Shown: positions 1 through 64,000 of the stretch, piece after piece
Position numbering within the stretch: the stretch's first letter is position 1
Layout: each line of letters starts with the position of its first letter
The notes under the pieces: generated by a model
Databases searched by the model: none
The model's input: only the letters and a program-made list of their open reading frames with translations
Told to the model about the DNA's origin: nothing
Position numbers and translations under genes: made by a program
From: an uncultured Clostridia bacterium
Lineage (GTDB): Bacteria > Bacillota > Clostridia > Christensenellales > Borkfalkiaceae
Reading direction: 5' to 3'
NCBI GenBank assembly: GCA_947624215.1
Contig: CANQJJ010000001.1
Location: forward strand, 40,895-104,894
Length of the DNA: 64,000 nt

Positions 1-1
1 C

Positions 2-145
2 AAGCACTTATGGGTATATTCCCACGGCATTGCGGTACTTTGTGCGACACGGCTGTGCTCGTTGACGATGGAAGAGATCGGAAATATGCTCACCGAGATT
101 TTCATCGCGCTGTTAAAAGAAGTCAAGGCAGGGGAGAAACTATGA
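2..145 (+). CDS. C-terminal fragment of a TetR-family regulator (truncated by window start)
   Basis: Frame 2 reads [47 protein letters not shown], resembling a TetR C-terminal domain; stop overlaps the next ATG (ATGA). Confidence 0.5.
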   Translation, partial: KHLWVYSHGIAVLCATRLCSLTMEEIGNMLTEIFIALLKEVKAGEKL

Positions 146-834
146 TTGCCGCAAAAGAAATTTGCAAATATTACGGGAGCGGCGCAAATCGGCAGGAAGT
201 GTTAAAGAGCGTTGAGCTCAATGTTTCAGACGGGAAATTCGTCGTGATCCTCGGAGCTTCGGGTTCGGGGAAATCCACGCTTCTCAACGTTCTTTCAGGT
301 TTGGAACGTGCCGATAGCGGCTCTGTCCTCTATGACGGAACGGATATTTCGCGATTCTCCGATTCCGAGCTCACAAGGTTCCGTAAGGCACAAGTGGGTT
401 TTATCTTTCAGCAATATTATCTGCTACCCCATTTGAGTGTCGAGAAGAATGTGCGCATGGGGGCAGACCTTGCGGGAAATAAAAATTACGCCGAGGTGAT
501 AGAGGCTGTCGGGCTTGCCGAGAAATGCAAAAAATATCCGAGCGAGCTTTCGGGCGGGGAGCAACAAAGGGTAGCCATCGCCCGTGCGCTTGCCAAAAAG
601 CCTAAAGTGTTGTTTTGCGACGAGCCGACGGGTGCGCTCGACGAGGCGACAGGCAGACAGATTTTGGACTGCATTTCAAAATTACAAAGAAGCAGCGGTG
701 TCACTGTAATTATGGTAACGCACAATCAAAATATCGCAGATATGGCGGATACCGTCGTGAGGTTGAACAGCGGGACTGTTTTGGAAGTTCAGCATAACAA
801 CGAGCAAAAATCGGCGTATGAAATCGGGTGGTAA
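142..834 (+). CDS. ABC transporter ATP-binding protein (MacB/LolD-like)
   Basis: Walker [10 protein letters not shown], signature LSGGEQQR, Walker [13 protein letters not shown]; Met at 142 preceded by GGGGAG. Confidence 0.92.
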
Positions 835-1961
835 AAATGGTGATCGGAATCAAAGACGCTTTGAAATTCATCGGCATTTCCATTGTCGTATGCTGTGCGG
901 CGTTCGTCTGCACCCTGTTTTTAAGTTATGATCTCGACCTAAATTCTCTCGAAAACATTCCCGACGCCGCCATGCCCTTATACAATGCCCAACTCTCTAT
1001 GGGGAAAGCCATCGCCGCCATTTCGGGATGCGGTCTTGCGCTGACGTCGGTCGTGTTGCTTGTCTTTTATCTCAAAAACTATATCGACGCCCACGGCAGA
1101 GAGCTCGGGATCCTTAAAGCTATAGGCTATTCGAGATTTTCGGTCGCGAAACATTTTTGGATATTCGGACTCAGCGTGTTTTTCGGTACGGCAATCGGTT
1201 TTGTTGCGGCGTACCTCTATATGCCCACCTTCTACCGCGTTCAAAATGCAGACGGAATTTTGCCGGAGATGGCAGTGCATTTTCACTTCGAATTACCGAT
1301 TTATTTGATCGTATTGCCTACGCTTGCCTTTGCGGGACTTGCGGTGCTATATGCTATTTGGAAATTGAAAGCTCCCGTGTTGAATTTATTACGGGGAAAC
1401 TGCACAAAGGCAATCAAAGCGCATAAAGAAAAAGACGAGTCTTTTTTGAAAGGATTACGGAGCGCAACGTTGAAAAGTAAAAAATTACTTATATTTTTGA
1501 TCGCGTTTTCCGCATTTTGCTTTTCGTCTATGGTGCAGATGTCCCTTTCCATGTCCGATCTTGCAAGCGAAACATTTGCGTGGATAATCCTTATGATCGG
1601 ATTGATTTTGGCGTTCATGACGCTTTTGATGTCCCTTTCAAGTGTCGTAAAGGGCAACGCAAAGACGATCGCCATGATGCGCATCTTCGGCTATGAAGAT
1701 AGCGTTTGTTCCGATCGTATTCTCGGCGCATATCGTCCGTTTTCGTATATCGGATTTGTCGTCGGAACGATTTATCAATTCGCACTTTTGAAACTGATGC
1801 TCGGCGTATTCTTTGCCGATGTTGAGATCCCCGCTTACACGTTCGACTGGAAAGCGCTGATCATCGCCGCCATTGCATTTGTCGCCCTGTACGAGTTCAT
1901 TCTCTTCTTATATGCAAAGAGGATCAAAAAGCTCTCGCTGAGATCCGTTATGGAGGAATAG
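828..1961 (+). CDS. FtsX-like ABC transporter permease
   Basis: Multi-TM protein with GRELGILKAIGYSRFSV motif; overlaps end of ATPase gene. Confidence 0.85.
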   Translation: MVKMVIGIKDALKFIGISIVVCCAAFVCTLFLSYDLDLNSLENIPDAAMPLYNAQLSMGKAIAAISGCGLALTSVVLLVFYLKNYIDAHGRELGILKAIGYSRFSVAKHFWIFGLSVFFGTAIGFVAAYLYMPTFYRVQNADGILPEMAVHFHFELPIYLIVLPTLAFAGLAVLYAIWKLKAPVLNLLRGNCTKAIKAHKEKDESFLKGLRSATLKSKKLLIFLIAFSAFCFSSMVQMSLSMSDLASETFAWIILMIGLILAFMTLLMSLSSVVKGNAKTIAMMRIFGYEDSVCSDRILGAYRPFSYIGFVVGTIYQFALLKLMLGVFFADVEIPAYTFDWKALIIAAIAFVALYEFILFLYAKRIKKLSLRSVMEE

Positions 1962-2062
1962 AAGACCCCAAATTTCAGTGTAAAACGTGAGTAATTTCTT
2001 GCAACAGAGGTTGACTTTTGGAGCGATCGGCGGTATACTGAACACAGAGAGGAGGAAACAGT

Positions 2063-2782
2063 ATGTGGTGTGATTTTACGACGGAGATCCCGAGCAGGGC
2101 AATGGCGAACCAAACTACCTTTCAGGATTTTGTCATCCCCGATACCGTGACGCACATCGGCAAGGAAGCCTTCATGAACAGCTACGCCATCAAGAGGGTG
2201 TATATCCCGAAGAGCGTCGTCACCATCGAGCGGGACGCCTTCAAGGGCTGTGAGAATGTAGAGATCTTTTGTGAGGGAGAACCGCAAAAGGGCTGGGTAT
2301 GCGGTATGGGGAAGGAGATCGAGAGGGATTCTTTCGTAACGCCCGAGGACGAAGCTTTCAACTTCCATCGCTCGGGTGGATCTTTTTCGTCCACGACCAT
2401 TGAGCGGGAGGTGGAGCGCTACCAAAATTGGAATCCCGACGGGCGCCCCGTGCATACGCATGTGCCTGAGAGCATCTACAAAGATTGGTTCCTCTTCCGC
2501 GTCAAGTATCTCAGGCTGTTCTACCTGCCCGGTTGCCCGTATTGCCGCTGGGCACAAAGGGCGATCGACGAACTCATGCAGCAACACCGCGAGTTCTACG
2601 GGATCAAGATCGATTGGATCGACGAGGATCTGAACTACGGTTTCGCCCAAAAATTTGACTACTACTATGTCCCGTCTATTTTCGATGAGAACAAAAAGCT
2701 CTACGAAGCCAAGCCGGGCGTCAAATATGACGAGCTCAAGCGCGCCATCGAAAGCTCCCTCATCAAGGCCATCAACGAATAG
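2063..2782 (+). CDS. Leucine-rich-repeat (LRR_5/BspA-like) plus thioredoxin-like fusion protein
   Basis: N-terminal FVIPDTVTHIGKEAFMNSYAIKRVYIPKSVVTIERDAFKGC (LRR_5); C-terminal FYLPGCPYCRWAQRAIDEL CxxC thioredoxin motif; promoter TTGACT-17-TATACT and GGAGG RBS. Confidence 0.75.
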   Translation: MWCDFTTEIPSRAMANQTTFQDFVIPDTVTHIGKEAFMNSYAIKRVYIPKSVVTIERDAFKGCENVEIFCEGEPQKGWVCGMGKEIERDSFVTPEDEAFNFHRSGGSFSSTTIEREVERYQNWNPDGRPVHTHVPESIYKDWFLFRVKYLRLFYLPGCPYCRWAQRAIDELMQQHREFYGIKIDWIDEDLNYGFAQKFDYYYVPSIFDENKKLYEAKPGVKYDELKRAIESSLIKAINE

Positions 2783-2816
2783 CTTTCGCCGCGGCCCAAA
2801 TACAAACGATAAAAAT

Positions 2817-2845
2817 TCCCGTACATTTCTGTACGGGATACTTTT
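2817..2845. terminator. Bidirectional intrinsic terminator
   Basis: TCCCGTAC-atttct-GTACGGGA between convergent genes, A- and T-rich flanks. Confidence 0.75.
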
Positions 2846-3282
2846 TACTCATTTTGCGGGGCATCCAAAATCTTATAGAGAAGGTGGTAGAGCTCGTTGC
2901 ATTCCTTGTCGGAAAGGGGGAGGCACCGCTCGAGCTGTTGCGGGACCTTGATCGCCTCTTCCCGCAAAACCGCCCCGCGCTCCGTGAGCGATACGAGCAA
3001 GACGCGCTCATCCTCCCTTGAACGCTTTCTCTGTACAAAGCCCTTTAGCTCGAGCATTTTGAGCATGGGGGTGAGGGTCCCCGAATCGAGATAGAGTTTT
3101 TCGCCGAGTTCTTTCACGCTGACTTCCCCGTGCTCCCACAGTACCATCATCGCGAGGTATTGGGTGTAAGTGAGCCCGAGAGGGTCGAGGTAGGGACGGT
3201 ATCTGCGTATGATGTCTTTTGACGCCGCATACAGTGGAAAGCAAAGCTGGTGATCGAGTTTGAGCAAATCGTATTTATCCAT
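2845..3282 (-). CDS. ohrR: MarR-family organic peroxide sensor regulator
   Basis: LDHQLCFPLYAASKD (reactive Cys context of OhrR), YLDSGTLTPMLKMLELKGFVQRKRSREDERV; promoter TTGACA-17-TATACT. Confidence 0.85.
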   Translation of the reverse strand: MDKYDLLKLDHQLCFPLYAASKDIIRRYRPYLDPLGLTYTQYLAMMVLWEHGEVSVKELGEKLYLDSGTLTPMLKMLELKGFVQRKRSREDERVLLVSLTERGAVLREEAIKVPQQLERCLPLSDKECNELYHLLYKILDAPQNE

Positions 3283-3385
3283 GTCTGCACTCCGTTTGTT
3301 AAGAGTATAGCACAATTTGGAAAAATTGTCAAGCCCTTTGCGAAGAATAAGCAGTTATGCCGGTTTTTTGCAGATCTCGATTCGC

Positions 3386-3832
3386 TCAATAGGAAGAGGA
3401 GGCGCGGTCCATTTCGCGCTTTAAGTCGCGTTCCTTGATGGACTGCTTTTTATCGTAGGCGTGTTTACCCTTGCAGAGGGCGATCTCGACCTTCACGAGT
3501 GCGTCCTTGAAATAGATCTTGAGGGGGACGAGGGTGAAGCCGCGCTCATTGACCTTCCCCACGATCTTGAAGATCTCCGCGCGGTGGAGCAGGAGCTTCC
3601 TGTCCTTTCTCGAATCGCGCGTGGAAAAGGCGCCGCTCTTATCGTAGAGTGCGATGTGCATGTTTTTGATGTAGACTTCCCCGCCGCGCACTTCACAGAA
3701 GCTCTCCCCGATGGAGGCTTTGCCTGCGCGGAGCGACTTTACCTCTGCACCTTCGAGAACGATCCCCGCCTCGAATTTCTCCTGGATAAAGTATTCAAAG
3801 GAAGCAGAACGGTTGACTGCAATGATTTTCAT
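3386..3832 (-). CDS. smpB: SsrA-binding protein
   Basis: FEAGIVLEGAEVKSLRAGKASI and KGKHAYDKKQSIKERDLKREMDR; follows rnr. Confidence 0.96.
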   Translation of the reverse strand: MKIIAVNRSASFEYFIQEKFEAGIVLEGAEVKSLRAGKASIGESFCEVRGGEVYIKNMHIALYDKSGAFSTRDSRKDRKLLLHRAEIFKIVGKVNERGFTLVPLKIYFKDALVKVEIALCKGKHAYDKKQSIKERDLKREMDRASSSY

Positions 3833-5904
3833 AGTTTTTTCACCAATCCGAACAGAACTCTTCGGGCGCCCCAATCGACGCCGTCAACGCGCACCCGCAC
3901 CCTCATGCCCAGCGAAAACGCGTTGTGCATGCCCTTGAGAATGTAGTGCGTATCGAGAAATTCATAATGATCGTCGGGAAGGGTCTCCAACGGCAGGAAG
4001 CCCTCGACGGTGTTTGCGAACTCGGCAAAGAGACCGAAACCCGTCACCCCCGAGACTGTGGCGTCGTATTCCTCCCCGATCTTATCCTGCATATAGGCGA
4101 CAATGTAGAGGGCGTCGACGTCCCGCTCGGCGTCAGCGGCATTTTTCTCCGTCATGGAGGAGCGGATGGCCGCCTGTTTTACAAAGTCCCGATAGTTTTC
4201 CGCGGCCTTTGCGGGATCCGTGAGCGCCTCTTTGATGATGCGGTGGATACAGAGATCGGGATAGCGGCGGATGGGGGAGGTGAAGTGGCAGTAGCATTCC
4301 GAGGCGAGCCCGAAGTGCCCGAGATTGACGGGCGAATACTGTGCCTTCATCATCGAGCGGAGCATGACGCGGTTGACGAGGGGATAGAGCGGAGAGCCCT
4401 CCAAGCCGTTCAAAAGTTCCTGATAGTCGGCGGGGGAGACATTCGCGGCGTCAAACTTGGCATTGATGCCGAGCTCTTTGAGAAATGTGAGGAAGTCCTC
4501 GGCCTTCTCCTCCGACGGCTTTTCGTGGACGCGGTAAACAAAGGGCATGCGCATCTCCGTCATGATGGCCGCGACGCTCTCGTTGGCGAGCACCATGAAC
4601 TGCTCGATCATGTCGTGCGAGATCGTGCGCTTGAAGTCGGGAATGTCGATGCGCCCGTCATCGTATAAGATCTTCGCCTCTTGGATGTCGAGCTCTACCC
4701 CGCCCCGCTTTTCCCGTGCATTTTTCAAAATATGGGTAAGCTCTACGGCGGTGGCGACGAGCCCTGCAAGATCTGGATATGCAGCGACGGCTTCGGGATC
4801 TCCCTCGGCAATGCGCGTGACGTCGGTGTAGGTCATGCGGTGCGAGGAGTTGATGACGGAGGGAACGATGCGCCTTTTGAGCACCTTCCCTTGCGGGCTT
4901 ACCGTCATGAGGCAGGAGAGCGTGAGGCGGTCCACGCCCTCATTGAGCGAGCAGATATCGTTGGAGAGCGCAGGCGGGAGCATGGGCAGGACGCGGTCTG
5001 GAAAGTATACGCTTGTTCCCCGTTCGAATGCTTCGCGGTCGAGGGGGGAATTGCGCTTGACATAGTGTGAGACATCTGCGATGTGCACGCCGAGCTCGAA
5101 GTTTTTCCCTGTTTTCTTGACGGAGATGGCGTCGTCGATGTCGCGCGTGTCCTCCCCGTCAATGGTGATGATGCACTCGCCCCGCAGATCCAGCCGTCCT
5201 CCGATTTCGGCCGCCGTCTTCCGCTTTGCCTGTTTTTCGGCCTCGCGCAGGACTTCTTCTGGGAATTCCTCCCTCAAATTGTGGGCGCGGATGAGGGCAA
5301 GTTCCTCGGTGAAGAGATCGCCGCTCTCGCCGAGCACTTCCGCGATCTCACCCATGAGAGGGGAATAGGAGGTGATGCGCACGACGACTTTAGAGCCGAC
5401 AGCCCGCATTCTCCTGCCATGCCCCGCGATGAGGATATCGGTAGAGAATTTTTTTTCGTCGGGCCGCACGAAGATCGTCTGCCCGTCCCGAAGGCAGGTC
5501 CCGACGACCTCGCGGTAACCCCTGTCGAGAATTGCGAGGATCTCGCCCTCGTCGTCCGATCTTCCTTGGACGGGGATCGCGAGAACGGTATCGAGGTGCA
5601 GGGCGCCGAGCGTCGCGCGGTGGGGGATAAAGAGGTCCTGCGAACCGTCGTCGGGCACGAAAAACCCGAACCCGCGCTCGTTTCCGGTGAAGACGCCCTT
5701 CTTAGCGCCGAATTGCTCGGCCGTTCCGAACCGCCCGCGCGTATCCGTCAAAAGTTCTCCCGTCCGCACGAGGGATAAGAGCATGTCCTTTACGGCGAGC
5801 GATTCGCGCCTCCCGAGCCTGAGCCGTCTTGCGATTTCGGCGTCCGTAAGCAGTGCGAATTCGCCGCACAGGATCTGATTCAGAAGCGATTGTTTTGCGT
5901 TCAA
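3829..5904 (-). CDS. rnr: Ribonuclease R
   Basis: RNB domain (ITIDGEDTRDIDDAISV, PLDREAFERGTSVYFPDRVLPMLP) and C-terminal S1; TTG start 7 nt after AAGGAG. Confidence 0.95.
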   Translation of the reverse strand: MNAKQSLLNQILCGEFALLTDAEIARRLRLGRRESLAVKDMLLSLVRTGELLTDTRGRFGTAEQFGAKKGVFTGNERGFGFFVPDDGSQDLFIPHRATLGALHLDTVLAIPVQGRSDDEGEILAILDRGYREVVGTCLRDGQTIFVRPDEKKFSTDILIAGHGRRMRAVGSKVVVRITSYSPLMGEIAEVLGESGDLFTEELALIRAHNLREEFPEEVLREAEKQAKRKTAAEIGGRLDLRGECIITIDGEDTRDIDDAISVKKTGKNFELGVHIADVSHYVKRNSPLDREAFERGTSVYFPDRVLPMLPPALSNDICSLNEGVDRLTLSCLMTVSPQGKVLKRRIVPSVINSSHRMTYTDVTRIAEGDPEAVAAYPDLAGLVATAVELTHILKNAREKRGGVELDIQEAKILYDDGRIDIPDFKRTISHDMIEQFMVLANESVAAIMTEMRMPFVYRVHEKPSEEKAEDFLTFLKELGINAKFDAANVSPADYQELLNGLEGSPLYPLVNRVMLRSMMKAQYSPVNLGHFGLASECYCHFTSPIRRYPDLCIHRIIKEALTDPAKAAENYRDFVKQAAIRSSMTEKNAADAERDVDALYIVAYMQDKIGEEYDATVSGVTGFGLFAEFANTVEGFLPLETLPDDHYEFLDTHYILKGMHNAFSLGMRVRVRVDGVDWGARRVLFGLVKKL

Positions 5905-5972
5905 AGCATTCTCCTTGGATGAAAAAGCGGGCAAGCACGATGCCCGCCCGCAGTGATGATTCGCAGTTGTTC

Positions 5973-6314
5973 TCAGAAAGCAAGGCCCCAGATCGCAGGG
6001 ATCTGAAGGATGAAGAACGTAATGGCAAACACGCCGAGAACGCCGAGACAGATGAGCGTCCACATTTTCAGCTTCGCCTCGGTGGATTTTCCCTTGTTCT
6101 TCCCGTAGAAGGTCTCGCTCGATCCGCCCAGCGCGTCGATGCCCTGTGAATTCCCGGGCGTGAGCATGACGAGCACGATGGCGGCGAGTGCAGCGACGCC
6201 CATGGCAATGATGAGGGCAAGGCTGACTGCGCGATAGGTCACGAATGAGGCCTCGGTACCTGCAAAGTCCGAAGCGTCAATGAGTAAATTTGAGATGATA
6301 GACAGTAAATTCAT
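5973..6314 (-). CDS. secG: Preprotein translocase subunit SecG
   Basis: Two-TM protein AAIVLVMLTPGNSQGIDALGGSSETFYGKNKGKSTEAKL; secG-rnr-smpB order. Confidence 0.9.
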   Translation of the reverse strand: MNLLSIISNLLIDASDFAGTEASFVTYRAVSLALIIAMGVAALAAIVLVMLTPGNSQGIDALGGSSETFYGKNKGKSTEAKLKMWTLICLGVLGVFAITFFILQIPAIWGLAF

Positions 6315-6411
6315 GGAACTCGATCCTCTTTCTTACCGAAATACGGGTAATATTATACCATATCGTCCTCTTGTTGACAACTTTTTTTGGCCTGTTTTTC
6401 AAAAATAAAAA

Positions 6412-6438
6412 ATAATTCCCCATGAAACAGGGAATTAT
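6412..6438 (-). terminator. Intrinsic terminator of lipoprotein gene
   Basis: Perfect 9-bp stem ATAATTCCC/GGGAATTAT with T-run on minus strand. Confidence 0.8.
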
Positions 6439-6451
6439 CTCGGCTGAAAAT

Positions 6452-6910
6452 TTACTTGGTCCCCTTGAAGATCTTTTGGTCTCCGAAGATGAGCACGCAG
6501 TTTTCGTTGACGACGTCGCTTTGCTGATATTTCTCCCAAAGCTCGTCGAACTTCTCCTTATCCGATTCGGAAAGATCCTCTTTGTAGTGCTTTTGGAGCT
6601 CGTCGACGTTCGTATATTCCCAAACGATCGCATACTTTGCGGTGACAAGACCCGCGAGCTCGGAAATGGTGGGATCCTCGGACAGCTGGGCCGTCGTGAG
6701 GAAGTGAACGGTGGCGTCCGCTTCTTTTACATCCTCATCCTTGACACCGAACGCCTTTTTCAATGCCTCGGTGAGTTCGATCTCATGGTAGCCTTCATTC
6801 TCATAGGCCGACTTAATCTTGCCCCAGGCGGAGCCGCACGCGCAGAGGCCGACGAGCAATACTGCAACGATGGCCAGAGCGGTTACAACAACTGAAAGTT
6901 TCTTTTTCAT
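6452..6910 (-). CDS. Putative lipoprotein
   Basis: Signal peptide with lipobox LVGLCACGS; promoter TTGACA-17-TACAAT and AAGGAG RBS. Confidence 0.75.
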   Translation of the reverse strand: MKKKLSVVVTALAIVAVLLVGLCACGSAWGKIKSAYENEGYHEIELTEALKKAFGVKDEDVKEADATVHFLTTAQLSEDPTISELAGLVTAKYAIVWEYTNVDELQKHYKEDLSESDKEKFDELWEKYQQSDVVNENCVLIFGDQKIFKGTK

Positions 6911-7024
6911 AACTCTCTCCTTGTTTTTTGTTTATTGTAACGCATTCCTTGGCGGTTGTCAAGTCTTTAACATCTGTGGGAAGAAAAAATTTCCTGTATT
7001 TTTTCGTGCGGCGGGGCTGTGTGC

Positions 7025-7053
7025 TTGACATTTTGGTTGCGGAAAGGTACAAT
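7025..7053 (+). promoter_or_regulatory. Promoter of shikimate kinase gene, leaderless geometry
   Basis: TTGACA-17-TACAAT, 6 nt before ATG. Confidence 0.85.
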
Positions 7054-7059
7054 AAGTGC

Positions 7060-7566
7060 ATGTATCGGCTCGTCCTTATCGGCATGCCCGCCTGCGGCAA
7101 AAGCACGACGGGAAAGAATTTGGCCAAACGGTGCCATATCCCGTTTACAGACGGAGACAGTCTCATAAGGGAGCAGACGGGAAAACCCCTGCACCGCCTC
7201 ATCGAGGAGCGTGGCACGGAGGGATTTTTGGCCCTCGAAGAGGAGATCCTGTGCTCCTTTGCGCCCGAAGGCGGCTTTGTGTTGGCACCCGGCGGGAGCG
7301 CCGTCTACTCTGCGCGTGCGATGGCACACCTCAAAGAGCTCGGAACGGCCGTCTATCTGAAACTTTCCTGTGACTGCATAGAGAAGCGCATCCCGGACTT
7401 TGTTGCGCGCGGCGTTGTGATGCGAGGCAATATCCGAACGATCCGCGGGCTATACGGCGAGCGCGTGCCGCTCTATGAGCGCTATGCGGACATCACGGTG
7501 GACGTGAATACATTGACGACGGAGGAGATCGCGGAAAAAATTCTCCGTGAATTAAACGGCAAATGA
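7060..7566 (+). CDS. aroK: Shikimate kinase
   Basis: P-loop GMPACGKSTTGKNLA, FTDGDSLIREQTGKPLHRLIEERGTEGFLALEEEIL, LAPGGSAV. Confidence 0.85.
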   Translation: MYRLVLIGMPACGKSTTGKNLAKRCHIPFTDGDSLIREQTGKPLHRLIEERGTEGFLALEEEILCSFAPEGGFVLAPGGSAVYSARAMAHLKELGTAVYLKLSCDCIEKRIPDFVARGVVMRGNIRTIRGLYGERVPLYERYADITVDVNTLTTEEIAEKILRELNGK

Positions 7567-8504
7567 GAATTTGTATTTACGGCGCCGGGGCGATGGGAAC
7601 AAGCCTCGGCCTTGAACTCGGGAAGGCTGGCATTTCCTGTACCTTTGTAACACGCAATGCCGCGCAGGTCCGAAATTTACAGCAGCAAGGGCTTGACGCG
7701 TGTCTTCCCGCGGACATGGTAGGGGCCTACGACGTCATCTTTCTTGCGACGAAGCAGCGCGACAATCGTTTGATCGCAGAATTTTTACAAAATTTCCTTG
7801 CCTCTGACGGCGTGCTCGTCACCGTGCAGAACGGTCTTCCGGAGGCAGGGCTTGCGGAGGTGCTCGGGGCCGACCGCGTCTACGGCTGTGCGCTCGGGTG
7901 GGGCGCCGAACTTTCGGACGGAGAATTGAAAGTCACCTCGTCCGAGAGTCGGAAGCGCCTTGCGATCGGAGCATACGGCAAGGGGGAGCGGCTCGGGGAA
8001 CTCGTTTCTCTCCTTGGGCAGGCCTTTTTCGTCACCGAGGGCGACCTTGCCGAGATCCGTTTTTCTAAACTTGTCGTCAATGCCGCTTTTTCCACCATTT
8101 CTGCCATTACGGGCTGTACATTCGGGCAGATCTCCGTCAAATACAGGAAACAGGCGCTTGCGCTCATGCGGGAGACGGTCGCAGTCGCGAAGGCATACGG
8201 CTGCACCCGTCTCGTGCAAAACGGGCACGATATCTTGAAATATGCTTCAAGCCCGTTTGCGGGGCTGGTTCTTCCCTTTGCGATGAGGAAACATGCCGCG
8301 ATCAAGTCCGGTATGCTCCGTGATATTATGGCGGGAAAACGCTGCGATGTAGACTTTGTCGCAGGTGCCGTTGTGCAAGCAGGACAAAAAAAGGGCATAC
8401 CATGTCCGAGAATGGCGCGTGCAGTCGCCCTTGTTCACGAGATTGAGAACGGGCTCGCGGAGATCGCGCCCGAGAGTATTTACTTAATGGAGGATGCACT
8501 GTGA
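7563..8504 (+). CDS. panE: Ketopantoate reductase family (2-dehydropantoate 2-reductase)
   Basis: Rossmann YGAGAMGTSLG, TKQRDN, VTVQNGL; ApbA C-terminal domain. Confidence 0.85.
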   Translation: MRICIYGAGAMGTSLGLELGKAGISCTFVTRNAAQVRNLQQQGLDACLPADMVGAYDVIFLATKQRDNRLIAEFLQNFLASDGVLVTVQNGLPEAGLAEVLGADRVYGCALGWGAELSDGELKVTSSESRKRLAIGAYGKGERLGELVSLLGQAFFVTEGDLAEIRFSKLVVNAAFSTISAITGCTFGQISVKYRKQALALMRETVAVAKAYGCTRLVQNGHDILKYASSPFAGLVLPFAMRKHAAIKSGMLRDIMAGKRCDVDFVAGAVVQAGQKKGIPCPRMARAVALVHEIENGLAEIAPESIYLMEDAL

Positions 8505-9220
8505 GATTGATCTTGATCCGCCACGGCGATCCCGATTACGTGCACGATTCCCTCACGCCCAAGGGGCGCCGCGAGGCGGAACTTTTGGCTCTTCGCGCAA
8601 AGAATTGGCATGTCGACGATGTGTATACTTCTCCGCTCGGCCGTGCCAAAGAGACGGCGCAGCCCTGCCTTGCCGTCTGGGGGAAAGAGGCGTCTGTTCT
8701 CGATTGGGCGCAGGAGTTCTTCTTCGCCGAGGCCGAAAAGGAGGGCAAGCTCTCCCTCGTGTGGGATTTTTATCCCGCCGATTGGACGGGGCGCGATGAA
8801 AATTTCCGCGAGACAGCTTGGCTTGACCTTCCCGAGGTATGCCATGTTCGCGACGCCTATGAAGAGACGTGCGCTTCGCTCGACGCTTTGCTCGCAAGCT
8901 ACGGCTATATGCGCGACGGCAGAATGTACCGTGTGAAGGAGCATTCAGATAAGACCATCGTCATTTTTTGTCACTTCGGGGTCACAATGGTATTTTTGTC
9001 CCATCTTCTCAACATTTCCGCGGAGGCGCTGTGGCACGGCCTGTTTCTCGCGCCAACGTCCGTCACGGTTTTGAATTCCGAGGAACGGCGGGACGACGAG
9101 GCCTATTTTCGCGCCGAGCGTATCGGTGACTGTCATCATCTCATCGCGGGAGGCGAACCGATCTCCCCGAGCGGCTATTTTACGGATATTTTTCAGGAAT
9201 CATCAGGAGGAAGAATATGA
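8501..9220 (+). CDS. Histidine phosphatase (phosphoglycerate mutase-like) family protein
   Basis: LILIRHGDPDYVHDSLTPKGRREAELLA; second catalytic FCHFGV. Confidence 0.88.
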   Translation: MRLILIRHGDPDYVHDSLTPKGRREAELLALRAKNWHVDDVYTSPLGRAKETAQPCLAVWGKEASVLDWAQEFFFAEAEKEGKLSLVWDFYPADWTGRDENFRETAWLDLPEVCHVRDAYEETCASLDALLASYGYMRDGRMYRVKEHSDKTIVIFCHFGVTMVFLSHLLNISAEALWHGLFLAPTSVTVLNSEERRDDEAYFRAERIGDCHHLIAGGEPISPSGYFTDIFQESSGGRI

Positions 9221-10851
9221 ATTATCATGCCTTAGCGGAGCGCTTGCTCCCCGGGGATTACCCCACACTTGAAACGTATGAGGCGCAGTATCCCCCCAGA
9301 AACTTGCCCAAGGGCGCGGAGGTGACCCGCCTTGCCCCTTCGCCGACGGGGTTTATCCACCTCGGCAACCTGTTCAGCGCGATCACCGACGAGCGCATCG
9401 CACATAGGAGCGGAGGCATCGTGTATCTTCGCATCGAGGATACCGACTTGAAGCGCAAGGTGGAGGGGGCCGTCGAGGCAGTCATCAGCGCGCTCAATTA
9501 TTTCGATGTGAAATTTGACGAGGGCGCGGAGATAGGCGGCGATGAGACATATGCGCCGTGGTATCAACGCCGTCGCGCCGAAATTTACCGTGCATTCGCA
9601 AAGAAACTCATTGAAGAGGGGCGGGCATATCCCTGCTTTTGCACAGAGGACGACCTCACGGCTCTGCGCGAGGAGCAGACCAAGAATAAGGAAATTACGG
9701 GCTACTATGGCAAATACGCCAAGTGCCGCAACCTCTCAGAAGAGGAAATATATCGAAATCTCGATGCCGGCAAGCCCTTTGTCATCCGCCTTCGCTCGAT
9801 GGGCAATCCCGAGATCAAGCACAAGTTCCACGATGAGATCAAGGGGGACATCACCGTGCCCGAAAACGATCAGGACGTCGTCATCCTGAAATCGGACGGC
9901 ATTCCCACATATCACTTTGCCCACGCCATCGACGACCACTTCATGCGCACGACGGTCGTCATTCGCGGCGAGGATTGGATCGCAAGTTTGCCCATCCATA
10001 TCGAGTTATTCGCTGCACTCGGTTTTCCGCTTCCGCGCTACGGGCACCACTGCTCCCTCATGAAACAGGACGGGGAGTCCCGCCGCAAGCTCTCAAAGCG
10101 CAAGGACCCCGAGCTCTCTTTGGAGTATTACAGGAAAGAGGGATATTACGCACGGGCTGTTAAAGTCTATATGCTTACTCTTTTGAATTCCAACTTTGAG
10201 GAGTGGTATTTGAAGAATCCGGATGCCGACTTGAATGATTTCCCCTTCAAGGCGGAAAAGATGTCCAAGAGCGGTACGCTTTTTGATTTGGATAAGCTCA
10301 ACGATATCTCCAAGAATGAGCTTTCCAAACTTTCCGCTCAAGACATGGCTACCTTCTTGAAGGTGTGGGCGATGGAATTCGGCACTCCCGAGCAGCAGAG
10401 ATATTTTGAAGATGAAGAGAAACTTCTGCGCGTTCTCACTCTTTGCATGGGTATCGGCGGCAAGAAGCGCAGAAAAGATTTCACGACGGCTTCGCAGGCA
10501 ATGAAGTTTATTGAATTCTTCTTCGAGCGCCCGATGACCTATGAGGAATTTCGCTTCGAAAAAGATGTTCGCACCAAGATCTTAAAGCAGTTCCTCGAGG
10601 GATATCGCTATGAGGACGACGCGCAGGTCTGGTTTGCCAGGGTGAAAGAGGTCGCATCTGCAAACGGCTTCGCCGCGGAGATGAAGGAGTATAAGGCCGC
10701 GCCCGAGGCATACATGGGTAGCGTCGCCGATGTCGCAGAAATTCTGAGGATCGCGATGACGGGCAAGGCGAACACGCCGGACCTTTGGACGATCATGCAG
10801 ATTCTCGGGGAAGAAGAGGTTCGAACTCGGATCTCGGCACTTCTCAATTGA
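9217..10851 (+). CDS. gltX: Glutamate--tRNA ligase
   Basis: RLAPSPTGFIHLGNLFSA (HIGH), DGESRRKLSKRKDPEL (KMSKS). Confidence 0.95.
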   Translation: MNYHALAERLLPGDYPTLETYEAQYPPRNLPKGAEVTRLAPSPTGFIHLGNLFSAITDERIAHRSGGIVYLRIEDTDLKRKVEGAVEAVISALNYFDVKFDEGAEIGGDETYAPWYQRRRAEIYRAFAKKLIEEGRAYPCFCTEDDLTALREEQTKNKEITGYYGKYAKCRNLSEEEIYRNLDAGKPFVIRLRSMGNPEIKHKFHDEIKGDITVPENDQDVVILKSDGIPTYHFAHAIDDHFMRTTVVIRGEDWIASLPIHIELFAALGFPLPRYGHHCSLMKQDGESRRKLSKRKDPELSLEYYRKEGYYARAVKVYMLTLLNSNFEEWYLKNPDADLNDFPFKAEKMSKSGTLFDLDKLNDISKNELSKLSAQDMATFLKVWAMEFGTPEQQRYFEDEEKLLRVLTLCMGIGGKKRRKDFTTASQAMKFIEFFFERPMTYEEFRFEKDVRTKILKQFLEGYRYEDDAQVWFARVKEVASANGFAAEMKEYKAAPEAYMGSVADVAEILRIAMTGKANTPDLWTIMQILGEEEVRTRISALLN

Positions 10852-10884
10852 TTTCATTTCAAAGAGCACACAAAAGAGGTCGCT

Positions 10885-11715
10885 ATGAGCAGAGCGGACG
10901 AGATTTTTATAAAAAATTGTAAAGATATCCTCGCAAACGGGGTTTGGGATACGGATCTGAAAGTTCGTCCCCGTTGGGAGGACGGTTCTCCAGCGCACAC
11001 CGTAAAAAAGTTTGGCATCGTCAACCGTTACGACCTGCGCGAGGAGTTTCCCATCCTCACCATCCGCCGCACTGCCTTCAAGAGCTGTATCGACGAGATG
11101 CTTTGGATCTGGCAAAAGAAGAGCAACAATGTGCATGAGCTGAAATCGCACATTTGGGATAGTTGGGCCGACAAGGAAGGGTCTATCGGCAAGGCCTATG
11201 GCTACCAGCTCGGTCTCAAACACACCTATGCCGAGGGGGAATTCGACCAGGTCGACCGTGTACTCTATCTTCTGAAAAATGAACCTGCATCGCGAAGAAT
11301 TTTGACGAATATTTTTAATTTTGAAGATTTGCACGAGATGCACCTTTACCCCTGCGCCTATTCTATGACTTTCAATGTCTCGGGGGATACCTTGAACGGT
11401 ATCTTGAACCAACGCTCGCAGGACATGCTCACTGCGAACAATTGGAATGTCGTGCAATATGCGATCCTGCTCACGATGTTTGCACAGGTCTCGGGGCTCA
11501 AAGCGGGCGAACTCGTGCATGTCATTGCAGACGCACACCTCTACGATAGACACATTCCCATCGTGAAAGAGATCATTGAGAGGGCACCCATGCCCGCGCC
11601 TCGCCTTCATGTAGACGAATGTATCACTGATTTTTATCAATTCTCGACAGACAGCTTTTCATTGGAAGGGTATAATTTCCATCCGCTGGACGTCAGGATC
11701 CCCGTGGCGATTTGA
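10885..11715 (+). CDS. thyA: Thymidylate synthase
   Basis: LYPCAYSMTFNVSGDTLNGILNQRSQDMLTANNWNVVQYAILL; precedes folA. Confidence 0.94.
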   Translation: MSRADEIFIKNCKDILANGVWDTDLKVRPRWEDGSPAHTVKKFGIVNRYDLREEFPILTIRRTAFKSCIDEMLWIWQKKSNNVHELKSHIWDSWADKEGSIGKAYGYQLGLKHTYAEGEFDQVDRVLYLLKNEPASRRILTNIFNFEDLHEMHLYPCAYSMTFNVSGDTLNGILNQRSQDMLTANNWNVVQYAILLTMFAQVSGLKAGELVHVIADAHLYDRHIPIVKEIIERAPMPAPRLHVDECITDFYQFSTDSFSLEGYNFHPLDVRIPVAI

Positions 11716-11741
11716 CAGCGATTTAACGGAGCGCATTTGGA

Positions 11742-12236
11742 ATGAAAGCGATTTTTCATGCTGATAAAAAATGGGGCATCGGGCGGAACAACGCTCTGAT
11801 GTTTTCTCTACCCAAGGACATGAAATTCTTCCGCGAGACGACTTTGGGCAAGGTCGTCGTAATGGGAGTAAATACTTTGAATTCTTTGCCGAACGGGCCG
11901 CTTCGCAACCGCGTGAATATCGTGCTTTCGCCCGTGGATGCGGGGGCAGGCGTTCTAACCGTCCATAGTCTTGCCGAGCTCTTTTTCGAAGTCGGAAGGT
12001 ATCCCGCAGACGATGTCTTTGTCATCGGCGGAGCGAGCGTTTACCGCGAACTCATTCCGTATTGCACCGAGGTGCTCGTCACGAAGGTGGAGGCCGACGG
12101 CGGAGCAGACGTATTCGCGCCCGATCTCGATGCAGACGAGAATTTCAGCCTCATATCCGAGAGCGCGCCCGTCGAGGACAACGGCTACACCATCCGCTTT
12201 TGCACCTATAAAAATAATGTCGTGAGGCAATATTGA
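11742..12236 (+). CDS. folA: Dihydrofolate reductase
   Basis: KKWGIGRNNALMFSLPKDMKFFRETTLGKVVVMGVNTLNSLP; FVIGGASVYREL. Confidence 0.94.
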   Translation: MKAIFHADKKWGIGRNNALMFSLPKDMKFFRETTLGKVVVMGVNTLNSLPNGPLRNRVNIVLSPVDAGAGVLTVHSLAELFFEVGRYPADDVFVIGGASVYRELIPYCTEVLVTKVEADGGADVFAPDLDADENFSLISESAPVEDNGYTIRFCTYKNNVVRQY

Positions 12237-12343
12237 TTGTGTACGTGCAACAGGCCCGTCCCTTTGGACGGGTCTACTTCTTATCTTTTGATAGCACAGA
12301 GGGCCCCGGCCGCTCGGTATGAGGACGGGGACACAGAAAAAGC

Positions 12344-12377
12344 AGGCGGAAATTTTTTGTTTCCGCCTCATTTTTGT
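12344..12377 (+). terminator. Intrinsic terminator after folA
   Basis: AGGCGGAAA-N7-TTTCCGCCT followed by cattttt. Confidence 0.75.
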
Positions 12378-12405
12378 TGTCAAAAGAGCAGAAAAGTACT
12401 ATAAT
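12377..12405 (+). promoter_or_regulatory. typA promoter
   Basis: TTGTCA-17-TATAAT immediately after terminator stem. Confidence 0.75.
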
Positions 12406-12438
12406 CATCTATGGATTTTTTATCAGGGACAAATTGGT

Positions 12439-14268
<1,830 letters not shown>

Positions 14269-14282
14269 AATTCACAAGAAAA

Positions 14283-14310
14283 GCCCCGACAAAGTCGGGG
14301 CAATTTTTTT
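14283..14310. terminator. Intrinsic terminator after typA
   Basis: GCCCCGAC-aaa-GTCGGGGC-aattttttt. Confidence 0.9.
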
Positions 14311-14313
14311 CGG

Positions 14314-14787
14314 TCAGGCAAAGACGTATGTTAGGAATCCGTGGATGAGGAGATAGGCCGTGATCACGAGGAGGATGAGCGAGACAAATACCGTCACGAC
14401 GGCCATACTTTTGGCGCGTTTTCCGATGGGCAGATCGTTGAGCGTCCTCTGATATTTCGCATAGCGGAAGACGCGGATGAGGTAGACATAGGGATAGAGC
14501 TCGAACAGGATCGCCCCAAGCGCGAGCGTAATGACGCCGACGGCGACGAGAAGTACGGTGGCGTCGAAGTGATATGACATGACGGAGAAGAGAAATCCTG
14601 CCGCACAGGCCAGCCCGAGGACGGCCAGAATGATACAGCCCGCCGAGCCGCGGAGGGAGCGTTTTCCGAAATATTCCGTCGTCCTTCTCTCGCGGGGATC
14701 GTCCATGAGGTCCATGTATCTCCGCTTCATGCGGGGAGAGCCGAAGATGCTGTCGATGAGGGTCCCGAAGAGTGTTCTGTTTGACAT
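14314..14787 (-). CDS. Hypothetical four-TM membrane protein
   Basis: Hydrophobic segments CIILAVLGLACAAGFLFSV, ATVLLVAVGVITLALGAIL, AVVTVFVSLILLVITAYLL; RBS GGAGGTG. Confidence 0.65.
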   Translation of the reverse strand: MSNRTLFGTLIDSIFGSPRMKRRYMDLMDDPRERRTTEYFGKRSLRGSAGCIILAVLGLACAAGFLFSVMSYHFDATVLLVAVGVITLALGAILFELYPYVYLIRVFRYAKYQRTLNDLPIGKRAKSMAVVTVFVSLILLVITAYLLIHGFLTYVFA

Positions 14788-14857
14788 AGTTTCACCTCCT
14801 TTTGTGGCTATCATATCATCATTGTGCGCTTTTGTCAAGATTTCTTTTCATATTTCT

Positions 14858-15130
14858 ATGGCGTTGGACATACCTTATGACATGGAAATCAAGCAAAGCG
14901 TCCTTACCGTCGAACAACAGAAAAAGCTCACGATGACGGGCGTCTCCTCCGTAGACGCTTTTTCCGAAACGGGTATCACGCTCACCGTAAACGGAAAGCG
15001 CGTGCAGATCTCGGGCAGCCGTCTCAAAGTACTCGCCTTCTCGGAGGGGAGCGGAAACTTTACGGCGAGCGGGGAGATCGTCTCCGTCCGCTACGGAAAC
15101 AAGGGGGGATGGAAGAAGCTATTCAAATGA
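14858..15130 (+). CDS. yabP: Sporulation protein YabP
   Basis: KLTMTGVSSVDAFSETGITLTVNGKRVQISGSRLKVLAFSEGSGNFTASGEIVSVRYG..KKLFK; followed by yabQ. Confidence 0.82.
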   Translation: MALDIPYDMEIKQSVLTVEQQKKLTMTGVSSVDAFSETGITLTVNGKRVQISGSRLKVLAFSEGSGNFTASGEIVSVRYGNKGGWKKLFK

Positions 15131-15516
15131 GAGAGCAGCTCGGGATCTTTCTGATTTCGGCCGTCATCGGCCTCATAGGGGGAGCAGTCTACGACGTCCT
15201 CTCCCTCGCGTGTTTTCCCTTCAAGAAGTTTCGTTTTATGCCGGCGGTATTGGAGATCGTCTTCTGTCTTTTGGCCGCGGCGCTCTTTTTGTTCACGTCT
15301 GTCAAATTGCATTTTCCCGACTTCCGCCTCTACATGGGAGCAAGTTTTCTGCTCGGATTTGTGCTATATCGGAAAAGTTTTCATAAATATGTTGCATTTC
15401 TCGGAAAAATAGTGTATAATGAGGTAGGAAAAAGAAGAAAGGTGAAGAAATGTCAAGCAAGAAGTGGCTCATGCCGGAGGAGAAAACAAAGAGGATCGCC
15501 ATCGCCGCAATCGTAG
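15127..15516 (+). CDS. yabQ: Spore cortex biosynthesis protein YabQ
   Basis: Small multi-TM protein QLGIFLISAVIGLIGGAVYDVLSLACFPFKK directly after yabP (ATGA overlap). Confidence 0.78.
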   Translation: MREQLGIFLISAVIGLIGGAVYDVLSLACFPFKKFRFMPAVLEIVFCLLAAALFLFTSVKLHFPDFRLYMGASFLLGFVLYRKSFHKYVAFLGKIVYNEVGKRRKVKKCQARSGSCRRRKQRGSPSPQS

Positions 15517-15731
15517 CGGGCGTTCTCGTCGTTCTCTTTTTGGTTGCCGTTCTCATTGTACAGTTCGTCAAGATCGGCGTCGCCAATGCCGAGCGTGCGC
15601 GTCTGCAGGCAGAGATCGAGCACTACGAACAGCTTGTCGAACAACAGCGCGAGGACCTCGAGTATTATGAATCCGAACTCGGGATGTATCATCAAGCGCT
15701 CGAACAAGGATGGAGTACACCGCGCACATGA
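15450..15731 (+). CDS. Septum formation initiator-like protein (DivIC/FtsL-like)
   Basis: Single TM followed by short coiled coil ARLQAEIEHYEQLVEQQREDLEYYESELG; position after yabQ. Confidence 0.7.
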   Translation: MSSKKWLMPEEKTKRIAIAAIVAGVLVVLFLVAVLIVQFVKIGVANAERARLQAEIEHYEQLVEQQREDLEYYESELGMYHQALEQGWSTPRT

Positions 15732-16582
15732 AATTCGCGATCATAGATATCGGGTCCAATTCCGTTCGCCTCATGCTATGGGCGGACGGAAAATCTTTAT
15801 ATAAGAAGGTGAACACCACCCGCCTCGGGGAGGGCCTTGCGCGTACGGGAAAGCTGCTTTCTGCGGCGATCGAACGCACCGCGCTCGCCGTCAGAGATTT
15901 TGCCGAAGAGGGCAGAGGGGAGGGCGCCTCCGTCTATGCCTTCGCGACGGCCGCAGTGCGTGCATCCGCCAACGGAGAGGTGTTTACGCGGCGCGTCAAA
16001 GAACTCTGCGGCCTCGAAGTGGATGTCGTTGAGGGACAAGCCGAGGCGCAACTCGGCCTCTCGGGCGTTCTCGGGAATGGGGACGGCGGCATCATAGATA
16101 TCGGCGGCGCCAGCACGGAGGTCTGTATCCGCGAGGGCGGCGAGATCGTGTTTTCGACCTCCCTCGATGTGGGGGCGGTGCGGCTCTACGATCTGTGCGG
16201 CGACAACGCGCTTCTTCTCGGGCCGACCATCCGCGAGGCCGTTTCGGCGCTTTCCTGCCCCGTATGCGGCAGGATGTATGCCATCGGCGGCACGGGCAGT
16301 ACGCTCGCATCGATCCTTCTCGGGATGGATACATACGACGCGTCGAAGATCCAAGACTATAAAATGACGCTCTCCGCACTCGAAGATCTCACGGACAAGC
16401 TGTTTTCGCTGAACGCCGAGGAGCGGAAAAAAATGGCGGGCATGGACGTCCGTCGCGCGGATATCATCGCGGGAGGGGCCATGCTCCTCGTGACCGTGAT
16501 GAAGAAGCTCTCCCTTTCAGAGGTGTATGCCTCCGATCGGGACAATTTAGAGGGATATTTAGCAATGAGGGGGCTTGCATGA
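15728..16582 (+). CDS. Ppx/GppA phosphatase family protein
   Basis: FAIIDIGSNSVRLMLW, FATAAVRAS, DIGGASTEV. Confidence 0.9.
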   Translation: MKFAIIDIGSNSVRLMLWADGKSLYKKVNTTRLGEGLARTGKLLSAAIERTALAVRDFAEEGRGEGASVYAFATAAVRASANGEVFTRRVKELCGLEVDVVEGQAEAQLGLSGVLGNGDGGIIDIGGASTEVCIREGGEIVFSTSLDVGAVRLYDLCGDNALLLGPTIREAVSALSCPVCGRMYAIGGTGSTLASILLGMDTYDASKIQDYKMTLSALEDLTDKLFSLNAEERKKMAGMDVRRADIIAGGAMLLVTVMKKLSLSEVYASDRDNLEGYLAMRGLA

Positions 16583-17484
16583 GCGGCAGGGGGAAGAGGA
16601 TCGTATACATGATCGGAAACGGCATCCTTTGCCTTTTGGCTTTCGCGGCAACGGTCTGGATCGCGCTGGTCAATGCTTTCTACCAAGGGCCCGTGTCCCT
16701 CATAATCTCTGTCGTTGCCTGGGGGCTGGCGTGCGCGGTTCGCCTTACTGCCGTTGTCCACGAGCTCGGACACCTCGTGTTCGGGGCGCTCGCGGGGATG
16801 AAATGCGTCTCCGTCACGCTTTCCTATTTTCGTATCGGCGGGGGAAAGATAAAGCCGGTCAACCCTGCCTATGCGGGAGCGATCGAGGCTTTTCCGAGAA
16901 AGGGGAAGCATGTCCGCGGAAAATTTTTTGCGCTTGCATCCGGGGGATCCGTCGTCAATTTGATCGTCGGCGGGATGCTTTTCGCGCTGTATTTTGCATT
17001 TCCGCTTCATACCGCAACCGTCTTTTGCGGCATGCTTGCTCCCTTCATGGTCTATGAGGGATGTGTCGCGCTCATCCCGGCGGAACTCCCCGCGGGAAAA
17101 ACAGATGGAAAGATCCTTCTCGGTCTCATAAAAAAGGCCCCCGAGGAGGAGGTCATGTTGCGTGTATTGACGGCGCAGGGCATTCTCTACAAGGGGCTGT
17201 TTTCTGATATCCCGCGAGAACTTCTCTTCGATGTTCCCGTCGTGCGGGAAGATCTCCCCGCATTTCTCGCGCTGATGGTGCTCCGCATCGAATATCTGCT
17301 CTTCATGGGGGAGCAGGCGGGTGCGGAAGAGCAGTATGCCCGTCTTGAAGAGATCGAGTGGACGGACGAGGCGCATGGAGAGGAGTTTGCCCGTTGCCGC
17401 GGGTATCTAACGGGGAACTTCGAGGAAAGCGCATCACCGTTTTACGGCATTGCCGAGCTCGAGAGAAAACTCCTTAAAAAATAA
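16579..17484 (+). CDS. M50-like membrane zinc metalloprotease
   Basis: Multi-TM with AVVHELGHLVFGALAGM (HExxH) and distal GKTDGK aspartate. Confidence 0.65.
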   Translation: MSGRGKRIVYMIGNGILCLLAFAATVWIALVNAFYQGPVSLIISVVAWGLACAVRLTAVVHELGHLVFGALAGMKCVSVTLSYFRIGGGKIKPVNPAYAGAIEAFPRKGKHVRGKFFALASGGSVVNLIVGGMLFALYFAFPLHTATVFCGMLAPFMVYEGCVALIPAELPAGKTDGKILLGLIKKAPEEEVMLRVLTAQGILYKGLFSDIPRELLFDVPVVREDLPAFLALMVLRIEYLLFMGEQAGAEEQYARLEEIEWTDEAHGEEFARCRGYLTGNFEESASPFYGIAELERKLLKK

Positions 17485-17487
17485 AAA

Positions 17488-17517
17488 TCTGCCCATGACA
17501 GGCAGACGGTTTTTTTC
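17488..17517 (+). terminator. Intrinsic terminator
   Basis: TCTGCC-N7-GGCAGA then ggttttttt. Confidence 0.75.
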
Positions 17518-17605
17518 TCAGGTTTGTCTTAAATATCCCCGTAACAGCGGTGGAAGCAGAAACAAGATGCAAAGAGAGGAATATGAAATTGTAGAAAACA
17601 ATTTT

Positions 17606-17809
17606 TCAGTCGGAAAGCCCGAGCAGATAATCCGACGAAACGTTGAAATAACGGGCAACCTTGGCAAGGTTGTGCGCAGTCGGATCGCTCTTGTTGGTCT
17701 CCCAATAGCATACGATGCCAAGACTGACATTGAGGTCTTTCGCGACTGTTGCCTGCGAGAGACCGCGCTCTTTTCTCAATTCCATTAAACGCTCTGCAAA
17801 AATCTTCAT
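17606..17809 (-). CDS. XRE-family helix-turn-helix regulator
   Basis: ERLMELRKERGLSQATVAKDLNVSLGIVCYWETNKSDPTAHNLAKVARYFNVSSDYLLGLSD. Confidence 0.9.
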   Translation of the reverse strand: MKIFAERLMELRKERGLSQATVAKDLNVSLGIVCYWETNKSDPTAHNLAKVARYFNVSSDYLLGLSD

Positions 17810-17815
17810 GGCCTC

Positions 17816-17844
17816 ATTATACAATAATAAAATATGCAGGGCAA
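17816..17844 (-). promoter_or_regulatory. Promoter of XRE gene, leaderless geometry
   Basis: Minus strand TTGCCC-17-TATAAT, then GAGGCC (6 nt) and ATG. Confidence 0.7.
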
Positions 17845-17878
17845 ACGATTTTATAAAAAATATTTATGTTCACCCCAA

Positions 17879-17913
17879 AGTAAAACAATTTTGCAAAATC
17901 TAATTGTTTTGCT
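17879..17913. promoter_or_regulatory. Inverted repeat, candidate operator
   Basis: AGTAAAACAATT-N11-AATTGTTTTGCT (11/12 match) in intergenic region next to XRE regulator. Confidence 0.5.
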
Positions 17914-17951
17914 AAATTTCTCATAAAAAATCGCTTGGTTATTTGAAATAA

Positions 17952-18413
17952 ATGTTAAATATTCTCTTTGTATGTCATGGAAATATTTGTCGCTCGACGA
18001 TGGCGGAAAGCATGGCATTATATCGTATAAAATTTGATAAAAAGTTGTCGGGTAAGGTCTTTGCGGCGTCGGCTGCGACGCATCCCGACGAGCTCGGAAA
18101 TCCACCGCACTATGGGACTGTGCGCAAACTTCGGGAGGAAAATATTCCGCTCGTGCCGCACCGCGCGCGGCTTTTGAATTTTTCCGACGAGGAAAAGTAT
18201 GACTATATCATCGGCATGGACCAGGAGAATCTTCGCCACATGCGCCGCATTTTAGGGCCACGCGACAATCTTTATCTTCTCATGGATTTTACGGGGCGTC
18301 CCCGCGCGATCGCAGATCCGTGGTATACGGGCAACTTCGACGAGACGTTCGAAGATATCCGAGAGGGGCTCGACGCCTTCTTTGCTTTTTTGATCGGGAC
18401 GGGGAAGATCTGA
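17952..18413 (+). CDS. Low-molecular-weight protein-tyrosine phosphatase
   Basis: ILFVCHGNICRSTMAESMA P-loop; IADPWYTGNFDETFEDI. Confidence 0.92.
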   Translation: MLNILFVCHGNICRSTMAESMALYRIKFDKKLSGKVFAASAATHPDELGNPPHYGTVRKLREENIPLVPHRARLLNFSDEEKYDYIIGMDQENLRHMRRILGPRDNLYLLMDFTGRPRAIADPWYTGNFDETFEDIREGLDAFFAFLIGTGKI

Positions 18414-18439
18414 GCCGCCGGCTCTGTACGTTCATTCTG

Positions 18440-18468
18440 TTGACAAAATGCAAGCGCTGTGGTAGGAT
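18440..18468 (+). promoter_or_regulatory. Promoter of GH127 gene, leaderless geometry
   Basis: TTGACA-17-TAGGAT with ATG 7 nt downstream, no Shine-Dalgarno. Confidence 0.75.
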
Positions 18469-18475
18469 ATTGGAT

Positions 18476-20773
18476 ATGAGCGGAAATATCATGTGGAGCC
18501 CTGCCGCGCTCGGCGGGGTGCGGGTCACGGATCCATACTGTAAAAATGCCTTTGAGAAGGAGCGGGAGTATCTACTCTCCCTGTCTGCGGGGCGCCTGCT
18601 CGCGGGCTTCTATGAGAATGCAGGCTTGAAGACGTCCTTCGTGCGCTATGCGGGCTGGGAGGGCATGCTCATCGGCGGGCACACGCTCGGGCATTATCTC
18701 TCGGCACTCTCGCTCGCCTATGCCTCCTCGGGCGACGGGGTCTTGGAGCGCCTCGGGCTCATCTTATCGGGGCTCTCAGAGTGCCAAGAGGCCGTCGGAA
18801 CGGGGCTCATCTGGGGAGCCGCACCCGTGGAGGGCGGCGTCGAAGGACAATTCGACAATGTCGAAGCGGGCAAGACAGACATCATGAAGCAGGCGTGGGT
18901 GCCGTGGTATACGCTCCATAAGCTCCTCGCGGGGCTCGTGGAGGCCGCCCGTCTTCCGGGGCCCGTCGGAGAGCAGGCTCTCGGAATCGCCCGCAAGCTC
19001 GGCGATTGGGTCGTGCAGAGGGCGCTCGGATGGGATGCACGGACGAGGAAGCGCGTGCTCGCGGTGGAATACGGCGGCATGAACGACAGCCTGTATGCCC
19101 TCTATGAACTGACGCGGGAGGAGCGCTATGCCTGTGCCGCACACGTCTTCGATGAAGACGCGCTCTTCGAAGGCATTCTTGCCGGGCGGAAGGATTTTCT
19201 CGACGGCAAACACGCCAATACCACGATCCCGAAGTTTCTCGGCGCACTCAACCGCTATGTGACCCTGCATGGCGAAACGGTGGGGGGAAAGCGCGTGGAC
19301 GCCGGCTTCTATCTCGCGGCGGCCAGGGCCTTTTTCGATACCGTCGTCCTTCATCATACCTACGTCACGGGGGGCAATTCCGAATGGGAGCACTTCGGCA
19401 AGGACGATATCCTCGACGCCGAGCGCACCAATTGCAACTGTGAGACCTGCAACGTCTACAACATGCTCAAACTTGCCCGCGGCCTGTTTGCGGTGACGGG
19501 GGAGAGCAAATATCTCGACTACTACGACAACGCCTTCACCAATGCCATCCTGTCGTCGCAGGATCCCGAAACGGGGATGACGACGTATTTCCAGCCCATG
19601 GCGGGGGGATTCTTCAAGGTATTTTCCCGCCCGTATGACAAGTTCTGGTGCTGTACGGGAAGCGGGATGGAAAACTTTTCCAAGCTCGGTGACGGCATCT
19701 TCTATCTGCGCGGGGAGAGCATTGCGATCGGCCGCTATCTCTCGTCCGAGCTGAACATCGCGGGAGCGCGGATCGCCGTGGAGGCAGATCTGCCCATGCG
19801 GAGCGATGTGACGATCTCGGCAGAGGGAGACCGCACGCTTTCTCTTTTCCTCCGCATCCCCGATTGGTGCGACGGCGCCCGCCTCGAAAAGAACGGTTCG
19901 GCTGTGGCGTTCGAAGGCAGGTTTGCGCGGGTCCCTGTGTGCGGCGGCGATGTGCTCCGCCTGCATCTTCTGTGCGCCGTATCCCTGCACGGGCTCCCCG
20001 ATGCGGGGGATGTCTTTGCGTTCAAATACGGGAACGCCGTTCTTTCGGCCGATCTCGGCAGGGAGGACATGCGGGAGACGGAGACGGGCGTGGAGGTGAA
20101 CATCCCCGCGCGGCGCATTCTTCCCACGGAGACCCTTTACTTCCAGGACAGACAGGACGTGATCGACCATCCCGGGCGGTATATGAGGCGCGAGGGGGAC
20201 AAATTTCTCCTGCAAGGCGCGGACATCCCGCTCACCTTCGGACTGCATTACAAGCGGCATCTCGAGCGGTACGCCATCTATTACCGTTTCCGCGAGGGAG
20301 AAGGGCGGGCCGAGGAGGCGGAGCGCACGGCCTTGGACAGCGTACAGCCGGGCTACGGACAGTACGAGCGGGACGCTCTCCACGAAATGCGCGAGGAGAA
20401 CACCGTCTCCGCGATGTCGGAGAGAACGTATCGCTATGCTCGCGTCGGCGGATATTTCGCGTATGATATGCGCGTGGACCCCGCGGCAAGAAATTTTCTC
20501 GAGATCAACCTCGGCCGTTGCGACAACGGAAAAACGCTCCGGATCACGGCTGCGGGCAGGGAGATCTTTTCGGAGCGTCTTCTCTATACAATGGGGGATA
20601 CGTTATACAAAAAGAGGATAGAATTGACGGACGAGGTCGTGCGCCTTGCGCATGAAAAGCAGCTCGGCGGGGAGAGGGCGACGGTGCTCGAATTCCGCTT
20701 TGAGGGCGCAAAGGGCAGGGTAAGCGCCAAGCTCTTCGAGTCCGTCGGGATCTACACGGAGCCCAAAACGTGA
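18476..20773 (+). CDS. Beta-L-arabinofuranosidase-like glycoside hydrolase (GH127/DUF1680)
   Basis: GGHTLGHYLSALSLAYA, GGNSEWEHFG, ERTNCNCETCNVYNMLKLAR, FWCCTGSGMENFSKLGDGIFY. Confidence 0.9.
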   Translation: MSGNIMWSPAALGGVRVTDPYCKNAFEKEREYLLSLSAGRLLAGFYENAGLKTSFVRYAGWEGMLIGGHTLGHYLSALSLAYASSGDGVLERLGLILSGLSECQEAVGTGLIWGAAPVEGGVEGQFDNVEAGKTDIMKQAWVPWYTLHKLLAGLVEAARLPGPVGEQALGIARKLGDWVVQRALGWDARTRKRVLAVEYGGMNDSLYALYELTREERYACAAHVFDEDALFEGILAGRKDFLDGKHANTTIPKFLGALNRYVTLHGETVGGKRVDAGFYLAAARAFFDTVVLHHTYVTGGNSEWEHFGKDDILDAERTNCNCETCNVYNMLKLARGLFAVTGESKYLDYYDNAFTNAILSSQDPETGMTTYFQPMAGGFFKVFSRPYDKFWCCTGSGMENFSKLGDGIFYLRGESIAIGRYLSSELNIAGARIAVEADLPMRSDVTISAEGDRTLSLFLRIPDWCDGARLEKNGSAVAFEGRFARVPVCGGDVLRLHLLCAVSLHGLPDAGDVFAFKYGNAVLSADLGREDMRETETGVEVNIPARRILPTETLYFQDRQDVIDHPGRYMRREGDKFLLQGADIPLTFGLHYKRHLERYAIYYRFREGEGRAEEAERTALDSVQPGYGQYERDALHEMREENTVSAMSERTYRYARVGGYFAYDMRVDPAARNFLEINLGRCDNGKTLRITAAGREIFSERLLYTMGDTLYKKRIELTDEVVRLAHEKQLGGERATVLEFRFEGAKGRVSAKLFESVGIYTEPKT

Positions 20774-20791
20774 TAGCTTTGTATTACGGCT

Positions 20792-22048
20792 TCACTCGCT
20801 GAGAGCCGCGAGCGTTTCAAAGAAATTTTCAAATGTCTTTTTACAGCAGTCGGCGTCGTCGATGACAATGCCGCCCGTTTTCGCCCCGATGAGAGCAAAG
20901 GCCATGGCGATGCGGTGATCTCCGAACGTCTCGATTTCGGCACTTTTCACCTCTGCGGGCATGATGCGGATGCCGTCCTCATATGCAGTACAGGGGACGT
21001 CGCACGCGGTCAAATTGCGGGTGATGGCCTGGATGCGGTCGCATTCCTGCCTTCTGATGTGTCCGATCCCGCGGATATTGCTCGGGGTCGTCGCAAAGGG
21101 AGCGAGTACTGCAAGAGTGGCGGCTTGGTCGGAAAAGTCGCGCATGTCGATGTCGAACCCCCCGAAGGAGCCGGCTGTGCTCCCGTCGGCGGTGAGACCT
21201 TCCGCTCCGTCCGAGAGTACGACGCCCTTCTGCGCAAGCAACTCCAAAAACCGCATATCGCCTTGCAGACTGCCGCGACGGATACCGCGCACGGTCACGC
21301 GCGCTCCGCACAGCAGGGAGAGGGCATAGAAGTAGCATGCCGCGGAGACGTCGGCTTCCACCGTATAGCTCTCTGCCACATGTCTGGCGGGAAAGACGGT
21401 GATCTCCTCCCCGTTTTGGGTATATTTTGCCCCGAACGCCTTGAGCACGGAGAGCGTCATGCGGATGTAACTGCCTTGGGTACGTTCCCCCGTGAGTTTC
21501 AGAGTGAAGGGCCTGTCTCCGAGCGCCGCCGCAAGAAGCATCCCGCTCGCATACTGCGTGCTCGTTCCCGTGTCGGTCTCCATGCGCGTAGCTTTGATCC
21601 CGTCTCCGTGCATGCGGAAGGGAAAATGGCCGTATTCGCCCCGATACTCGATTCCCACGCCCGCTTGCTCAAAAGCAAGCAAGTTCTCCATGGGGCGCGC
21701 CGTCATCTGCGGGGAGGCGGTAAATTCGTAGTCCCCGCCGCGGAAGGCAAGCACCGCCGTCAAAAACCGCGCCGCCGTACCCGCGCTCCCCACATCGAGC
21801 GTAGCCTTTTCGAGGAGCTTCTCCCCGCAGACGGCAAGCCCGTTCTCCGTGGGCAGAATGTTGACGCCGAGACGGGTGAGGCAGGCGATGAGATTGCGCG
21901 TGTCCTGCGCATACGCACCCGTTTTGAGTACGACGCGGTTTCCCGAGAAGGCGGCAAGGACCAGCGCACGGTTCAAAATGCTCTTGGAGGCGGGCACGTC
22001 TACCGTGAACTCCCGCCGTACGATTTTTCGCACCGCATACTTCTTCAT
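20792..22048 (-). CDS. aroA: 3-phosphoshikimate 1-carboxyvinyltransferase (EPSP synthase)
   Basis: VPASKSILNRALVLAA, DVGSAGTAARFLTAVLA, RIQECDR-like RRQECDRIQAI, GDHRIAMAFAL. Confidence 0.94.
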   Translation of the reverse strand: MKKYAVRKIVRREFTVDVPASKSILNRALVLAAFSGNRVVLKTGAYAQDTRNLIACLTRLGVNILPTENGLAVCGEKLLEKATLDVGSAGTAARFLTAVLAFRGGDYEFTASPQMTARPMENLLAFEQAGVGIEYRGEYGHFPFRMHGDGIKATRMETDTGTSTQYASGMLLAAALGDRPFTLKLTGERTQGSYIRMTLSVLKAFGAKYTQNGEEITVFPARHVAESYTVEADVSAACYFYALSLLCGARVTVRGIRRGSLQGDMRFLELLAQKGVVLSDGAEGLTADGSTAGSFGGFDIDMRDFSDQAATLAVLAPFATTPSNIRGIGHIRRQECDRIQAITRNLTACDVPCTAYEDGIRIMPAEVKSAEIETFGDHRIAMAFALIGAKTGGIVIDDADCCKKTFENFFETLAALSE

Positions 22049-22054
22049 GCCATT

Positions 22055-22083
22055 ATTATAGGAGCTTTTGGGGAGAAAGTCAA
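22055..22083 (-). promoter_or_regulatory. aroA promoter, leaderless geometry
   Basis: Minus strand TTGACT-17-TATAAT-AATGGC-ATG. Confidence 0.85.
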
Positions 22084-22092
22084 GGTTTCCCC

Positions 22093-22121
22093 TTGAAAAT
22101 GCGGTCCTCCCTTGATATCAT
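22093..22121 (+). promoter_or_regulatory. Promoter of YgjP-like gene, near-leaderless
   Basis: TTGAAA-17-TATCAT, ATG 9 nt after the -10. Confidence 0.7.
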
Positions 22122-22130
22122 TCTTTGATT

Positions 22131-22760
22131 ATGGATTACATTGTAAAACGTGGCAAGAGAAAGACGCTGAGCATGCACTTTTCCCGTACGGGAGAGCTCA
22201 TTGTGAATGCCCCCGCGCGGACCTCTCTGCAGGACATCGAAAAATTCGTCTCTTCGCACCGGGATTGGATCGAAAAGAGACTGAAAGAGCGTGCCGTCTA
22301 TCCCCGGTTTGCAGACGGGGAGCGCGTGCCGGTCATGGGGGAGGGATACCTCATCGCGACGGGCCCTCGTGTGAAGCTCGAAAGAGGCGTCTTATATCTG
22401 CCCGAAGAGGGGCGGGAAGAGGCGCTCATCCGTCTTTTGCGCGACTTGACGCGGCAGCGCATGAAGACATATCTCGATGAACTCTGCGAGAAATACGGCT
22501 TTGCCTACACCAAGCTCTCCGTGACTTCGGCGCGCGGGCGGTGGGGGTCTTGCAGCGGAAAGGGACACATCTCCTTCTCCTTCCGCGGGGCATTTCTCCC
22601 CAACCGTTTGGCATACTACCTTGCGGTGCACGAGCTGTGCCATACCCGCCACATGAACCACAGCCCCCGCTTTTGGGCAGAGGTGGAAAAGATTTTGCCC
22701 GATCATCGCCGTCTGAGAGCGCTTTTGAAAGAATATGTATGGGCCATGCATTGCCTGTAA
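22131..22760 (+). CDS. YgjP/SprT-like (DUF45, M48-type) metallopeptidase
   Basis: SVTSARGRWGSCSGKGHISFSFR and VHELCHTRHMNHSPRFW. Confidence 0.88.
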   Translation: MDYIVKRGKRKTLSMHFSRTGELIVNAPARTSLQDIEKFVSSHRDWIEKRLKERAVYPRFADGERVPVMGEGYLIATGPRVKLERGVLYLPEEGREEALIRLLRDLTRQRMKTYLDELCEKYGFAYTKLSVTSARGRWGSCSGKGHISFSFRGAFLPNRLAYYLAVHELCHTRHMNHSPRFWAEVEKILPDHRRLRALLKEYVWAMHCL

Positions 22761-22785
22761 AAAACGTTATTTTGCACTTTTGCAG

Positions 22786-22808
22786 AGTAGTATGTGTGAC
22801 ATACTACT
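22786..22808. repeat. Perfect 23-bp palindrome AGTAGTATGT-GTG-ACATACTACT
   Basis: 10-bp arms, 3-nt spacer; core shared with sites near 28877 and 37971. Confidence 0.8.
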
Positions 22809-22971
22809 TCTAAAACGCCGAAAAAACGGGCCGAATTGCCCATAAAACACGTCTTGGCGCTCCGTGCGGAAGGCCATGCTCTGCCCCAAAGACACTTGCA
22901 AGGGTATGTTTCCCGTTTTCGCATGCGGGAATGCAATCGACAAATTTCGACAAAATTTTCCCTCTGAACAG

Positions 22972-23000
22972 TTTACATTTGAAGGGGAATATAGTAGAAT
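22972..23000 (+). promoter_or_regulatory. Promoter of DUF1934-like gene, leaderless geometry
   Basis: TTTACA-17-TAGAAT, 6 nt, ATG. Confidence 0.8.
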
Positions 23001-23006
23001 ATCCTT

Positions 23007-23396
23007 ATGAATGCTTGTACGCTTCGGTTTGTGACGCAGTCGGCGGGGTCGACGCGTACCGAAACAGCGAGCGGTTTTATGGAGCGAACGGAGACGGGCT
23101 TTTCTGTCTCGTATCGCCTTTTGCAGGACGAAGCGCAATTTTCTGTCTCGCGCGGAGAGCTTAGGATGGCGCGGAGGGGGGACGTCACCCACGATGCCCG
23201 CTTTTTGCGAAAGCACGATTCGCTGATTTCCACAACTTTGGGAGGAATGGCGGGGGAGATCCCCGTGCATACGGACGACTTGTATGTTGAAGAGCAGGCC
23301 GCCCGCATCACCGTTTTCCTCGATTACAGAATGGTCGGAGCTTATTCGGAGCGCATCCGTTTAACAATTTTTATCAGTTTCCCGGAGGTTTTATGA
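23007..23396 (+). CDS. DUF1934/YwiB-like beta-barrel protein
   Basis: Size and pattern of alternating strands FSVSYRLL..FSVSRGELRMAR..ISTTLGGMAGEIPVHT.. Confidence 0.55.
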   Translation: MNACTLRFVTQSAGSTRTETASGFMERTETGFSVSYRLLQDEAQFSVSRGELRMARRGDVTHDARFLRKHDSLISTTLGGMAGEIPVHTDDLYVEEQAARITVFLDYRMVGAYSERIRLTIFISFPEVL

Positions 23397-24025
23397 CAAT
23401 TTCTTATCTCGGGCATTCGAGCTTTCTTCTCGTCTCGGATGCCGGAACGCGTGTTGTGACCGATCCGTACGGCGGGATCGGCTATCCTTTCCCGCATGTC
23501 GCGGCCGACCTTGTGACCGTCAGCCACGGCCACTATGACCACGCCGCCGTATCTTTGGTGCAGGGAGACCCCGAAGTCGCCGACAAAGAGGGGCACTTTA
23601 CCTTGGGCGATATCGAAGTGCAGGCCTTCCCCTGTTTTCACGACGACATGCAGGGCAGAAAGCGCGGGCACAACCTTGCCTTTCGCTTTACCGTGGACGG
23701 CGTCACCGTCCTTCATCTCGGAGACATCGGCGAGCCCTGCAATGCAGACTTCGTCAAAAAAGTGGGCAAGGTGGATATCCTGCTGGTCCCCGTCGGAGGA
23801 GTTTTTACCGTCGACGCCGCAGGGGCAAAGCAATATGTGGACGCGATCGCACCGAAGACTGTCATCCCGATGCACTTCAAGACGCCCGACCTGAACATCG
23901 GCATCAAAGGGCTTGGAAACTTCCTGGAACTCTTTCCCGCCGCGGACATCGTCCGTTCGGGCCCGTTCAAAGCAGGTGACGCTGCTTTTGAAGGAAAAAT
24001 CGTTGTCATGGAGCGTATGAAATGA
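23393..24025 (+). CDS. MBL-fold metal-dependent hydrolase (UPF0173-like)
   Basis: YLGHSSFLL, TVSHGHYDHAAV, HLGDIGEP, VIPMHFKT. Confidence 0.88.
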   Translation: MTISYLGHSSFLLVSDAGTRVVTDPYGGIGYPFPHVAADLVTVSHGHYDHAAVSLVQGDPEVADKEGHFTLGDIEVQAFPCFHDDMQGRKRGHNLAFRFTVDGVTVLHLGDIGEPCNADFVKKVGKVDILLVPVGGVFTVDAAGAKQYVDAIAPKTVIPMHFKTPDLNIGIKGLGNFLELFPAADIVRSGPFKAGDAAFEGKIVVMERMK

Positions 24026-25455
24026 TCGACGCATTGTTGGCCGACAGCGCCCTCCGCCAATACTTTGAGACCCTTCCCCTTGCGACGCTCCGCATCCTCG
24101 GCCGCCGCTACGGTGTCCCGCGCGCCTCGGCTTGCCATAAGCAGGAGCTCATCGACGGGACCATCGACATCATCGTGGGAAGAAGAACCCCGCCTGCCCG
24201 CTCCAACCGCGGCGCCCCCGCTAAGACGGATTATGTGGACCCTTCCGTCGAGCAGGAGATCGCCCGCGCCTTAAAGAGTGCGGAAGTGCACAAGATGATC
24301 TACGAGGTCGCCTCGCCCGAACCGCACGAGACGCCGCTTTATGAAGAGGGGATCCGCATGGGTGTGCTCGAGATCATGCCGAGCGGCTACGGATTCCTGC
24401 GCGCCAAGAATTGCCAGCCCTCTGCCGACGGGGACGTCTTCATCCCCGCGCCGCTCATCCACAACCTCAAACTCCGCGAAGGGGACGTGGTCTCCTGCAC
24501 GACGAAGCCGAGCGGCAAAAACGAATCTCCCGCCATTGATAAACTGCTCAGCGTCAACGGATTTCTCTCGGGCGGCTACGAAAGGCGGGCTCTCTTCGAA
24601 TCGTTTACCGCAAAGTATGCCAACGAACGCTTCGACCTCTCCTATGGTGTAGACGATCTCTCCCTGCGCATCATCGACCTCTTTGCGCCCATCGGCAGGG
24701 GCCAGCGCGGGCTGATCATTGCGCCTCCCAAGGCGGGAAAGACGACCCTGATCAAGACGATCGCCCGCTCGCTTTCCTCCTTCCCCGACGTTACGCTCAT
24801 CATCCTGCTCATCGACGAACGGCCCGAGGAGGTCACGGATATCCGCGAGAGCGTTCCCCGCGCCGAGGTCATCTATTCTACATTCGATGAGCTCCCCGAT
24901 CATCATATCCGCGCCGCCCAGCTCACGCTCTCCCGCGCCAAACGGCTGGTCGAATTCGGGAAAAATGTCGTCATTCTCCTCGATTCGCTCACCAAGCTCA
25001 CGCGTGCCTATAACAACGTGGTCGAGAGCACGGGAAAGACGCTTACGGGCGGGCTCGATGTCGGCGCGTTTGCCGAGCCCAAGCGCTTCTTCGGCGCTGC
25101 GCGCAACACGGTAGAGGGGGGAAGCCTCACCATCCTCGCCACCGCGCTCGTCGAAACGGGCAGCCGCATGGACGATATCATCTACGAGGAGTTCAAGGGA
25201 ACGGGCAATTCGGACATCTTCCTCTCCCGCGAACTCGCCGAAAAGCGCATTTTCCCCGCGATCGACATCCGCCGCTCGGGAACGCGCAAGGAGGAGTTGC
25301 TTCTCAAAAAAGAGGAGCTGGAGGCAGTGTATAAGTTGCGGGAACGCGGCATCGTCGAAAACACGGCGGGACTGCTCGAAATGGTGAAACGCACGAAGAA
25401 CAACAACGAATTTGTGGCGCGTCTCTCCGAATGGCTGCGCGTCTACAAACCGTAA
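24022..25455 (+). CDS. rho: Transcription termination factor Rho
   Basis: GVLEIMPSGYGFLRAKNCQPSADGDVFI; GQRGLIIAPPKAGKTTLIKTIA; LLIDERPEEVTDI; LDSLTKLTRAYN. Confidence 0.97.
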   Translation: MIDALLADSALRQYFETLPLATLRILGRRYGVPRASACHKQELIDGTIDIIVGRRTPPARSNRGAPAKTDYVDPSVEQEIARALKSAEVHKMIYEVASPEPHETPLYEEGIRMGVLEIMPSGYGFLRAKNCQPSADGDVFIPAPLIHNLKLREGDVVSCTTKPSGKNESPAIDKLLSVNGFLSGGYERRALFESFTAKYANERFDLSYGVDDLSLRIIDLFAPIGRGQRGLIIAPPKAGKTTLIKTIARSLSSFPDVTLIILLIDERPEEVTDIRESVPRAEVIYSTFDELPDHHIRAAQLTLSRAKRLVEFGKNVVILLDSLTKLTRAYNNVVESTGKTLTGGLDVGAFAEPKRFFGAARNTVEGGSLTILATALVETGSRMDDIIYEEFKGTGNSDIFLSRELAEKRIFPAIDIRRSGTRKEELLLKKEELEAVYKLRERGIVENTAGLLEMVKRTKNNNEFVARLSEWLRVYKP

Positions 25456-25468
25456 AAGGAGAAAAATC

Positions 25469-26416
25469 ATGTTGATAGGGATCGACCTCGGAGGGATGTC
25501 CGCAAAAGCGGCATGCCTGCACACAAACAGTCTGACCGAGCGGGTGCGCGTTGAGACGTCCGCCTCGGACGGGCCCCAAGAGACGGCCGACGCACTTGCC
25601 GCCCTCTCGATAAGCGCTGCCAAAGCGGCGGGGATCGCTTACGGGGATGTTGAGGCCATCGGGATCGGCTCGCCCGGCGTGATAGACAGTGCAAACGGGA
25701 CCGTCGTCCAATGGTCCAATTTCGGCTGGAAGGGGGTGTCGCTCGGCCCACTCGTTGCAGAGCGCACGGGGAAACGGGTATTCATCACGAATGACGCCAA
25801 TGCGGCCGCCCTCGGCGAGGCGAAGTACGGCGCGGGGGCGAAATACGAGGACAGTATCCTCCTGACGCTCGGCACGGGCGTCGGCGGAGGCATCATCCTC
25901 GGCGGCAAGCTCTTTGAGGGCTCCAAGAGCGCAGGCGCGGAGATCGGGCACATGGTCATCTCTCACGGAGGAGAACTCTGCACATGCGGCCGCAGGGGAT
26001 GTTTTGAGCGCTATGCCTCGGCGACGGGACTCATCCGCATGACGGAAGAGGGGATGCGGGCACATCCCGAGAGCTTGCTCCATAAATATAAAAAGGAAGA
26101 CGGCAGAGCGGGCGGCAAAACTGCCTTTCTCGCAGCGCGGGAAGGGGACAAAACTGCCGCGGAGGTCGTCGCGCAATACATTGCCTACCTCGGGGAGGGC
26201 ATTGCAAATCTCGTGAACTTGTTGCGCCCGCAGGCGGTATTGCTCGGCGGCGGGATCGCAAACGAAGGGGAAGCCCTTCTCGCGCCGCTCCGTGAGTATG
26301 TGCGGCCGCGCTTGTATGTCTCGGATACCTATGCCCCGCTCGACATCGTCTGTGCCACGCTCGGGAACGATGCGGGCCTCTACGGCGCCGCGGAATACGC
26401 GAGATCCCGTCTATAA
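25469..26416 (+). CDS. ROK-family sugar kinase (glucokinase-like)
   Basis: IGIDLGGMSAKAA, TNDANAAALGEAKYGAG, LGTGVGGGIILGG, CTCGRRGCFERYAS. Confidence 0.92.
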   Translation: MLIGIDLGGMSAKAACLHTNSLTERVRVETSASDGPQETADALAALSISAAKAAGIAYGDVEAIGIGSPGVIDSANGTVVQWSNFGWKGVSLGPLVAERTGKRVFITNDANAAALGEAKYGAGAKYEDSILLTLGTGVGGGIILGGKLFEGSKSAGAEIGHMVISHGGELCTCGRRGCFERYASATGLIRMTEEGMRAHPESLLHKYKKEDGRAGGKTAFLAAREGDKTAAEVVAQYIAYLGEGIANLVNLLRPQAVLLGGGIANEGEALLAPLREYVRPRLYVSDTYAPLDIVCATLGNDAGLYGAAEYARSRL

Positions 26417-26436
26417 ACCCGATTCAAAAACATGAA

Positions 26437-26477
26437 ATAACGGCTTGACGCAATTTGTCAAACCGTTATATTTTTGT
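26437..26477. terminator. Bidirectional intrinsic terminator
   Basis: ATAACGGcTTGAcg..TGTCAAaCCGTTATattttt between convergent genes. Confidence 0.8.
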
Positions 26478-26483
26478 CTTGTT

Positions 26484-28811
26484 TTAATCCTTCTTGGGTC
26501 TGGTCAATAGGTAATAGCACAGACCGAAGACAACGATGCCGAAGAAGAAGATGACGGGAACAATGACGTAAGTCGCGAGTGCGCTCGGATCGGTGAAATC
26601 AATGTTCACGCCAAGGGCCACAATGAGCGTCACAATCACGGTGAGCGTATAGGCGACGACTGCATTGATGAGGATGGGCGCCTTTCTGCGGATGGAACGT
26701 TCCCCGTAGCGGTTTGCATAGGCGAGTCCCGTCACGAGCAGGAGCGCGACCCCTGCACACCAGATGAAGTAGGGGTAGAACGTGGGCAGTCCGTATTGTG
26801 CCTGCATTCCGAAGGCCACCGCGCCCTCGACGACGCAGATACAGAACACGACGATCGCACTCAGGAAGAGCGCTTTCCCCTTGTGGACGATGCTGAACGA
26901 TTCCTCGTTTGCTTTCTGTGCCGTCTTGCCGCCCGCAGTCGTGATGCGGATGCCATCGTGTGCCGCCTGCGTTTGGATGTCGTCGAAGTGGATGCCCGAG
27001 AGTTCCTGTGCCTGCGTTTCGGCGGCGGGCTCGGACGGCCGGCTGTCGGCAGTCCCTTCATAGATCCCCGAAATGATCTTGCGGTAATCCTCGTCGGATT
27101 GCACGGAAGGAGAGGAGGAGGGATCGCCCGTATCGGGGGCGGGAGGGGTGTAATGCGAGAAACCGTCGGGGGCCTGCGGTTGCGGCTGTGCGGGCCCGCT
27201 CACGAGATCCAGATAGTTTTGGTGGATGAGCTGTTGCTGTCTCTCGTCGAAGACGGCCTGCTGTTCTTTGATGATCGCCTCGCGCTGTGCATTCAGCTCT
27301 GCTGCATGCTCGGCCCGTTCGGAGACGATCTGCTCTTCCCGCTGGCGGATGACGTCTGTAAGACGCACCGTCTCATTGCGGTAGTAGGCCTCCGTCTGGC
27401 GAAGCTGTTGCTCTTGCGTTCTGAGCCCGTCCTCCTGTTCGCGGAGTTGGCGTTCCCGCTCTTGCAGGGTCTGTTCCATCGTGCGGATCTGCTCGTCCCG
27501 TGCCTGCAAGGTCTCCTCGATCTCCTTGGTACGGCGGATATTCTCCCGGCTTTCCGCTTCGGCCTCCTGCCGTCTGTTTTCGTAGCTGTCTTCAAAGTCG
27601 CGGCGGCGCTCTTCGAGCTCTTCGTCGAGGATACGCCGTCTCTCCGCCTCTTCGTCGTCAAGGATGCGGCGGCGCTCTGCCTCCTCGTCCTCCAGCGCTC
27701 TGCGGCGTTCGGCCTCTTCAGCCTCATAGGCGCGCTTACGGTCGTTTTCCTCTTCCTCTGCGGCCTTGCGGCGCTCCTCGAGCTCCTCGTCGAGGAGACG
27801 GCGGCGTTCGGATTCTTCGGCGTCCATTGCTTCGCGGCGGGATGCCTCCTCGTCGGCAAGAGCTTCCTTGCGGGAGGTCTCCTCCTCGTCGAGAATACGG
27901 CGTCGCTCGTTTTCCTCCTGCTCGATTGCCTGTTTGCGGGAGGCCTCTTCCTCTTCGAAGAGACGGACGCGTTCGTCGAATTCAGCCTCTTCGGCTGCAG
28001 ACGCCGCATCCTCCGCCTCCTGCTGTTGCAGGTAGAGAAGATGTTCGCTGTGCGTCGCCTCGAGCTGTTTTTCCCGTTCGTCAAGCGCGCGCTCCCGCTC
28101 GGCGAGTTCGTGTTCCCGCCAACCGCGTTCGGTGAGATAGGCGGCGCTCCTCGCGCGCATCTCCTCCTCGAAGCGCTGTTTCTCTTCCTCGAAAGCCTGC
28201 CGTTCCTTGGCCATCTCGGTTGCGCGGTCCTCATATTCCGCCTCGATACGCTCCCGCTCGGCGCTGTCGTCGAAAGAGGGCTCGTAGTCGAGCTCTTCAT
28301 CGTCTTCGCCGCGTGCGGTCACGCGGGAGGTCGAACTCCTCAGAACGCGCATATCCACGGCGGTGGGGGCGGGGTTGCTGAAATCGAACACGCGATCTGA
28401 GATCAGCGAGTCGATGACCGTTCTCGAATATTCCCACTCGGTGAGATTTTGCTCGGCGATCTCCTTGCCGAGCTCGGTGAGGGAGAAATATTTTCTTCTG
28501 CCGCCTCCGACAGAACCTCCCCAATAAGACGAAATATACCCGTCCTTTTCGAGGCGCTTCAAGGCACTGTAAAGAGAGGGCTGTTTCATGCTGTACTGCC
28601 CATGGCTCTTCCGCTCGATCTCTGCGATGATGGCGTATCCGTATTTGTCGCCGTCGTAGAGCGCGCGGAGGATGATGGTATTGATATGGCCGCGGATGAG
28701 GTCGGAGGAAATGGACTTTTCTTCTTTCGTTTCCTTGTCCTTTCCCTCGGTCGCCTCGTTCTCCGGCTCTTCCTTCCCGCTTTCTTCGTCGGGAGTGAAT
28801 TCGTCGTCCAT
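26484..28811 (-). CDS. PadR-type winged-helix protein fused to a long hendecad-repeat helix and C-terminal 4-TM domain (putative membrane-tethered DNA-binding protein)
   Basis: PadR-like IRGHINTIILRALYDGDKYGYAIIAEIERKSHGQYSMKQPSLYSALKRLEKDGYISSYWGGSVGGGRRKYFSLTELGKEI; ~400 aa charged helix; TMs LFLSAIVVFCICVVEGAVAF, YFIWCAGVALLLVTGLAY, LINAVVAYTLTVIVTLIVALG, VIVPVIFFFGIVVFGLCYYLL; AGGAGG RBS. Confidence 0.88.
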   Translation of the reverse strand: MDDEFTPDEESGKEEPENEATEGKDKETKEEKSISSDLIRGHINTIILRALYDGDKYGYAIIAEIERKSHGQYSMKQPSLYSALKRLEKDGYISSYWGGSVGGGRRKYFSLTELGKEIAEQNLTEWEYSRTVIDSLISDRVFDFSNPAPTAVDMRVLRSSTSRVTARGEDDEELDYEPSFDDSAERERIEAEYEDRATEMAKERQAFEEEKQRFEEEMRARSAAYLTERGWREHELAERERALDEREKQLEATHSEHLLYLQQQEAEDAASAAEEAEFDERVRLFEEEEASRKQAIEQEENERRRILDEEETSRKEALADEEASRREAMDAEESERRRLLDEELEERRKAAEEEENDRKRAYEAEEAERRRALEDEEAERRRILDDEEAERRRILDEELEERRRDFEDSYENRRQEAEAESRENIRRTKEIEETLQARDEQIRTMEQTLQERERQLREQEDGLRTQEQQLRQTEAYYRNETVRLTDVIRQREEQIVSERAEHAAELNAQREAIIKEQQAVFDERQQQLIHQNYLDLVSGPAQPQPQAPDGFSHYTPPAPDTGDPSSSPSVQSDEDYRKIISGIYEGTADSRPSEPAAETQAQELSGIHFDDIQTQAAHDGIRITTAGGKTAQKANEESFSIVHKGKALFLSAIVVFCICVVEGAVAFGMQAQYGLPTFYPYFIWCAGVALLLVTGLAYANRYGERSIRRKAPILINAVVAYTLTVIVTLIVALGVNIDFTDPSALATYVIVPVIFFFGIVVFGLCYYLLTRPKKD
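27531..27959 (-). repeat. About 13 tandem 33-bp (11-residue) coding repeats, consensus xDEEEAERRRx
   Basis: FEEEEASRKQA/IEQEENERRRI/LDEEETSRKEA/LADEEASRREA/MDAEESERRRL/LDEELEERRKA/AEEEENDRKRA/YEAEEAERRRA/LEDEEAERRRI/LDDEEAERRRI/LDEELEERRRD/FEDSYENRRQE/AEAESRENIRR. Confidence 0.9.
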
Positions 28812-28835
28812 GCGTTTCCTCCTGTTATTTACATT

Positions 28836-28864
28836 ATTATACACGATTTGGCAGCATTTGTCAA
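28836..28864 (-). promoter_or_regulatory. Promoter of the PadR-TM gene
   Basis: Minus strand TTGACA-17-TATAAT, perfect consensus. Confidence 0.9.
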
Positions 28865-28876
28865 GAGTTGCGAAGT

Positions 28877-28893
28877 ATTATGTGTGACATAAT
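28877..28893. promoter_or_regulatory. Palindrome ATTATGT-GTG-ACATAAT upstream of the PadR-TM promoter
   Basis: 7-bp perfect arms; same core as 22786 and 37971. Confidence 0.65.
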
Positions 28894-28951
28894 TGCAAAT
28901 TTTTTTAGAAAAAAATACATTTTTTTAGCGGATACGGCATAGATAGAGAGC

Positions 28952-30019
28952 ATGAAGAGCTTGCGGGGGACGGCGATCGTCATCGGCGGAACGATCGGGG
29001 CGGGTTTCATTTCGGGAGCGGAACTCGTCCGCTTTTTTCATACACGCTCCTTTCTCGTCCCCGTTCTCGTCTCATCGCTTCTCTTCGTGCTCTTTTCCGC
29101 CCTGCTCCTCTCGGTGGGGAGACGCCACGGAGGATACGACGCGGCCATGCGGGCACTCTTCAAGCGGGGGGCGCCCTTTTTGGAGTGGACGATCGCGCTT
29201 GCGTCCCTCGTGCCGTGCGCGGGAATGCTTGCGGGGCTTGACGCGCTGCTTCCCGCTTGCCGTCCTCTCCTCTCCCTCACAGGGCTCGGGTTATCCTACC
29301 TTGTCCTCCGCCGCGGAACGCGCGGGATCTCGGCCGTCAATTTTCTGCTTGTCCCCGTTTTGCTCTGTTTTGTATTTTGGAGCGGCAGGGGAGAGAAGGC
29401 GTTTTTCTATCCCGTGGGCGGAGGGGATGGCTGGGGCGGGGCCGTTCTGTATGCCTCTTTGAATGCGTTTTTGCTCCTCCCCGTACTGCTCGACGCGGGG
29501 GCGGACGTGCCGCATCCCTTTCTCGCCTCGGCGCTTGCGGGGGTACTCATCGCGGCGGGTGCGGCGACCATCCTCGGCTGTATCTACCGTGAGGGCGCAG
29601 GGGCGCTCGGTGCGGAGATGCCGTTTTTGTATGTCATGCGCGGCAAGAAAGTCTTTTCGGCCGCCGTTGCGCTCGCGATCTTCACTTCTCTTGCGGCGTC
29701 GCTCTTCCCGCTGTTGCAGACCGTCAGGGATGTTCCCGGCAAAAAAAAGTACGCCGCAGAGGGCGGTGTGCTCCTTGCGGCGTTTTTATTTTCACGGCTC
29801 GGACTTACGGACATCGTGACATATCTCTATCCGGCCGAGGGGGTGTTGGGGCTTGTATTGGTCTCACTCTGTGTTCTTAACGAGTATTTTTTCGAGAAGA
29901 ACAACAAGAAAGTACATCCCGGCGGCGAGCAGGCACAGGATCGCGGTGGCGCTCATGACGAGGTCGAGTTTGAACACCTGTCCGCCGTAAACGATGAGGT
30001 AGCCAAGCCCCGCCTTTGA
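28952..30019 (+). CDS. YkvI-like multi-TM membrane protein
   Basis: GTAIVIGGTIGAGFISGAELVRFF and about 10 hydrophobic helices; last ~45 residues overlap the opposite-strand permease. Confidence 0.7.
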   Translation: MKSLRGTAIVIGGTIGAGFISGAELVRFFHTRSFLVPVLVSSLLFVLFSALLLSVGRRHGGYDAAMRALFKRGAPFLEWTIALASLVPCAGMLAGLDALLPACRPLLSLTGLGLSYLVLRRGTRGISAVNFLLVPVLLCFVFWSGRGEKAFFYPVGGGDGWGGAVLYASLNAFLLLPVLLDAGADVPHPFLASALAGVLIAAGAATILGCIYREGAGALGAEMPFLYVMRGKKVFSAAVALAIFTSLAASLFPLLQTVRDVPGKKKYAAEGGVLLAAFLFSRLGLTDIVTYLYPAEGVLGLVLVSLCVLNEYFFEKNNKKVHPGGEQAQDRGGAHDEVEFEHLSAVNDEVAKPRL

Positions 30020-30679
30020 GACGATGTATTCGCCCATGATGGACCCGATCCACGCCATGCCGACGTTGACTTTCAGCATGGAAATAAAGGAGGGCAGGGA
30101 GGAGGGGATCACGAGTTTGGTGAGCATTTGCAGCTTGCTCGCGCCCATGGAGCGCAGGAGGAGCTGTTTATTTTTGTCTGTCGCGATAAAGGCGGACAGC
30201 ATGTGCATGATGGCGACGATGATGCCGACGAGCACCGTCATGAAGAGGATGGCGCGGCTTCCCGTGCCGAACCACACAATGATGAGGGGGCCGAGCGCGA
30301 TCTTGGGGAGCGCATTGAGGACGACGATATACGGCTCGAGCGTCTCGCGGAGGAGGTCGCTCCACCACAGTGCGAGCGCGATCCCATAGCCGAGGATGAC
30401 GGCGATCGCAAAGCCTGCGAGCGTCTCCCAGAGGGTCACGCCGATGTGGTAAAAGAGCGAGCCGTCGTTGTAGAGCGAGGCGATGGTCTGTGCGATCCGC
30501 GAGGGGGAGCTCATGATGAAGGGATCCACCCAGCCCGTTGCCGTGACGAGTTCCCACAGCCCGAGCAGAAGGGCGAGCAAGCCGACGCGTAAGGTCCAGA
30601 CGAGGATGCCGTGATGGCGCCGCCTGCGCAGATAGGCGAGATGTTCGCCCGAGACTTGTTTCGTTTGTCTGTTTTTCAT
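29864..30679 (-). CDS. ABC transporter permease (nitrate/sulfonate/pyrimidine-type, SsuC/ThiX-like)
   Basis: BPD_transp_1 pattern SMGASKLQMLTKLVIPSSLPSFISMLKVNVGMAWIGSIMGEYI. Confidence 0.88.
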   Translation of the reverse strand: MKNRQTKQVSGEHLAYLRRRRHHGILVWTLRVGLLALLLGLWELVTATGWVDPFIMSSPSRIAQTIASLYNDGSLFYHIGVTLWETLAGFAIAVILGYGIALALWWSDLLRETLEPYIVVLNALPKIALGPLIIVWFGTGSRAILFMTVLVGIIVAIMHMLSAFIATDKNKQLLLRSMGASKLQMLTKLVIPSSLPSFISMLKVNVGMAWIGSIMGEYIVSKAGLGYLIVYGGQVFKLDLVMSATAILCLLAAGMYFLVVLLEKILVKNTE

Positions 30680-31413
30680 ACGTTCAGTTCCCTCCATAGT
30701 ATTTCGAACCAACGTGAAAATCCGCTCTCTTCCCGCCTTTTGAGCGGGTTTTTTATCTCCCCGAAGTCGAGTTCATGGGCATAAGCGACATGGGCGGGGC
30801 GCTTGGAGAGGACGAGGATGCGGTCGGCGAGCGAGACGGCTTCGGAAATGTCGTGCGTGATGAGCACGGCCGTCTTGCCCTCACTGCGGATGATCTCCGA
30901 GACGTCTTCGGTGACATTCAGCCGCGTTTGGTAGTCGAGTGCGGAGAATGGCTCGTCGAGGAGCAGCAGATCGGGGTCGGGTGCAAGCGTACGGATGAGG
31001 GCGGCGCGCTGTCGCATCCCTCCCGAGAGTTGCGAAGGATAGCTCGCGAGAAAGTCGCCGAGGCCGTATTTTACGGCGAGATCGCGTGCACGTTGTCTGT
31101 GGCTGGCGTCGTCTTCCTTCATGATCTCGAGCGGAAGGTAGATATTCTTCTCAATTGTGCGCCAAGGAAACAGTTCGTCCCGCTGCAACATGTAGCCGCA
31201 GTTTCCCACGCGCTCCACCTGTCCCGCAGAGGGTCTGAGAAGGCCTGCCGCGAGGGAGAGAAGGGTGGTCTTCCCGCAGCCCGAGGGCCCGATGATGGCC
31301 ACGAATTCTCCCTCGGAGACGCTGAATGTGAGATGCTGTGCCGCGACCGTCTCCTCCCGCGGTGTGTGGTAGATGAGCGTAACATCGGAAAATCTCAGAA
31401 TTTCCTTTTTCAT
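30676..31413 (-). CDS. ABC transporter ATP-binding protein (SsuB/TauB-like)
   Basis: Walker A GPSGCGKTTLL, LSGGMRQRAALIRTL, LLLDEPFSALD. Confidence 0.92.
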   Translation of the reverse strand: MKKEILRFSDVTLIYHTPREETVAAQHLTFSVSEGEFVAIIGPSGCGKTTLLSLAAGLLRPSAGQVERVGNCGYMLQRDELFPWRTIEKNIYLPLEIMKEDDASHRQRARDLAVKYGLGDFLASYPSQLSGGMRQRAALIRTLAPDPDLLLLDEPFSALDYQTRLNVTEDVSEIIRSEGKTAVLITHDISEAVSLADRILVLSKRPAHVAYAHELDFGEIKNPLKRREESGFSRWFEILWRELNV

Positions 31414-31446
31414 ATGCGCTTCCTTTTGCGTGATTTGCAGATGTGT

Positions 31447-32445
31447 TTATTTGTTCAGTTCCGCATAGACGCCTTTGACGTAGCTGTTGTCGACGAACAG
31501 CCCGAAGTCTGCCCGCGAGGGGAGCTCGCCTGCCGCGTCGATGATGTCTTGCAGGCGGTCGAAGCTGGGTTCTGTCATCGCCATATCCGTCACCCAGGCG
31601 TCGATGGATTGGTAGCTCCTGATGCTGGTCGTGATGGAGTCGTAGGAGGTGGAGGGGAACTGTTTGAAGAGGTATTCGGCGATCTCCGCGGGCTCGTGAT
31701 GCTGTGCATAGTCGACGGCTTTGAGCATAGCGCGGAGGAAGCCCTTGACGGTGTCCTCGTGCTTATTGAGCCACGAACGCTTGGCGATGAAGCTCGTATA
31801 GGGCACTTCGCCGCCCGCTTCCCCGACGGCCGCCACGATATATCCCTTGCCGGCGGCCTGGTATTCGGAAGCCGTGGGCTCGAACATCGTGCAATATTCG
31901 GCCGTGCCTGCCTCGAATGCGCTCGTCATGAGGTTGAATGCGACGTCGAAGTTGAGCTTGTAATCGGTGACATTGTGTTCTTTGAGGATGTATTCGAAGG
32001 TCATCGCGGGAACGCCGCCGCGGCGCCCTGCCAGGATCTCTTTCCCTTGGAGGTCGGTCCACTTGAAGGTCGCCGCCTCATCCTTGCGTGAGACGAGGAA
32101 AGAGCCGTCGCGTTTCGTGAGCTGGCCGAAGACGGTGGGGATATCCTGCGAGCCGCCGAGTGCCACGTAGAGGGCCGCCTCGGGGCCGCAAAAGCCGATG
32201 TCGGCGTCGCCCGAGAGCACAGACGCCATGACGGCATCCGCGCCGCCTCCGTTGGTGAGTTCTATCTTGATGCCTTCCTCTTCGAAGAGCCCCATGGAAT
32301 CTGCGAGATACATGGGAGCATAGAAGACGGAATGCGTGACTTCGTTGATGCGGACGGTCGTGAGGCCGTCGCCGGTCTCTCCGCAAGCGGAGAGGGGAAG
32401 GAGGGCGAAGAGCGCCGCTCCGAGCACTGCGAGTAGTTTTTTCAT
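31447..32445 (-). CDS. ABC transporter substrate-binding lipoprotein (NMT1/SsuA-like)
   Basis: Lipobox LLPLSACGE; VTHSVFYAPMYLADSMGLFEEEGIKIEL; GDADIGFCGPEAALYVA. Confidence 0.88.
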   Translation of the reverse strand: MKKLLAVLGAALFALLPLSACGETGDGLTTVRINEVTHSVFYAPMYLADSMGLFEEEGIKIELTNGGGADAVMASVLSGDADIGFCGPEAALYVALGGSQDIPTVFGQLTKRDGSFLVSRKDEAATFKWTDLQGKEILAGRRGGVPAMTFEYILKEHNVTDYKLNFDVAFNLMTSAFEAGTAEYCTMFEPTASEYQAAGKGYIVAAVGEAGGEVPYTSFIAKRSWLNKHEDTVKGFLRAMLKAVDYAQHHEPAEIAEYLFKQFPSTSYDSITTSIRSYQSIDAWVTDMAMTEPSFDRLQDIIDAAGELPSRADFGLFVDNSYVKGVYAELNK

Positions 32446-32476
32446 ATATTCACTCCGTGAAAAATAAGAATAATAT

Positions 32477-32506
32477 ATTCTATGTGCGGGGCGGATTTAT
32501 TGACAA
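32477..32506 (-). promoter_or_regulatory. Promoter of ABC transporter operon
   Basis: Minus strand TTGTCA-18-TAGAAT. Confidence 0.65.
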
Positions 32507-32528
32507 CGCCTGAAAAAGGGAGTATAAT
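32500..32528 (+). promoter_or_regulatory. valS promoter
   Basis: TTGACA-17-TATAAT. Confidence 0.9.
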
Positions 32529-32558
32529 GTACAGGATACCATAAGCAGGAAGAAAGCC

Positions 32559-35189
<2,631 letters not shown>

Positions 35190-35283
35190 TCTACCGCGCG
35201 TGCCGGATATGTTCCGCCGCGCGTTTTGCGTTGTACAACACATGAAAGCGTCGTTTCGATACAGAAAATTAAGGGAGGGAAAC

Positions 35284-37905
35284 ATGAAGGATTTTATCGT
35301 ACAGGACGAAGATTCGCTCAAAATGCTCTTGTCGCGCGTCCGCGCCGCCCAGCGGAAATTTGCGAAATACACGCAGGAGCAAGTGGACGAGATCTTCTAC
35401 CGTGCGGCACTTGCCGCGAATAAGGCGCGCATCCCGCTCGCAAAACTTGCCGTCGAAGAGACGGGCATGGGCGTCGTGGAGGATAAGGTCATCAAAAATC
35501 ACTTTGCCTCCGAATACATCTACAATGCGTATAAGAATACGAAGACCTGCGGCGTCATCGAACACGACGAGGGATTCGGCTACACGCGCATCGCCGAGCC
35601 CATCGGGGTGCTTGCAGCCATCATTCCCACCACGAACCCGACCTCTACGGCCATCTTCAAGTGTCTCATCTCCCTGAAGACGCGCAACGGGCTCATCATC
35701 TCGCCGCACCCGCGGGCAAAGCGTTCCACGATCGAAGCGGCGCGTATCGTGCTCGAAGCCGCCGTCGAGGCAGGGGCGCCCGAGGACATTATCGGCTGGA
35801 TCGACATGCCGACGGTCCCGCTCTCGGGCATGGTCATGCACGAGGCAGACATGATCCTCGCAACGGGGGGGCCGGGGATGGTCAAAGCGGCCTACTCTTC
35901 AGGCAAACCCGCGCTCGGCGTCGGTGCCGGGAACACACCCGCCGTTGTCGACAGTTCGGCAGACATCCGCCTCGCCGTCTCCTCCATCTTGCAGTCCAAG
36001 ACCTTTGACAACGGCATGATCTGCGCTTCCGAGCAGTCCGTCATCGTGCTCACCGATATCTATGACGCTTTCAAGGCGGAAATGCAACTGCGCGGGGCTT
36101 ACATTCTCTCGCCCGAGGAGTGCGAGCGTGTGCGGAAGACCATCATCATCAACGGCGCGCTCAACTCGCGGATCGTCGGGCAGAGCGCTCCGACCATTGC
36201 AAAACTCTCGGGGTTTGAGGTCCCGCAGAACATCCGCGTGCTCATCGGCGAGGTGGAATCCGTCGATCTCAGCGAGGAGTTTGCACACGAGAAACTCTCT
36301 CCCGTGCTCGCCATGTACCGCGCGAAGAACTTTACGGACGCCCTCAATAAGGCAGACCGCCTCGTGTCGGACGGCGGCCTCGGGCATACTTCCTCGCTGT
36401 TTGTGGACGTCGTCAAGTGTGCAGACAAGGTGGAGCGCTTCCGTGAGCGGATGAGAACGTGCAGGATCGTCATCAATTCGCCCTCGTCCCACGGCGGCAT
36501 CGGCGATCTGTATAACTTCAAGTTCCCGCCGTCGATGACGCTGGGTTGCGGGAGCTGGGGCGGCAACTCCGTCTCAGAAAACGTGGGTGTCAAGCATCTC
36601 ATCAATATCAAAACAGTTGCGGAGAGGAGAGAAAATATGTTGTGGTTCAGGGCTCCCGAAAAAGTATATTTCAAGCGCGGCTGCCTCGGCGTTGCCCTCA
36701 GGGAGCTCGAAGAGGTCTATCACAAGAAGCGCGCATTCATCGTCACGGATAAATTCCTGTTCGAAAGCGGATTCACAAACCGCATCAAGGATATCCTGCA
36801 CGAGGAGGGCATCGGGTATGCGGAATACTTCGACGTCACGCCCGATCCCACCCTCGCCTGTTCGATGGAGGGCGTCGAGCGGATGAGAAGTTTCGATCCC
36901 GACGTCATCATCGCCGTCGGCGGCGGCTCGCCCATGGACGCCGCCAAGATCATGTGGGTGCTCTACGAACACCCCGAGGCCGATTTCGAAGACATGGCGA
37001 TGCGGTTCTCGGATATCCGCAAGCGCATCTATACCTTCCCGCACATGGGAGACAAGGCCCTCTTCGTCGCCATTCCCACGACGGCGGGCACGGGCAGCGA
37101 GGTGACGCCGTTTGCCGTCATCACCGATGAGAAGACGGGGACCAAATACCCGCTCGCTGACTATGAGCTCATGCCCGACATGGCCATCGTCGACGCCGAC
37201 CTCATGATGAATATCCCCAAGGGACTCACGTCCGCCTCGGGCATCGACGCCGTCTCCCATGCGCTCGAAGCGCTCGTCTCGGTGATGGCGACCGAGTTTA
37301 CGAGCGGGATCGCCAAGGAGGCCTTAAAACTACTCTTTGAATATTTGCCGCGTGCTTACAGCAACGGGGCAAACGACGCCATAGCGCGAGAGCGCGTCGC
37401 CAATGCCGCGACCATGGCGGGGATGGCGTTCGCGAATGCCTTCCTCGGCGTCTGTCACTCCATGGCGCACAAGCTCGGTTCCTACTTCCACATCGCACAC
37501 GGCGTCGCCAATTCGCTCATGCTCGAAGAGGTCATCCGCTTCAACAGTGCCGAAGCTCCCGCGAAGATGGGGACCTTCCCGCAATATGCCTACCCGCAGG
37601 CACGTGCCCGCTATGCCGAGGCCGCCCGTGCGATCGGGCTCACGGGAGGGGACGACGGCGAGCTCGTGGAGGCATTGATCGCAAAGCTCAAGGAATTGCA
37701 GAGGGCTATCGGCCAGCCCGAGACCATCGCCGACGCCTTGAAGGGGAAATTCACCGAGGAGGAGTTCCTCGAAAAGCTCGACCAAATGACGGAAGACGCC
37801 TTCGACGACCAGTGCACGGGTGCCAATCCAAGATATCCGCTCATGGGGGAGATCAAGGAGATGTACCTGAATGCCTACTACGGCAGAGAGAACAGAAAGG
37901 CCTGA
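35284..37905 (+). CDS. adhE: Bifunctional acetaldehyde-CoA/alcohol dehydrogenase
   Basis: N-terminal ALDH (IIPTTNPTSTAIFKCL, FDNGMICASEQSVIV) and C-terminal Fe-ADH (GGGSPMDAAKIMW, GVCHSMAHKLGSYFHIAHGVAN). Confidence 0.96.
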   Translation: MKDFIVQDEDSLKMLLSRVRAAQRKFAKYTQEQVDEIFYRAALAANKARIPLAKLAVEETGMGVVEDKVIKNHFASEYIYNAYKNTKTCGVIEHDEGFGYTRIAEPIGVLAAIIPTTNPTSTAIFKCLISLKTRNGLIISPHPRAKRSTIEAARIVLEAAVEAGAPEDIIGWIDMPTVPLSGMVMHEADMILATGGPGMVKAAYSSGKPALGVGAGNTPAVVDSSADIRLAVSSILQSKTFDNGMICASEQSVIVLTDIYDAFKAEMQLRGAYILSPEECERVRKTIIINGALNSRIVGQSAPTIAKLSGFEVPQNIRVLIGEVESVDLSEEFAHEKLSPVLAMYRAKNFTDALNKADRLVSDGGLGHTSSLFVDVVKCADKVERFRERMRTCRIVINSPSSHGGIGDLYNFKFPPSMTLGCGSWGGNSVSENVGVKHLINIKTVAERRENMLWFRAPEKVYFKRGCLGVALRELEEVYHKKRAFIVTDKFLFESGFTNRIKDILHEEGIGYAEYFDVTPDPTLACSMEGVERMRSFDPDVIIAVGGGSPMDAAKIMWVLYEHPEADFEDMAMRFSDIRKRIYTFPHMGDKALFVAIPTTAGTGSEVTPFAVITDEKTGTKYPLADYELMPDMAIVDADLMMNIPKGLTSASGIDAVSHALEALVSVMATEFTSGIAKEALKLLFEYLPRAYSNGANDAIARERVANAATMAGMAFANAFLGVCHSMAHKLGSYFHIAHGVANSLMLEEVIRFNSAEAPAKMGTFPQYAYPQARARYAEAARAIGLTGGDDGELVEALIAKLKELQRAIGQPETIADALKGKFTEEEFLEKLDQMTEDAFDDQCTGANPRYPLMGEIKEMYLNAYYGRENRKA

Positions 37906-37925
37906 ATCCGATTCGATCTCAATGG

Positions 37926-37952
37926 AAAAAGCGGGAAAATCTCCCGCTTTTT
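37926..37952. terminator. Intrinsic terminator after adhE
   Basis: AAAAAGCGGGA-aaatc-TCCCGCTTTTT. Confidence 0.9.
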
Positions 37953-37970
37953 GTTCATTTTACGATGTAT

Positions 37971-38005
37971 TATGTCAGACATACTTGCAATTTATGTCAC
38001 GCATA
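37971..38005. repeat. Two tandem copies of TATGT-N3-[AG]CATA
   Basis: TATGTCAGACATA (37971-37983) and TATGTCACGCATA (37993-38005) between two terminators. Confidence 0.6.
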
Positions 38006-38021
38006 GTATTTCGATCCCGAC

Positions 38022-38048
38022 AAAAAAGCGCCCCAAACGGGACGCTTT
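38022..38048 (-). terminator. Intrinsic terminator after rplI
   Basis: Minus strand AAAGCGTCCCGTTTGGGGCGCTTTTTT. Confidence 0.8.
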
Positions 38049-38064
38049 CTCTCTATTTTTTGGA

Positions 38065-38511
38065 TCATTCGAGCGGGACGACGTTGATGGTGATCTTTGC
38101 CGAGACGCCTTCGATGAAGCGGATCTCGGCGGAGAACGTGCCGACCGTCTTGATGGTCTCTTTTGTCACGATCTTCTTCTTGTCGATCTCGAACCCTGCC
38201 TCCGAGAGGGCGTCCGCAATCTTCTCGGTCGTCACCGAGCCGAACACTTTTCCGTTCTTTCCCGTGCGGATGGCGACGGTGACGGCGGTGCCGTTTACTT
38301 TTTCGGCGAGTTCCTTCTGTGCCTTTATGTATTCCGCTTTGTGGAAGGCCTCGGCCGTCTTCCGCTGTTTTTCGTCGTTGATCCCGCTTGCCGTTGCGGC
38401 GTCGGCGAGCCCGCGCTTCAAAAGAAAATTCTTGGCGTAGCCGTCTGCGACTTCGATGATGTCGCCCTTTTTGCCGCTTCCCTTGACGTCAGCTTTGAGT
38501 ATTACTTTCAT
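38065..38511 (-). CDS. rplI: 50S ribosomal protein L9
   Basis: [36 protein letters not shown]; promoter TTGACA-17-TACAAT. Confidence 0.96.
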
Positions 38512-38605
38512 GATTTTTCTCCTTTCGTCCATTGTAACAATTTTCCCGCTTCTTGTCAAGATATTTTTCGGAAAAAGGGGAATACTGCTTTTCAAGGAGG
38601 ATGAA

Positions 38606-38761
38606 ATGGAACACGATATGAACATGGGCGTCTCTTGCGGCGTGACCGACTGCAAATTCAACAACGACGGCATGCACTGCCGCCTCAACAAGATCCACGT
38701 CGGCAACACCTGCGACTGCGAGCATTGCACCTGCTGCGATAGCTTCGAGAAGAGACAGTAA
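38606..38761 (+). CDS. Small Cys-rich DUF1540-like protein
   Basis: [44 protein letters not shown]. Confidence 0.75.
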
Positions 38762-38885
38762 CGGCGGGGGAGGGCTGCGGCTCTCCCCGTTCCGCATAAA
38801 AGGGGGTGAACTTACGCAGACTTTCTTCTGCGGAGGATCCGCTTCATATAGAGCTTGGACGGGGGATCGCTCCCTCTTCCAAGCG

Positions 38886-38918
38886 CGGAGAGGGTGAACT
38901 TTGCCCTCTCCTTATTTT
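38886..38918 (+). terminator. Intrinsic terminator in intergenic region
   Basis: GGAGAGGG-N9-CCCTCTCC-ttatttt. Confidence 0.7.
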
Positions 38919-38963
38919 GATGGAGACATTGCAGGCCCCCCGCGGCGCATATAGTAACATGAT

Positions 38964-39866
38964 ATGCCTGCAAAGATCCGAAAAGCCGTCTTCGGCCTGT
39001 TGCCTTTTGTCCTCATCGCCGTGCTCCTTCTCTCCCTCCTCTTTTTCCCGCAGGAGGCGGAGAAAGGGGATACCCTCGTCGCAGTGCGCGTCTGGAACGT
39101 GGATACGTTTGAGGGCGGGAAGGGCTCGAGAACGTCCTTTTTGAAGAGGATCGCCGGCCTCGCCGAAAAGAAGAACAAGGGCGTCTACTATCTCATCACG
39201 AGCTACACCGCCGAGGGCGCAGAGGAGGCGTTCCGCAAGGGGGAGCGGCCGGACGTCATTTCCTTCGGGATCGGATTTTCCCTGCATGCGGAATTCAGCT
39301 TGCCGTTGCCGTACGCGAGCGCTGGCGGGGAACTCGGCGGGAGGGTGCTGGCCGTGCCGTGGTGCAGAGGGGAATACCGCCTCTTTTCCCTGACGGGTTT
39401 CGGGGAAGAGGGCGAGACGATTCTCTCGGCGGGCGGGAGCAATCTCGTGGAGGTCGCCGCACAAAAAAACGGGCTTATGGGTAGGTCGGAGGAGTCCCTT
39501 GCCGCATATACGGATTTTCTCGCGGGAAAATGCCGCTATCTGCTCGGGACCCAACGGGACGTGTGCAGGTTTTCCGCGCGCGGCACAGAGGTCGAGAGCA
39601 GGGAACTTCCCGTCTACAACGACCTATACCAATACATCTCCGTACTCTCCGCAGACAAGCGCAGTGCCTGTCTGATCCTGATAGACGAACTCCTGTCGGA
39701 GGCCGCACAGGCAACTCTTTCGGAGATCGGGATGCTCCCCGTAGCGGGGGACCCGAGCAAATTTACCCCGAGCGTTTTCACCGATTCGGCGGCCCTCGGG
39801 GAGCTCAGGCGGCTCGCGCTTGCGGGCGACGAAAAAAACCTTGATAAATTTCTCAAAACCGTTTGA
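38964..39866 (+). CDS. Hypothetical membrane-anchored protein with possible solute-binding-like fold
   Basis: N-terminal TM; VRVWNVDTFEGGKGSRTSFLKRIAGL, GERPDVISFG resembles extracellular solute-binding proteins. Confidence 0.55.
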   Translation: MPAKIRKAVFGLLPFVLIAVLLLSLLFFPQEAEKGDTLVAVRVWNVDTFEGGKGSRTSFLKRIAGLAEKKNKGVYYLITSYTAEGAEEAFRKGERPDVISFGIGFSLHAEFSLPLPYASAGGELGGRVLAVPWCRGEYRLFSLTGFGEEGETILSAGGSNLVEVAAQKNGLMGRSEESLAAYTDFLAGKCRYLLGTQRDVCRFSARGTEVESRELPVYNDLYQYISVLSADKRSACLILIDELLSEAAQATLSEIGMLPVAGDPSKFTPSVFTDSAALGELRRLALAGDEKNLDKFLKTV

Positions 39867-39907
39867 AAAACGCAGAGAAATGTGGTAGAATAGTAGGAGC
39901 CTTAAAA

Positions 39908-40789
39908 TTGGGTATTTTTTCGACTTTGCACGAAAGGTTCCCCGGTGTACGAGGGGAAGAGGACTTTCCGTTCGCACGGCACACGACGATCGGGTGCGGG
40001 GGAACAGCGGCCGCGGCTTTCTCTCCCTCTTCTGCGGAGGAGCTTGCGCTCTTGTTGCGCGTTTTGGAGGCGGAAAACATCCCATATTGTTTTCTCGGCG
40101 CGGGGGCAAACGTCCTGCCGCGAGAAGGGCGCTTCGAAGGCGCCGTCATTCGCTTTGACGGGTTTTCTTCCCTTCGTGCCGAAGGCGATACCATCGTGGC
40201 GGGTGCGGGGGTCACGGGCGGCAGATTGCTCGGCTTTGCACGCGCGCACGCGCTCGGCGGTGCGGAATTCCTGACGGGGATCCCCATGACCGCGGGCGGT
40301 GCGGTCGTCATGAACGCAGGCGTGCGCGAAGGACACATCGGCGACCTCATCGAGGAGGTCTATTGCGTCGCAGGGGGCGTGCCCCGCATATTTTCGGCGC
40401 GGGAGTGCGCCTTCGGGGAGAAGACAAGCGTCTTCCAAAGCGGGATCGCCGTGACGGGCATGCGCCTCAGATTGCGGCAGGAAACGGCGACGGAGATCGC
40501 TTCCCGCACGGAATATTTCCGGAAGAAGCGGGCGCATCTTCCCAAGGGGCGGAGCATGGGCTGCGTCTTCGTCAATCCCGCGGGACTCTCGGCGGGGGCA
40601 ATCATAGAGGCGTGCGGACTCAAGGGGACCAAGCTGGGCGGCGCACGCGTCTCGGAGATACACGCCAACTTTATTCTGAACGAAGGGGGGAGCTCCGAAG
40701 ACATCGAAGCCCTCATCGCATTGGTCAAGAGAAGGGTGCAGGGCAGAACAGGCATTCTTTTAACAGAGGAGATCAGGCGGATCCCATAA
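39908..40789 (+). CDS. murB: UDP-N-acetylmuramate dehydrogenase
   Basis: TTIGCGGTAAAAFSPSSAEEL, GAGANVLPRE, GGAEFLTGIPMTAGGAVVMNAG; probable TTG start after promoter TTGAAA-17-TAGAAT. Confidence 0.88.
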   Translation: MGIFSTLHERFPGVRGEEDFPFARHTTIGCGGTAAAAFSPSSAEELALLLRVLEAENIPYCFLGAGANVLPREGRFEGAVIRFDGFSSLRAEGDTIVAGAGVTGGRLLGFARAHALGGAEFLTGIPMTAGGAVVMNAGVREGHIGDLIEEVYCVAGGVPRIFSARECAFGEKTSVFQSGIAVTGMRLRLRQETATEIASRTEYFRKKRAHLPKGRSMGCVFVNPAGLSAGAIIEACGLKGTKLGGARVSEIHANFILNEGGSSEDIEALIALVKRRVQGRTGILLTEEIRRIP

Positions 40790-40825
40790 TACATAGGAGA
40801 TAAGGGAGGATCCGGAGAGCGGACT

Positions 40826-41596
40826 ATGAAACTGACGGCAGATTATCATACGCACACCATCTATTCGGACGGCAAGAACACGGCGCTGGAAAATGCGCGG
40901 GCCGCCGAGGAGCGCGGGCTCCAAGCCATTGCGATCACCGAGCACGGCTATTCGCACTACTTCCGCGGGCTCAAACGCAAAGAGACCGCCGCGTGGCTTG
41001 CCATGGTAGAGGATGCGGACAAGCAGTCCTCCGTGCGGGTATTGCGCGGGATGGAGAGCAACATCCGCGGCGTTTCGGGCCTGTGCGACTTCACCCAAAA
41101 AGATTTTGAAAATTTCGACATCTATCTTGCGGGGATCCACATCGTCATCCGCTATGAAAAGCCCACGGATACCAAGCTTGGTTGGGGGGGCTGGATGAGG
41201 AAGAGCCTCGGCATCAAGCCGTCTGCCTCCCTCATCCGCGAGACGACGCGCGCCTACATCAATGCCATCGAAAAAAATCCGCTCGACGCCATCACACATC
41301 TCAACTACCAATGCTTTGCCGATGCCGTGGAGGTGGCCAAGTGTTGCCGCGACTACGGTACCTATCTCGAGATCAGCTCCAAAAAGGAGCATCTCAGCGA
41401 CGAAGAACTCTCTGCCGTCGTCAACACGGGCGTACGGTTCATCGTGAACTCGGATGCGCACTCCGTCGACCGCATCGGCGACACTGCGCTTGCCGAGGAG
41501 CAGATCGTGCGCGTGGGCGTTCCGCTCGACCGCATCGACAACATCGACGGGCGGCTCCCCACATTCCGCTTTGCGGAGTTCAAGAAACATCTTTGA
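40826..41596 (+). CDS. PHP-domain phosphoesterase (YcdX-like)
   Basis: LTADYHTHTIYSDGKN, ITEHGYSHY, NSDAHSVDRIGD. Confidence 0.88.
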   Translation: MKLTADYHTHTIYSDGKNTALENARAAEERGLQAIAITEHGYSHYFRGLKRKETAAWLAMVEDADKQSSVRVLRGMESNIRGVSGLCDFTQKDFENFDIYLAGIHIVIRYEKPTDTKLGWGGWMRKSLGIKPSASLIRETTRAYINAIEKNPLDAITHLNYQCFADAVEVAKCCRDYGTYLEISSKKEHLSDEELSAVVNTGVRFIVNSDAHSVDRIGDTALAEEQIVRVGVPLDRIDNIDGRLPTFRFAEFKKHL

Positions 41597-41606
41597 GAGG
41601 GCAGAG

Positions 41607-42524
41607 TTGAATTTTACGAGCGAGATCAGAAGGGAACTCATGAAGAGCGTTCCCGCCAAGCGCTGTTGCAAGACGTCGCTGCTCGCCGCATTCATCGAGA
41701 CGAGCGGTTATCTCACTCTCGGCCGCGTGGGCATCCGCGATGAGATCTCCTTCACCAGCGAGCACGAGGAGGTCGCGGAATACATCCTTGCACTCGCCGA
41801 GTCCCTGTTCGGGGTGCGGTTTTCGGTGGACGCCGTGCGGCGCGATCCCAAGCAGGGGCGGCACAAGCTGACCTTTTCCTATGCTCTTCCGGGGGCGGGC
41901 GAGATCGCAGAAGAGATCTCCGCGCACTTTGCGGGCGCGCTCTCCTCGCCCTGTTGCTATGCCGCCTATCTGAAGGGAGCTTTTCTCGGGAGCGGGAGCT
42001 GTACGCTTCCCTCCGCGGGCGGCAAGACGGGCTATCATCTCGAATTCGTGTTCGGCGAGCAATCGGAGGCCGAAAGTTTTTCCGATCTGCTCGACGAATT
42101 GCAACTGCTCGGAAGCGTTGCCGCGCGGGGCGATAAATATCTCGTCTACTGCAAGAGCCGCGAGACCATCTGCGATGTGCTCTCGGTGTTGGAGGCGCCA
42201 GCGGCCCTCGGACGGCTGGAACGGCTCGTGGCGGCCCGCGAGGAGACCAATCTTGAAAACCGCATCGAAAACTGCATGGCGGGGAACGCAGACAGGTCGG
42301 CCACGGCGAGCGTCGCGCAGGTGCTTGCCCTCGGGAAGCTCAGAGAGAGCGGCGTGCTCGCAGCACTCCCGGCAGCGCTCGTGCAGACGGCGGAGGGACG
42401 GCTCGGACATCCCGAATTGTCCCTGACGGAGCTCGCGGAGGAGCTGGGCGTCACCAAGAGTTGCCTCAACCACCGCATGCGCAGGCTGATGAAGCTCTAT
42501 GCGGAAAAATTCGAACGCAATTGA
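41607..42524 (+). CDS. whiA: DNA-binding protein WhiA
   Basis: FTSEIRRELMKSVPAKRCCKTSLLAAFIETSG; C-terminal HPELSLTELAEELGVTKSCLNHRMRRL; TTG start. Confidence 0.92.
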   Translation: MNFTSEIRRELMKSVPAKRCCKTSLLAAFIETSGYLTLGRVGIRDEISFTSEHEEVAEYILALAESLFGVRFSVDAVRRDPKQGRHKLTFSYALPGAGEIAEEISAHFAGALSSPCCYAAYLKGAFLGSGSCTLPSAGGKTGYHLEFVFGEQSEAESFSDLLDELQLLGSVAARGDKYLVYCKSRETICDVLSVLEAPAALGRLERLVAAREETNLENRIENCMAGNADRSATASVAQVLALGKLRESGVLAALPAALVQTAEGRLGHPELSLTELAEELGVTKSCLNHRMRRLMKLYAEKFERN

Positions 42525-42547
42525 GGCAGAGCGGGAAAAATACGGAT

Positions 42548-45500
42548 ATGACAGATTTCGTACATTTACATTTACATACAGAATACAGCCTTCTCGACGG
42601 CGCCGTGAAGGTGGACGATCTCGTCCGCCATTGCAAGGAAAACGGCATCGACACCGTCGCCATCACCGACCACGGGAATATGTATGCCTCTCTGAAATTT
42701 GCGGAGAGGTGCAAAAAAAACAAGATCAAGTCCATCATCGGCTGTGAGTTCTACGTCGTCGACGACTACCGCGAACACATCGACCAAAAGGCCGACCACC
42801 TTATTTTGCTCGCCAAGAACAAGGCGGGCTATATCAATTTGGTCCAACTCGATTCGCTTGCCTTCGTAGACGGCTACTACTACCGCCCCCGCATCGACTA
42901 TAAGGTGCTCAAAGAGCACACGGAGGGGGTCATCTGCCTCTCCGCATGCCTCGCGGGGCGCATCCCGCGCCTGTTGATGGCAGGGGAATACGAGAAGGCC
43001 AAGGCGTTCGCCCTCGGACTCAGGGAGGACTTCGGCGAGGATTTCTACCTCGAGATACAGGACCACGGCATCCCTGAGCAAAAGCAGATCCTGCCCTATA
43101 TCGTGCAGATCTCCCGTGAGACGGGCATTCCGCTCGTGGCGACCAACGACGTCCACTATCTCAACCGCGAGGATTGGGAGATGCAGGACGTCCTCATGTG
43201 TATCCAGACCAAGCGCACCATCGACGACCCCGCGCGCATGAAGATGCAGACGCATGAATTCTATATGAAGTCGGGCGATGAGATGGCGGAGATCTTCAAA
43301 GACTATCCCGAGGCCATCGCCAACACGCGCGTCATCGCAAACAAGGTTTCGGATACCGATACGCCCTTTGATCTCAAAGAGAACGGCGATCCCGTCTACG
43401 ATAAATCGCTCATCCCGCTCTATACGGCAGACGACGGCACGCCTTCTCCCGAATTTTTGAGACGTCTCACATGGGAACGCCTCCCCGGGCGCTATCCCGT
43501 CATCACCGATGAGATCAGGGCCCGCACGGAATACGAGCTCGACATCATCATCAAGATGGGGTTTGCCGATTACTACCTCATCGTCTGGGACTACATCAAT
43601 TGGTCCCGCCTCAACGACATCCCCGTCGGCCCCGGGCGCGGCTCGGGCGTCGGAAGTATCGTGGCATATGCCATCGGCATCACCAATGTCGACCCGCTCC
43701 GCTACGACCTTCTCTTCGAACGCTTCCTCAATCCCGACCGCGTCAGCATGCCCGATTTCGACGTCGACTTCTGTACGGCACGGAGAGGGGAGACCATCGA
43801 ATACGTCCGCAGACGCTATCATCCCGAAAACGTCGCGCAGATCGTCACGTTCGGAACGCTCGCGTCCCGCGCCGTCATCAAGGACGTCGGCCGCGTCATG
43901 CGCGTCCCGTTCTCCGAGACAGACCGCGTCACCAAACTCATGGACGGAAAATCCACCATCCGCGAGCTCCTCGGCCTCAACATCCCAAAGTGCATGGAGA
44001 AAGAGGAGGAGCTGCGCCAAAAGGTGGAAGAGCAGCGCAGGATCGTCGAAAATGCCTCTGCAGACAGCTTGGACGACGAGAAATTCAAGCTGAAAAATCT
44101 TGAAGACGACTTCGACAGCGCACAGAAAAAGTTGCAGGAGCAGGAGGCAAAGCGCAACTCCGAGTTCATTGAGATCTATGAGACAGACCCCACGCTCGAG
44201 CGCGTCATCAACATGGGGCTCAAACTCGAGGGGATGCCGCGGAATACCTCCATGCATGCCGCGGGCGTCGTCATCTGCCGCAAGAAGATCGCAGACAATG
44301 TCCCGCTGTCGCGCAACGGCGAAGACGTGACGACGCAGTTCGACATGAAAGAGGTGGAGTCCATCGGCATGCTGAAAATGGACTTCCTCGCGCTCACGAC
44401 GCTCACCGACATCAAAAAGACGCTCGACTATATCTACGAAGACTACGGCAAACACATCGAATTCGGGCAGGAATGCGACGACCAGGGCGCCTATGCGCTC
44501 GTGGCGGAAGGGGACACCGACGCCGTCTTCCAGCTTGAGCAAGGCGGGATGAAGCGCTTCATGAAGCAGTTGCAGCCCACCTGCCTCGAAGACCTCATCG
44601 CAGGCATCTCGCTCTACCGCCCGGGCCCCATGGACTTCATCCCGACCTATCTGAAAAACAGGGCAGACCCCGCGCACATCCAATATCTCACGCCTCTTTT
44701 GAGACCCATCCTCGAAAAGACGTACGGCGTCATCATCTACCAGGAGCAGGTCATGCAGATCTTCCAGAATCTTGCAGGCTATTCTCTCGGGCAGGCAGAC
44801 CTCGTCCGCCGCGCCATGGCGAAAAAGCATCTCAACGAGCTGATGGCGCAGAAGGACAAGTTTATCTACGGCGACACCGACAAAGTGGTGGGGAAGGAGA
44901 AGGACGGCACGCCTGTCTACGGCAACATCACGGGCTGTAAGGCGCACGGCATCGCGCCCGAAGTCGCCTCCGAACTCTTTTCGCAGATGGAGAGCTTTGC
45001 GAGTTATGCCTTCAACAAGTCGCACGCGGCCGCCTACGCCGTCGTCACCTACCAGACGGCATTCCTCAAAAAATATTATCCCAAGGAATTCCTCGCCGGG
45101 GTCCTGAACAACCGCATCGACAAGATCGACGAGATCTCCAAGTATGTCGTCTACATGAAGGAGAAGAACATCGCGGTCTATCCTCCCGACGTCAATCTCT
45201 CCAAGGCATATTTCTCGGTGCAGGGCGACGGCCTCCGCTTCGGACTTTGTGCCCTGCGCGGCGTCGGCATCCCCGCGATGGAGGCGGTCATCGAGGAGCG
45301 GCAGAAAAACGGGCTCTTCAAGGATTTCTCCGATTTTCTGATGCGTTGCACGAAATTCGTCAACAAGCGCATGGTCGAAGCGCTGATCTTCGGCGGCGCC
45401 TTCGACGGCATGGGGCACAAGCGCTCGCAATATGCCGCCGTCTATGAGGACCTCATGCGCCGTATCGCGGGCATGGACAAGCAGAAGAGCGGGGCACAGC

Positions 45501-46237
45501 TCTCCCTCTTCGGCGACATCATCGTCGAGGAGCCTCCCGAGGCCGACTATCCCGACATCCCCGAATGGGAGACGATGGACCTGCTCGGCAAGGAAAAATC
45601 CGTGCTCGGCGTCTACGTCAGCGGGCATCCCTTCGCGATGTATGCAAAGTATTTTTCCGACTGCAACTTCCACTGCGGCATGCTCGCAGACTTCGAGGTG
45701 GACGAGGAGACGGGAGAGCGCACTTACCAGCGCATCAAGAGCGGAGACAAGGTCGCGATGGGGGGCATCGTCTCCAACATCAAAAAGAACAATACAAAAT
45801 CCGGCGCCATCATGGCATTCGTCACGCTGGAAGACCTCTACGGCAGTGTGGAATGCGTCGTCTTTCCCAAGGTTTATGAGAAAGCAAAGAGCTTTTTGCG
45901 GCCTGATGTCGCCGTAAGCGTCTCGGCAAAGGTGGATATCGACCCTGAAAAAGCGCCCGTGCTCATCGTGGATACGATGGACCTCTTCACGGCGTCTGCG
46001 GAGAAGCAGGAGCCCGCGGCGGCCGTGGAACACGAGCAGGTGCTTTGGCTGGACGCCCGCTCGATGAGCGAGGAGGACTTCGAGGAACTGATCGACACGG
46101 TGACCGGCTATGCGGGCTCCGTCAAGGCGAAGATCCTGCACGGCGGGAGGCGGTATGAGTTCGGCGTCAACCTCAACAGGGCGCTGACTTCCGAGCTCCG
46201 TCTGTTCCTGCCGGCGGAATGCATCAAACTCGTTTAA
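42548..46237 (+). CDS. dnaE: DNA polymerase III subunit alpha
   Basis: PHP MTDFVHLHLHTEYSLLDGAVKV; VGPGRGSGVGSIVAYAIGITNVDPLRYDLLFERFLNPDRVSMPDFDVDF; ISLYRPGPMDFIP. Confidence 0.97.
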   Translation: MTDFVHLHLHTEYSLLDGAVKVDDLVRHCKENGIDTVAITDHGNMYASLKFAERCKKNKIKSIIGCEFYVVDDYREHIDQKADHLILLAKNKAGYINLVQLDSLAFVDGYYYRPRIDYKVLKEHTEGVICLSACLAGRIPRLLMAGEYEKAKAFALGLREDFGEDFYLEIQDHGIPEQKQILPYIVQISRETGIPLVATNDVHYLNREDWEMQDVLMCIQTKRTIDDPARMKMQTHEFYMKSGDEMAEIFKDYPEAIANTRVIANKVSDTDTPFDLKENGDPVYDKSLIPLYTADDGTPSPEFLRRLTWERLPGRYPVITDEIRARTEYELDIIIKMGFADYYLIVWDYINWSRLNDIPVGPGRGSGVGSIVAYAIGITNVDPLRYDLLFERFLNPDRVSMPDFDVDFCTARRGETIEYVRRRYHPENVAQIVTFGTLASRAVIKDVGRVMRVPFSETDRVTKLMDGKSTIRELLGLNIPKCMEKEEELRQKVEEQRRIVENASADSLDDEKFKLKNLEDDFDSAQKKLQEQEAKRNSEFIEIYETDPTLERVINMGLKLEGMPRNTSMHAAGVVICRKKIADNVPLSRNGEDVTTQFDMKEVESIGMLKMDFLALTTLTDIKKTLDYIYEDYGKHIEFGQECDDQGAYALVAEGDTDAVFQLEQGGMKRFMKQLQPTCLEDLIAGISLYRPGPMDFIPTYLKNRADPAHIQYLTPLLRPILEKTYGVIIYQEQVMQIFQNLAGYSLGQADLVRRAMAKKHLNELMAQKDKFIYGDTDKVVGKEKDGTPVYGNITGCKAHGIAPEVASELFSQMESFASYAFNKSHAAAYAVVTYQTAFLKKYYPKEFLAGVLNNRIDKIDEISKYVVYMKEKNIAVYPPDVNLSKAYFSVQGDGLRFGLCALRGVGIPAMEAVIEERQKNGLFKDFSDFLMRCTKFVNKRMVEALIFGGAFDGMGHKRSQYAAVYEDLMRRIAGMDKQKSGAQLSLFGDIIVEEPPEADYPDIPEWETMDLLGKEKSVLGVYVSGHPFAMYAKYFSDCNFHCGMLADFEVDEETGERTYQRIKSGDKVAMGGIVSNIKKNNTKSGAIMAFVTLEDLYGSVECVVFPKVYEKAKSFLRPDVAVSVSAKVDIDPEKAPVLIVDTMDLFTASAEKQEPAAAVEHEQVLWLDARSMSEEDFEELIDTVTGYAGSVKAKILHGGRRYEFGVNLNRALTSELRLFLPAECIKLV

Positions 46238-46328
46238 GAAAAAAAGAAAAAAAATCACAAAACCCTCTTTTCAAGCGGAATATTTTCTGCTATAATAGAT
46301 ACGACAAAGGGGTTCTACGGAGGTAAGT

Positions 46329-47291
46329 ATGAAAAGAATCGGCTTGCTCACGAGCGGCGGCGACGCTCCCGGCATGAATGCCGCCATCCGTGCGGTCGTC
46401 AGAACGGCGATCTACTACGGCATGGAAGTCTACGGCATCGAACGCGGCTATGCGGGTCTTATCGAAGATACGATGATGCCGATGGAGATGCGGAGCGTCT
46501 CGGATATCGTCCAGCGCGGCGGCACGAAATTGCGCACGGCGCGTTGTCTCGAAATGCTCACGAAAGACGGCCAGAAAAAAGCCGTCGAAACGCTCGAGCG
46601 CCGCGGGATCGAGGGCCTTGTCGTCATTGGCGGCGACGGTTCCTTCCGCGGGGCAAAGTGTCTCACGGAGGACTTCGGGATCCCGACGATCGGCATCCCC
46701 GGCACCATTGACAACGACCTCGAATATACCGACTATACGCTCGGGTTCGACACAGCCGTCAACACCTGCCTCGACGTCATCAACAAACTACGCGACACGA
46801 TGAATTCCCACGAGCGCATTTCCGTCGTGGAAGTCATGGGCCGCCACTGCGGCGACATCGCCCTTTACGCGGGCATTGCCTCGGGGGCAGAGATCATCGT
46901 CGTTCCCGAGATCTCCTACGATATGGACGACATCGTGATGCGCATCAACCGTTCCCGCGCGAACGGCAAACATTCTAATATCATCGTCGTCGCCGAGGGC
47001 GCAACGAGCGCGGAAGCGTTTGCCAAACAGTTGCAGGAAGTCACGACCTACTCCGTGCGCGCCACCAACATCGGGCACATCCAGCGCGGCGGCTCTCCCT
47101 CCATGGCAGACAGAATGCTCGCTGCCCAGTTCGGGAACAAGGCCGTGCGGCTCTTGCGCGACGGGATCGGCAACCGCGTTGTCGGGATCCACAAGAACGA
47201 GATCATAGATATGGATATCATCGAGGCCGTCTCCATGAAGAAGAAGTTCAACTACGAACTCTATGAGACGTTGCAGATGATCTCTATGTGA
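46329..47291 (+). CDS. pfkA: ATP-dependent 6-phosphofructokinase
   Basis: IGLLTSGGDAPGMNAAIRAVVR, IGGDGSFRGA, GIPGTIDNDL; GGAGG RBS. Confidence 0.97.
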   Translation: MKRIGLLTSGGDAPGMNAAIRAVVRTAIYYGMEVYGIERGYAGLIEDTMMPMEMRSVSDIVQRGGTKLRTARCLEMLTKDGQKKAVETLERRGIEGLVVIGGDGSFRGAKCLTEDFGIPTIGIPGTIDNDLEYTDYTLGFDTAVNTCLDVINKLRDTMNSHERISVVEVMGRHCGDIALYAGIASGAEIIVVPEISYDMDDIVMRINRSRANGKHSNIIVVAEGATSAEAFAKQLQEVTTYSVRATNIGHIQRGGSPSMADRMLAAQFGNKAVRLLRDGIGNRVVGIHKNEIIDMDIIEAVSMKKKFNYELYETLQMISM

Positions 47292-47405
47292 TGCGGACGG
47301 CCTATATATTATAATGGTTAAGAATTACGGGCCGGCCGTATCGGACATTCGGGGGGCAAAGATGCCTCCCGCGTCCGCGCAGAGATGTGCGGAAGGGGGG
47401 AAAGT

Positions 47406-48329
47406 ATGATTTTAACGGTCTGCATGAGCCCGAGCGTCGATGTCACCATCGAGCTCGATTCGCTCAATGTCGGCAAAGTAAATGTTGTCAGGAACAAGAC
47501 GCTCTCCTTCACGGGGAAAGCGATCAATGTCGCCATCGGGGTCGCGAGACTGGGCGCGGAGGCGCAGGCAACGGGCTTCATGTACAATGAAAACGGCGCG
47601 ATGTTCGAGAGCGCGCTCGACAGGGAGGGCGTCCCGTTCTCCTTCGTGTGGAACAGCGGCCGTGTGCGCGAAAACTACAAGTGCATCGACAAGCGCTCCA
47701 TGCTCACCGAGATCAACGACGTGGGCGGGCAGGTCGGCCCCGATAAACTCGTCGAGCTCATGCAGATGATCCGCGGCTTCTCGTCCCGTTCGGATGTCAC
47801 GGTCATCTCGGGCGGCCTTCCCCGCGGCGTCGATGCAAGCTACTACCGCGAGATCTTCCGCGCCGTAGACCAAAAGTCTCTGCGCATCGCGGATACGGAG
47901 GGTGCAAAGCTCTTCTCGGCGCTCGAGGCGGGGATCGACCTCGTCAAGCCCAATCTCGAAGAGCTCGAAGAGACGCTCGGGCGGGAATTCAAGTCCCGGG
48001 ACGACATGCTCGCAGGTTGCCGCGAACTTTTGGACCGCGGCGCCAAGTGTGTCCTGCTGTCCCTCGGCAGAGACGGCGCCATCATCACCAACGGCAGTAA
48101 AAATTACTACTGCAAGAGCATCAATGTGGCGATCAATTCCACCGTCGGTGCGGGAGACGGCATGGTCGCGGCCGTAGCCGTCAAGATGCAGCAGGGCGCG
48201 GATCTGCCCGAGATCCTCCGCGCCGGGGTCGCCGCAGGCACGGCTACCGTGACGACGTTCGGCACGATCTCCTTCACGAAGGCCAAATACGAAGAGATTT
48301 ATTCCAACCTGACGGTGACGGAGTTCTGA
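47406..48329 (+). CDS. PfkB-family 1-phosphofructokinase/tagatose-6-phosphate kinase
   Basis: CMSPSVDVTIELDSLNVGKVNVV, GKAINVAIGVARLG, TVGAGDGMVA. Confidence 0.9.
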   Translation: MILTVCMSPSVDVTIELDSLNVGKVNVVRNKTLSFTGKAINVAIGVARLGAEAQATGFMYNENGAMFESALDREGVPFSFVWNSGRVRENYKCIDKRSMLTEINDVGGQVGPDKLVELMQMIRGFSSRSDVTVISGGLPRGVDASYYREIFRAVDQKSLRIADTEGAKLFSALEAGIDLVKPNLEELEETLGREFKSRDDMLAGCRELLDRGAKCVLLSLGRDGAIITNGSKNYYCKSINVAINSTVGAGDGMVAAVAVKMQQGADLPEILRAGVAAGTATVTTFGTISFTKAKYEEIYSNLTVTEF

Positions 48330-48330
48330 G

Positions 48331-48999
48331 ATGATTCCCGAGCTTTCAAAAGTTAAAACAGACGAAGAAGTGCAGGCTATCATGACGATGGCGGAAAACC
48401 AGATCGAGGCGCTCGGCTTTACCGAACATTCCCGCCGTCACTGCGGGATCGTCAGCAAATGGGCAGGGGATATTTTGCGCGGGCTCGGTTATCCCGAGGA
48501 GCGCGTCCTTCTCGCCGAGATCGCAGGCTATCTTCACGACATCGGCAACGCCGTCAACCGCGCCGACCATGCGCAGAGCGGCGCCATCCTCGCCTATCAC
48601 ATCCTCAAACGCATGGGGATGGATACCGCGCATGCCGCCGAGGTCATGATGGCCATCGGTAACCACGACGAGGAATTCGGCACGCCCGTCTCGGATATCT
48701 CCTCCGCGCTCATCATCGCCGACAAGGCCGACGTGCACAAGAGCCGCGTCAAAAAGAACGTCACGAATGCCCTTCAAGCCAACATCCACGACAGGGTCAA
48801 CCTCGCCGCCGAGCGCTCCTATCTGAGCGTCGAACGGGAGGGGACGGTCATCACGCTCCACATCGAGATCGACACCGCGCTCTGTCCCGTCATGGACTAT
48901 TTCGAGATCTATTTCAACCGCATGCGCCTGTGCCGCAAGGCAGCGGAATTCCTGAATTGCCGCTTCTCTTTGGACATCAACGGCACGAGATTGGTCTGA
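48331..48999 (+). CDS. HD-domain phosphohydrolase
   Basis: AEIAGYLHDIGNAVNRADHAQSGA, IGNHDEE. Confidence 0.85.
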   Translation: MIPELSKVKTDEEVQAIMTMAENQIEALGFTEHSRRHCGIVSKWAGDILRGLGYPEERVLLAEIAGYLHDIGNAVNRADHAQSGAILAYHILKRMGMDTAHAAEVMMAIGNHDEEFGTPVSDISSALIIADKADVHKSRVKKNVTNALQANIHDRVNLAAERSYLSVEREGTVITLHIEIDTALCPVMDYFEIYFNRMRLCRKAAEFLNCRFSLDINGTRLV

Positions 49000-49060
49000 A
49001 AAGCCGTGTAACCAAGAGCGCTCTTTGTTTCACGCCCAAAATGCGATAATTTTAGATAAA

Positions 49061-49076
49061 CCACAATATATAGTGG
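49061..49076. promoter_or_regulatory. NrdR box 1
   Basis: CCACAATATATAGTGG, matches the NrdR consensus CwATATATwG core. Confidence 0.85.
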
Positions 49077-49091
49077 TACCAAAAAATTTTT

Positions 49092-49107
49092 TTCCAAAAT
49101 ATGGTAC
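49092..49107. promoter_or_regulatory. NrdR box 2 (degenerate)
   Basis: TTCCAAAATATGGTAC, centre 31 bp from box 1 (three helical turns). Confidence 0.65.
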
Positions 49108-49114
49108 CGAACTC

Positions 49115-49143
49115 TTGACATCGCCGATCTATTGTTGTATAAT
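49115..49143 (+). promoter_or_regulatory. nrdD promoter
   Basis: Perfect TTGACA-17-TATAAT. Confidence 0.92.
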
Positions 49144-49238
49144 AAGAGCGTTCCCTTTTTTGAGGGGCGCTCTTTCTCGGCCGCGGCACGTCCGGGTGCG
49201 AGCCGGGAGAATTTTACCACAAGCCAACGGAGATTGTC

Positions 49239-51410
49239 ATGAAGATCATCAAACGAAACGGTGCCGAAGTTTCCTTCGACATCACGAAGATCATAAACGC
49301 CATCAGGAAGGCAAACAATGAAGTCAGCGAGGGCAACCGCCTGAGCGAAGCACAGATCCAAGAGGTCGCAAAGAATGTCACTGCGCTCGCAAAAGATCTC
49401 ACCCGCGCCGTCAGCGTAGAGGAGATACAAGACTTCGTCGAAAACCAGCTCATGGACCAAAAGGCCTTTGCCGTTGCGCGGAAGTATATCACATACCGCT
49501 ATACGCGTACGCTCGTGCGGCAATCCAATACAACGGATGCGCGCATCCTCACGCTCATCGAGTGCAACAACGAGGAAGTCAAGCAGGAAAATTCCAATAA
49601 AAATCCCACCGTCAACTCCGTACAGCGCGACTATATGGCAGGGGAGGTCTCCAAGGATCTCACGCGCCGTATCCTTCTGCCGCGGGACATCGTCGAAGCG
49701 CACGACGAGGGGATCATCCACTTCCACGACGCCGATTACTTTGCCCAGCACATGCACAACTGCGACCTCGTCAACCTCGAAGACATGTTGCAGAACGGCA
49801 CGGTCATCTCGGGGACGTTCATCGAGAAGCCGCATTCCTTCTCCACGGCGTGCAATATCGCCACGCAGATCATCGCGCAGGTGGCCTCCAACCAATACGG
49901 CGGGCAGAGCATTTCGCTCACGCATCTTGCGCCCTTCGTGGATATCAGCCGCCAGAAGATCCGCAGCGAAGTGGCGGAGGAGCTCGCCGAAGTGGGCATC
50001 AAAGACGACGAACACATCGCGCGCATCGCAGAGAAGAGGTTGCGCGATGAGATCAGAAAGGGGATCCAGACCATCCAGTATCAGGTCGTAACGCTTCTTA
50101 CCACCAACGGACAGGCTCCCTTTGTCACCGTGTTCATGTATCTCGGCGAAGCGCGCAACGAGCGCGAACGCGACGATCTCGCCATGATCATCGAGGAAAC
50201 GCTCAACCAGCGCATCCAAGGGGTCAAGAATGAGGCGGGGGTATGGGTGACGCCTGCGTTCCCCAAACTCATCTATGTGCTCGAGGAGGACAACATCCGC
50301 GAGGGAAGCAAGTATTGGTATCTCACCAATCTCTCCGCGCGCTGCACGGCCAAGCGCATGGTGCCCGACTACATCTCCGAAAAGAAGATGCTCGAGTTCA
50401 AGGTAGATAAGAACGGCGAGGGCCATTGCTACACCTGCATGGGATGCCGCAGCTTCCTCACGCCCTATCTTGACGAAAACGGCAAACCCAAGTATTACGG
50501 CCGCTTCAACCAAGGGGTCGTCACCATCAATCTTGTGGACGTCGCACTCTCCTCGCACGGGGATATGGACGAGTTCTGGAAGATCTTCGACGAGCGCCTC
50601 GAGCTGTGCCACCGCGCGCTCATGGAGCGGCACAAGAGGTTGAAGGGGACGCTCTCCGACGCGGCGCCCATCCTTTGGCAATACGGCGCGCTCGCCCGCT
50701 TGAAGAAAGGGGAGACCATCGACAAGTTGCTCTACGGCGGATATTCCACTATTTCGCTCGGCTATGCGGGGCTCTACGAGTGCACCAAGTATATGACGGG
50801 CAAATCGCACACCGACGCGGAAGCCAAGCCCTTTGCGCTCTCCGTGATGCAACACATGAACGACATGTGCAAGAAGTGGAAGGCGATGCACAACATCGAC
50901 TTCTCCCTGTACGGCACGCCGCTCGAAAGCACGACTTACAAGTTTGCCAAGTGCCTGCAAAAGCGTTTCGGCATCATCGAAGGGGTCACGGACAAGAGCT
51001 ACATCACCAACAGCTACCATGTGCATGTCACCGAGCACATCGACGCATTCACCAAGCTCAAATTCGAGAGCGAGTTCCAGCAGCTCTCTCCCGGCGGGGC
51101 CATTTCCTATGTGGAAGTGCCCAACATGCAGGGGAACATTCCCGCCGTGCTCGCCGTCATGCAGTATATTTACGATAACATCATGTACGCGGAACTGAAC
51201 ACCAAGAGCGATTATTGCCAGGTGTGCGGCTACGACGGCGAGATCGCCATCGTAGAGGAAGACGGAAAACTGCTTTGGGAGTGCCCGCATTGCCACAACA
51301 GGGACCAGGGCAAGATGAATGTCGCCCGCCGTACATGCGGCTATATCGGAACGCAGTATTGGAACCAGGGGCGCACGCAGGAGATCAAAGACCGCGTATT
51401 GCACCTTTGA
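49239..51410 (+). CDS. nrdD: Anaerobic ribonucleoside-triphosphate reductase
   Basis: N-terminal ATP cone MKIIKRNGAEVSFDITKI; CMGCRSFLTPY; C-terminal CQVCGYDGEI..CPHCHN and RRTCGYIG glycyl radical motif. Confidence 0.97.
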   Translation: MKIIKRNGAEVSFDITKIINAIRKANNEVSEGNRLSEAQIQEVAKNVTALAKDLTRAVSVEEIQDFVENQLMDQKAFAVARKYITYRYTRTLVRQSNTTDARILTLIECNNEEVKQENSNKNPTVNSVQRDYMAGEVSKDLTRRILLPRDIVEAHDEGIIHFHDADYFAQHMHNCDLVNLEDMLQNGTVISGTFIEKPHSFSTACNIATQIIAQVASNQYGGQSISLTHLAPFVDISRQKIRSEVAEELAEVGIKDDEHIARIAEKRLRDEIRKGIQTIQYQVVTLLTTNGQAPFVTVFMYLGEARNERERDDLAMIIEETLNQRIQGVKNEAGVWVTPAFPKLIYVLEEDNIREGSKYWYLTNLSARCTAKRMVPDYISEKKMLEFKVDKNGEGHCYTCMGCRSFLTPYLDENGKPKYYGRFNQGVVTINLVDVALSSHGDMDEFWKIFDERLELCHRALMERHKRLKGTLSDAAPILWQYGALARLKKGETIDKLLYGGYSTISLGYAGLYECTKYMTGKSHTDAEAKPFALSVMQHMNDMCKKWKAMHNIDFSLYGTPLESTTYKFAKCLQKRFGIIEGVTDKSYITNSYHVHVTEHIDAFTKLKFESEFQQLSPGGAISYVEVPNMQGNIPAVLAVMQYIYDNIMYAELNTKSDYCQVCGYDGEIAIVEEDGKLLWECPHCHNRDQGKMNVARRTCGYIGTQYWNQGRTQEIKDRVLHL

Positions 51411-51439
51411 GGACTGCGCGGGAACAACGCGCCGCACAT

Positions 51440-51961
51440 ATGAACATCGCCGAGATCAAAAAGACAGACATCGCCAACGGAGAGGGAGTCCGTGTTTCCC
51501 TCTTCGTTTCGGGTTGTAGAAGACATTGTAAAAACTGTTTTAACAGCGTCGCGTGGGATTTTTCATACGGAAGACCTCTCGACGACGCCTTGGAGCGCGA
51601 GATCTTCGAGGCGCTTTCCCCCGGATACATCCGCGGTCTCTCCCTCCTCGGAGGGGATCCCTTCGAGCCCGAGAACCAGCGCGGTCTCCTGCCCCTCGTG
51701 GAAAAATTCCGCAAGACGTTCCCCGCAAAGGACATCTGGTGCTATACGGGATACACCTTTGAAGACGGCGCGGTGAGGGAACCGCAGGCGAACTGCGAAG
51801 TGACGCGCAAGTTCATCTCCATGCTCGACGTGCTCGTCGACGGGCCCTTCATCGAGGAGCTCAAAGATATCCGTCTCAGATTCCGCGGCTCCTCCAACCA
51901 ACGCGTCATCGACATGCAGAAGACGTTGGCGCGCGGAGATGTCACCCTCTATCTTCAATAA
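51440..51961 (+). CDS. nrdG: Anaerobic RNR activating protein (radical SAM)
   Basis: SLFVSGCRRHCKNCFN CxxxCxxC motif, LLGGDPFEPEN; adjacent to nrdD. Confidence 0.95.
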   Translation: MNIAEIKKTDIANGEGVRVSLFVSGCRRHCKNCFNSVAWDFSYGRPLDDALEREIFEALSPGYIRGLSLLGGDPFEPENQRGLLPLVEKFRKTFPAKDIWCYTGYTFEDGAVREPQANCEVTRKFISMLDVLVDGPFIEELKDIRLRFRGSSNQRVIDMQKTLARGDVTLYLQ

Positions 51962-51991
51962 AAATTGCCGAAAACAAACAAGGAGAACAAT

Positions 51992-53221
51992 ATGAATAAG
52001 ACGCAACTCAAAAAATATGCAAGATTGCTCGCCAAAGTGGGCATCAACGTCAAGCGCGGACAGTGGGTCATCGTGCAGACAGAACTCAACCAGCCCGAAT
52101 TCGTGGAGATGGTCGTAGACGAACTCTACCGCGCAGGGGCGGGGAAGGTCACCGTCGAGTGGAGCCATCAGAACCTCACGCCCATCCATTACAAATACCA
52201 AAAACAGGAGACGCTCGAGAAGTTCGAAAAGTGGGAGATCGAGAAGCTCGAACTTCGCAAGAAGGAACTTCCTGCCATGCTCTACCTCGAATCCGCCGAT
52301 CCCGACGGGCTCGCGGGTATGGACCAGGAAAAATTCACCGCCGTGCGGTCTTCGCGCACCAAGGTCACCAAGCCCTACCGCGACGAGATGGAAAACAAGT
52401 ATCAATGGTGCATCGCGGCCGTTCCCGGGGACGCATGGGCGAAGAAGGTATTCCCCGATCTCAAACTCGGCAACACGGCCGTCAACAAACTTTGGGACTG
52501 CATTTTGGCGGCGTCCCGTGCAGACGGTGCGGATCCCGTGCGCGATTGGTTGCGGCACAACGACGAGCTCTCCGCCCGCTGCGACTATCTCAACCGTCTG
52601 AAACTTGTCTCCCTCGAATACAGGTCCTCCAACGGCACGGACTTCAAGGTGGGGCTCATCCCCGACAGCGTCTTTTGCGGCGGAAGCGAGCAGACCATCG
52701 CGGGCGATATCTTCAATCCCAACATCCCCTCGGAGGAGATCTTCATCTCTCCCAAGGCGGGTGAAGCGGAGGGCATCGTCTACTCCACCAAACCGCTCTC
52801 CTATCAGGGGGAGCTCATCGAGAACTTCTCCATCCGCTTTGAGGGCGGCAAGGTCGTCGAAGTCAAAGCAGAAAAGAACCAGCATCTGCTTGAAAAGATG
52901 ATCGCGATGGACGAAGGGGCGAGCATGCTCGGCGAGTGCGCGCTCATTGCCTACGATTCTCCCATCAACAACCAGGGCATTCTCTACTACAACACGCTCT
53001 TCGACGAAAATGCAAGCTGCCACTTGGCACTCGGCAGAGGGTTCAACGAGTGTGTACGCGGTTATGAATCGCTCTCGCTTCCCGAACTCCGCGCAAAGGG
53101 GATCAACGACAGCATGATCCATGTCGATTTCATGATCGGCAGCCCCGACCTCGAAATCGTGGGGGTCACGCGTCTCGGAGACCGCATCAAGATCTTCGAA
53201 AAGGGCAATTGGGCCATCTGA
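51992..53221 (+). CDS. M29-family aminopeptidase
   Basis: LLAKVGINVKRGQWVIVQTELNQPEFVEMVVDELYRAGAGKVTVEW; NIPSEEIFISP; VHVDFMIGS-like IHVDFMIGSPDLEIVG. Confidence 0.9.
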   Translation: MNKTQLKKYARLLAKVGINVKRGQWVIVQTELNQPEFVEMVVDELYRAGAGKVTVEWSHQNLTPIHYKYQKQETLEKFEKWEIEKLELRKKELPAMLYLESADPDGLAGMDQEKFTAVRSSRTKVTKPYRDEMENKYQWCIAAVPGDAWAKKVFPDLKLGNTAVNKLWDCILAASRADGADPVRDWLRHNDELSARCDYLNRLKLVSLEYRSSNGTDFKVGLIPDSVFCGGSEQTIAGDIFNPNIPSEEIFISPKAGEAEGIVYSTKPLSYQGELIENFSIRFEGGKVVEVKAEKNQHLLEKMIAMDEGASMLGECALIAYDSPINNQGILYYNTLFDENASCHLALGRGFNECVRGYESLSLPELRAKGINDSMIHVDFMIGSPDLEIVGVTRLGDRIKIFEKGNWAI

Positions 53222-53376
53222 CCGAAACTTTTCCTTTACAGCTCCTCCCCCGCGGAGGAGCTGTAAAATATAAGAAAAAGCCCCGCCGGAGCAGCACAAT
53301 TTCACAGTTTGCGTGATTAGGGCCGCGCCGGACGGGGTATATATAGTAAGATCAAAAAAGCGAAGAGGCAAATGAT

Positions 53377-54501
53377 ATGGTCAAAATCGATATTTTTTCG
53401 GGCTTTTTGGGCGCAGGAAAGACGACGCTCATCAAGAAACTCATCAAAGAAGCCTATGCGGGCGAGAAAGTCGTGCTGATCGAAAACGAATTTGGTGAGA
53501 TCGGCGTAGACGGCGGATTTTTGCAGGATGCGGGGATCGAGATCAAGGAAATGAATTCCGGTTGCATCTGCTGCTCCCTCGTCGGCGATTTCTCCAAGGC
53601 CTTGAAGGAGGTCGCGGAAAAATTCTCCCCCGAGCGCATCGTCATCGAGCCCTCAGGCGTCGGCAAGCTCTCCGATGTCATCAAGGCCGTGCAGCGCGCA
53701 AACGTTCCCGATGGCAAACTGAATGCCTTTTGTACCGTCGTCGACGCAAAGAAATGCAAGATGTACTTCAAAAATTTCGGGGAATTCTTCCTCGACCAGG
53801 TGGAGAATGCAAGCTGCATCGTGCTCTCGCACACTGCAGACCCCAAGAAAGTGGAGGAAGCGGTCGGGCTGCTCCGCGAACACACCGCTGTGACCATCGT
53901 CACCACGGATTGGGACGCGCTCGACGGGAAAGACATTTTGGCCGCCATGCAGAAGACGGACAGCCTTGTCGCCGAGCTCGAAAAACTTGCCCGCGAGGCC
54001 GCCGAAGAGCATGAGCATCACCATCACCACCACGATGACGATGATGAAGACGAAGAGCATGAGCACCATCACCACCACGATGACGACGATGAAGACGAGG
54101 AGCACGAGCATCATCATCACGATGACGACGATGAAGACGAGGAGCATGAACATCATCACCACCATCACCATCACGACGGGGAAGAGTGCGACGATCCCGA
54201 GTGCGAGTGCCATCATCACCATCATCATGCCGACGAAGTCTTTACGAGCTGGGGCGTGGAGACGGCGAAGATTTACTCGAAAGAGGGGCTGGAGCGCATC
54301 CTCGCCGCGCTCTCCACGGGGGAGTACGGCCAGATCCTCCGCGCGAAGGGGATCGTGAACGGCGGCGAGCATTGGCTCCACTTCGACTATGTTCCCGGTG
54401 AGGCAGATGTGCGCACGGGCAGTGCCACCGTCACGGGGCGGCTCTGCGTCATCGGCTGCGATCTGAAAGAAGAAGCGCTCGGAGCGCTCTTTGCGGAGTG
54501 A
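53377..54501 (+). CDS. CobW/COG0523-family GTPase with His/Asp-rich metal-binding insert
   Basis: GFLGAGKTTLIKKLI, NEFGEIGVDGGFL, NSGCICCSLVGDF; His/Asp-rich stretch; CobW C-terminal domain. Confidence 0.93.
   Translation: MVKIDIFSGFLGAGKTTLIKKLIKEAYAGEKVVLIENEFGEIGVDGGFLQDAGIEIKEMNSGCICCSLVGDFSKALKEVAEKFSPERIVIEPSGVGKLSDVIKAVQRANVPDGKLNAFCTVVDAKKCKMYFKNFGEFFLDQVENASCIVLSHTADPKKVEEAVGLLREHTAVTIVTTDWDALDGKDILAAMQKTDSLVAELEKLAREAAEEHEHHHHHHDDDDEDEEHEHHHHHDDDDEDEEHEHHHHDDDDEDEEHEHHHHHHHHDGEECDDPECECHHHHHHADEVFTSWGVETAKIYSKEGLERILAALSTGEYGQILRAKGIVNGGEHWLHFDYVPGEADVRTGSATVTGRLCVIGCDLKEEALGALFAE
54007..54235 (+). repeat. Tandem ~42-bp coding repeats (EHEHHHHHDDDDEDE)
   Basis: Three near-identical Hx/Dx blocks visible in nucleotide and protein sequence. 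Confidence 0.85.
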
Positions 54502-54505
54502 TCCC

Positions 54506-55450
54506 ATGAAAGAGATCCCCGTATTTCTCTTCCTCGGGTTTCTCGACGCCGGGAAGACAAAATTCATACAGGAGACCTTTGAGGACCCGCGCTTCGACGA
54601 TGCCCGCGAGCGCACCTTGCTCTTGGTGACGGAAGAGGGGGAGGAGGAGTATGATCCCTCCCGCTTTGTCGTAAAAAATTATCAGCTCGAAGTAATTCCG
54701 CAGGAAGAGCTGAACCTTGCGACGCTCACCATGTTGCAGAAGAAATACCGTCCGCAGCGCGTCGTCGTGGAATACAACGGCATGCTGACGCTCGACAAAT
54801 TTTTCGAGGCGATGCCCGACGGGTGGATGATCGCGCAGGTGATGACCTTCTTCGATTCCGCCACGTTCATGAGCTACAACCAGAACATGCGCCAGCTCGT
54901 CTACGACAAGTTGCAGTATGCGGATATGGTCGTCTTCAACCGGTTTGCGCCGTCGTATTCGCAGGAGGAATACCACAAAGTCGTGCGTTCAGCTTCGAGA
55001 AGGCCGCAGATCGTGTATGAATACACCGACGGACAGGCCGTCTACGATGAGATCGTGGACCCGCTCCCGTACGACGTGAACGCAAAGGTCATCGAGATCG
55101 AAGACCGCGACTACGCCTTTTTCTACCGCGACCTTGTCGAGGAAACAGACAAATACATCGGCAAGACCGTGCGGTTCAAGGGAATGGTCGCCGTGGATAA
55201 ACGCATGCCGCAGGGGACTATCGTCGTCGGACGGCACATCATGACCTGTTGTGCGGCCGACATCGCATACAGCGGATTGGTCTGTCTGCACGCGAGCGTG
55301 CTCCCGCTGAGGCTCCGCGATTGGGTGACGGTCACTGCGCGCATCGACTTCGGGTACCACGATATTTATTCACAGGAAGGTCCCATTCTCAAAGCATCAG
55401 CGATCGAATATGCACAACCGCCCGAGGAAGAAGTTGCAACATTTTATTGA
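54506..55450 (+). CDS. COG0523-like GTPase fused to YcgQ/DUF1980-like C-terminal domain
   Basis: FLGFLDAGKTKFIQ Walker A; C-terminal IVVGRHIMTCCAADIAYSGLVC. Confidence 0.75.
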   Translation: MKEIPVFLFLGFLDAGKTKFIQETFEDPRFDDARERTLLLVTEEGEEEYDPSRFVVKNYQLEVIPQEELNLATLTMLQKKYRPQRVVVEYNGMLTLDKFFEAMPDGWMIAQVMTFFDSATFMSYNQNMRQLVYDKLQYADMVVFNRFAPSYSQEEYHKVVRSASRRPQIVYEYTDGQAVYDEIVDPLPYDVNAKVIEIEDRDYAFFYRDLVEETDKYIGKTVRFKGMVAVDKRMPQGTIVVGRHIMTCCAADIAYSGLVCLHASVLPLRLRDWVTVTARIDFGYHDIYSQEGPILKASAIEYAQPPEEEVATFY

Positions 55451-55592
55451 CATGACCTCATTACTCAGCCCTGACCCGCGACATGCTCCCCGCGGGTTTT
55501 CTCTTGTCTGAAAAAAAATATAAAAAAATTCAATTTGGATATTTACATTTTCGAAAAAATGTGTTATAATGGTAACAGCGGAGGAAATTGCC

Positions 55593-56066
55593 ATGAAAAC
55601 ACTTGTCGTCTATTATTCCTTGGGCGGAAACACCCGTGCATTGGCGCGCCGTATGGCGAGGCAGCTCAAAGCCGATGTGCTTGAGATCCGAACAGTCAAA
55701 ACCTACCCCGACGATCAGGATGTCCTGCTCGGCCTCGGGCAGCAGGAGGTCAAGACGGGGTACATTCCCCAGCTTCAGCCTTATCGCGTTGACCTTGATA
55801 AATACGACGCGATCGTCTTGGGCACGCCTGTGTGGTGGTCTACGTTTGCGCCTGCCATGAAGTCCTTCATGAAGGGGAAAAAGTGGGCGGGCAGAAAAGT
55901 CTATCCCTTTGCGACCAACGGCGGCACGCTCGGCCATACCCCCAGCGATTTCCGCAAGACCTTGAAAGGCGCCGACATTGCGCCCATTCTCAGCGTGCTC
56001 TTCGAGGACCGCATCCAGAAGACAGACGAAGACGATATCAAGGAGTGGCTCTCGCTCATCGGCTGA
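55593..56066 (+). CDS. Flavodoxin family protein
   Basis: TLVVYYSLGGNTRALARRMA, GTPVWWSTFAPAMKSFM; promoter TTTACA-17-TATAAT, GGAGG RBS. Confidence 0.9.
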   Translation: MKTLVVYYSLGGNTRALARRMARQLKADVLEIRTVKTYPDDQDVLLGLGQQEVKTGYIPQLQPYRVDLDKYDAIVLGTPVWWSTFAPAMKSFMKGKKWAGRKVYPFATNGGTLGHTPSDFRKTLKGADIAPILSVLFEDRIQKTDEDDIKEWLSLIG

Positions 56067-56920
56067 TGGAAGAGCTGCTCGAGCACATTCGCCGTACATA
56101 CGGCGGTTTGGCCGATCGTATCCAAGCGGGATTTGTCGAACGTCCCGTAACGCTTCGCATCAACACCTTGAAAACATCCGTTGACGAGGTGCTTTTTGCA
56201 TTTGCGCGGGAAGGGATCGCATATGAACGCGTTCCGTGGTTTTCCGACGCGCTGATCGTGCATTGCCCGCAGGAGATCATCGAAAATACCCCTCTCTACC
56301 AAGAGGGGCATTTCTATTTGCAAAGTCTTTCTTCCATGCTTCCACCGTTGGTGCTTTCTCCCTCTCCCGGAGAGAGCATCCTCGATATGACGGCGGCTCC
56401 CGGCGGGAAGACCACTGAGCTCTACTGTCTTTCGGGCGGAAAGGCGCAGATCACGGCCTGCGAGCGCGATAAATACCGCTTCGAGCGCCTGAAATTCAAC
56501 CTCGGGCGGCAGGGCGCTACCCGCGTCTATGCCATGTGCCGGGATGCTGCCATGCTCGACGACTTTTTGAAATTCGATAAGATCCTGCTCGATGCGCCCT
56601 GTACGGGCAGCGGAACGGTGACCTCCACGGATATCCGTTTTACGGAGGTCTTCCTCGCAAAATGCGTCCATATGCAGGAAAAACTGCTCAAAAAGGCTCT
56701 GAAACTTCTGAAAAAGGGCGGAACGCTCGTCTATTCTACCTGCTCTGTCTTAAAAGAGGAGAACGAACTGCTCTTGGAGAGAACACTGCCGCGCGAGGCG
56801 CACATCGAGCAGATAGTTCCGCCCGAGGGCATTCCGTTGCTTCCCTCGCGGGAGGGAACGCTCACCGTGTGCCCGGATAAACTCTATGAGGGCTTTTTTG
56901 TCGCCCGTATCCGCCTCTGA
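56066..56920 (+). CDS. RsmB/RsmF-like (NOL1/NOP2/Sun) rRNA cytosine methyltransferase
   Basis: LDMTAAPGGKTTELY, LLDAPCTGSGTV, STCSVLKEENE. Confidence 0.9.
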   Translation: MEELLEHIRRTYGGLADRIQAGFVERPVTLRINTLKTSVDEVLFAFAREGIAYERVPWFSDALIVHCPQEIIENTPLYQEGHFYLQSLSSMLPPLVLSPSPGESILDMTAAPGGKTTELYCLSGGKAQITACERDKYRFERLKFNLGRQGATRVYAMCRDAAMLDDFLKFDKILLDAPCTGSGTVTSTDIRFTEVFLAKCVHMQEKLLKKALKLLKKGGTLVYSTCSVLKEENELLLERTLPREAHIEQIVPPEGIPLLPSREGTLTVCPDKLYEGFFVARIRL

Positions 56921-56921
56921 C

Positions 56922-57863
56922 TCACAGATCGAAGATGGACATCTGCCCGTCGCCGCCGAGGAGAAAGCTGTCCTGCGTGCCGTCCGCGACGATATCCTCT
57001 TCGGAGAGCCAGCCGATGAGAAGGGGGGAGGCGGGGTCGTGCCGCGCTCTATTTGCCGCGACCTCGAAGGGATGCCGCACATTGTTGCAATAGAGGCAAC
57101 CCCGCGGGCAGGTATCGAATGCTCCGATCTCCCTCGTGGCCACGCACGCACAGCTCTTCTTGGGGTTTTCGGCCTTGACATCGCGGAAATGGCATCCGTT
57201 CGCATTGGCGATATCCGAAAGATTGATACAACCGCCCCGCTTTATCCCAAACAGGGAATAGTCCTCTCCGCGGCCGCAAAGGCGAACGGGGAGGCCTCTT
57301 TTTTTCGCGATAGAGCCGATGCCCATCAGAACGGCGCGCCGCTCGGATTTATTGAAGGATAGCTCGGGCATCCGCTCGTGCAGTCCCAAAGAGGGCTCCA
57401 TGAATGCCACGATGCACCCCGCAACGTGCGGTGCGATCTTCTCGGCCAACTGCGCGAAGGCGTCTATATGGAATTGTACGGAATATTTCCCCATAAAGAC
57501 GATGGGGTCATACCGCCAGATGATGCGGCGTGCCCCGGCGATGCGTTCGAGCTCACAGAGCGTCTTGACGGCGTCTTCCACCTGCGGCGACGCGGGCTCG
57601 ATGGCTTTATCATAGCAGTTTATCGTAAAGTGAAACAGCGTACGGAAGCGGTCCGTCACCGTTTGGAGCTTTCCGAGCGCGGGGGAATAATCCTTGGAGC
57701 GGAAGACGACGGCGTCCACGAGCTCGGGTGTGAGACGGTAGCGCGCCACGCGGACGGGAAAGAGGGGATTGCGGGCATAGACGATGCCCTCGCGGAATCT
57801 GTTGAACATCCACGCGGTGTAGTATGTGACGATATCCGTGCGCTGTCCGATGCTGAGGATCAT
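56922..57863 (-). CDS. DUF1848-family protein (SPL-like, putative Fe-S)
   Basis: SIGQRTDIVTYYTAWMFNRFREGIVYARNP; WRYDPIVF; CACVATREIGAFDTCPRGCLYCN. Confidence 0.85.
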   Translation of the reverse strand: MILSIGQRTDIVTYYTAWMFNRFREGIVYARNPLFPVRVARYRLTPELVDAVVFRSKDYSPALGKLQTVTDRFRTLFHFTINCYDKAIEPASPQVEDAVKTLCELERIAGARRIIWRYDPIVFMGKYSVQFHIDAFAQLAEKIAPHVAGCIVAFMEPSLGLHERMPELSFNKSERRAVLMGIGSIAKKRGLPVRLCGRGEDYSLFGIKRGGCINLSDIANANGCHFRDVKAENPKKSCACVATREIGAFDTCPRGCLYCNNVRHPFEVAANRARHDPASPLLIGWLSEEDIVADGTQDSFLLGGDGQMSIFDL

Positions 57864-57916
57864 GAGAATTGCTCCTTGGCGGCCGCCGGGCCGCATACAG
57901 AAGAGAGAGGGAAAAG

Positions 57917-59083
57917 TTAGCTTTCCACGCGCAAAATAAAGAATTTCAGATACATTGTCTCGTCCGCGCCGAGAAAGGCGGGGTGGTCGGGCGCCTGTCC
58001 TCGCATTTCCGAGATGCTCACCCTGCGGTGGGCACGGCAGGCGGCCTGCGCGAGCATTTTTTCGAACATCGCGGGGGAAACATAGTGCGAGCAGGAGGAG
58101 CTGACGAGCGTCCCTCCGTCCTTCACGAGTTTCAGCCCGAGAAGATTGATATCGAGATAGCCCTTTAAGGCGTCCGGGATCTCCGCGGCCGATTTGCAAA
58201 ACGCGGGCGGGTCGAGCACGACGAGATCGAAGCGTCTTCCCTGTCTCTGATATTCCCTCAGGAGTTCGAACGCGTCGCCGCAGACAGTCCGGATGTTGGT
58301 AAATCCGTTGAGTTCGGCATTCCGTTTGACGTTTTCGAGGGCGAGAGGGGAGGCGTCGAGCGCGGTGACGCTCTGTGCGGTGAGCGCGGCATTCATGGAG
58401 AAACCGCCGCTGTTGCAGAAGCAATCGAGCACATCGCCCGCGGCATAACGGCGGATGGCCGCCCTGTTCTCGCGCTGGTCGAGAAAATATCCCGTCTTTT
58501 GGCCGTTTTTGATGTCGACAGCCATTTTCAGGCCATTCTCCTCGATGATGACCTCATCCGGGACCTGCCCGTAAAGGACGCCCGTCTCCTCGGCGAGCCC
58601 CTCCTTTTTGCGGACGGCGACGTCGGAGCGTTCATAGATCCCCGCGGGCGAAAATTCCTCGGCGAGCGCTTCCACGATGAGTTTTTTGCGCATGTCTACG
58701 CCGAGCGAGAGAAATTGCACAGAGAGATATTCGCCGTATTTGTCGACGATGAGGGCGGGCAAGTCGTCCGCCTCCCCGAAAACAACGCGGTAGGCGCTAT
58801 CAAGGCCGAGTTTTTGCCTGTATGCGTTGGCCATATGGATGCGCCTCAGATAGAGTTCCTTCCCGTCCTCCTCGTTCCCGCGGATGAAGATGCGCACGAG
58901 GATCTTGGAGGCATGGTTGATGTATCCCTTGCCGAGATAGCGGCCGTCGAAACTTTTCACTGTGACAAGAGCGCCGTTTTTATCCTTTCCTTCGATGCGG
59001 GCGACTTCGTTTGCATATACCCACGGATGCCCCGCTAAAATGCGTTTTTCCTCGCCCTTTTTGAGATATAATTCGTATGCCAT
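57917..59083 (-). CDS. Class I SAM-dependent rRNA methyltransferase (RlmI-like)
   Basis: PUA-like N-terminus LKKGEEKRILAGHPWVYANEV; VLDCFCNSGGFSMNAAL; LVVLDPPAF. Confidence 0.9.
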   Translation of the reverse strand: MAYELYLKKGEEKRILAGHPWVYANEVARIEGKDKNGALVTVKSFDGRYLGKGYINHASKILVRIFIRGNEEDGKELYLRRIHMANAYRQKLGLDSAYRVVFGEADDLPALIVDKYGEYLSVQFLSLGVDMRKKLIVEALAEEFSPAGIYERSDVAVRKKEGLAEETGVLYGQVPDEVIIEENGLKMAVDIKNGQKTGYFLDQRENRAAIRRYAAGDVLDCFCNSGGFSMNAALTAQSVTALDASPLALENVKRNAELNGFTNIRTVCGDAFELLREYQRQGRRFDLVVLDPPAFCKSAAEIPDALKGYLDINLLGLKLVKDGGTLVSSSCSHYVSPAMFEKMLAQAACRAHRRVSISEMRGQAPDHPAFLGADETMYLKFFILRVES

Positions 59084-59089
59084 GCCTTT

Positions 59090-59118
59090 ATTATAGAAAA
59101 TTTTTTCACAAATGTAAA
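59090..59118 (-). promoter_or_regulatory. Promoter of RlmI-like gene, leaderless geometry
   Basis: Minus strand TTTACA-17-TATAAT-AAAGGC-ATG. Confidence 0.8.
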
Positions 59119-59183
59119 GTAAATCCGTGCGGATGTCACTCCCGCGTGGAAGAGGTTGTGCTAAAATATTTTTGATAACAGTA

Positions 59184-59212
59184 TTGACAAGCGGCCGAAG
59201 ACGGGTTATAAT
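59184..59212 (+). promoter_or_regulatory. Promoter
   Basis: TTGACA-17-TATAAT. Confidence 0.9.
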
Positions 59213-59245
59213 ACAACTGCAAAGCACAATGGGGGAGGTGTCTGT

Positions 59246-59764
59246 ATGGCGATCGTTTTTTACGAATACGGCAATTCGGTGACCTTTAACAAGAAGAATA
59301 TTGCGGCCGAACACGCATGTTGGGAGGAGGAGATCGAGGAGGGCGACAGAGTGATCTACCACGATTCCGTGCGCGGGGCACGTCCCTTCGGCAAGGTGAT
59401 CTCAATCTCCACTTACAGGGAATATCTTCTGATCCGCCTCGCGGGCTACGAGATGTTCGTCATCCTCAAAAAATTGCCCGTCAACGAGTATATCGTCCTC
59501 AAATCGGACATCGGCAAGCTCACCGATACCTCGGGGAAGCGTTATTATGAGGGAAAAGCCACCCTGCAAAAGGTGTATTGGGAGCTCGATCCCGACAAGG
59601 GCGAGCACCTCATCTTCCTCTGGTATCTCAACGATGAACACCGCATGACGGCGGATATCGTCAATTTGCAGGACTACAACAGCTATCGCAGCCCCACTCC
59701 CGACGGCGAGCTCGTTGCACATATCAGCGGCAGATATAAGATCGTCGCCGACGATGAACTTTAA
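59246..59764 (+). CDS. Hypothetical protein
   Basis: Own consensus promoter and GGGGGAGG RBS; no family recognised. Confidence 0.75.
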   Translation: MAIVFYEYGNSVTFNKKNIAAEHACWEEEIEEGDRVIYHDSVRGARPFGKVISISTYREYLLIRLAGYEMFVILKKLPVNEYIVLKSDIGKLTDTSGKRYYEGKATLQKVYWELDPDKGEHLIFLWYLNDEHRMTADIVNLQDYNSYRSPTPDGELVAHISGRYKIVADDEL

Positions 59765-59820
59765 GAATGTACAAGCAACCCGATTTTGGGTTGCTAAGCT
59801 CGTGGATCCAAAGACGCTCA

Positions 59821-59845
59821 GCGGCCCAAGCGGGCCGCATTTTTT
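59821..59845 (+). terminator. Intrinsic terminator
   Basis: GCGGCCC-aagc-GGGCCGC-atttttt. Confidence 0.88.
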
Positions 59846-59866
59846 ATGGAAAAAATAAAAAAACTG

Positions 59867-59895
59867 TTGACAAATACCCCACAAGGGTATATAAT
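59867..59895 (+). promoter_or_regulatory. csoR-copA promoter
   Basis: TTGACA-17-TATAAT. Confidence 0.92.
59874..59890. promoter_or_regulatory. CsoR operator 1
   Basis: ATACCC-CACAA-GGGTAT in the -35/-10 spacer. Confidence 0.8.
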
Positions 59896-59904
59896 AAAAA
59901 TGTA

Positions 59905-59921
59905 ATACCCGTGAGGGGTAT
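59905..59921. promoter_or_regulatory. CsoR operator 2
   Basis: ATACCC-GTGAG-GGGTAT, 31 bp downstream of operator 1. Confidence 0.8.
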
Positions 59922-59935
59922 ACAGAGGAATTGCC

Positions 59936-60244
59936 ATGGAGAATCAAGAAGAGAAGAGTTGCTGTATGCGGACGACGGCGCGCAGCGAGGAAGAGAAGCG
60001 GAAGCTCATACACCGTCTCAACAGGATCGAGGGGCAGATCCGTGGGATCCGCGCCATGTTGGAGCGGGACGCCTACTGTCCGGATATCCTGATGCAGTCG
60101 GCTGCCGCCAATGCGGCCGTCAATGCCTTCAACCGCGACCTGATAGCCGGGCATATCCGCCACTGCGTCGTGCGGAACGTCCGGGAGGGCAACGATGAAG
60201 TGATCGACGAGCTCGTGGCGACGCTTCAAAAATTGATGAAGTAA
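59936..60244 (+). CDS. csoR: CsoR-family copper-sensing repressor
   Basis: LIHRLNRIEGQIRGIRAMLERDAYCPDILMQSAAANAAVNAFNRDLIAGHIRHCV (C-H-C ligands). Confidence 0.93.
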   Translation: MENQEEKSCCMRTTARSEEEKRKLIHRLNRIEGQIRGIRAMLERDAYCPDILMQSAAANAAVNAFNRDLIAGHIRHCVVRNVREGNDEVIDELVATLQKLMK

Positions 60245-60256
60245 ACTGAGGTCAGC

Positions 60257-62770
60257 ATGCAAGAATTTTTCATCTCGGGGATGAGCTGTGCCGCGTGCAG
60301 TGCACATGTGGAAAAGGCTGTTTCGAAAGTCGCGGGCGTCACATCCTGTACGGTCAGCCTTCTCACCAATTCCATGAGTGTGGAGGGAACGGCCTCCGCC
60401 GCCGACATCGTTGCGGCAGTCCAAAGTGCGGGATACGGAGCAGATCCCAAAAATTCAGCAGCTTCGCGCGGGCAAACGCCTGCGGAGGAAGCCTACAAAG
60501 ACCGCGAAACGCCCAAATTGCTCGTGCGCCTTCTGACGTCCCTCGTCTTTTTGTTGCTTCTGATGTACATTTCCATGGGGCATATGATGTGGGGCTGGCC
60601 TCTTCCCGCCTTTCTGGCGGAAAACCATGTCTCCGCGGGGCTGACAGAGCTCCTGCTCTGCGTCGTCATCATGGTCATCAACCAGAGGTTTTTCGTGAGC
60701 GGGTTCAAGAGCCTTTGGCGGCGTGCCCCGAATATGGACGCGCTCGTCTCGCTCGGGGCTTCCGCGGCCTTCCTTTACAGCGTCGTCGCGCTCTTTCTGA
60801 TGTCCGACGCACAGGCGAGAGGGGACCACGCGGCCGTGATGTCGTATATGGATGAACTCTACTTCGAATCTGCCGCGACGATCCTGACGCTCATCACGCT
60901 CGGGAAACTGTTGGAGGCGCGTTCGAAGGGCCGCACGACGGATGCGATCAGGGGACTCATGAAACTTGCCCCCAAGACGGCCGTCGTCCTCCGCGACGGA
61001 GCGGAATTGACTGTTCCCGTCGAGCAGGTGAGAAAGGGGGATGTCTATGTCGTCCGCCCGGGGGAGAACATCCCCGTAGACGGCGTGGTGACGGAGGGAG
61101 CGAGCGCGGTGGATGAATCGGCGCTCACGGGAGAGAGCATCCCCGTGGACAAGGAGGCAGGAAGCGCTGTTTCGGCGGGGACGCTCAACCGATCGGGCTA
61201 TCTCCGCTGCGAGGCAACGCGCGTGGGAGAGGATACGACGCTCTCACAGATCATCAAGATGGTGGAAGGGGCAGCTGCGACCAAGGCGCCCATCGCGAAG
61301 ATCGCCGACAAAGTCTCGGGCGTCTTCGTTCCCGCCGTGATGGGCATTGCCCTTGTCACCTTCCTCGTTTGGCTGTTTGCGGGGCAATTTGCCGTCGGCT
61401 ATGCGCTCGCACGGGCCATCTCCGTCCTCGTGATCAGCTGTCCGTGCGCGCTCGGACTTGCGACCCCCGTCGCCGTCATGGTCGGAAACGGAAAGGGAGC
61501 GCGTTGCGGCATTCTGTTCAAAACGGCCGCATCCCTCGAGGTCACGGGAAAGGCAGAGTATGTCGTACTCGATAAGACGGGCACGATCACCCGCGGGATG
61601 CCGCAGGTCACGGATATTTTGCCCGCAGACGGGCTCACGGAGAGAGAGCTCCTGCGCCTTGCCGTTTCCCTCGAAAAAAGGAGCGAACATCCGCTTGCGC
61701 GGGCCGTCATGGAGAGGGGAGAACTTGAGGATGTTGTCGCCGACGAGGTCTCGTCATTCCGCGCCTTGCCAGGGAACGGTCTCGAAGCGATGCTTGACGG
61801 GAAGCAACTCTTGGGCGGCAATCTCGCATTTGTCTCTTCACGGGCTGCTGTCCCCGAAAAGCTCGCAGAGAGGGCCGACATGCTCTCGCAGGAGGGAAAA
61901 ACGCCGCTGTTCTTTGCGCGGGACGGTGAATTTTGCGGGATCATCGCCGTCGCAGACGTCATCAAGGAGGACAGCCCGCAGGCCATTCGCGAACTGCACG
62001 ACATGGGCCTGCATGTCATCATGCTCACGGGCGACAACGAGCGCACGGCAAGGGCCATCGCCGACGCGGTCGGGGTCGATGAAGTGATCGCAGGCGTGTT
62101 GCCCAACGAAAAAGAGCGCGTGATCGGCCGCCTGAAAGAGCGGGGGAAGGTCATCATGGTGGGGGACGGCATCAACGACGCCCCTGCGCTCACGAGCGCG
62201 GACATCGGCATTGCGATCGGTGCGGGCACGGATGTCGCCATCGACGCCGCCGACGCAGTTCTGATGAAAAATTCTCTTAGGGACGTCCCTGCCGCCATTC
62301 GTCTGAGCCGCGCGACCCTCACGAATATCCATGAAAATCTGTTCTGGGCCTTCATCTACAACATGCTCGGGATCCCGCTCGCCGCGGGCGTGTTTATCCC
62401 GCTGTTCAGCTGGCAGTTGAATCCGATGTTCGGGGCGGCTGCGATGAGTTTGTCGAGCTTTTGCGTGGTGATGAATGCACTGCGGCTCAACCTGTTTGAC
62501 CCGCACAAAGCGGGGCACGACCGTAAAAGAAGAAAAAAACAAAAAAAGGAGATAAAAACCATGAAAAAAACGTTACAGATCGAAGGAATGATGTGCGCAC
62601 ACTGCGAAGCGCATACCAAGAAGGCCTTGGAGGCCGTCGACGGCGTCAGCTCGGCCGAAGTCAGCCATGTGAGCGGGACGGCAGTCGTGACCTTGACAAA
62701 GGATGTCGCGGACAGCGCCTTGAAAAAGGCCGTCGAGGATGCGGGCTACACCGTGCTCGGCATTTCATAA
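60257..62770 (+). CDS. copA: Copper-translocating P1B-type ATPase with N- and C-terminal HMA domains
   Basis: GMSCAACSAHVEKAV; SCPCALGLATPVA; DKTGTITRG; GDGINDAPAL; C-terminal IEGMMCAHCEAHTKKAL. Confidence 0.96.
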   Translation: MQEFFISGMSCAACSAHVEKAVSKVAGVTSCTVSLLTNSMSVEGTASAADIVAAVQSAGYGADPKNSAASRGQTPAEEAYKDRETPKLLVRLLTSLVFLLLLMYISMGHMMWGWPLPAFLAENHVSAGLTELLLCVVIMVINQRFFVSGFKSLWRRAPNMDALVSLGASAAFLYSVVALFLMSDAQARGDHAAVMSYMDELYFESAATILTLITLGKLLEARSKGRTTDAIRGLMKLAPKTAVVLRDGAELTVPVEQVRKGDVYVVRPGENIPVDGVVTEGASAVDESALTGESIPVDKEAGSAVSAGTLNRSGYLRCEATRVGEDTTLSQIIKMVEGAAATKAPIAKIADKVSGVFVPAVMGIALVTFLVWLFAGQFAVGYALARAISVLVISCPCALGLATPVAVMVGNGKGARCGILFKTAASLEVTGKAEYVVLDKTGTITRGMPQVTDILPADGLTERELLRLAVSLEKRSEHPLARAVMERGELEDVVADEVSSFRALPGNGLEAMLDGKQLLGGNLAFVSSRAAVPEKLAERADMLSQEGKTPLFFARDGEFCGIIAVADVIKEDSPQAIRELHDMGLHVIMLTGDNERTARAIADAVGVDEVIAGVLPNEKERVIGRLKERGKVIMVGDGINDAPALTSADIGIAIGAGTDVAIDAADAVLMKNSLRDVPAAIRLSRATLTNIHENLFWAFIYNMLGIPLAAGVFIPLFSWQLNPMFGAAAMSLSSFCVVMNALRLNLFDPHKAGHDRKRRKKQKKEIKTMKKTLQIEGMMCAHCEAHTKKALEAVDGVSSAEVSHVSGTAVVTLTKDVADSALKKAVEDAGYTVLGIS
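62561..62770 (+). CDS. Candidate internally initiated CopZ-like copper chaperone (in frame within copA)
   Basis: AAAGGAG 9 nt before an in-frame ATG; MKKTLQIEGMMCAHCEAHTKKALEAVDGVSS is a complete HMA domain. Confidence 0.55.
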   Translation: MKKTLQIEGMMCAHCEAHTKKALEAVDGVSSAEVSHVSGTAVVTLTKDVADSALKKAVEDAGYTVLGIS

Positions 62771-62874
62771 GCCCGAAGGAGCCGTATCGGGAAAAGGCAC
62801 ATCATCATATTGGCGGGCTTGTCGGTATCAAATCCGCACCCGTTGTCTCTGTCCACAGTAAGGAGGATATTTGT

Positions 62875-63330
62875 ATGAGGAAACCCCCTTTTATTGTTTA
62901 CACGGTTTTTCTGATATTGCTATCCTTTGGGCTGATGGCCTGCGGCTCCACTTACGCAAAGGTGACGGGCGTCATGGCGGGCATCGGCACAGAGGAAATG
63001 CATGCGTTGGAGTACGGCAATGCGCTTCGGGACAAAGATACGGTGGCCGAAAACGATTATCTTTTAGAGATAGGCGAAGATTATCTTCTTGCCGTCACAT
63101 ATACCGCGAGCGGCGGAAGCATCTTTCCCATGATATCGCCCGATGCGATCACGCTGAAATATGATGCGGAGGCCCTGCAAATTACACCGCCCGAGGAGAC
63201 AAGCGGCGATGACGGTTACTATGAGGTCGTTTACTATCGTTTGACCTGTATCAAAGCAGCCGTGAACACCGCCGTGATCGTGGAAGCCGATGGGGAATAC
63301 ACCTGCACGGTGATCGTAAGCACAAAATAA
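62875..63330 (+). CDS. Putative lipoprotein
   Basis: Signal peptide VFLILLSFGLMACGST lipobox; AAGGAGG RBS. Confidence 0.75.
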   Translation: MRKPPFIVYTVFLILLSFGLMACGSTYAKVTGVMAGIGTEEMHALEYGNALRDKDTVAENDYLLEIGEDYLLAVTYTASGGSIFPMISPDAITLKYDAEALQITPPEETSGDDGYYEVVYYRLTCIKAAVNTAVIVEADGEYTCTVIVSTK

Positions 63331-63344
63331 ATTCAGACTATCCG

Positions 63345-63375
63345 AAAAGGCGAGGTTTTTTCCTCGTCTTTTCTT
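63345..63375 (+). terminator. Intrinsic terminator
   Basis: GGCGAGG-tttttt-CCTCGTC-ttttctttt. Confidence 0.7.
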
Positions 63376-63633
63376 TTCTCCAAGCGCCCGCCGATTACTC
63401 TATATGGGCTTGTTTTTCGCGTTGTTTTATGGTATAATTGCGGTGTCCAACAGGAGCGATCCCGCTCATGATTTGTTCGCTTAATTTCGGGATAGGGCAA
63501 ATCACGATCAGTTATAAAAATATCGAACGGTAATTTCAATCTCTCTCTTTCGTAGAGTAGCCTAACTCTACGGAGCGTAGGGGTATTTGCAAGTTATTTT
63601 ATGCTACAATAGCGGCATAAGGAGGTCCGCTTT

Positions 63634-64000
63634 ATGGATCAAGTCAAAATCGGGCAATTTATCAAAGCCGTCAGGAAAGAGAAAAATTTAACGCAGCGGG
63701 AGGTAGCGGAAAAACTTCTCATCTCCGAAAAGACGGTTTCCAAATGGGAAACGGCTTGCCCGAAGTAAGTTTGATGAAACCGCTTTGCGATCTGCTCGGT
63801 ATCAGCCTGAATGAATTTTTTTCGGGCGAAAGGCTTGACGAAAAACAATATTATGAAAAAGCAGAGCAAAATATCATAGCCATTGGTGCAAAAGATAAGG
63901 GAGCGGAAGATTTATTGATAAGTGAATATATGGAAAAATGTGTACTGCGAAACTTCATTGCAAATTCAGAGGACATTGGAGCACTACAAAAATTCTATTG
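63634..64000 (+). pseudogene. Frameshifted XRE-family HTH regulator (continues past window)
   Basis: MDQVKIGQFIKAVRKEKNLTQREVAEKLLISEKTVSKWETACPK* then other frame LPEVSLMKPLCDLLGISLNEFFSGERL. Confidence 0.7.

Follow-up and report, generated by a model that had tools for sequence, protein, structure and literature searches.

The window analysed here is a stretch of 64,000 nucleotides, and on its minus strand lies an open reading frame of 775 amino acids with a PadR-type head and a tail that is predicted to enter the membrane. The preliminary description of this DNA had taken the reading frame to be real, with a perfect promoter and a ribosome binding site, and both signals are in place. The gene and its parts are as follows.

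26484..28811, minus strand: open reading frame of 775 amino acids, membrane-anchored PadR protein (transmembrane insertion predicted), with ATG at 28811 and its end at 26484
28395..28712, minus strand: PadR/LmrR-type winged-helix head, residues 34-139, with the recognition helix around KQPSLYSALKRLE and the wing GGSVGGGRRKYF (Pfam and PDB matches, model, cross-genus conservation)
27201..28265, minus strand: charged hendecad helix, residues 183-537, of variable length among relatives (periodicity, model)
26922..27200, minus strand: Pro/Gln-rich linker, residues 538-630, mostly disordered, with short conserved pre-membrane motifs
26502..26921, minus strand: four predicted transmembrane helices, residues 631-770 (hydropathy, model, four in 45/45 homologues)
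28818..28823, minus strand: ribosome binding site AGGAGG
28836..28864, minus strand: promoter TTGACA-N17-TATAAT, conserved in relatives

In a Pfam scan of the protein, PF03551 (PadR) covers residues 47-118 (E=4e-18; 65.5 bits against a curated cut-off of 27), and the best PDB relatives of the head are PadR/LmrR chains, matched over residues 33-139 at E~1e-23. PadR was the sole name returned by the Pfam scan, which gave no match of HAAS type, to the RTP model or to MatP. The 11-residue periodicity of the middle is genuine, with charge autocorrelations of 0.37, 0.29 and 0.36 at lags of 11, 22 and 33 residues. AlphaFold2 renders residues 183-537 as a single helix of 355 amino acids, about 53 nm long if straight, followed by a disordered linker (residues 538-608) and four C-terminal helices (residues 631-673, 678-701, 711-734 and 742-770); this was a monomer run on a shallow alignment (mean pLDDT 63, pTM 0.24), and only its secondary structure was used. 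Hydropathy likewise yields four transmembrane segments. The layout first proposed for the protein, an N-terminal PadR-like winged helix, a long charged hendecad helix, a linker rich in Pro and Gln and, at the C terminus, four hydrophobic segments, is therefore borne out in this genome. The positive-inside pattern of the loops predicts that both ends of the chain are cytoplasmic. A fold search with the transmembrane module, whose models are of modest confidence, returned nothing from the PDB at E <= 0.001, the best E being about 1.

Because a homologue is found in 128 of the 151 genomes sampled from the family, the reading frame is not a product of chance; the fraction is 95 of 104 among good genomes, and 14 of 18 genera are represented. 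Named relatives with a homologue include Candidatus Gallimonas merdigallinarum and Clostridia MAGs, and in its own genome the gene is single copy. All 45 homologues that we examined, from 14 genera, combine the head with exactly four predicted C-terminal transmembrane helices. None of the outcomes that the preliminary description had named as refuting it was observed: in no homologue do head and tail lie in separate genes, every homologue has predicted transmembrane helices, and the head keeps its recognition helix and wing across genera. The comparison does not support the emphasis of that description on the long hendecad helix as the essential feature, as in several other genera the segment between head and tail is either short or disordered and rich in Pro and Glu. 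From the head region to the first transmembrane helix there are 85-635 residues across the 45 homologues, often non-helical; the hendecad helix is a trait of the source genus, and the middles in genera g8 and g5 are rich in Pro, Glu and Ala. Since the middle varies among genera, the constant parts are the head, the short pre-membrane motifs and the four-helix anchor. Beyond the family, head searches found that numerous further families of the order carry long PadR-headed reading frames (430-1000 amino acids); f31 and f4 are among the families in which all PadR reading frames are short. A profile search with the transmembrane module outside the family gave only two weak matches.

At almost every locus the gene is on its own, next to a divergent neighbour. 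Going by names assigned from reading the sequences, that neighbour is a YkvI-like membrane gene in the source genus, an acyl-ACP thioesterase in genera g3, g5, g8, g10 and g11, and a tyrosine recombinase in g2, g6, g7, g13, g14 and g16. As the neighbours differ between genera, no fixed target operon can be inferred. In the window, the YkvI-like membrane protein gene occupies 28952-30019 on the plus strand, and it is a neighbour in the source genus only.

In most relatives, the gene's own promoter carries a conserved site of about 20 bp, TTATGTCnnACATAnTACTT. It consists of an inverted repeat plus an asymmetric tail (TTATGTC-nn-ACATA-n-TACTT), is strongly conserved in the upstream regions, and lies just upstream of the -35 element in the source genus and several other genera. 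In genus g3 (L037, L038), two tandem sites lie between promoter and ribosome binding site, a position suited to autorepression. Neither the strand of the reading frame nor the palindrome at 28873-28894, directly upstream of -35, had been noted in the preliminary description. Copies of the site in the window include the following.

28873..28894, minus strand: AATTATGTCACACATAATACTT, copy of the terminus site within the promoter of the PadR gene itself, likely autoregulatory
22785..22804, minus strand: terminus site, a nearly perfect extended palindrome, AGTAGTATGTGTGACATACTACT
37965..37984, minus strand: terminus site in the convergent spacer after an adhE-like gene
37992..38011, plus strand: another terminus site in that convergent spacer

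Each genome holds about 10-25 copies of the site, confined to roughly 300 kb around the replication terminus. Allowing up to three mismatches, we counted 35 matches in the source genome against 4 for the reversed control, and all 35 fall on 6 of its 87 contigs (about 306 of 1978 kb), including the one that carries the PadR gene. A close version of the pattern matches 8 times in the 64-kb window, against 0.4 expected. Six other genomes of the source genus are similar; G027 and G042 are less clean. A weight matrix built from promoter sites only gave 28, 19 and 20 matches above 10 bits in G105 C1, G055 C2 and G149 C1, against 0, 0 and 1-3, respectively, in the shuffled-sequence control. MAG contigs may contain joins, although these are an unlikely cause of the pattern because it is seen in at least seven assemblies. 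We also considered a mobile or repeated element as the source of the motif and rejected it, the flanks in G105 being unrelated (mean identity 0.30, maximum 0.46).

One reading of such sites is that the protein is a membrane-integrated one-component regulator in the manner of CadC or ToxR, with the transmembrane module sensing a membrane signal and the head controlling a regulon through the sites. In its favour, repression is the usual role of PadR proteins, a site adjoins the gene's own promoter, and membrane-integrated regulators are known (PMC7888679, PMC6320335). The placement of the sites argues otherwise. The 97 sites that we classified comprise 32 that are intragenic, 14 in convergent spacers, 46 in tandem spacers and 5 in divergent ones, which puts 46 of the 97 (47%) within genes or between convergent ones; scaled to intergenic length, sites are over-represented in convergent spacers (22% vs 12%) and under-represented in divergent ones (8% vs 22%), these classes being approximate because the gene calls come from a simple codon model. 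We reject a promoter-only regulon in view of this context. A regulon would, moreover, leave both the confinement to the terminus and the polarity described below unexplained, and we regard a one-component regulator as very unlikely. The preliminary description had left two options, a membrane-linked transcription sensor and a chromosome-membrane anchor; the first is disfavoured, and the second is strongly supported by the distribution of the sites.

The intragenic sites are conserved in orthologues and impose a common peptide on unrelated proteins: S-T-T/M-S/T-D-II in SpoIIIAE (STTSDII in G105 and in the source genome), STTSDII in a DXS-like transketolase, and LSTMSDII or LSIMSDII in MiaA. These genes (SpoIIIAE, DXS-like transketolase, MiaA), with orthologues in G105 and G055, are found in the source genome at the following places.

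C11, 5557-6630 and 10596-12299 (L149)
C2, 29559-30461 (L145)

Several observations identify the region that holds the sites as the terminus. The dnaA gene is on contigs without site clusters, and GC skew goes from positive to negative within the site-clustered contigs, with cumulative maxima at 224,295 in G105 C1, 138,102 in G055 C2, 263,582 in G149 C1 and 592,040 in G064 C1; an origin-linked region of the parS or ram kind is ruled out by the same two observations. The classical B. subtilis dif sequence had no convincing match. A search for intergenic words shared near the skew flip returned a 32-bp inverted repeat, ACTATTCGCAAAA-N6-TTTTACGAATAGT, which is present in G105, G055, C11 of the source genome and G135, and with one mismatch in G042; versions in G064 (4 mismatches) and G149 (5) lie 0.3 and 0.5 kb from the skew maxima. 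Beside the repeat is a gene for a tyrosine recombinase that, among NCBIfam models, matches XerS best, at a score below the cut-off of that model. In streptococci, XerS has been described as genetically linked to its own dif (PMC2731167). Since the repeat lies near the skew flip and, as in streptococci, beside an XerS-like gene, we infer that it is dif, and repeat and gene together seem to be the family's dimer-resolution system, unlike the B. subtilis dif in sequence. The skew flip, the location of dnaA elsewhere and the dif-like repeat beside the XerS-like gene thus agree on the terminus. Repeat and XerS-like gene are found together at these loci.

G105 C1, 219,232-220,457 (L125-L126)
Source genome C11, 27,546-29,187 (L150)
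L041
L052

With the dif-like repeat as the axis, the strand of the site fits the chromosome arm in 63 of the 71 sites of unambiguous orientation (p=1e-11 on the assumption of independent sites, which holds only in part for orthologous sites of related genomes), and 8 are wrongly oriented. Agreement is without exception in G055 (12 sites), G135 C3 (9), G042 (5) and C11 of the source genome (6), and with local GC skew alone as the reference it is 62 of 75. The tail of the site points away from dif, and intragenic sites follow the orientation of their arm regardless of the strand of the gene. In genera g6, g7, g13, g16 and g17 a distance of 170-440 bp separates the start of the PadR gene from the dif-like site, and where the contig reaches far enough the recombinase gene follows beyond that site. 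This placement ties the gene to the terminus without any reliance on the motif.

Polar sites, oppositely oriented on the two arms and clustered at the terminus, might also be expected of a replication fork trap like RTP/Ter or Tus/Ter that halts forks leaving the terminus, with the membrane anchor secondary. RTP is a winged-helix dimer, and the head of the present protein is a winged helix as well. The role could be vacant, as a search of 61 family genomes found no RTP homologue, with a positive control in B. subtilis. The core of the site, however, is nearly palindromic, and fully so in some copies; the 8 wrongly oriented sites among 71 fit a fork trap poorly; and a trap has no need for a conserved four-helix anchor. 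We therefore consider a fork trap unlikely.

That the PadR head binds these sites is suggested by the persistence of the promoter site, by the joint absence of gene and sites, and by the loss of the site where the recognition helix has changed. The promoter site is kept across several genera, whatever the neighbouring gene. Genera without the gene (g9, g4) and the families with short PadR proteins only (f31, f4) have 0-2 site matches, near the control; most site-bearing genera have 6-23. In g7, g13 and g16 the motif is at background, and the recognition helix reads NQATLYS or KQGTFYS, not KQP[ST]LYS. Genus g14 counts against the main reading, as its helix reads KQATLYS and the promoter site is nevertheless kept, and G044 (g11) is an exception in having the gene and one site match only, at 2 mismatches. 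In the AT-rich genera g7, g16 and g13 and the families f3, f6 and f24, with their diverged heads, no motif was found with this pattern, and the promoters hold weak look-alikes. Family f32, in which the searched heads are 64-71% identical, has the exact core in nine of ten genomes. In one f32 genome, G306, the exact core TATGTCnGACATA occurs 18 times (on C1, C2, C4, C8, C9, C11, C15 and C25), more often than in any other genome searched for it, and on C9 a copy is about 120 bp upstream of the PadR gene.

The sites could instead belong to another factor, such as an FtsK/SpoIIIE translocase, with the PadR gene merely nearby and regulated by that factor. The gene does sit in the terminus region, where there is a site every 10-20 kb or so, and binding by the PadR head is itself something that we infer. 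The polarity also resembles that of KOPS, the polar motifs that guide translocases. At a density of one per 10-20 kb, however, a site would not be expected to recur at one and the same place in this promoter in almost every genome that has sites, nor does another binder account well for gene and sites going missing together or for the site being gone where the recognition helix changes. KOPS-type motifs are genome-wide, and the terminus sites are not. This explanation appears to us quite unlikely.

Our preferred reading, to which we assign a probability of about 0.74 on sequence evidence, is that the 775-amino-acid protein organises the replication-terminus region while anchored in the membrane. 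Its PadR-type head, as a dimer, would bind the 10-25 or so copies of the polar site, each of about 20 bp, over some 300 kb around dif, and a linker of variable length (here a hendecad helix of about 50 nm) and the predicted four-helix anchor would hold the terminus DNA at the cytoplasmic membrane. MatP and ZapT offer the analogy: many sites over such a distance, together with a long or flexible linker, would fit the multivalent tethering of a chromosome domain. By the same analogy, the tether would most likely keep the terminus, with dif and the XerS-like recombinase, near the membrane or the division site late in the cell cycle. Through the site in its own promoter, the protein likely controls its own synthesis too. 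A simple tether does not explain the polarity of the sites, for which a fork-trap or translocase-related role is possible.

To our knowledge, proteins dedicated to organising the terminus are firmly documented in some Proteobacteria only (MatP, ZapT). The open question of how other bacteria hold the DNA that is replicated last close to where they divide becomes testable here, as sequence is enough to name the site, the protein, the axis (dif) and the predicted membrane anchor in gut bacteria of the Bacillota. If our reading is true, a common small repressor fold has been turned into a structural chromosome-membrane tether, with polar terminus sites under a selection that is visible in the proteins of the genes containing them. 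Among open-licence papers we found no PadR protein with such a membrane anchor or with a link to chromosome segregation, and no description of such a terminus tether. Site-specific terminus organisers as such are already known; what would be new is a non-homologous protein, predicted to be integral to the membrane, with polar sites. We think it reasonably probable, with less assurance than for the organiser itself, that an integral-membrane PadR tether of the terminus, unrelated to known ones, with polar sites that flip at dif and a freely varying linker, exists here and perhaps, in some form, in many families of one order of Clostridia. If binding were proven, "new system" would be a fair name.

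The nearest parallel is MatP, which acts on 23 matS sites in 800 kb of the E. coli Ter macrodomain (PMC3330122) and contacts lipid membranes (PMC6538776). Like MatP, the PadR protein would be a dedicated DNA-binding protein with tens of short, near-palindromic sites over a terminus domain. MatP, however, is a tripartite RHH protein that makes peripheral lipid contact and works with ZapB; the PadR protein has no MatP homology (Pfam gives PadR only, and no sequence relation was found), its four-helix anchor is predicted to be integral, and its sites are polar about dif. ZapT of Caulobacter, whose ChIP sites are terminus-biased and mostly within ORFs (PMC7188993), resembles it in being a member of a transcription factor family, MerR rather than PadR, turned to the terminus; ZapT differs in having no reported consensus motif, in acting via ZapA/ZauP and in being without a membrane domain (PMC7188993). 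RTP/Ter and Tus/Ter share the polar sites around the terminus, oppositely oriented on the two arms, but not the membrane anchor, the nearly palindromic core or the larger number of sites. RacA acts on the origin region, whereas the present sites are at the terminus. RacA of B. subtilis binds repeated centromere-like ram sites and forms a DNA-membrane tether (PMC6593407), and RocS of Streptococcus pneumoniae joins an HTH, a coiled coil and a membrane helix (PMC11500499). Both share with the PadR protein the plan of an N-terminal winged HTH, a coiled coil and membrane attachment, although their winged HTH is of MerR type and they attach by an amphipathic helix (RocS) or DivIVA (RacA) in place of four predicted transmembrane helices. 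The LmrR/PadR repressors and the HAAS-PadR pair (PMC11237479) have the same winged HTH fold and, likely, autoregulation in common with the present protein, and the HAAS-PadR pair also couples a PadR protein to the membrane. The repressors are soluble dimers of about 110 amino acids, however, and the HAAS system couples PadR to a separate membrane protein (PMC11237479), whereas here head and predicted anchor are in one chain, the neighbours vary between genera and the sites mark the terminus. CadC and ToxR also carry a DNA-binding head and a membrane anchor on one chain (PMC7888679, PMC6320335); they belong to another winged HTH family and have one transmembrane helix and few operators, where the PadR protein has four predicted helices and a terminus-wide array.
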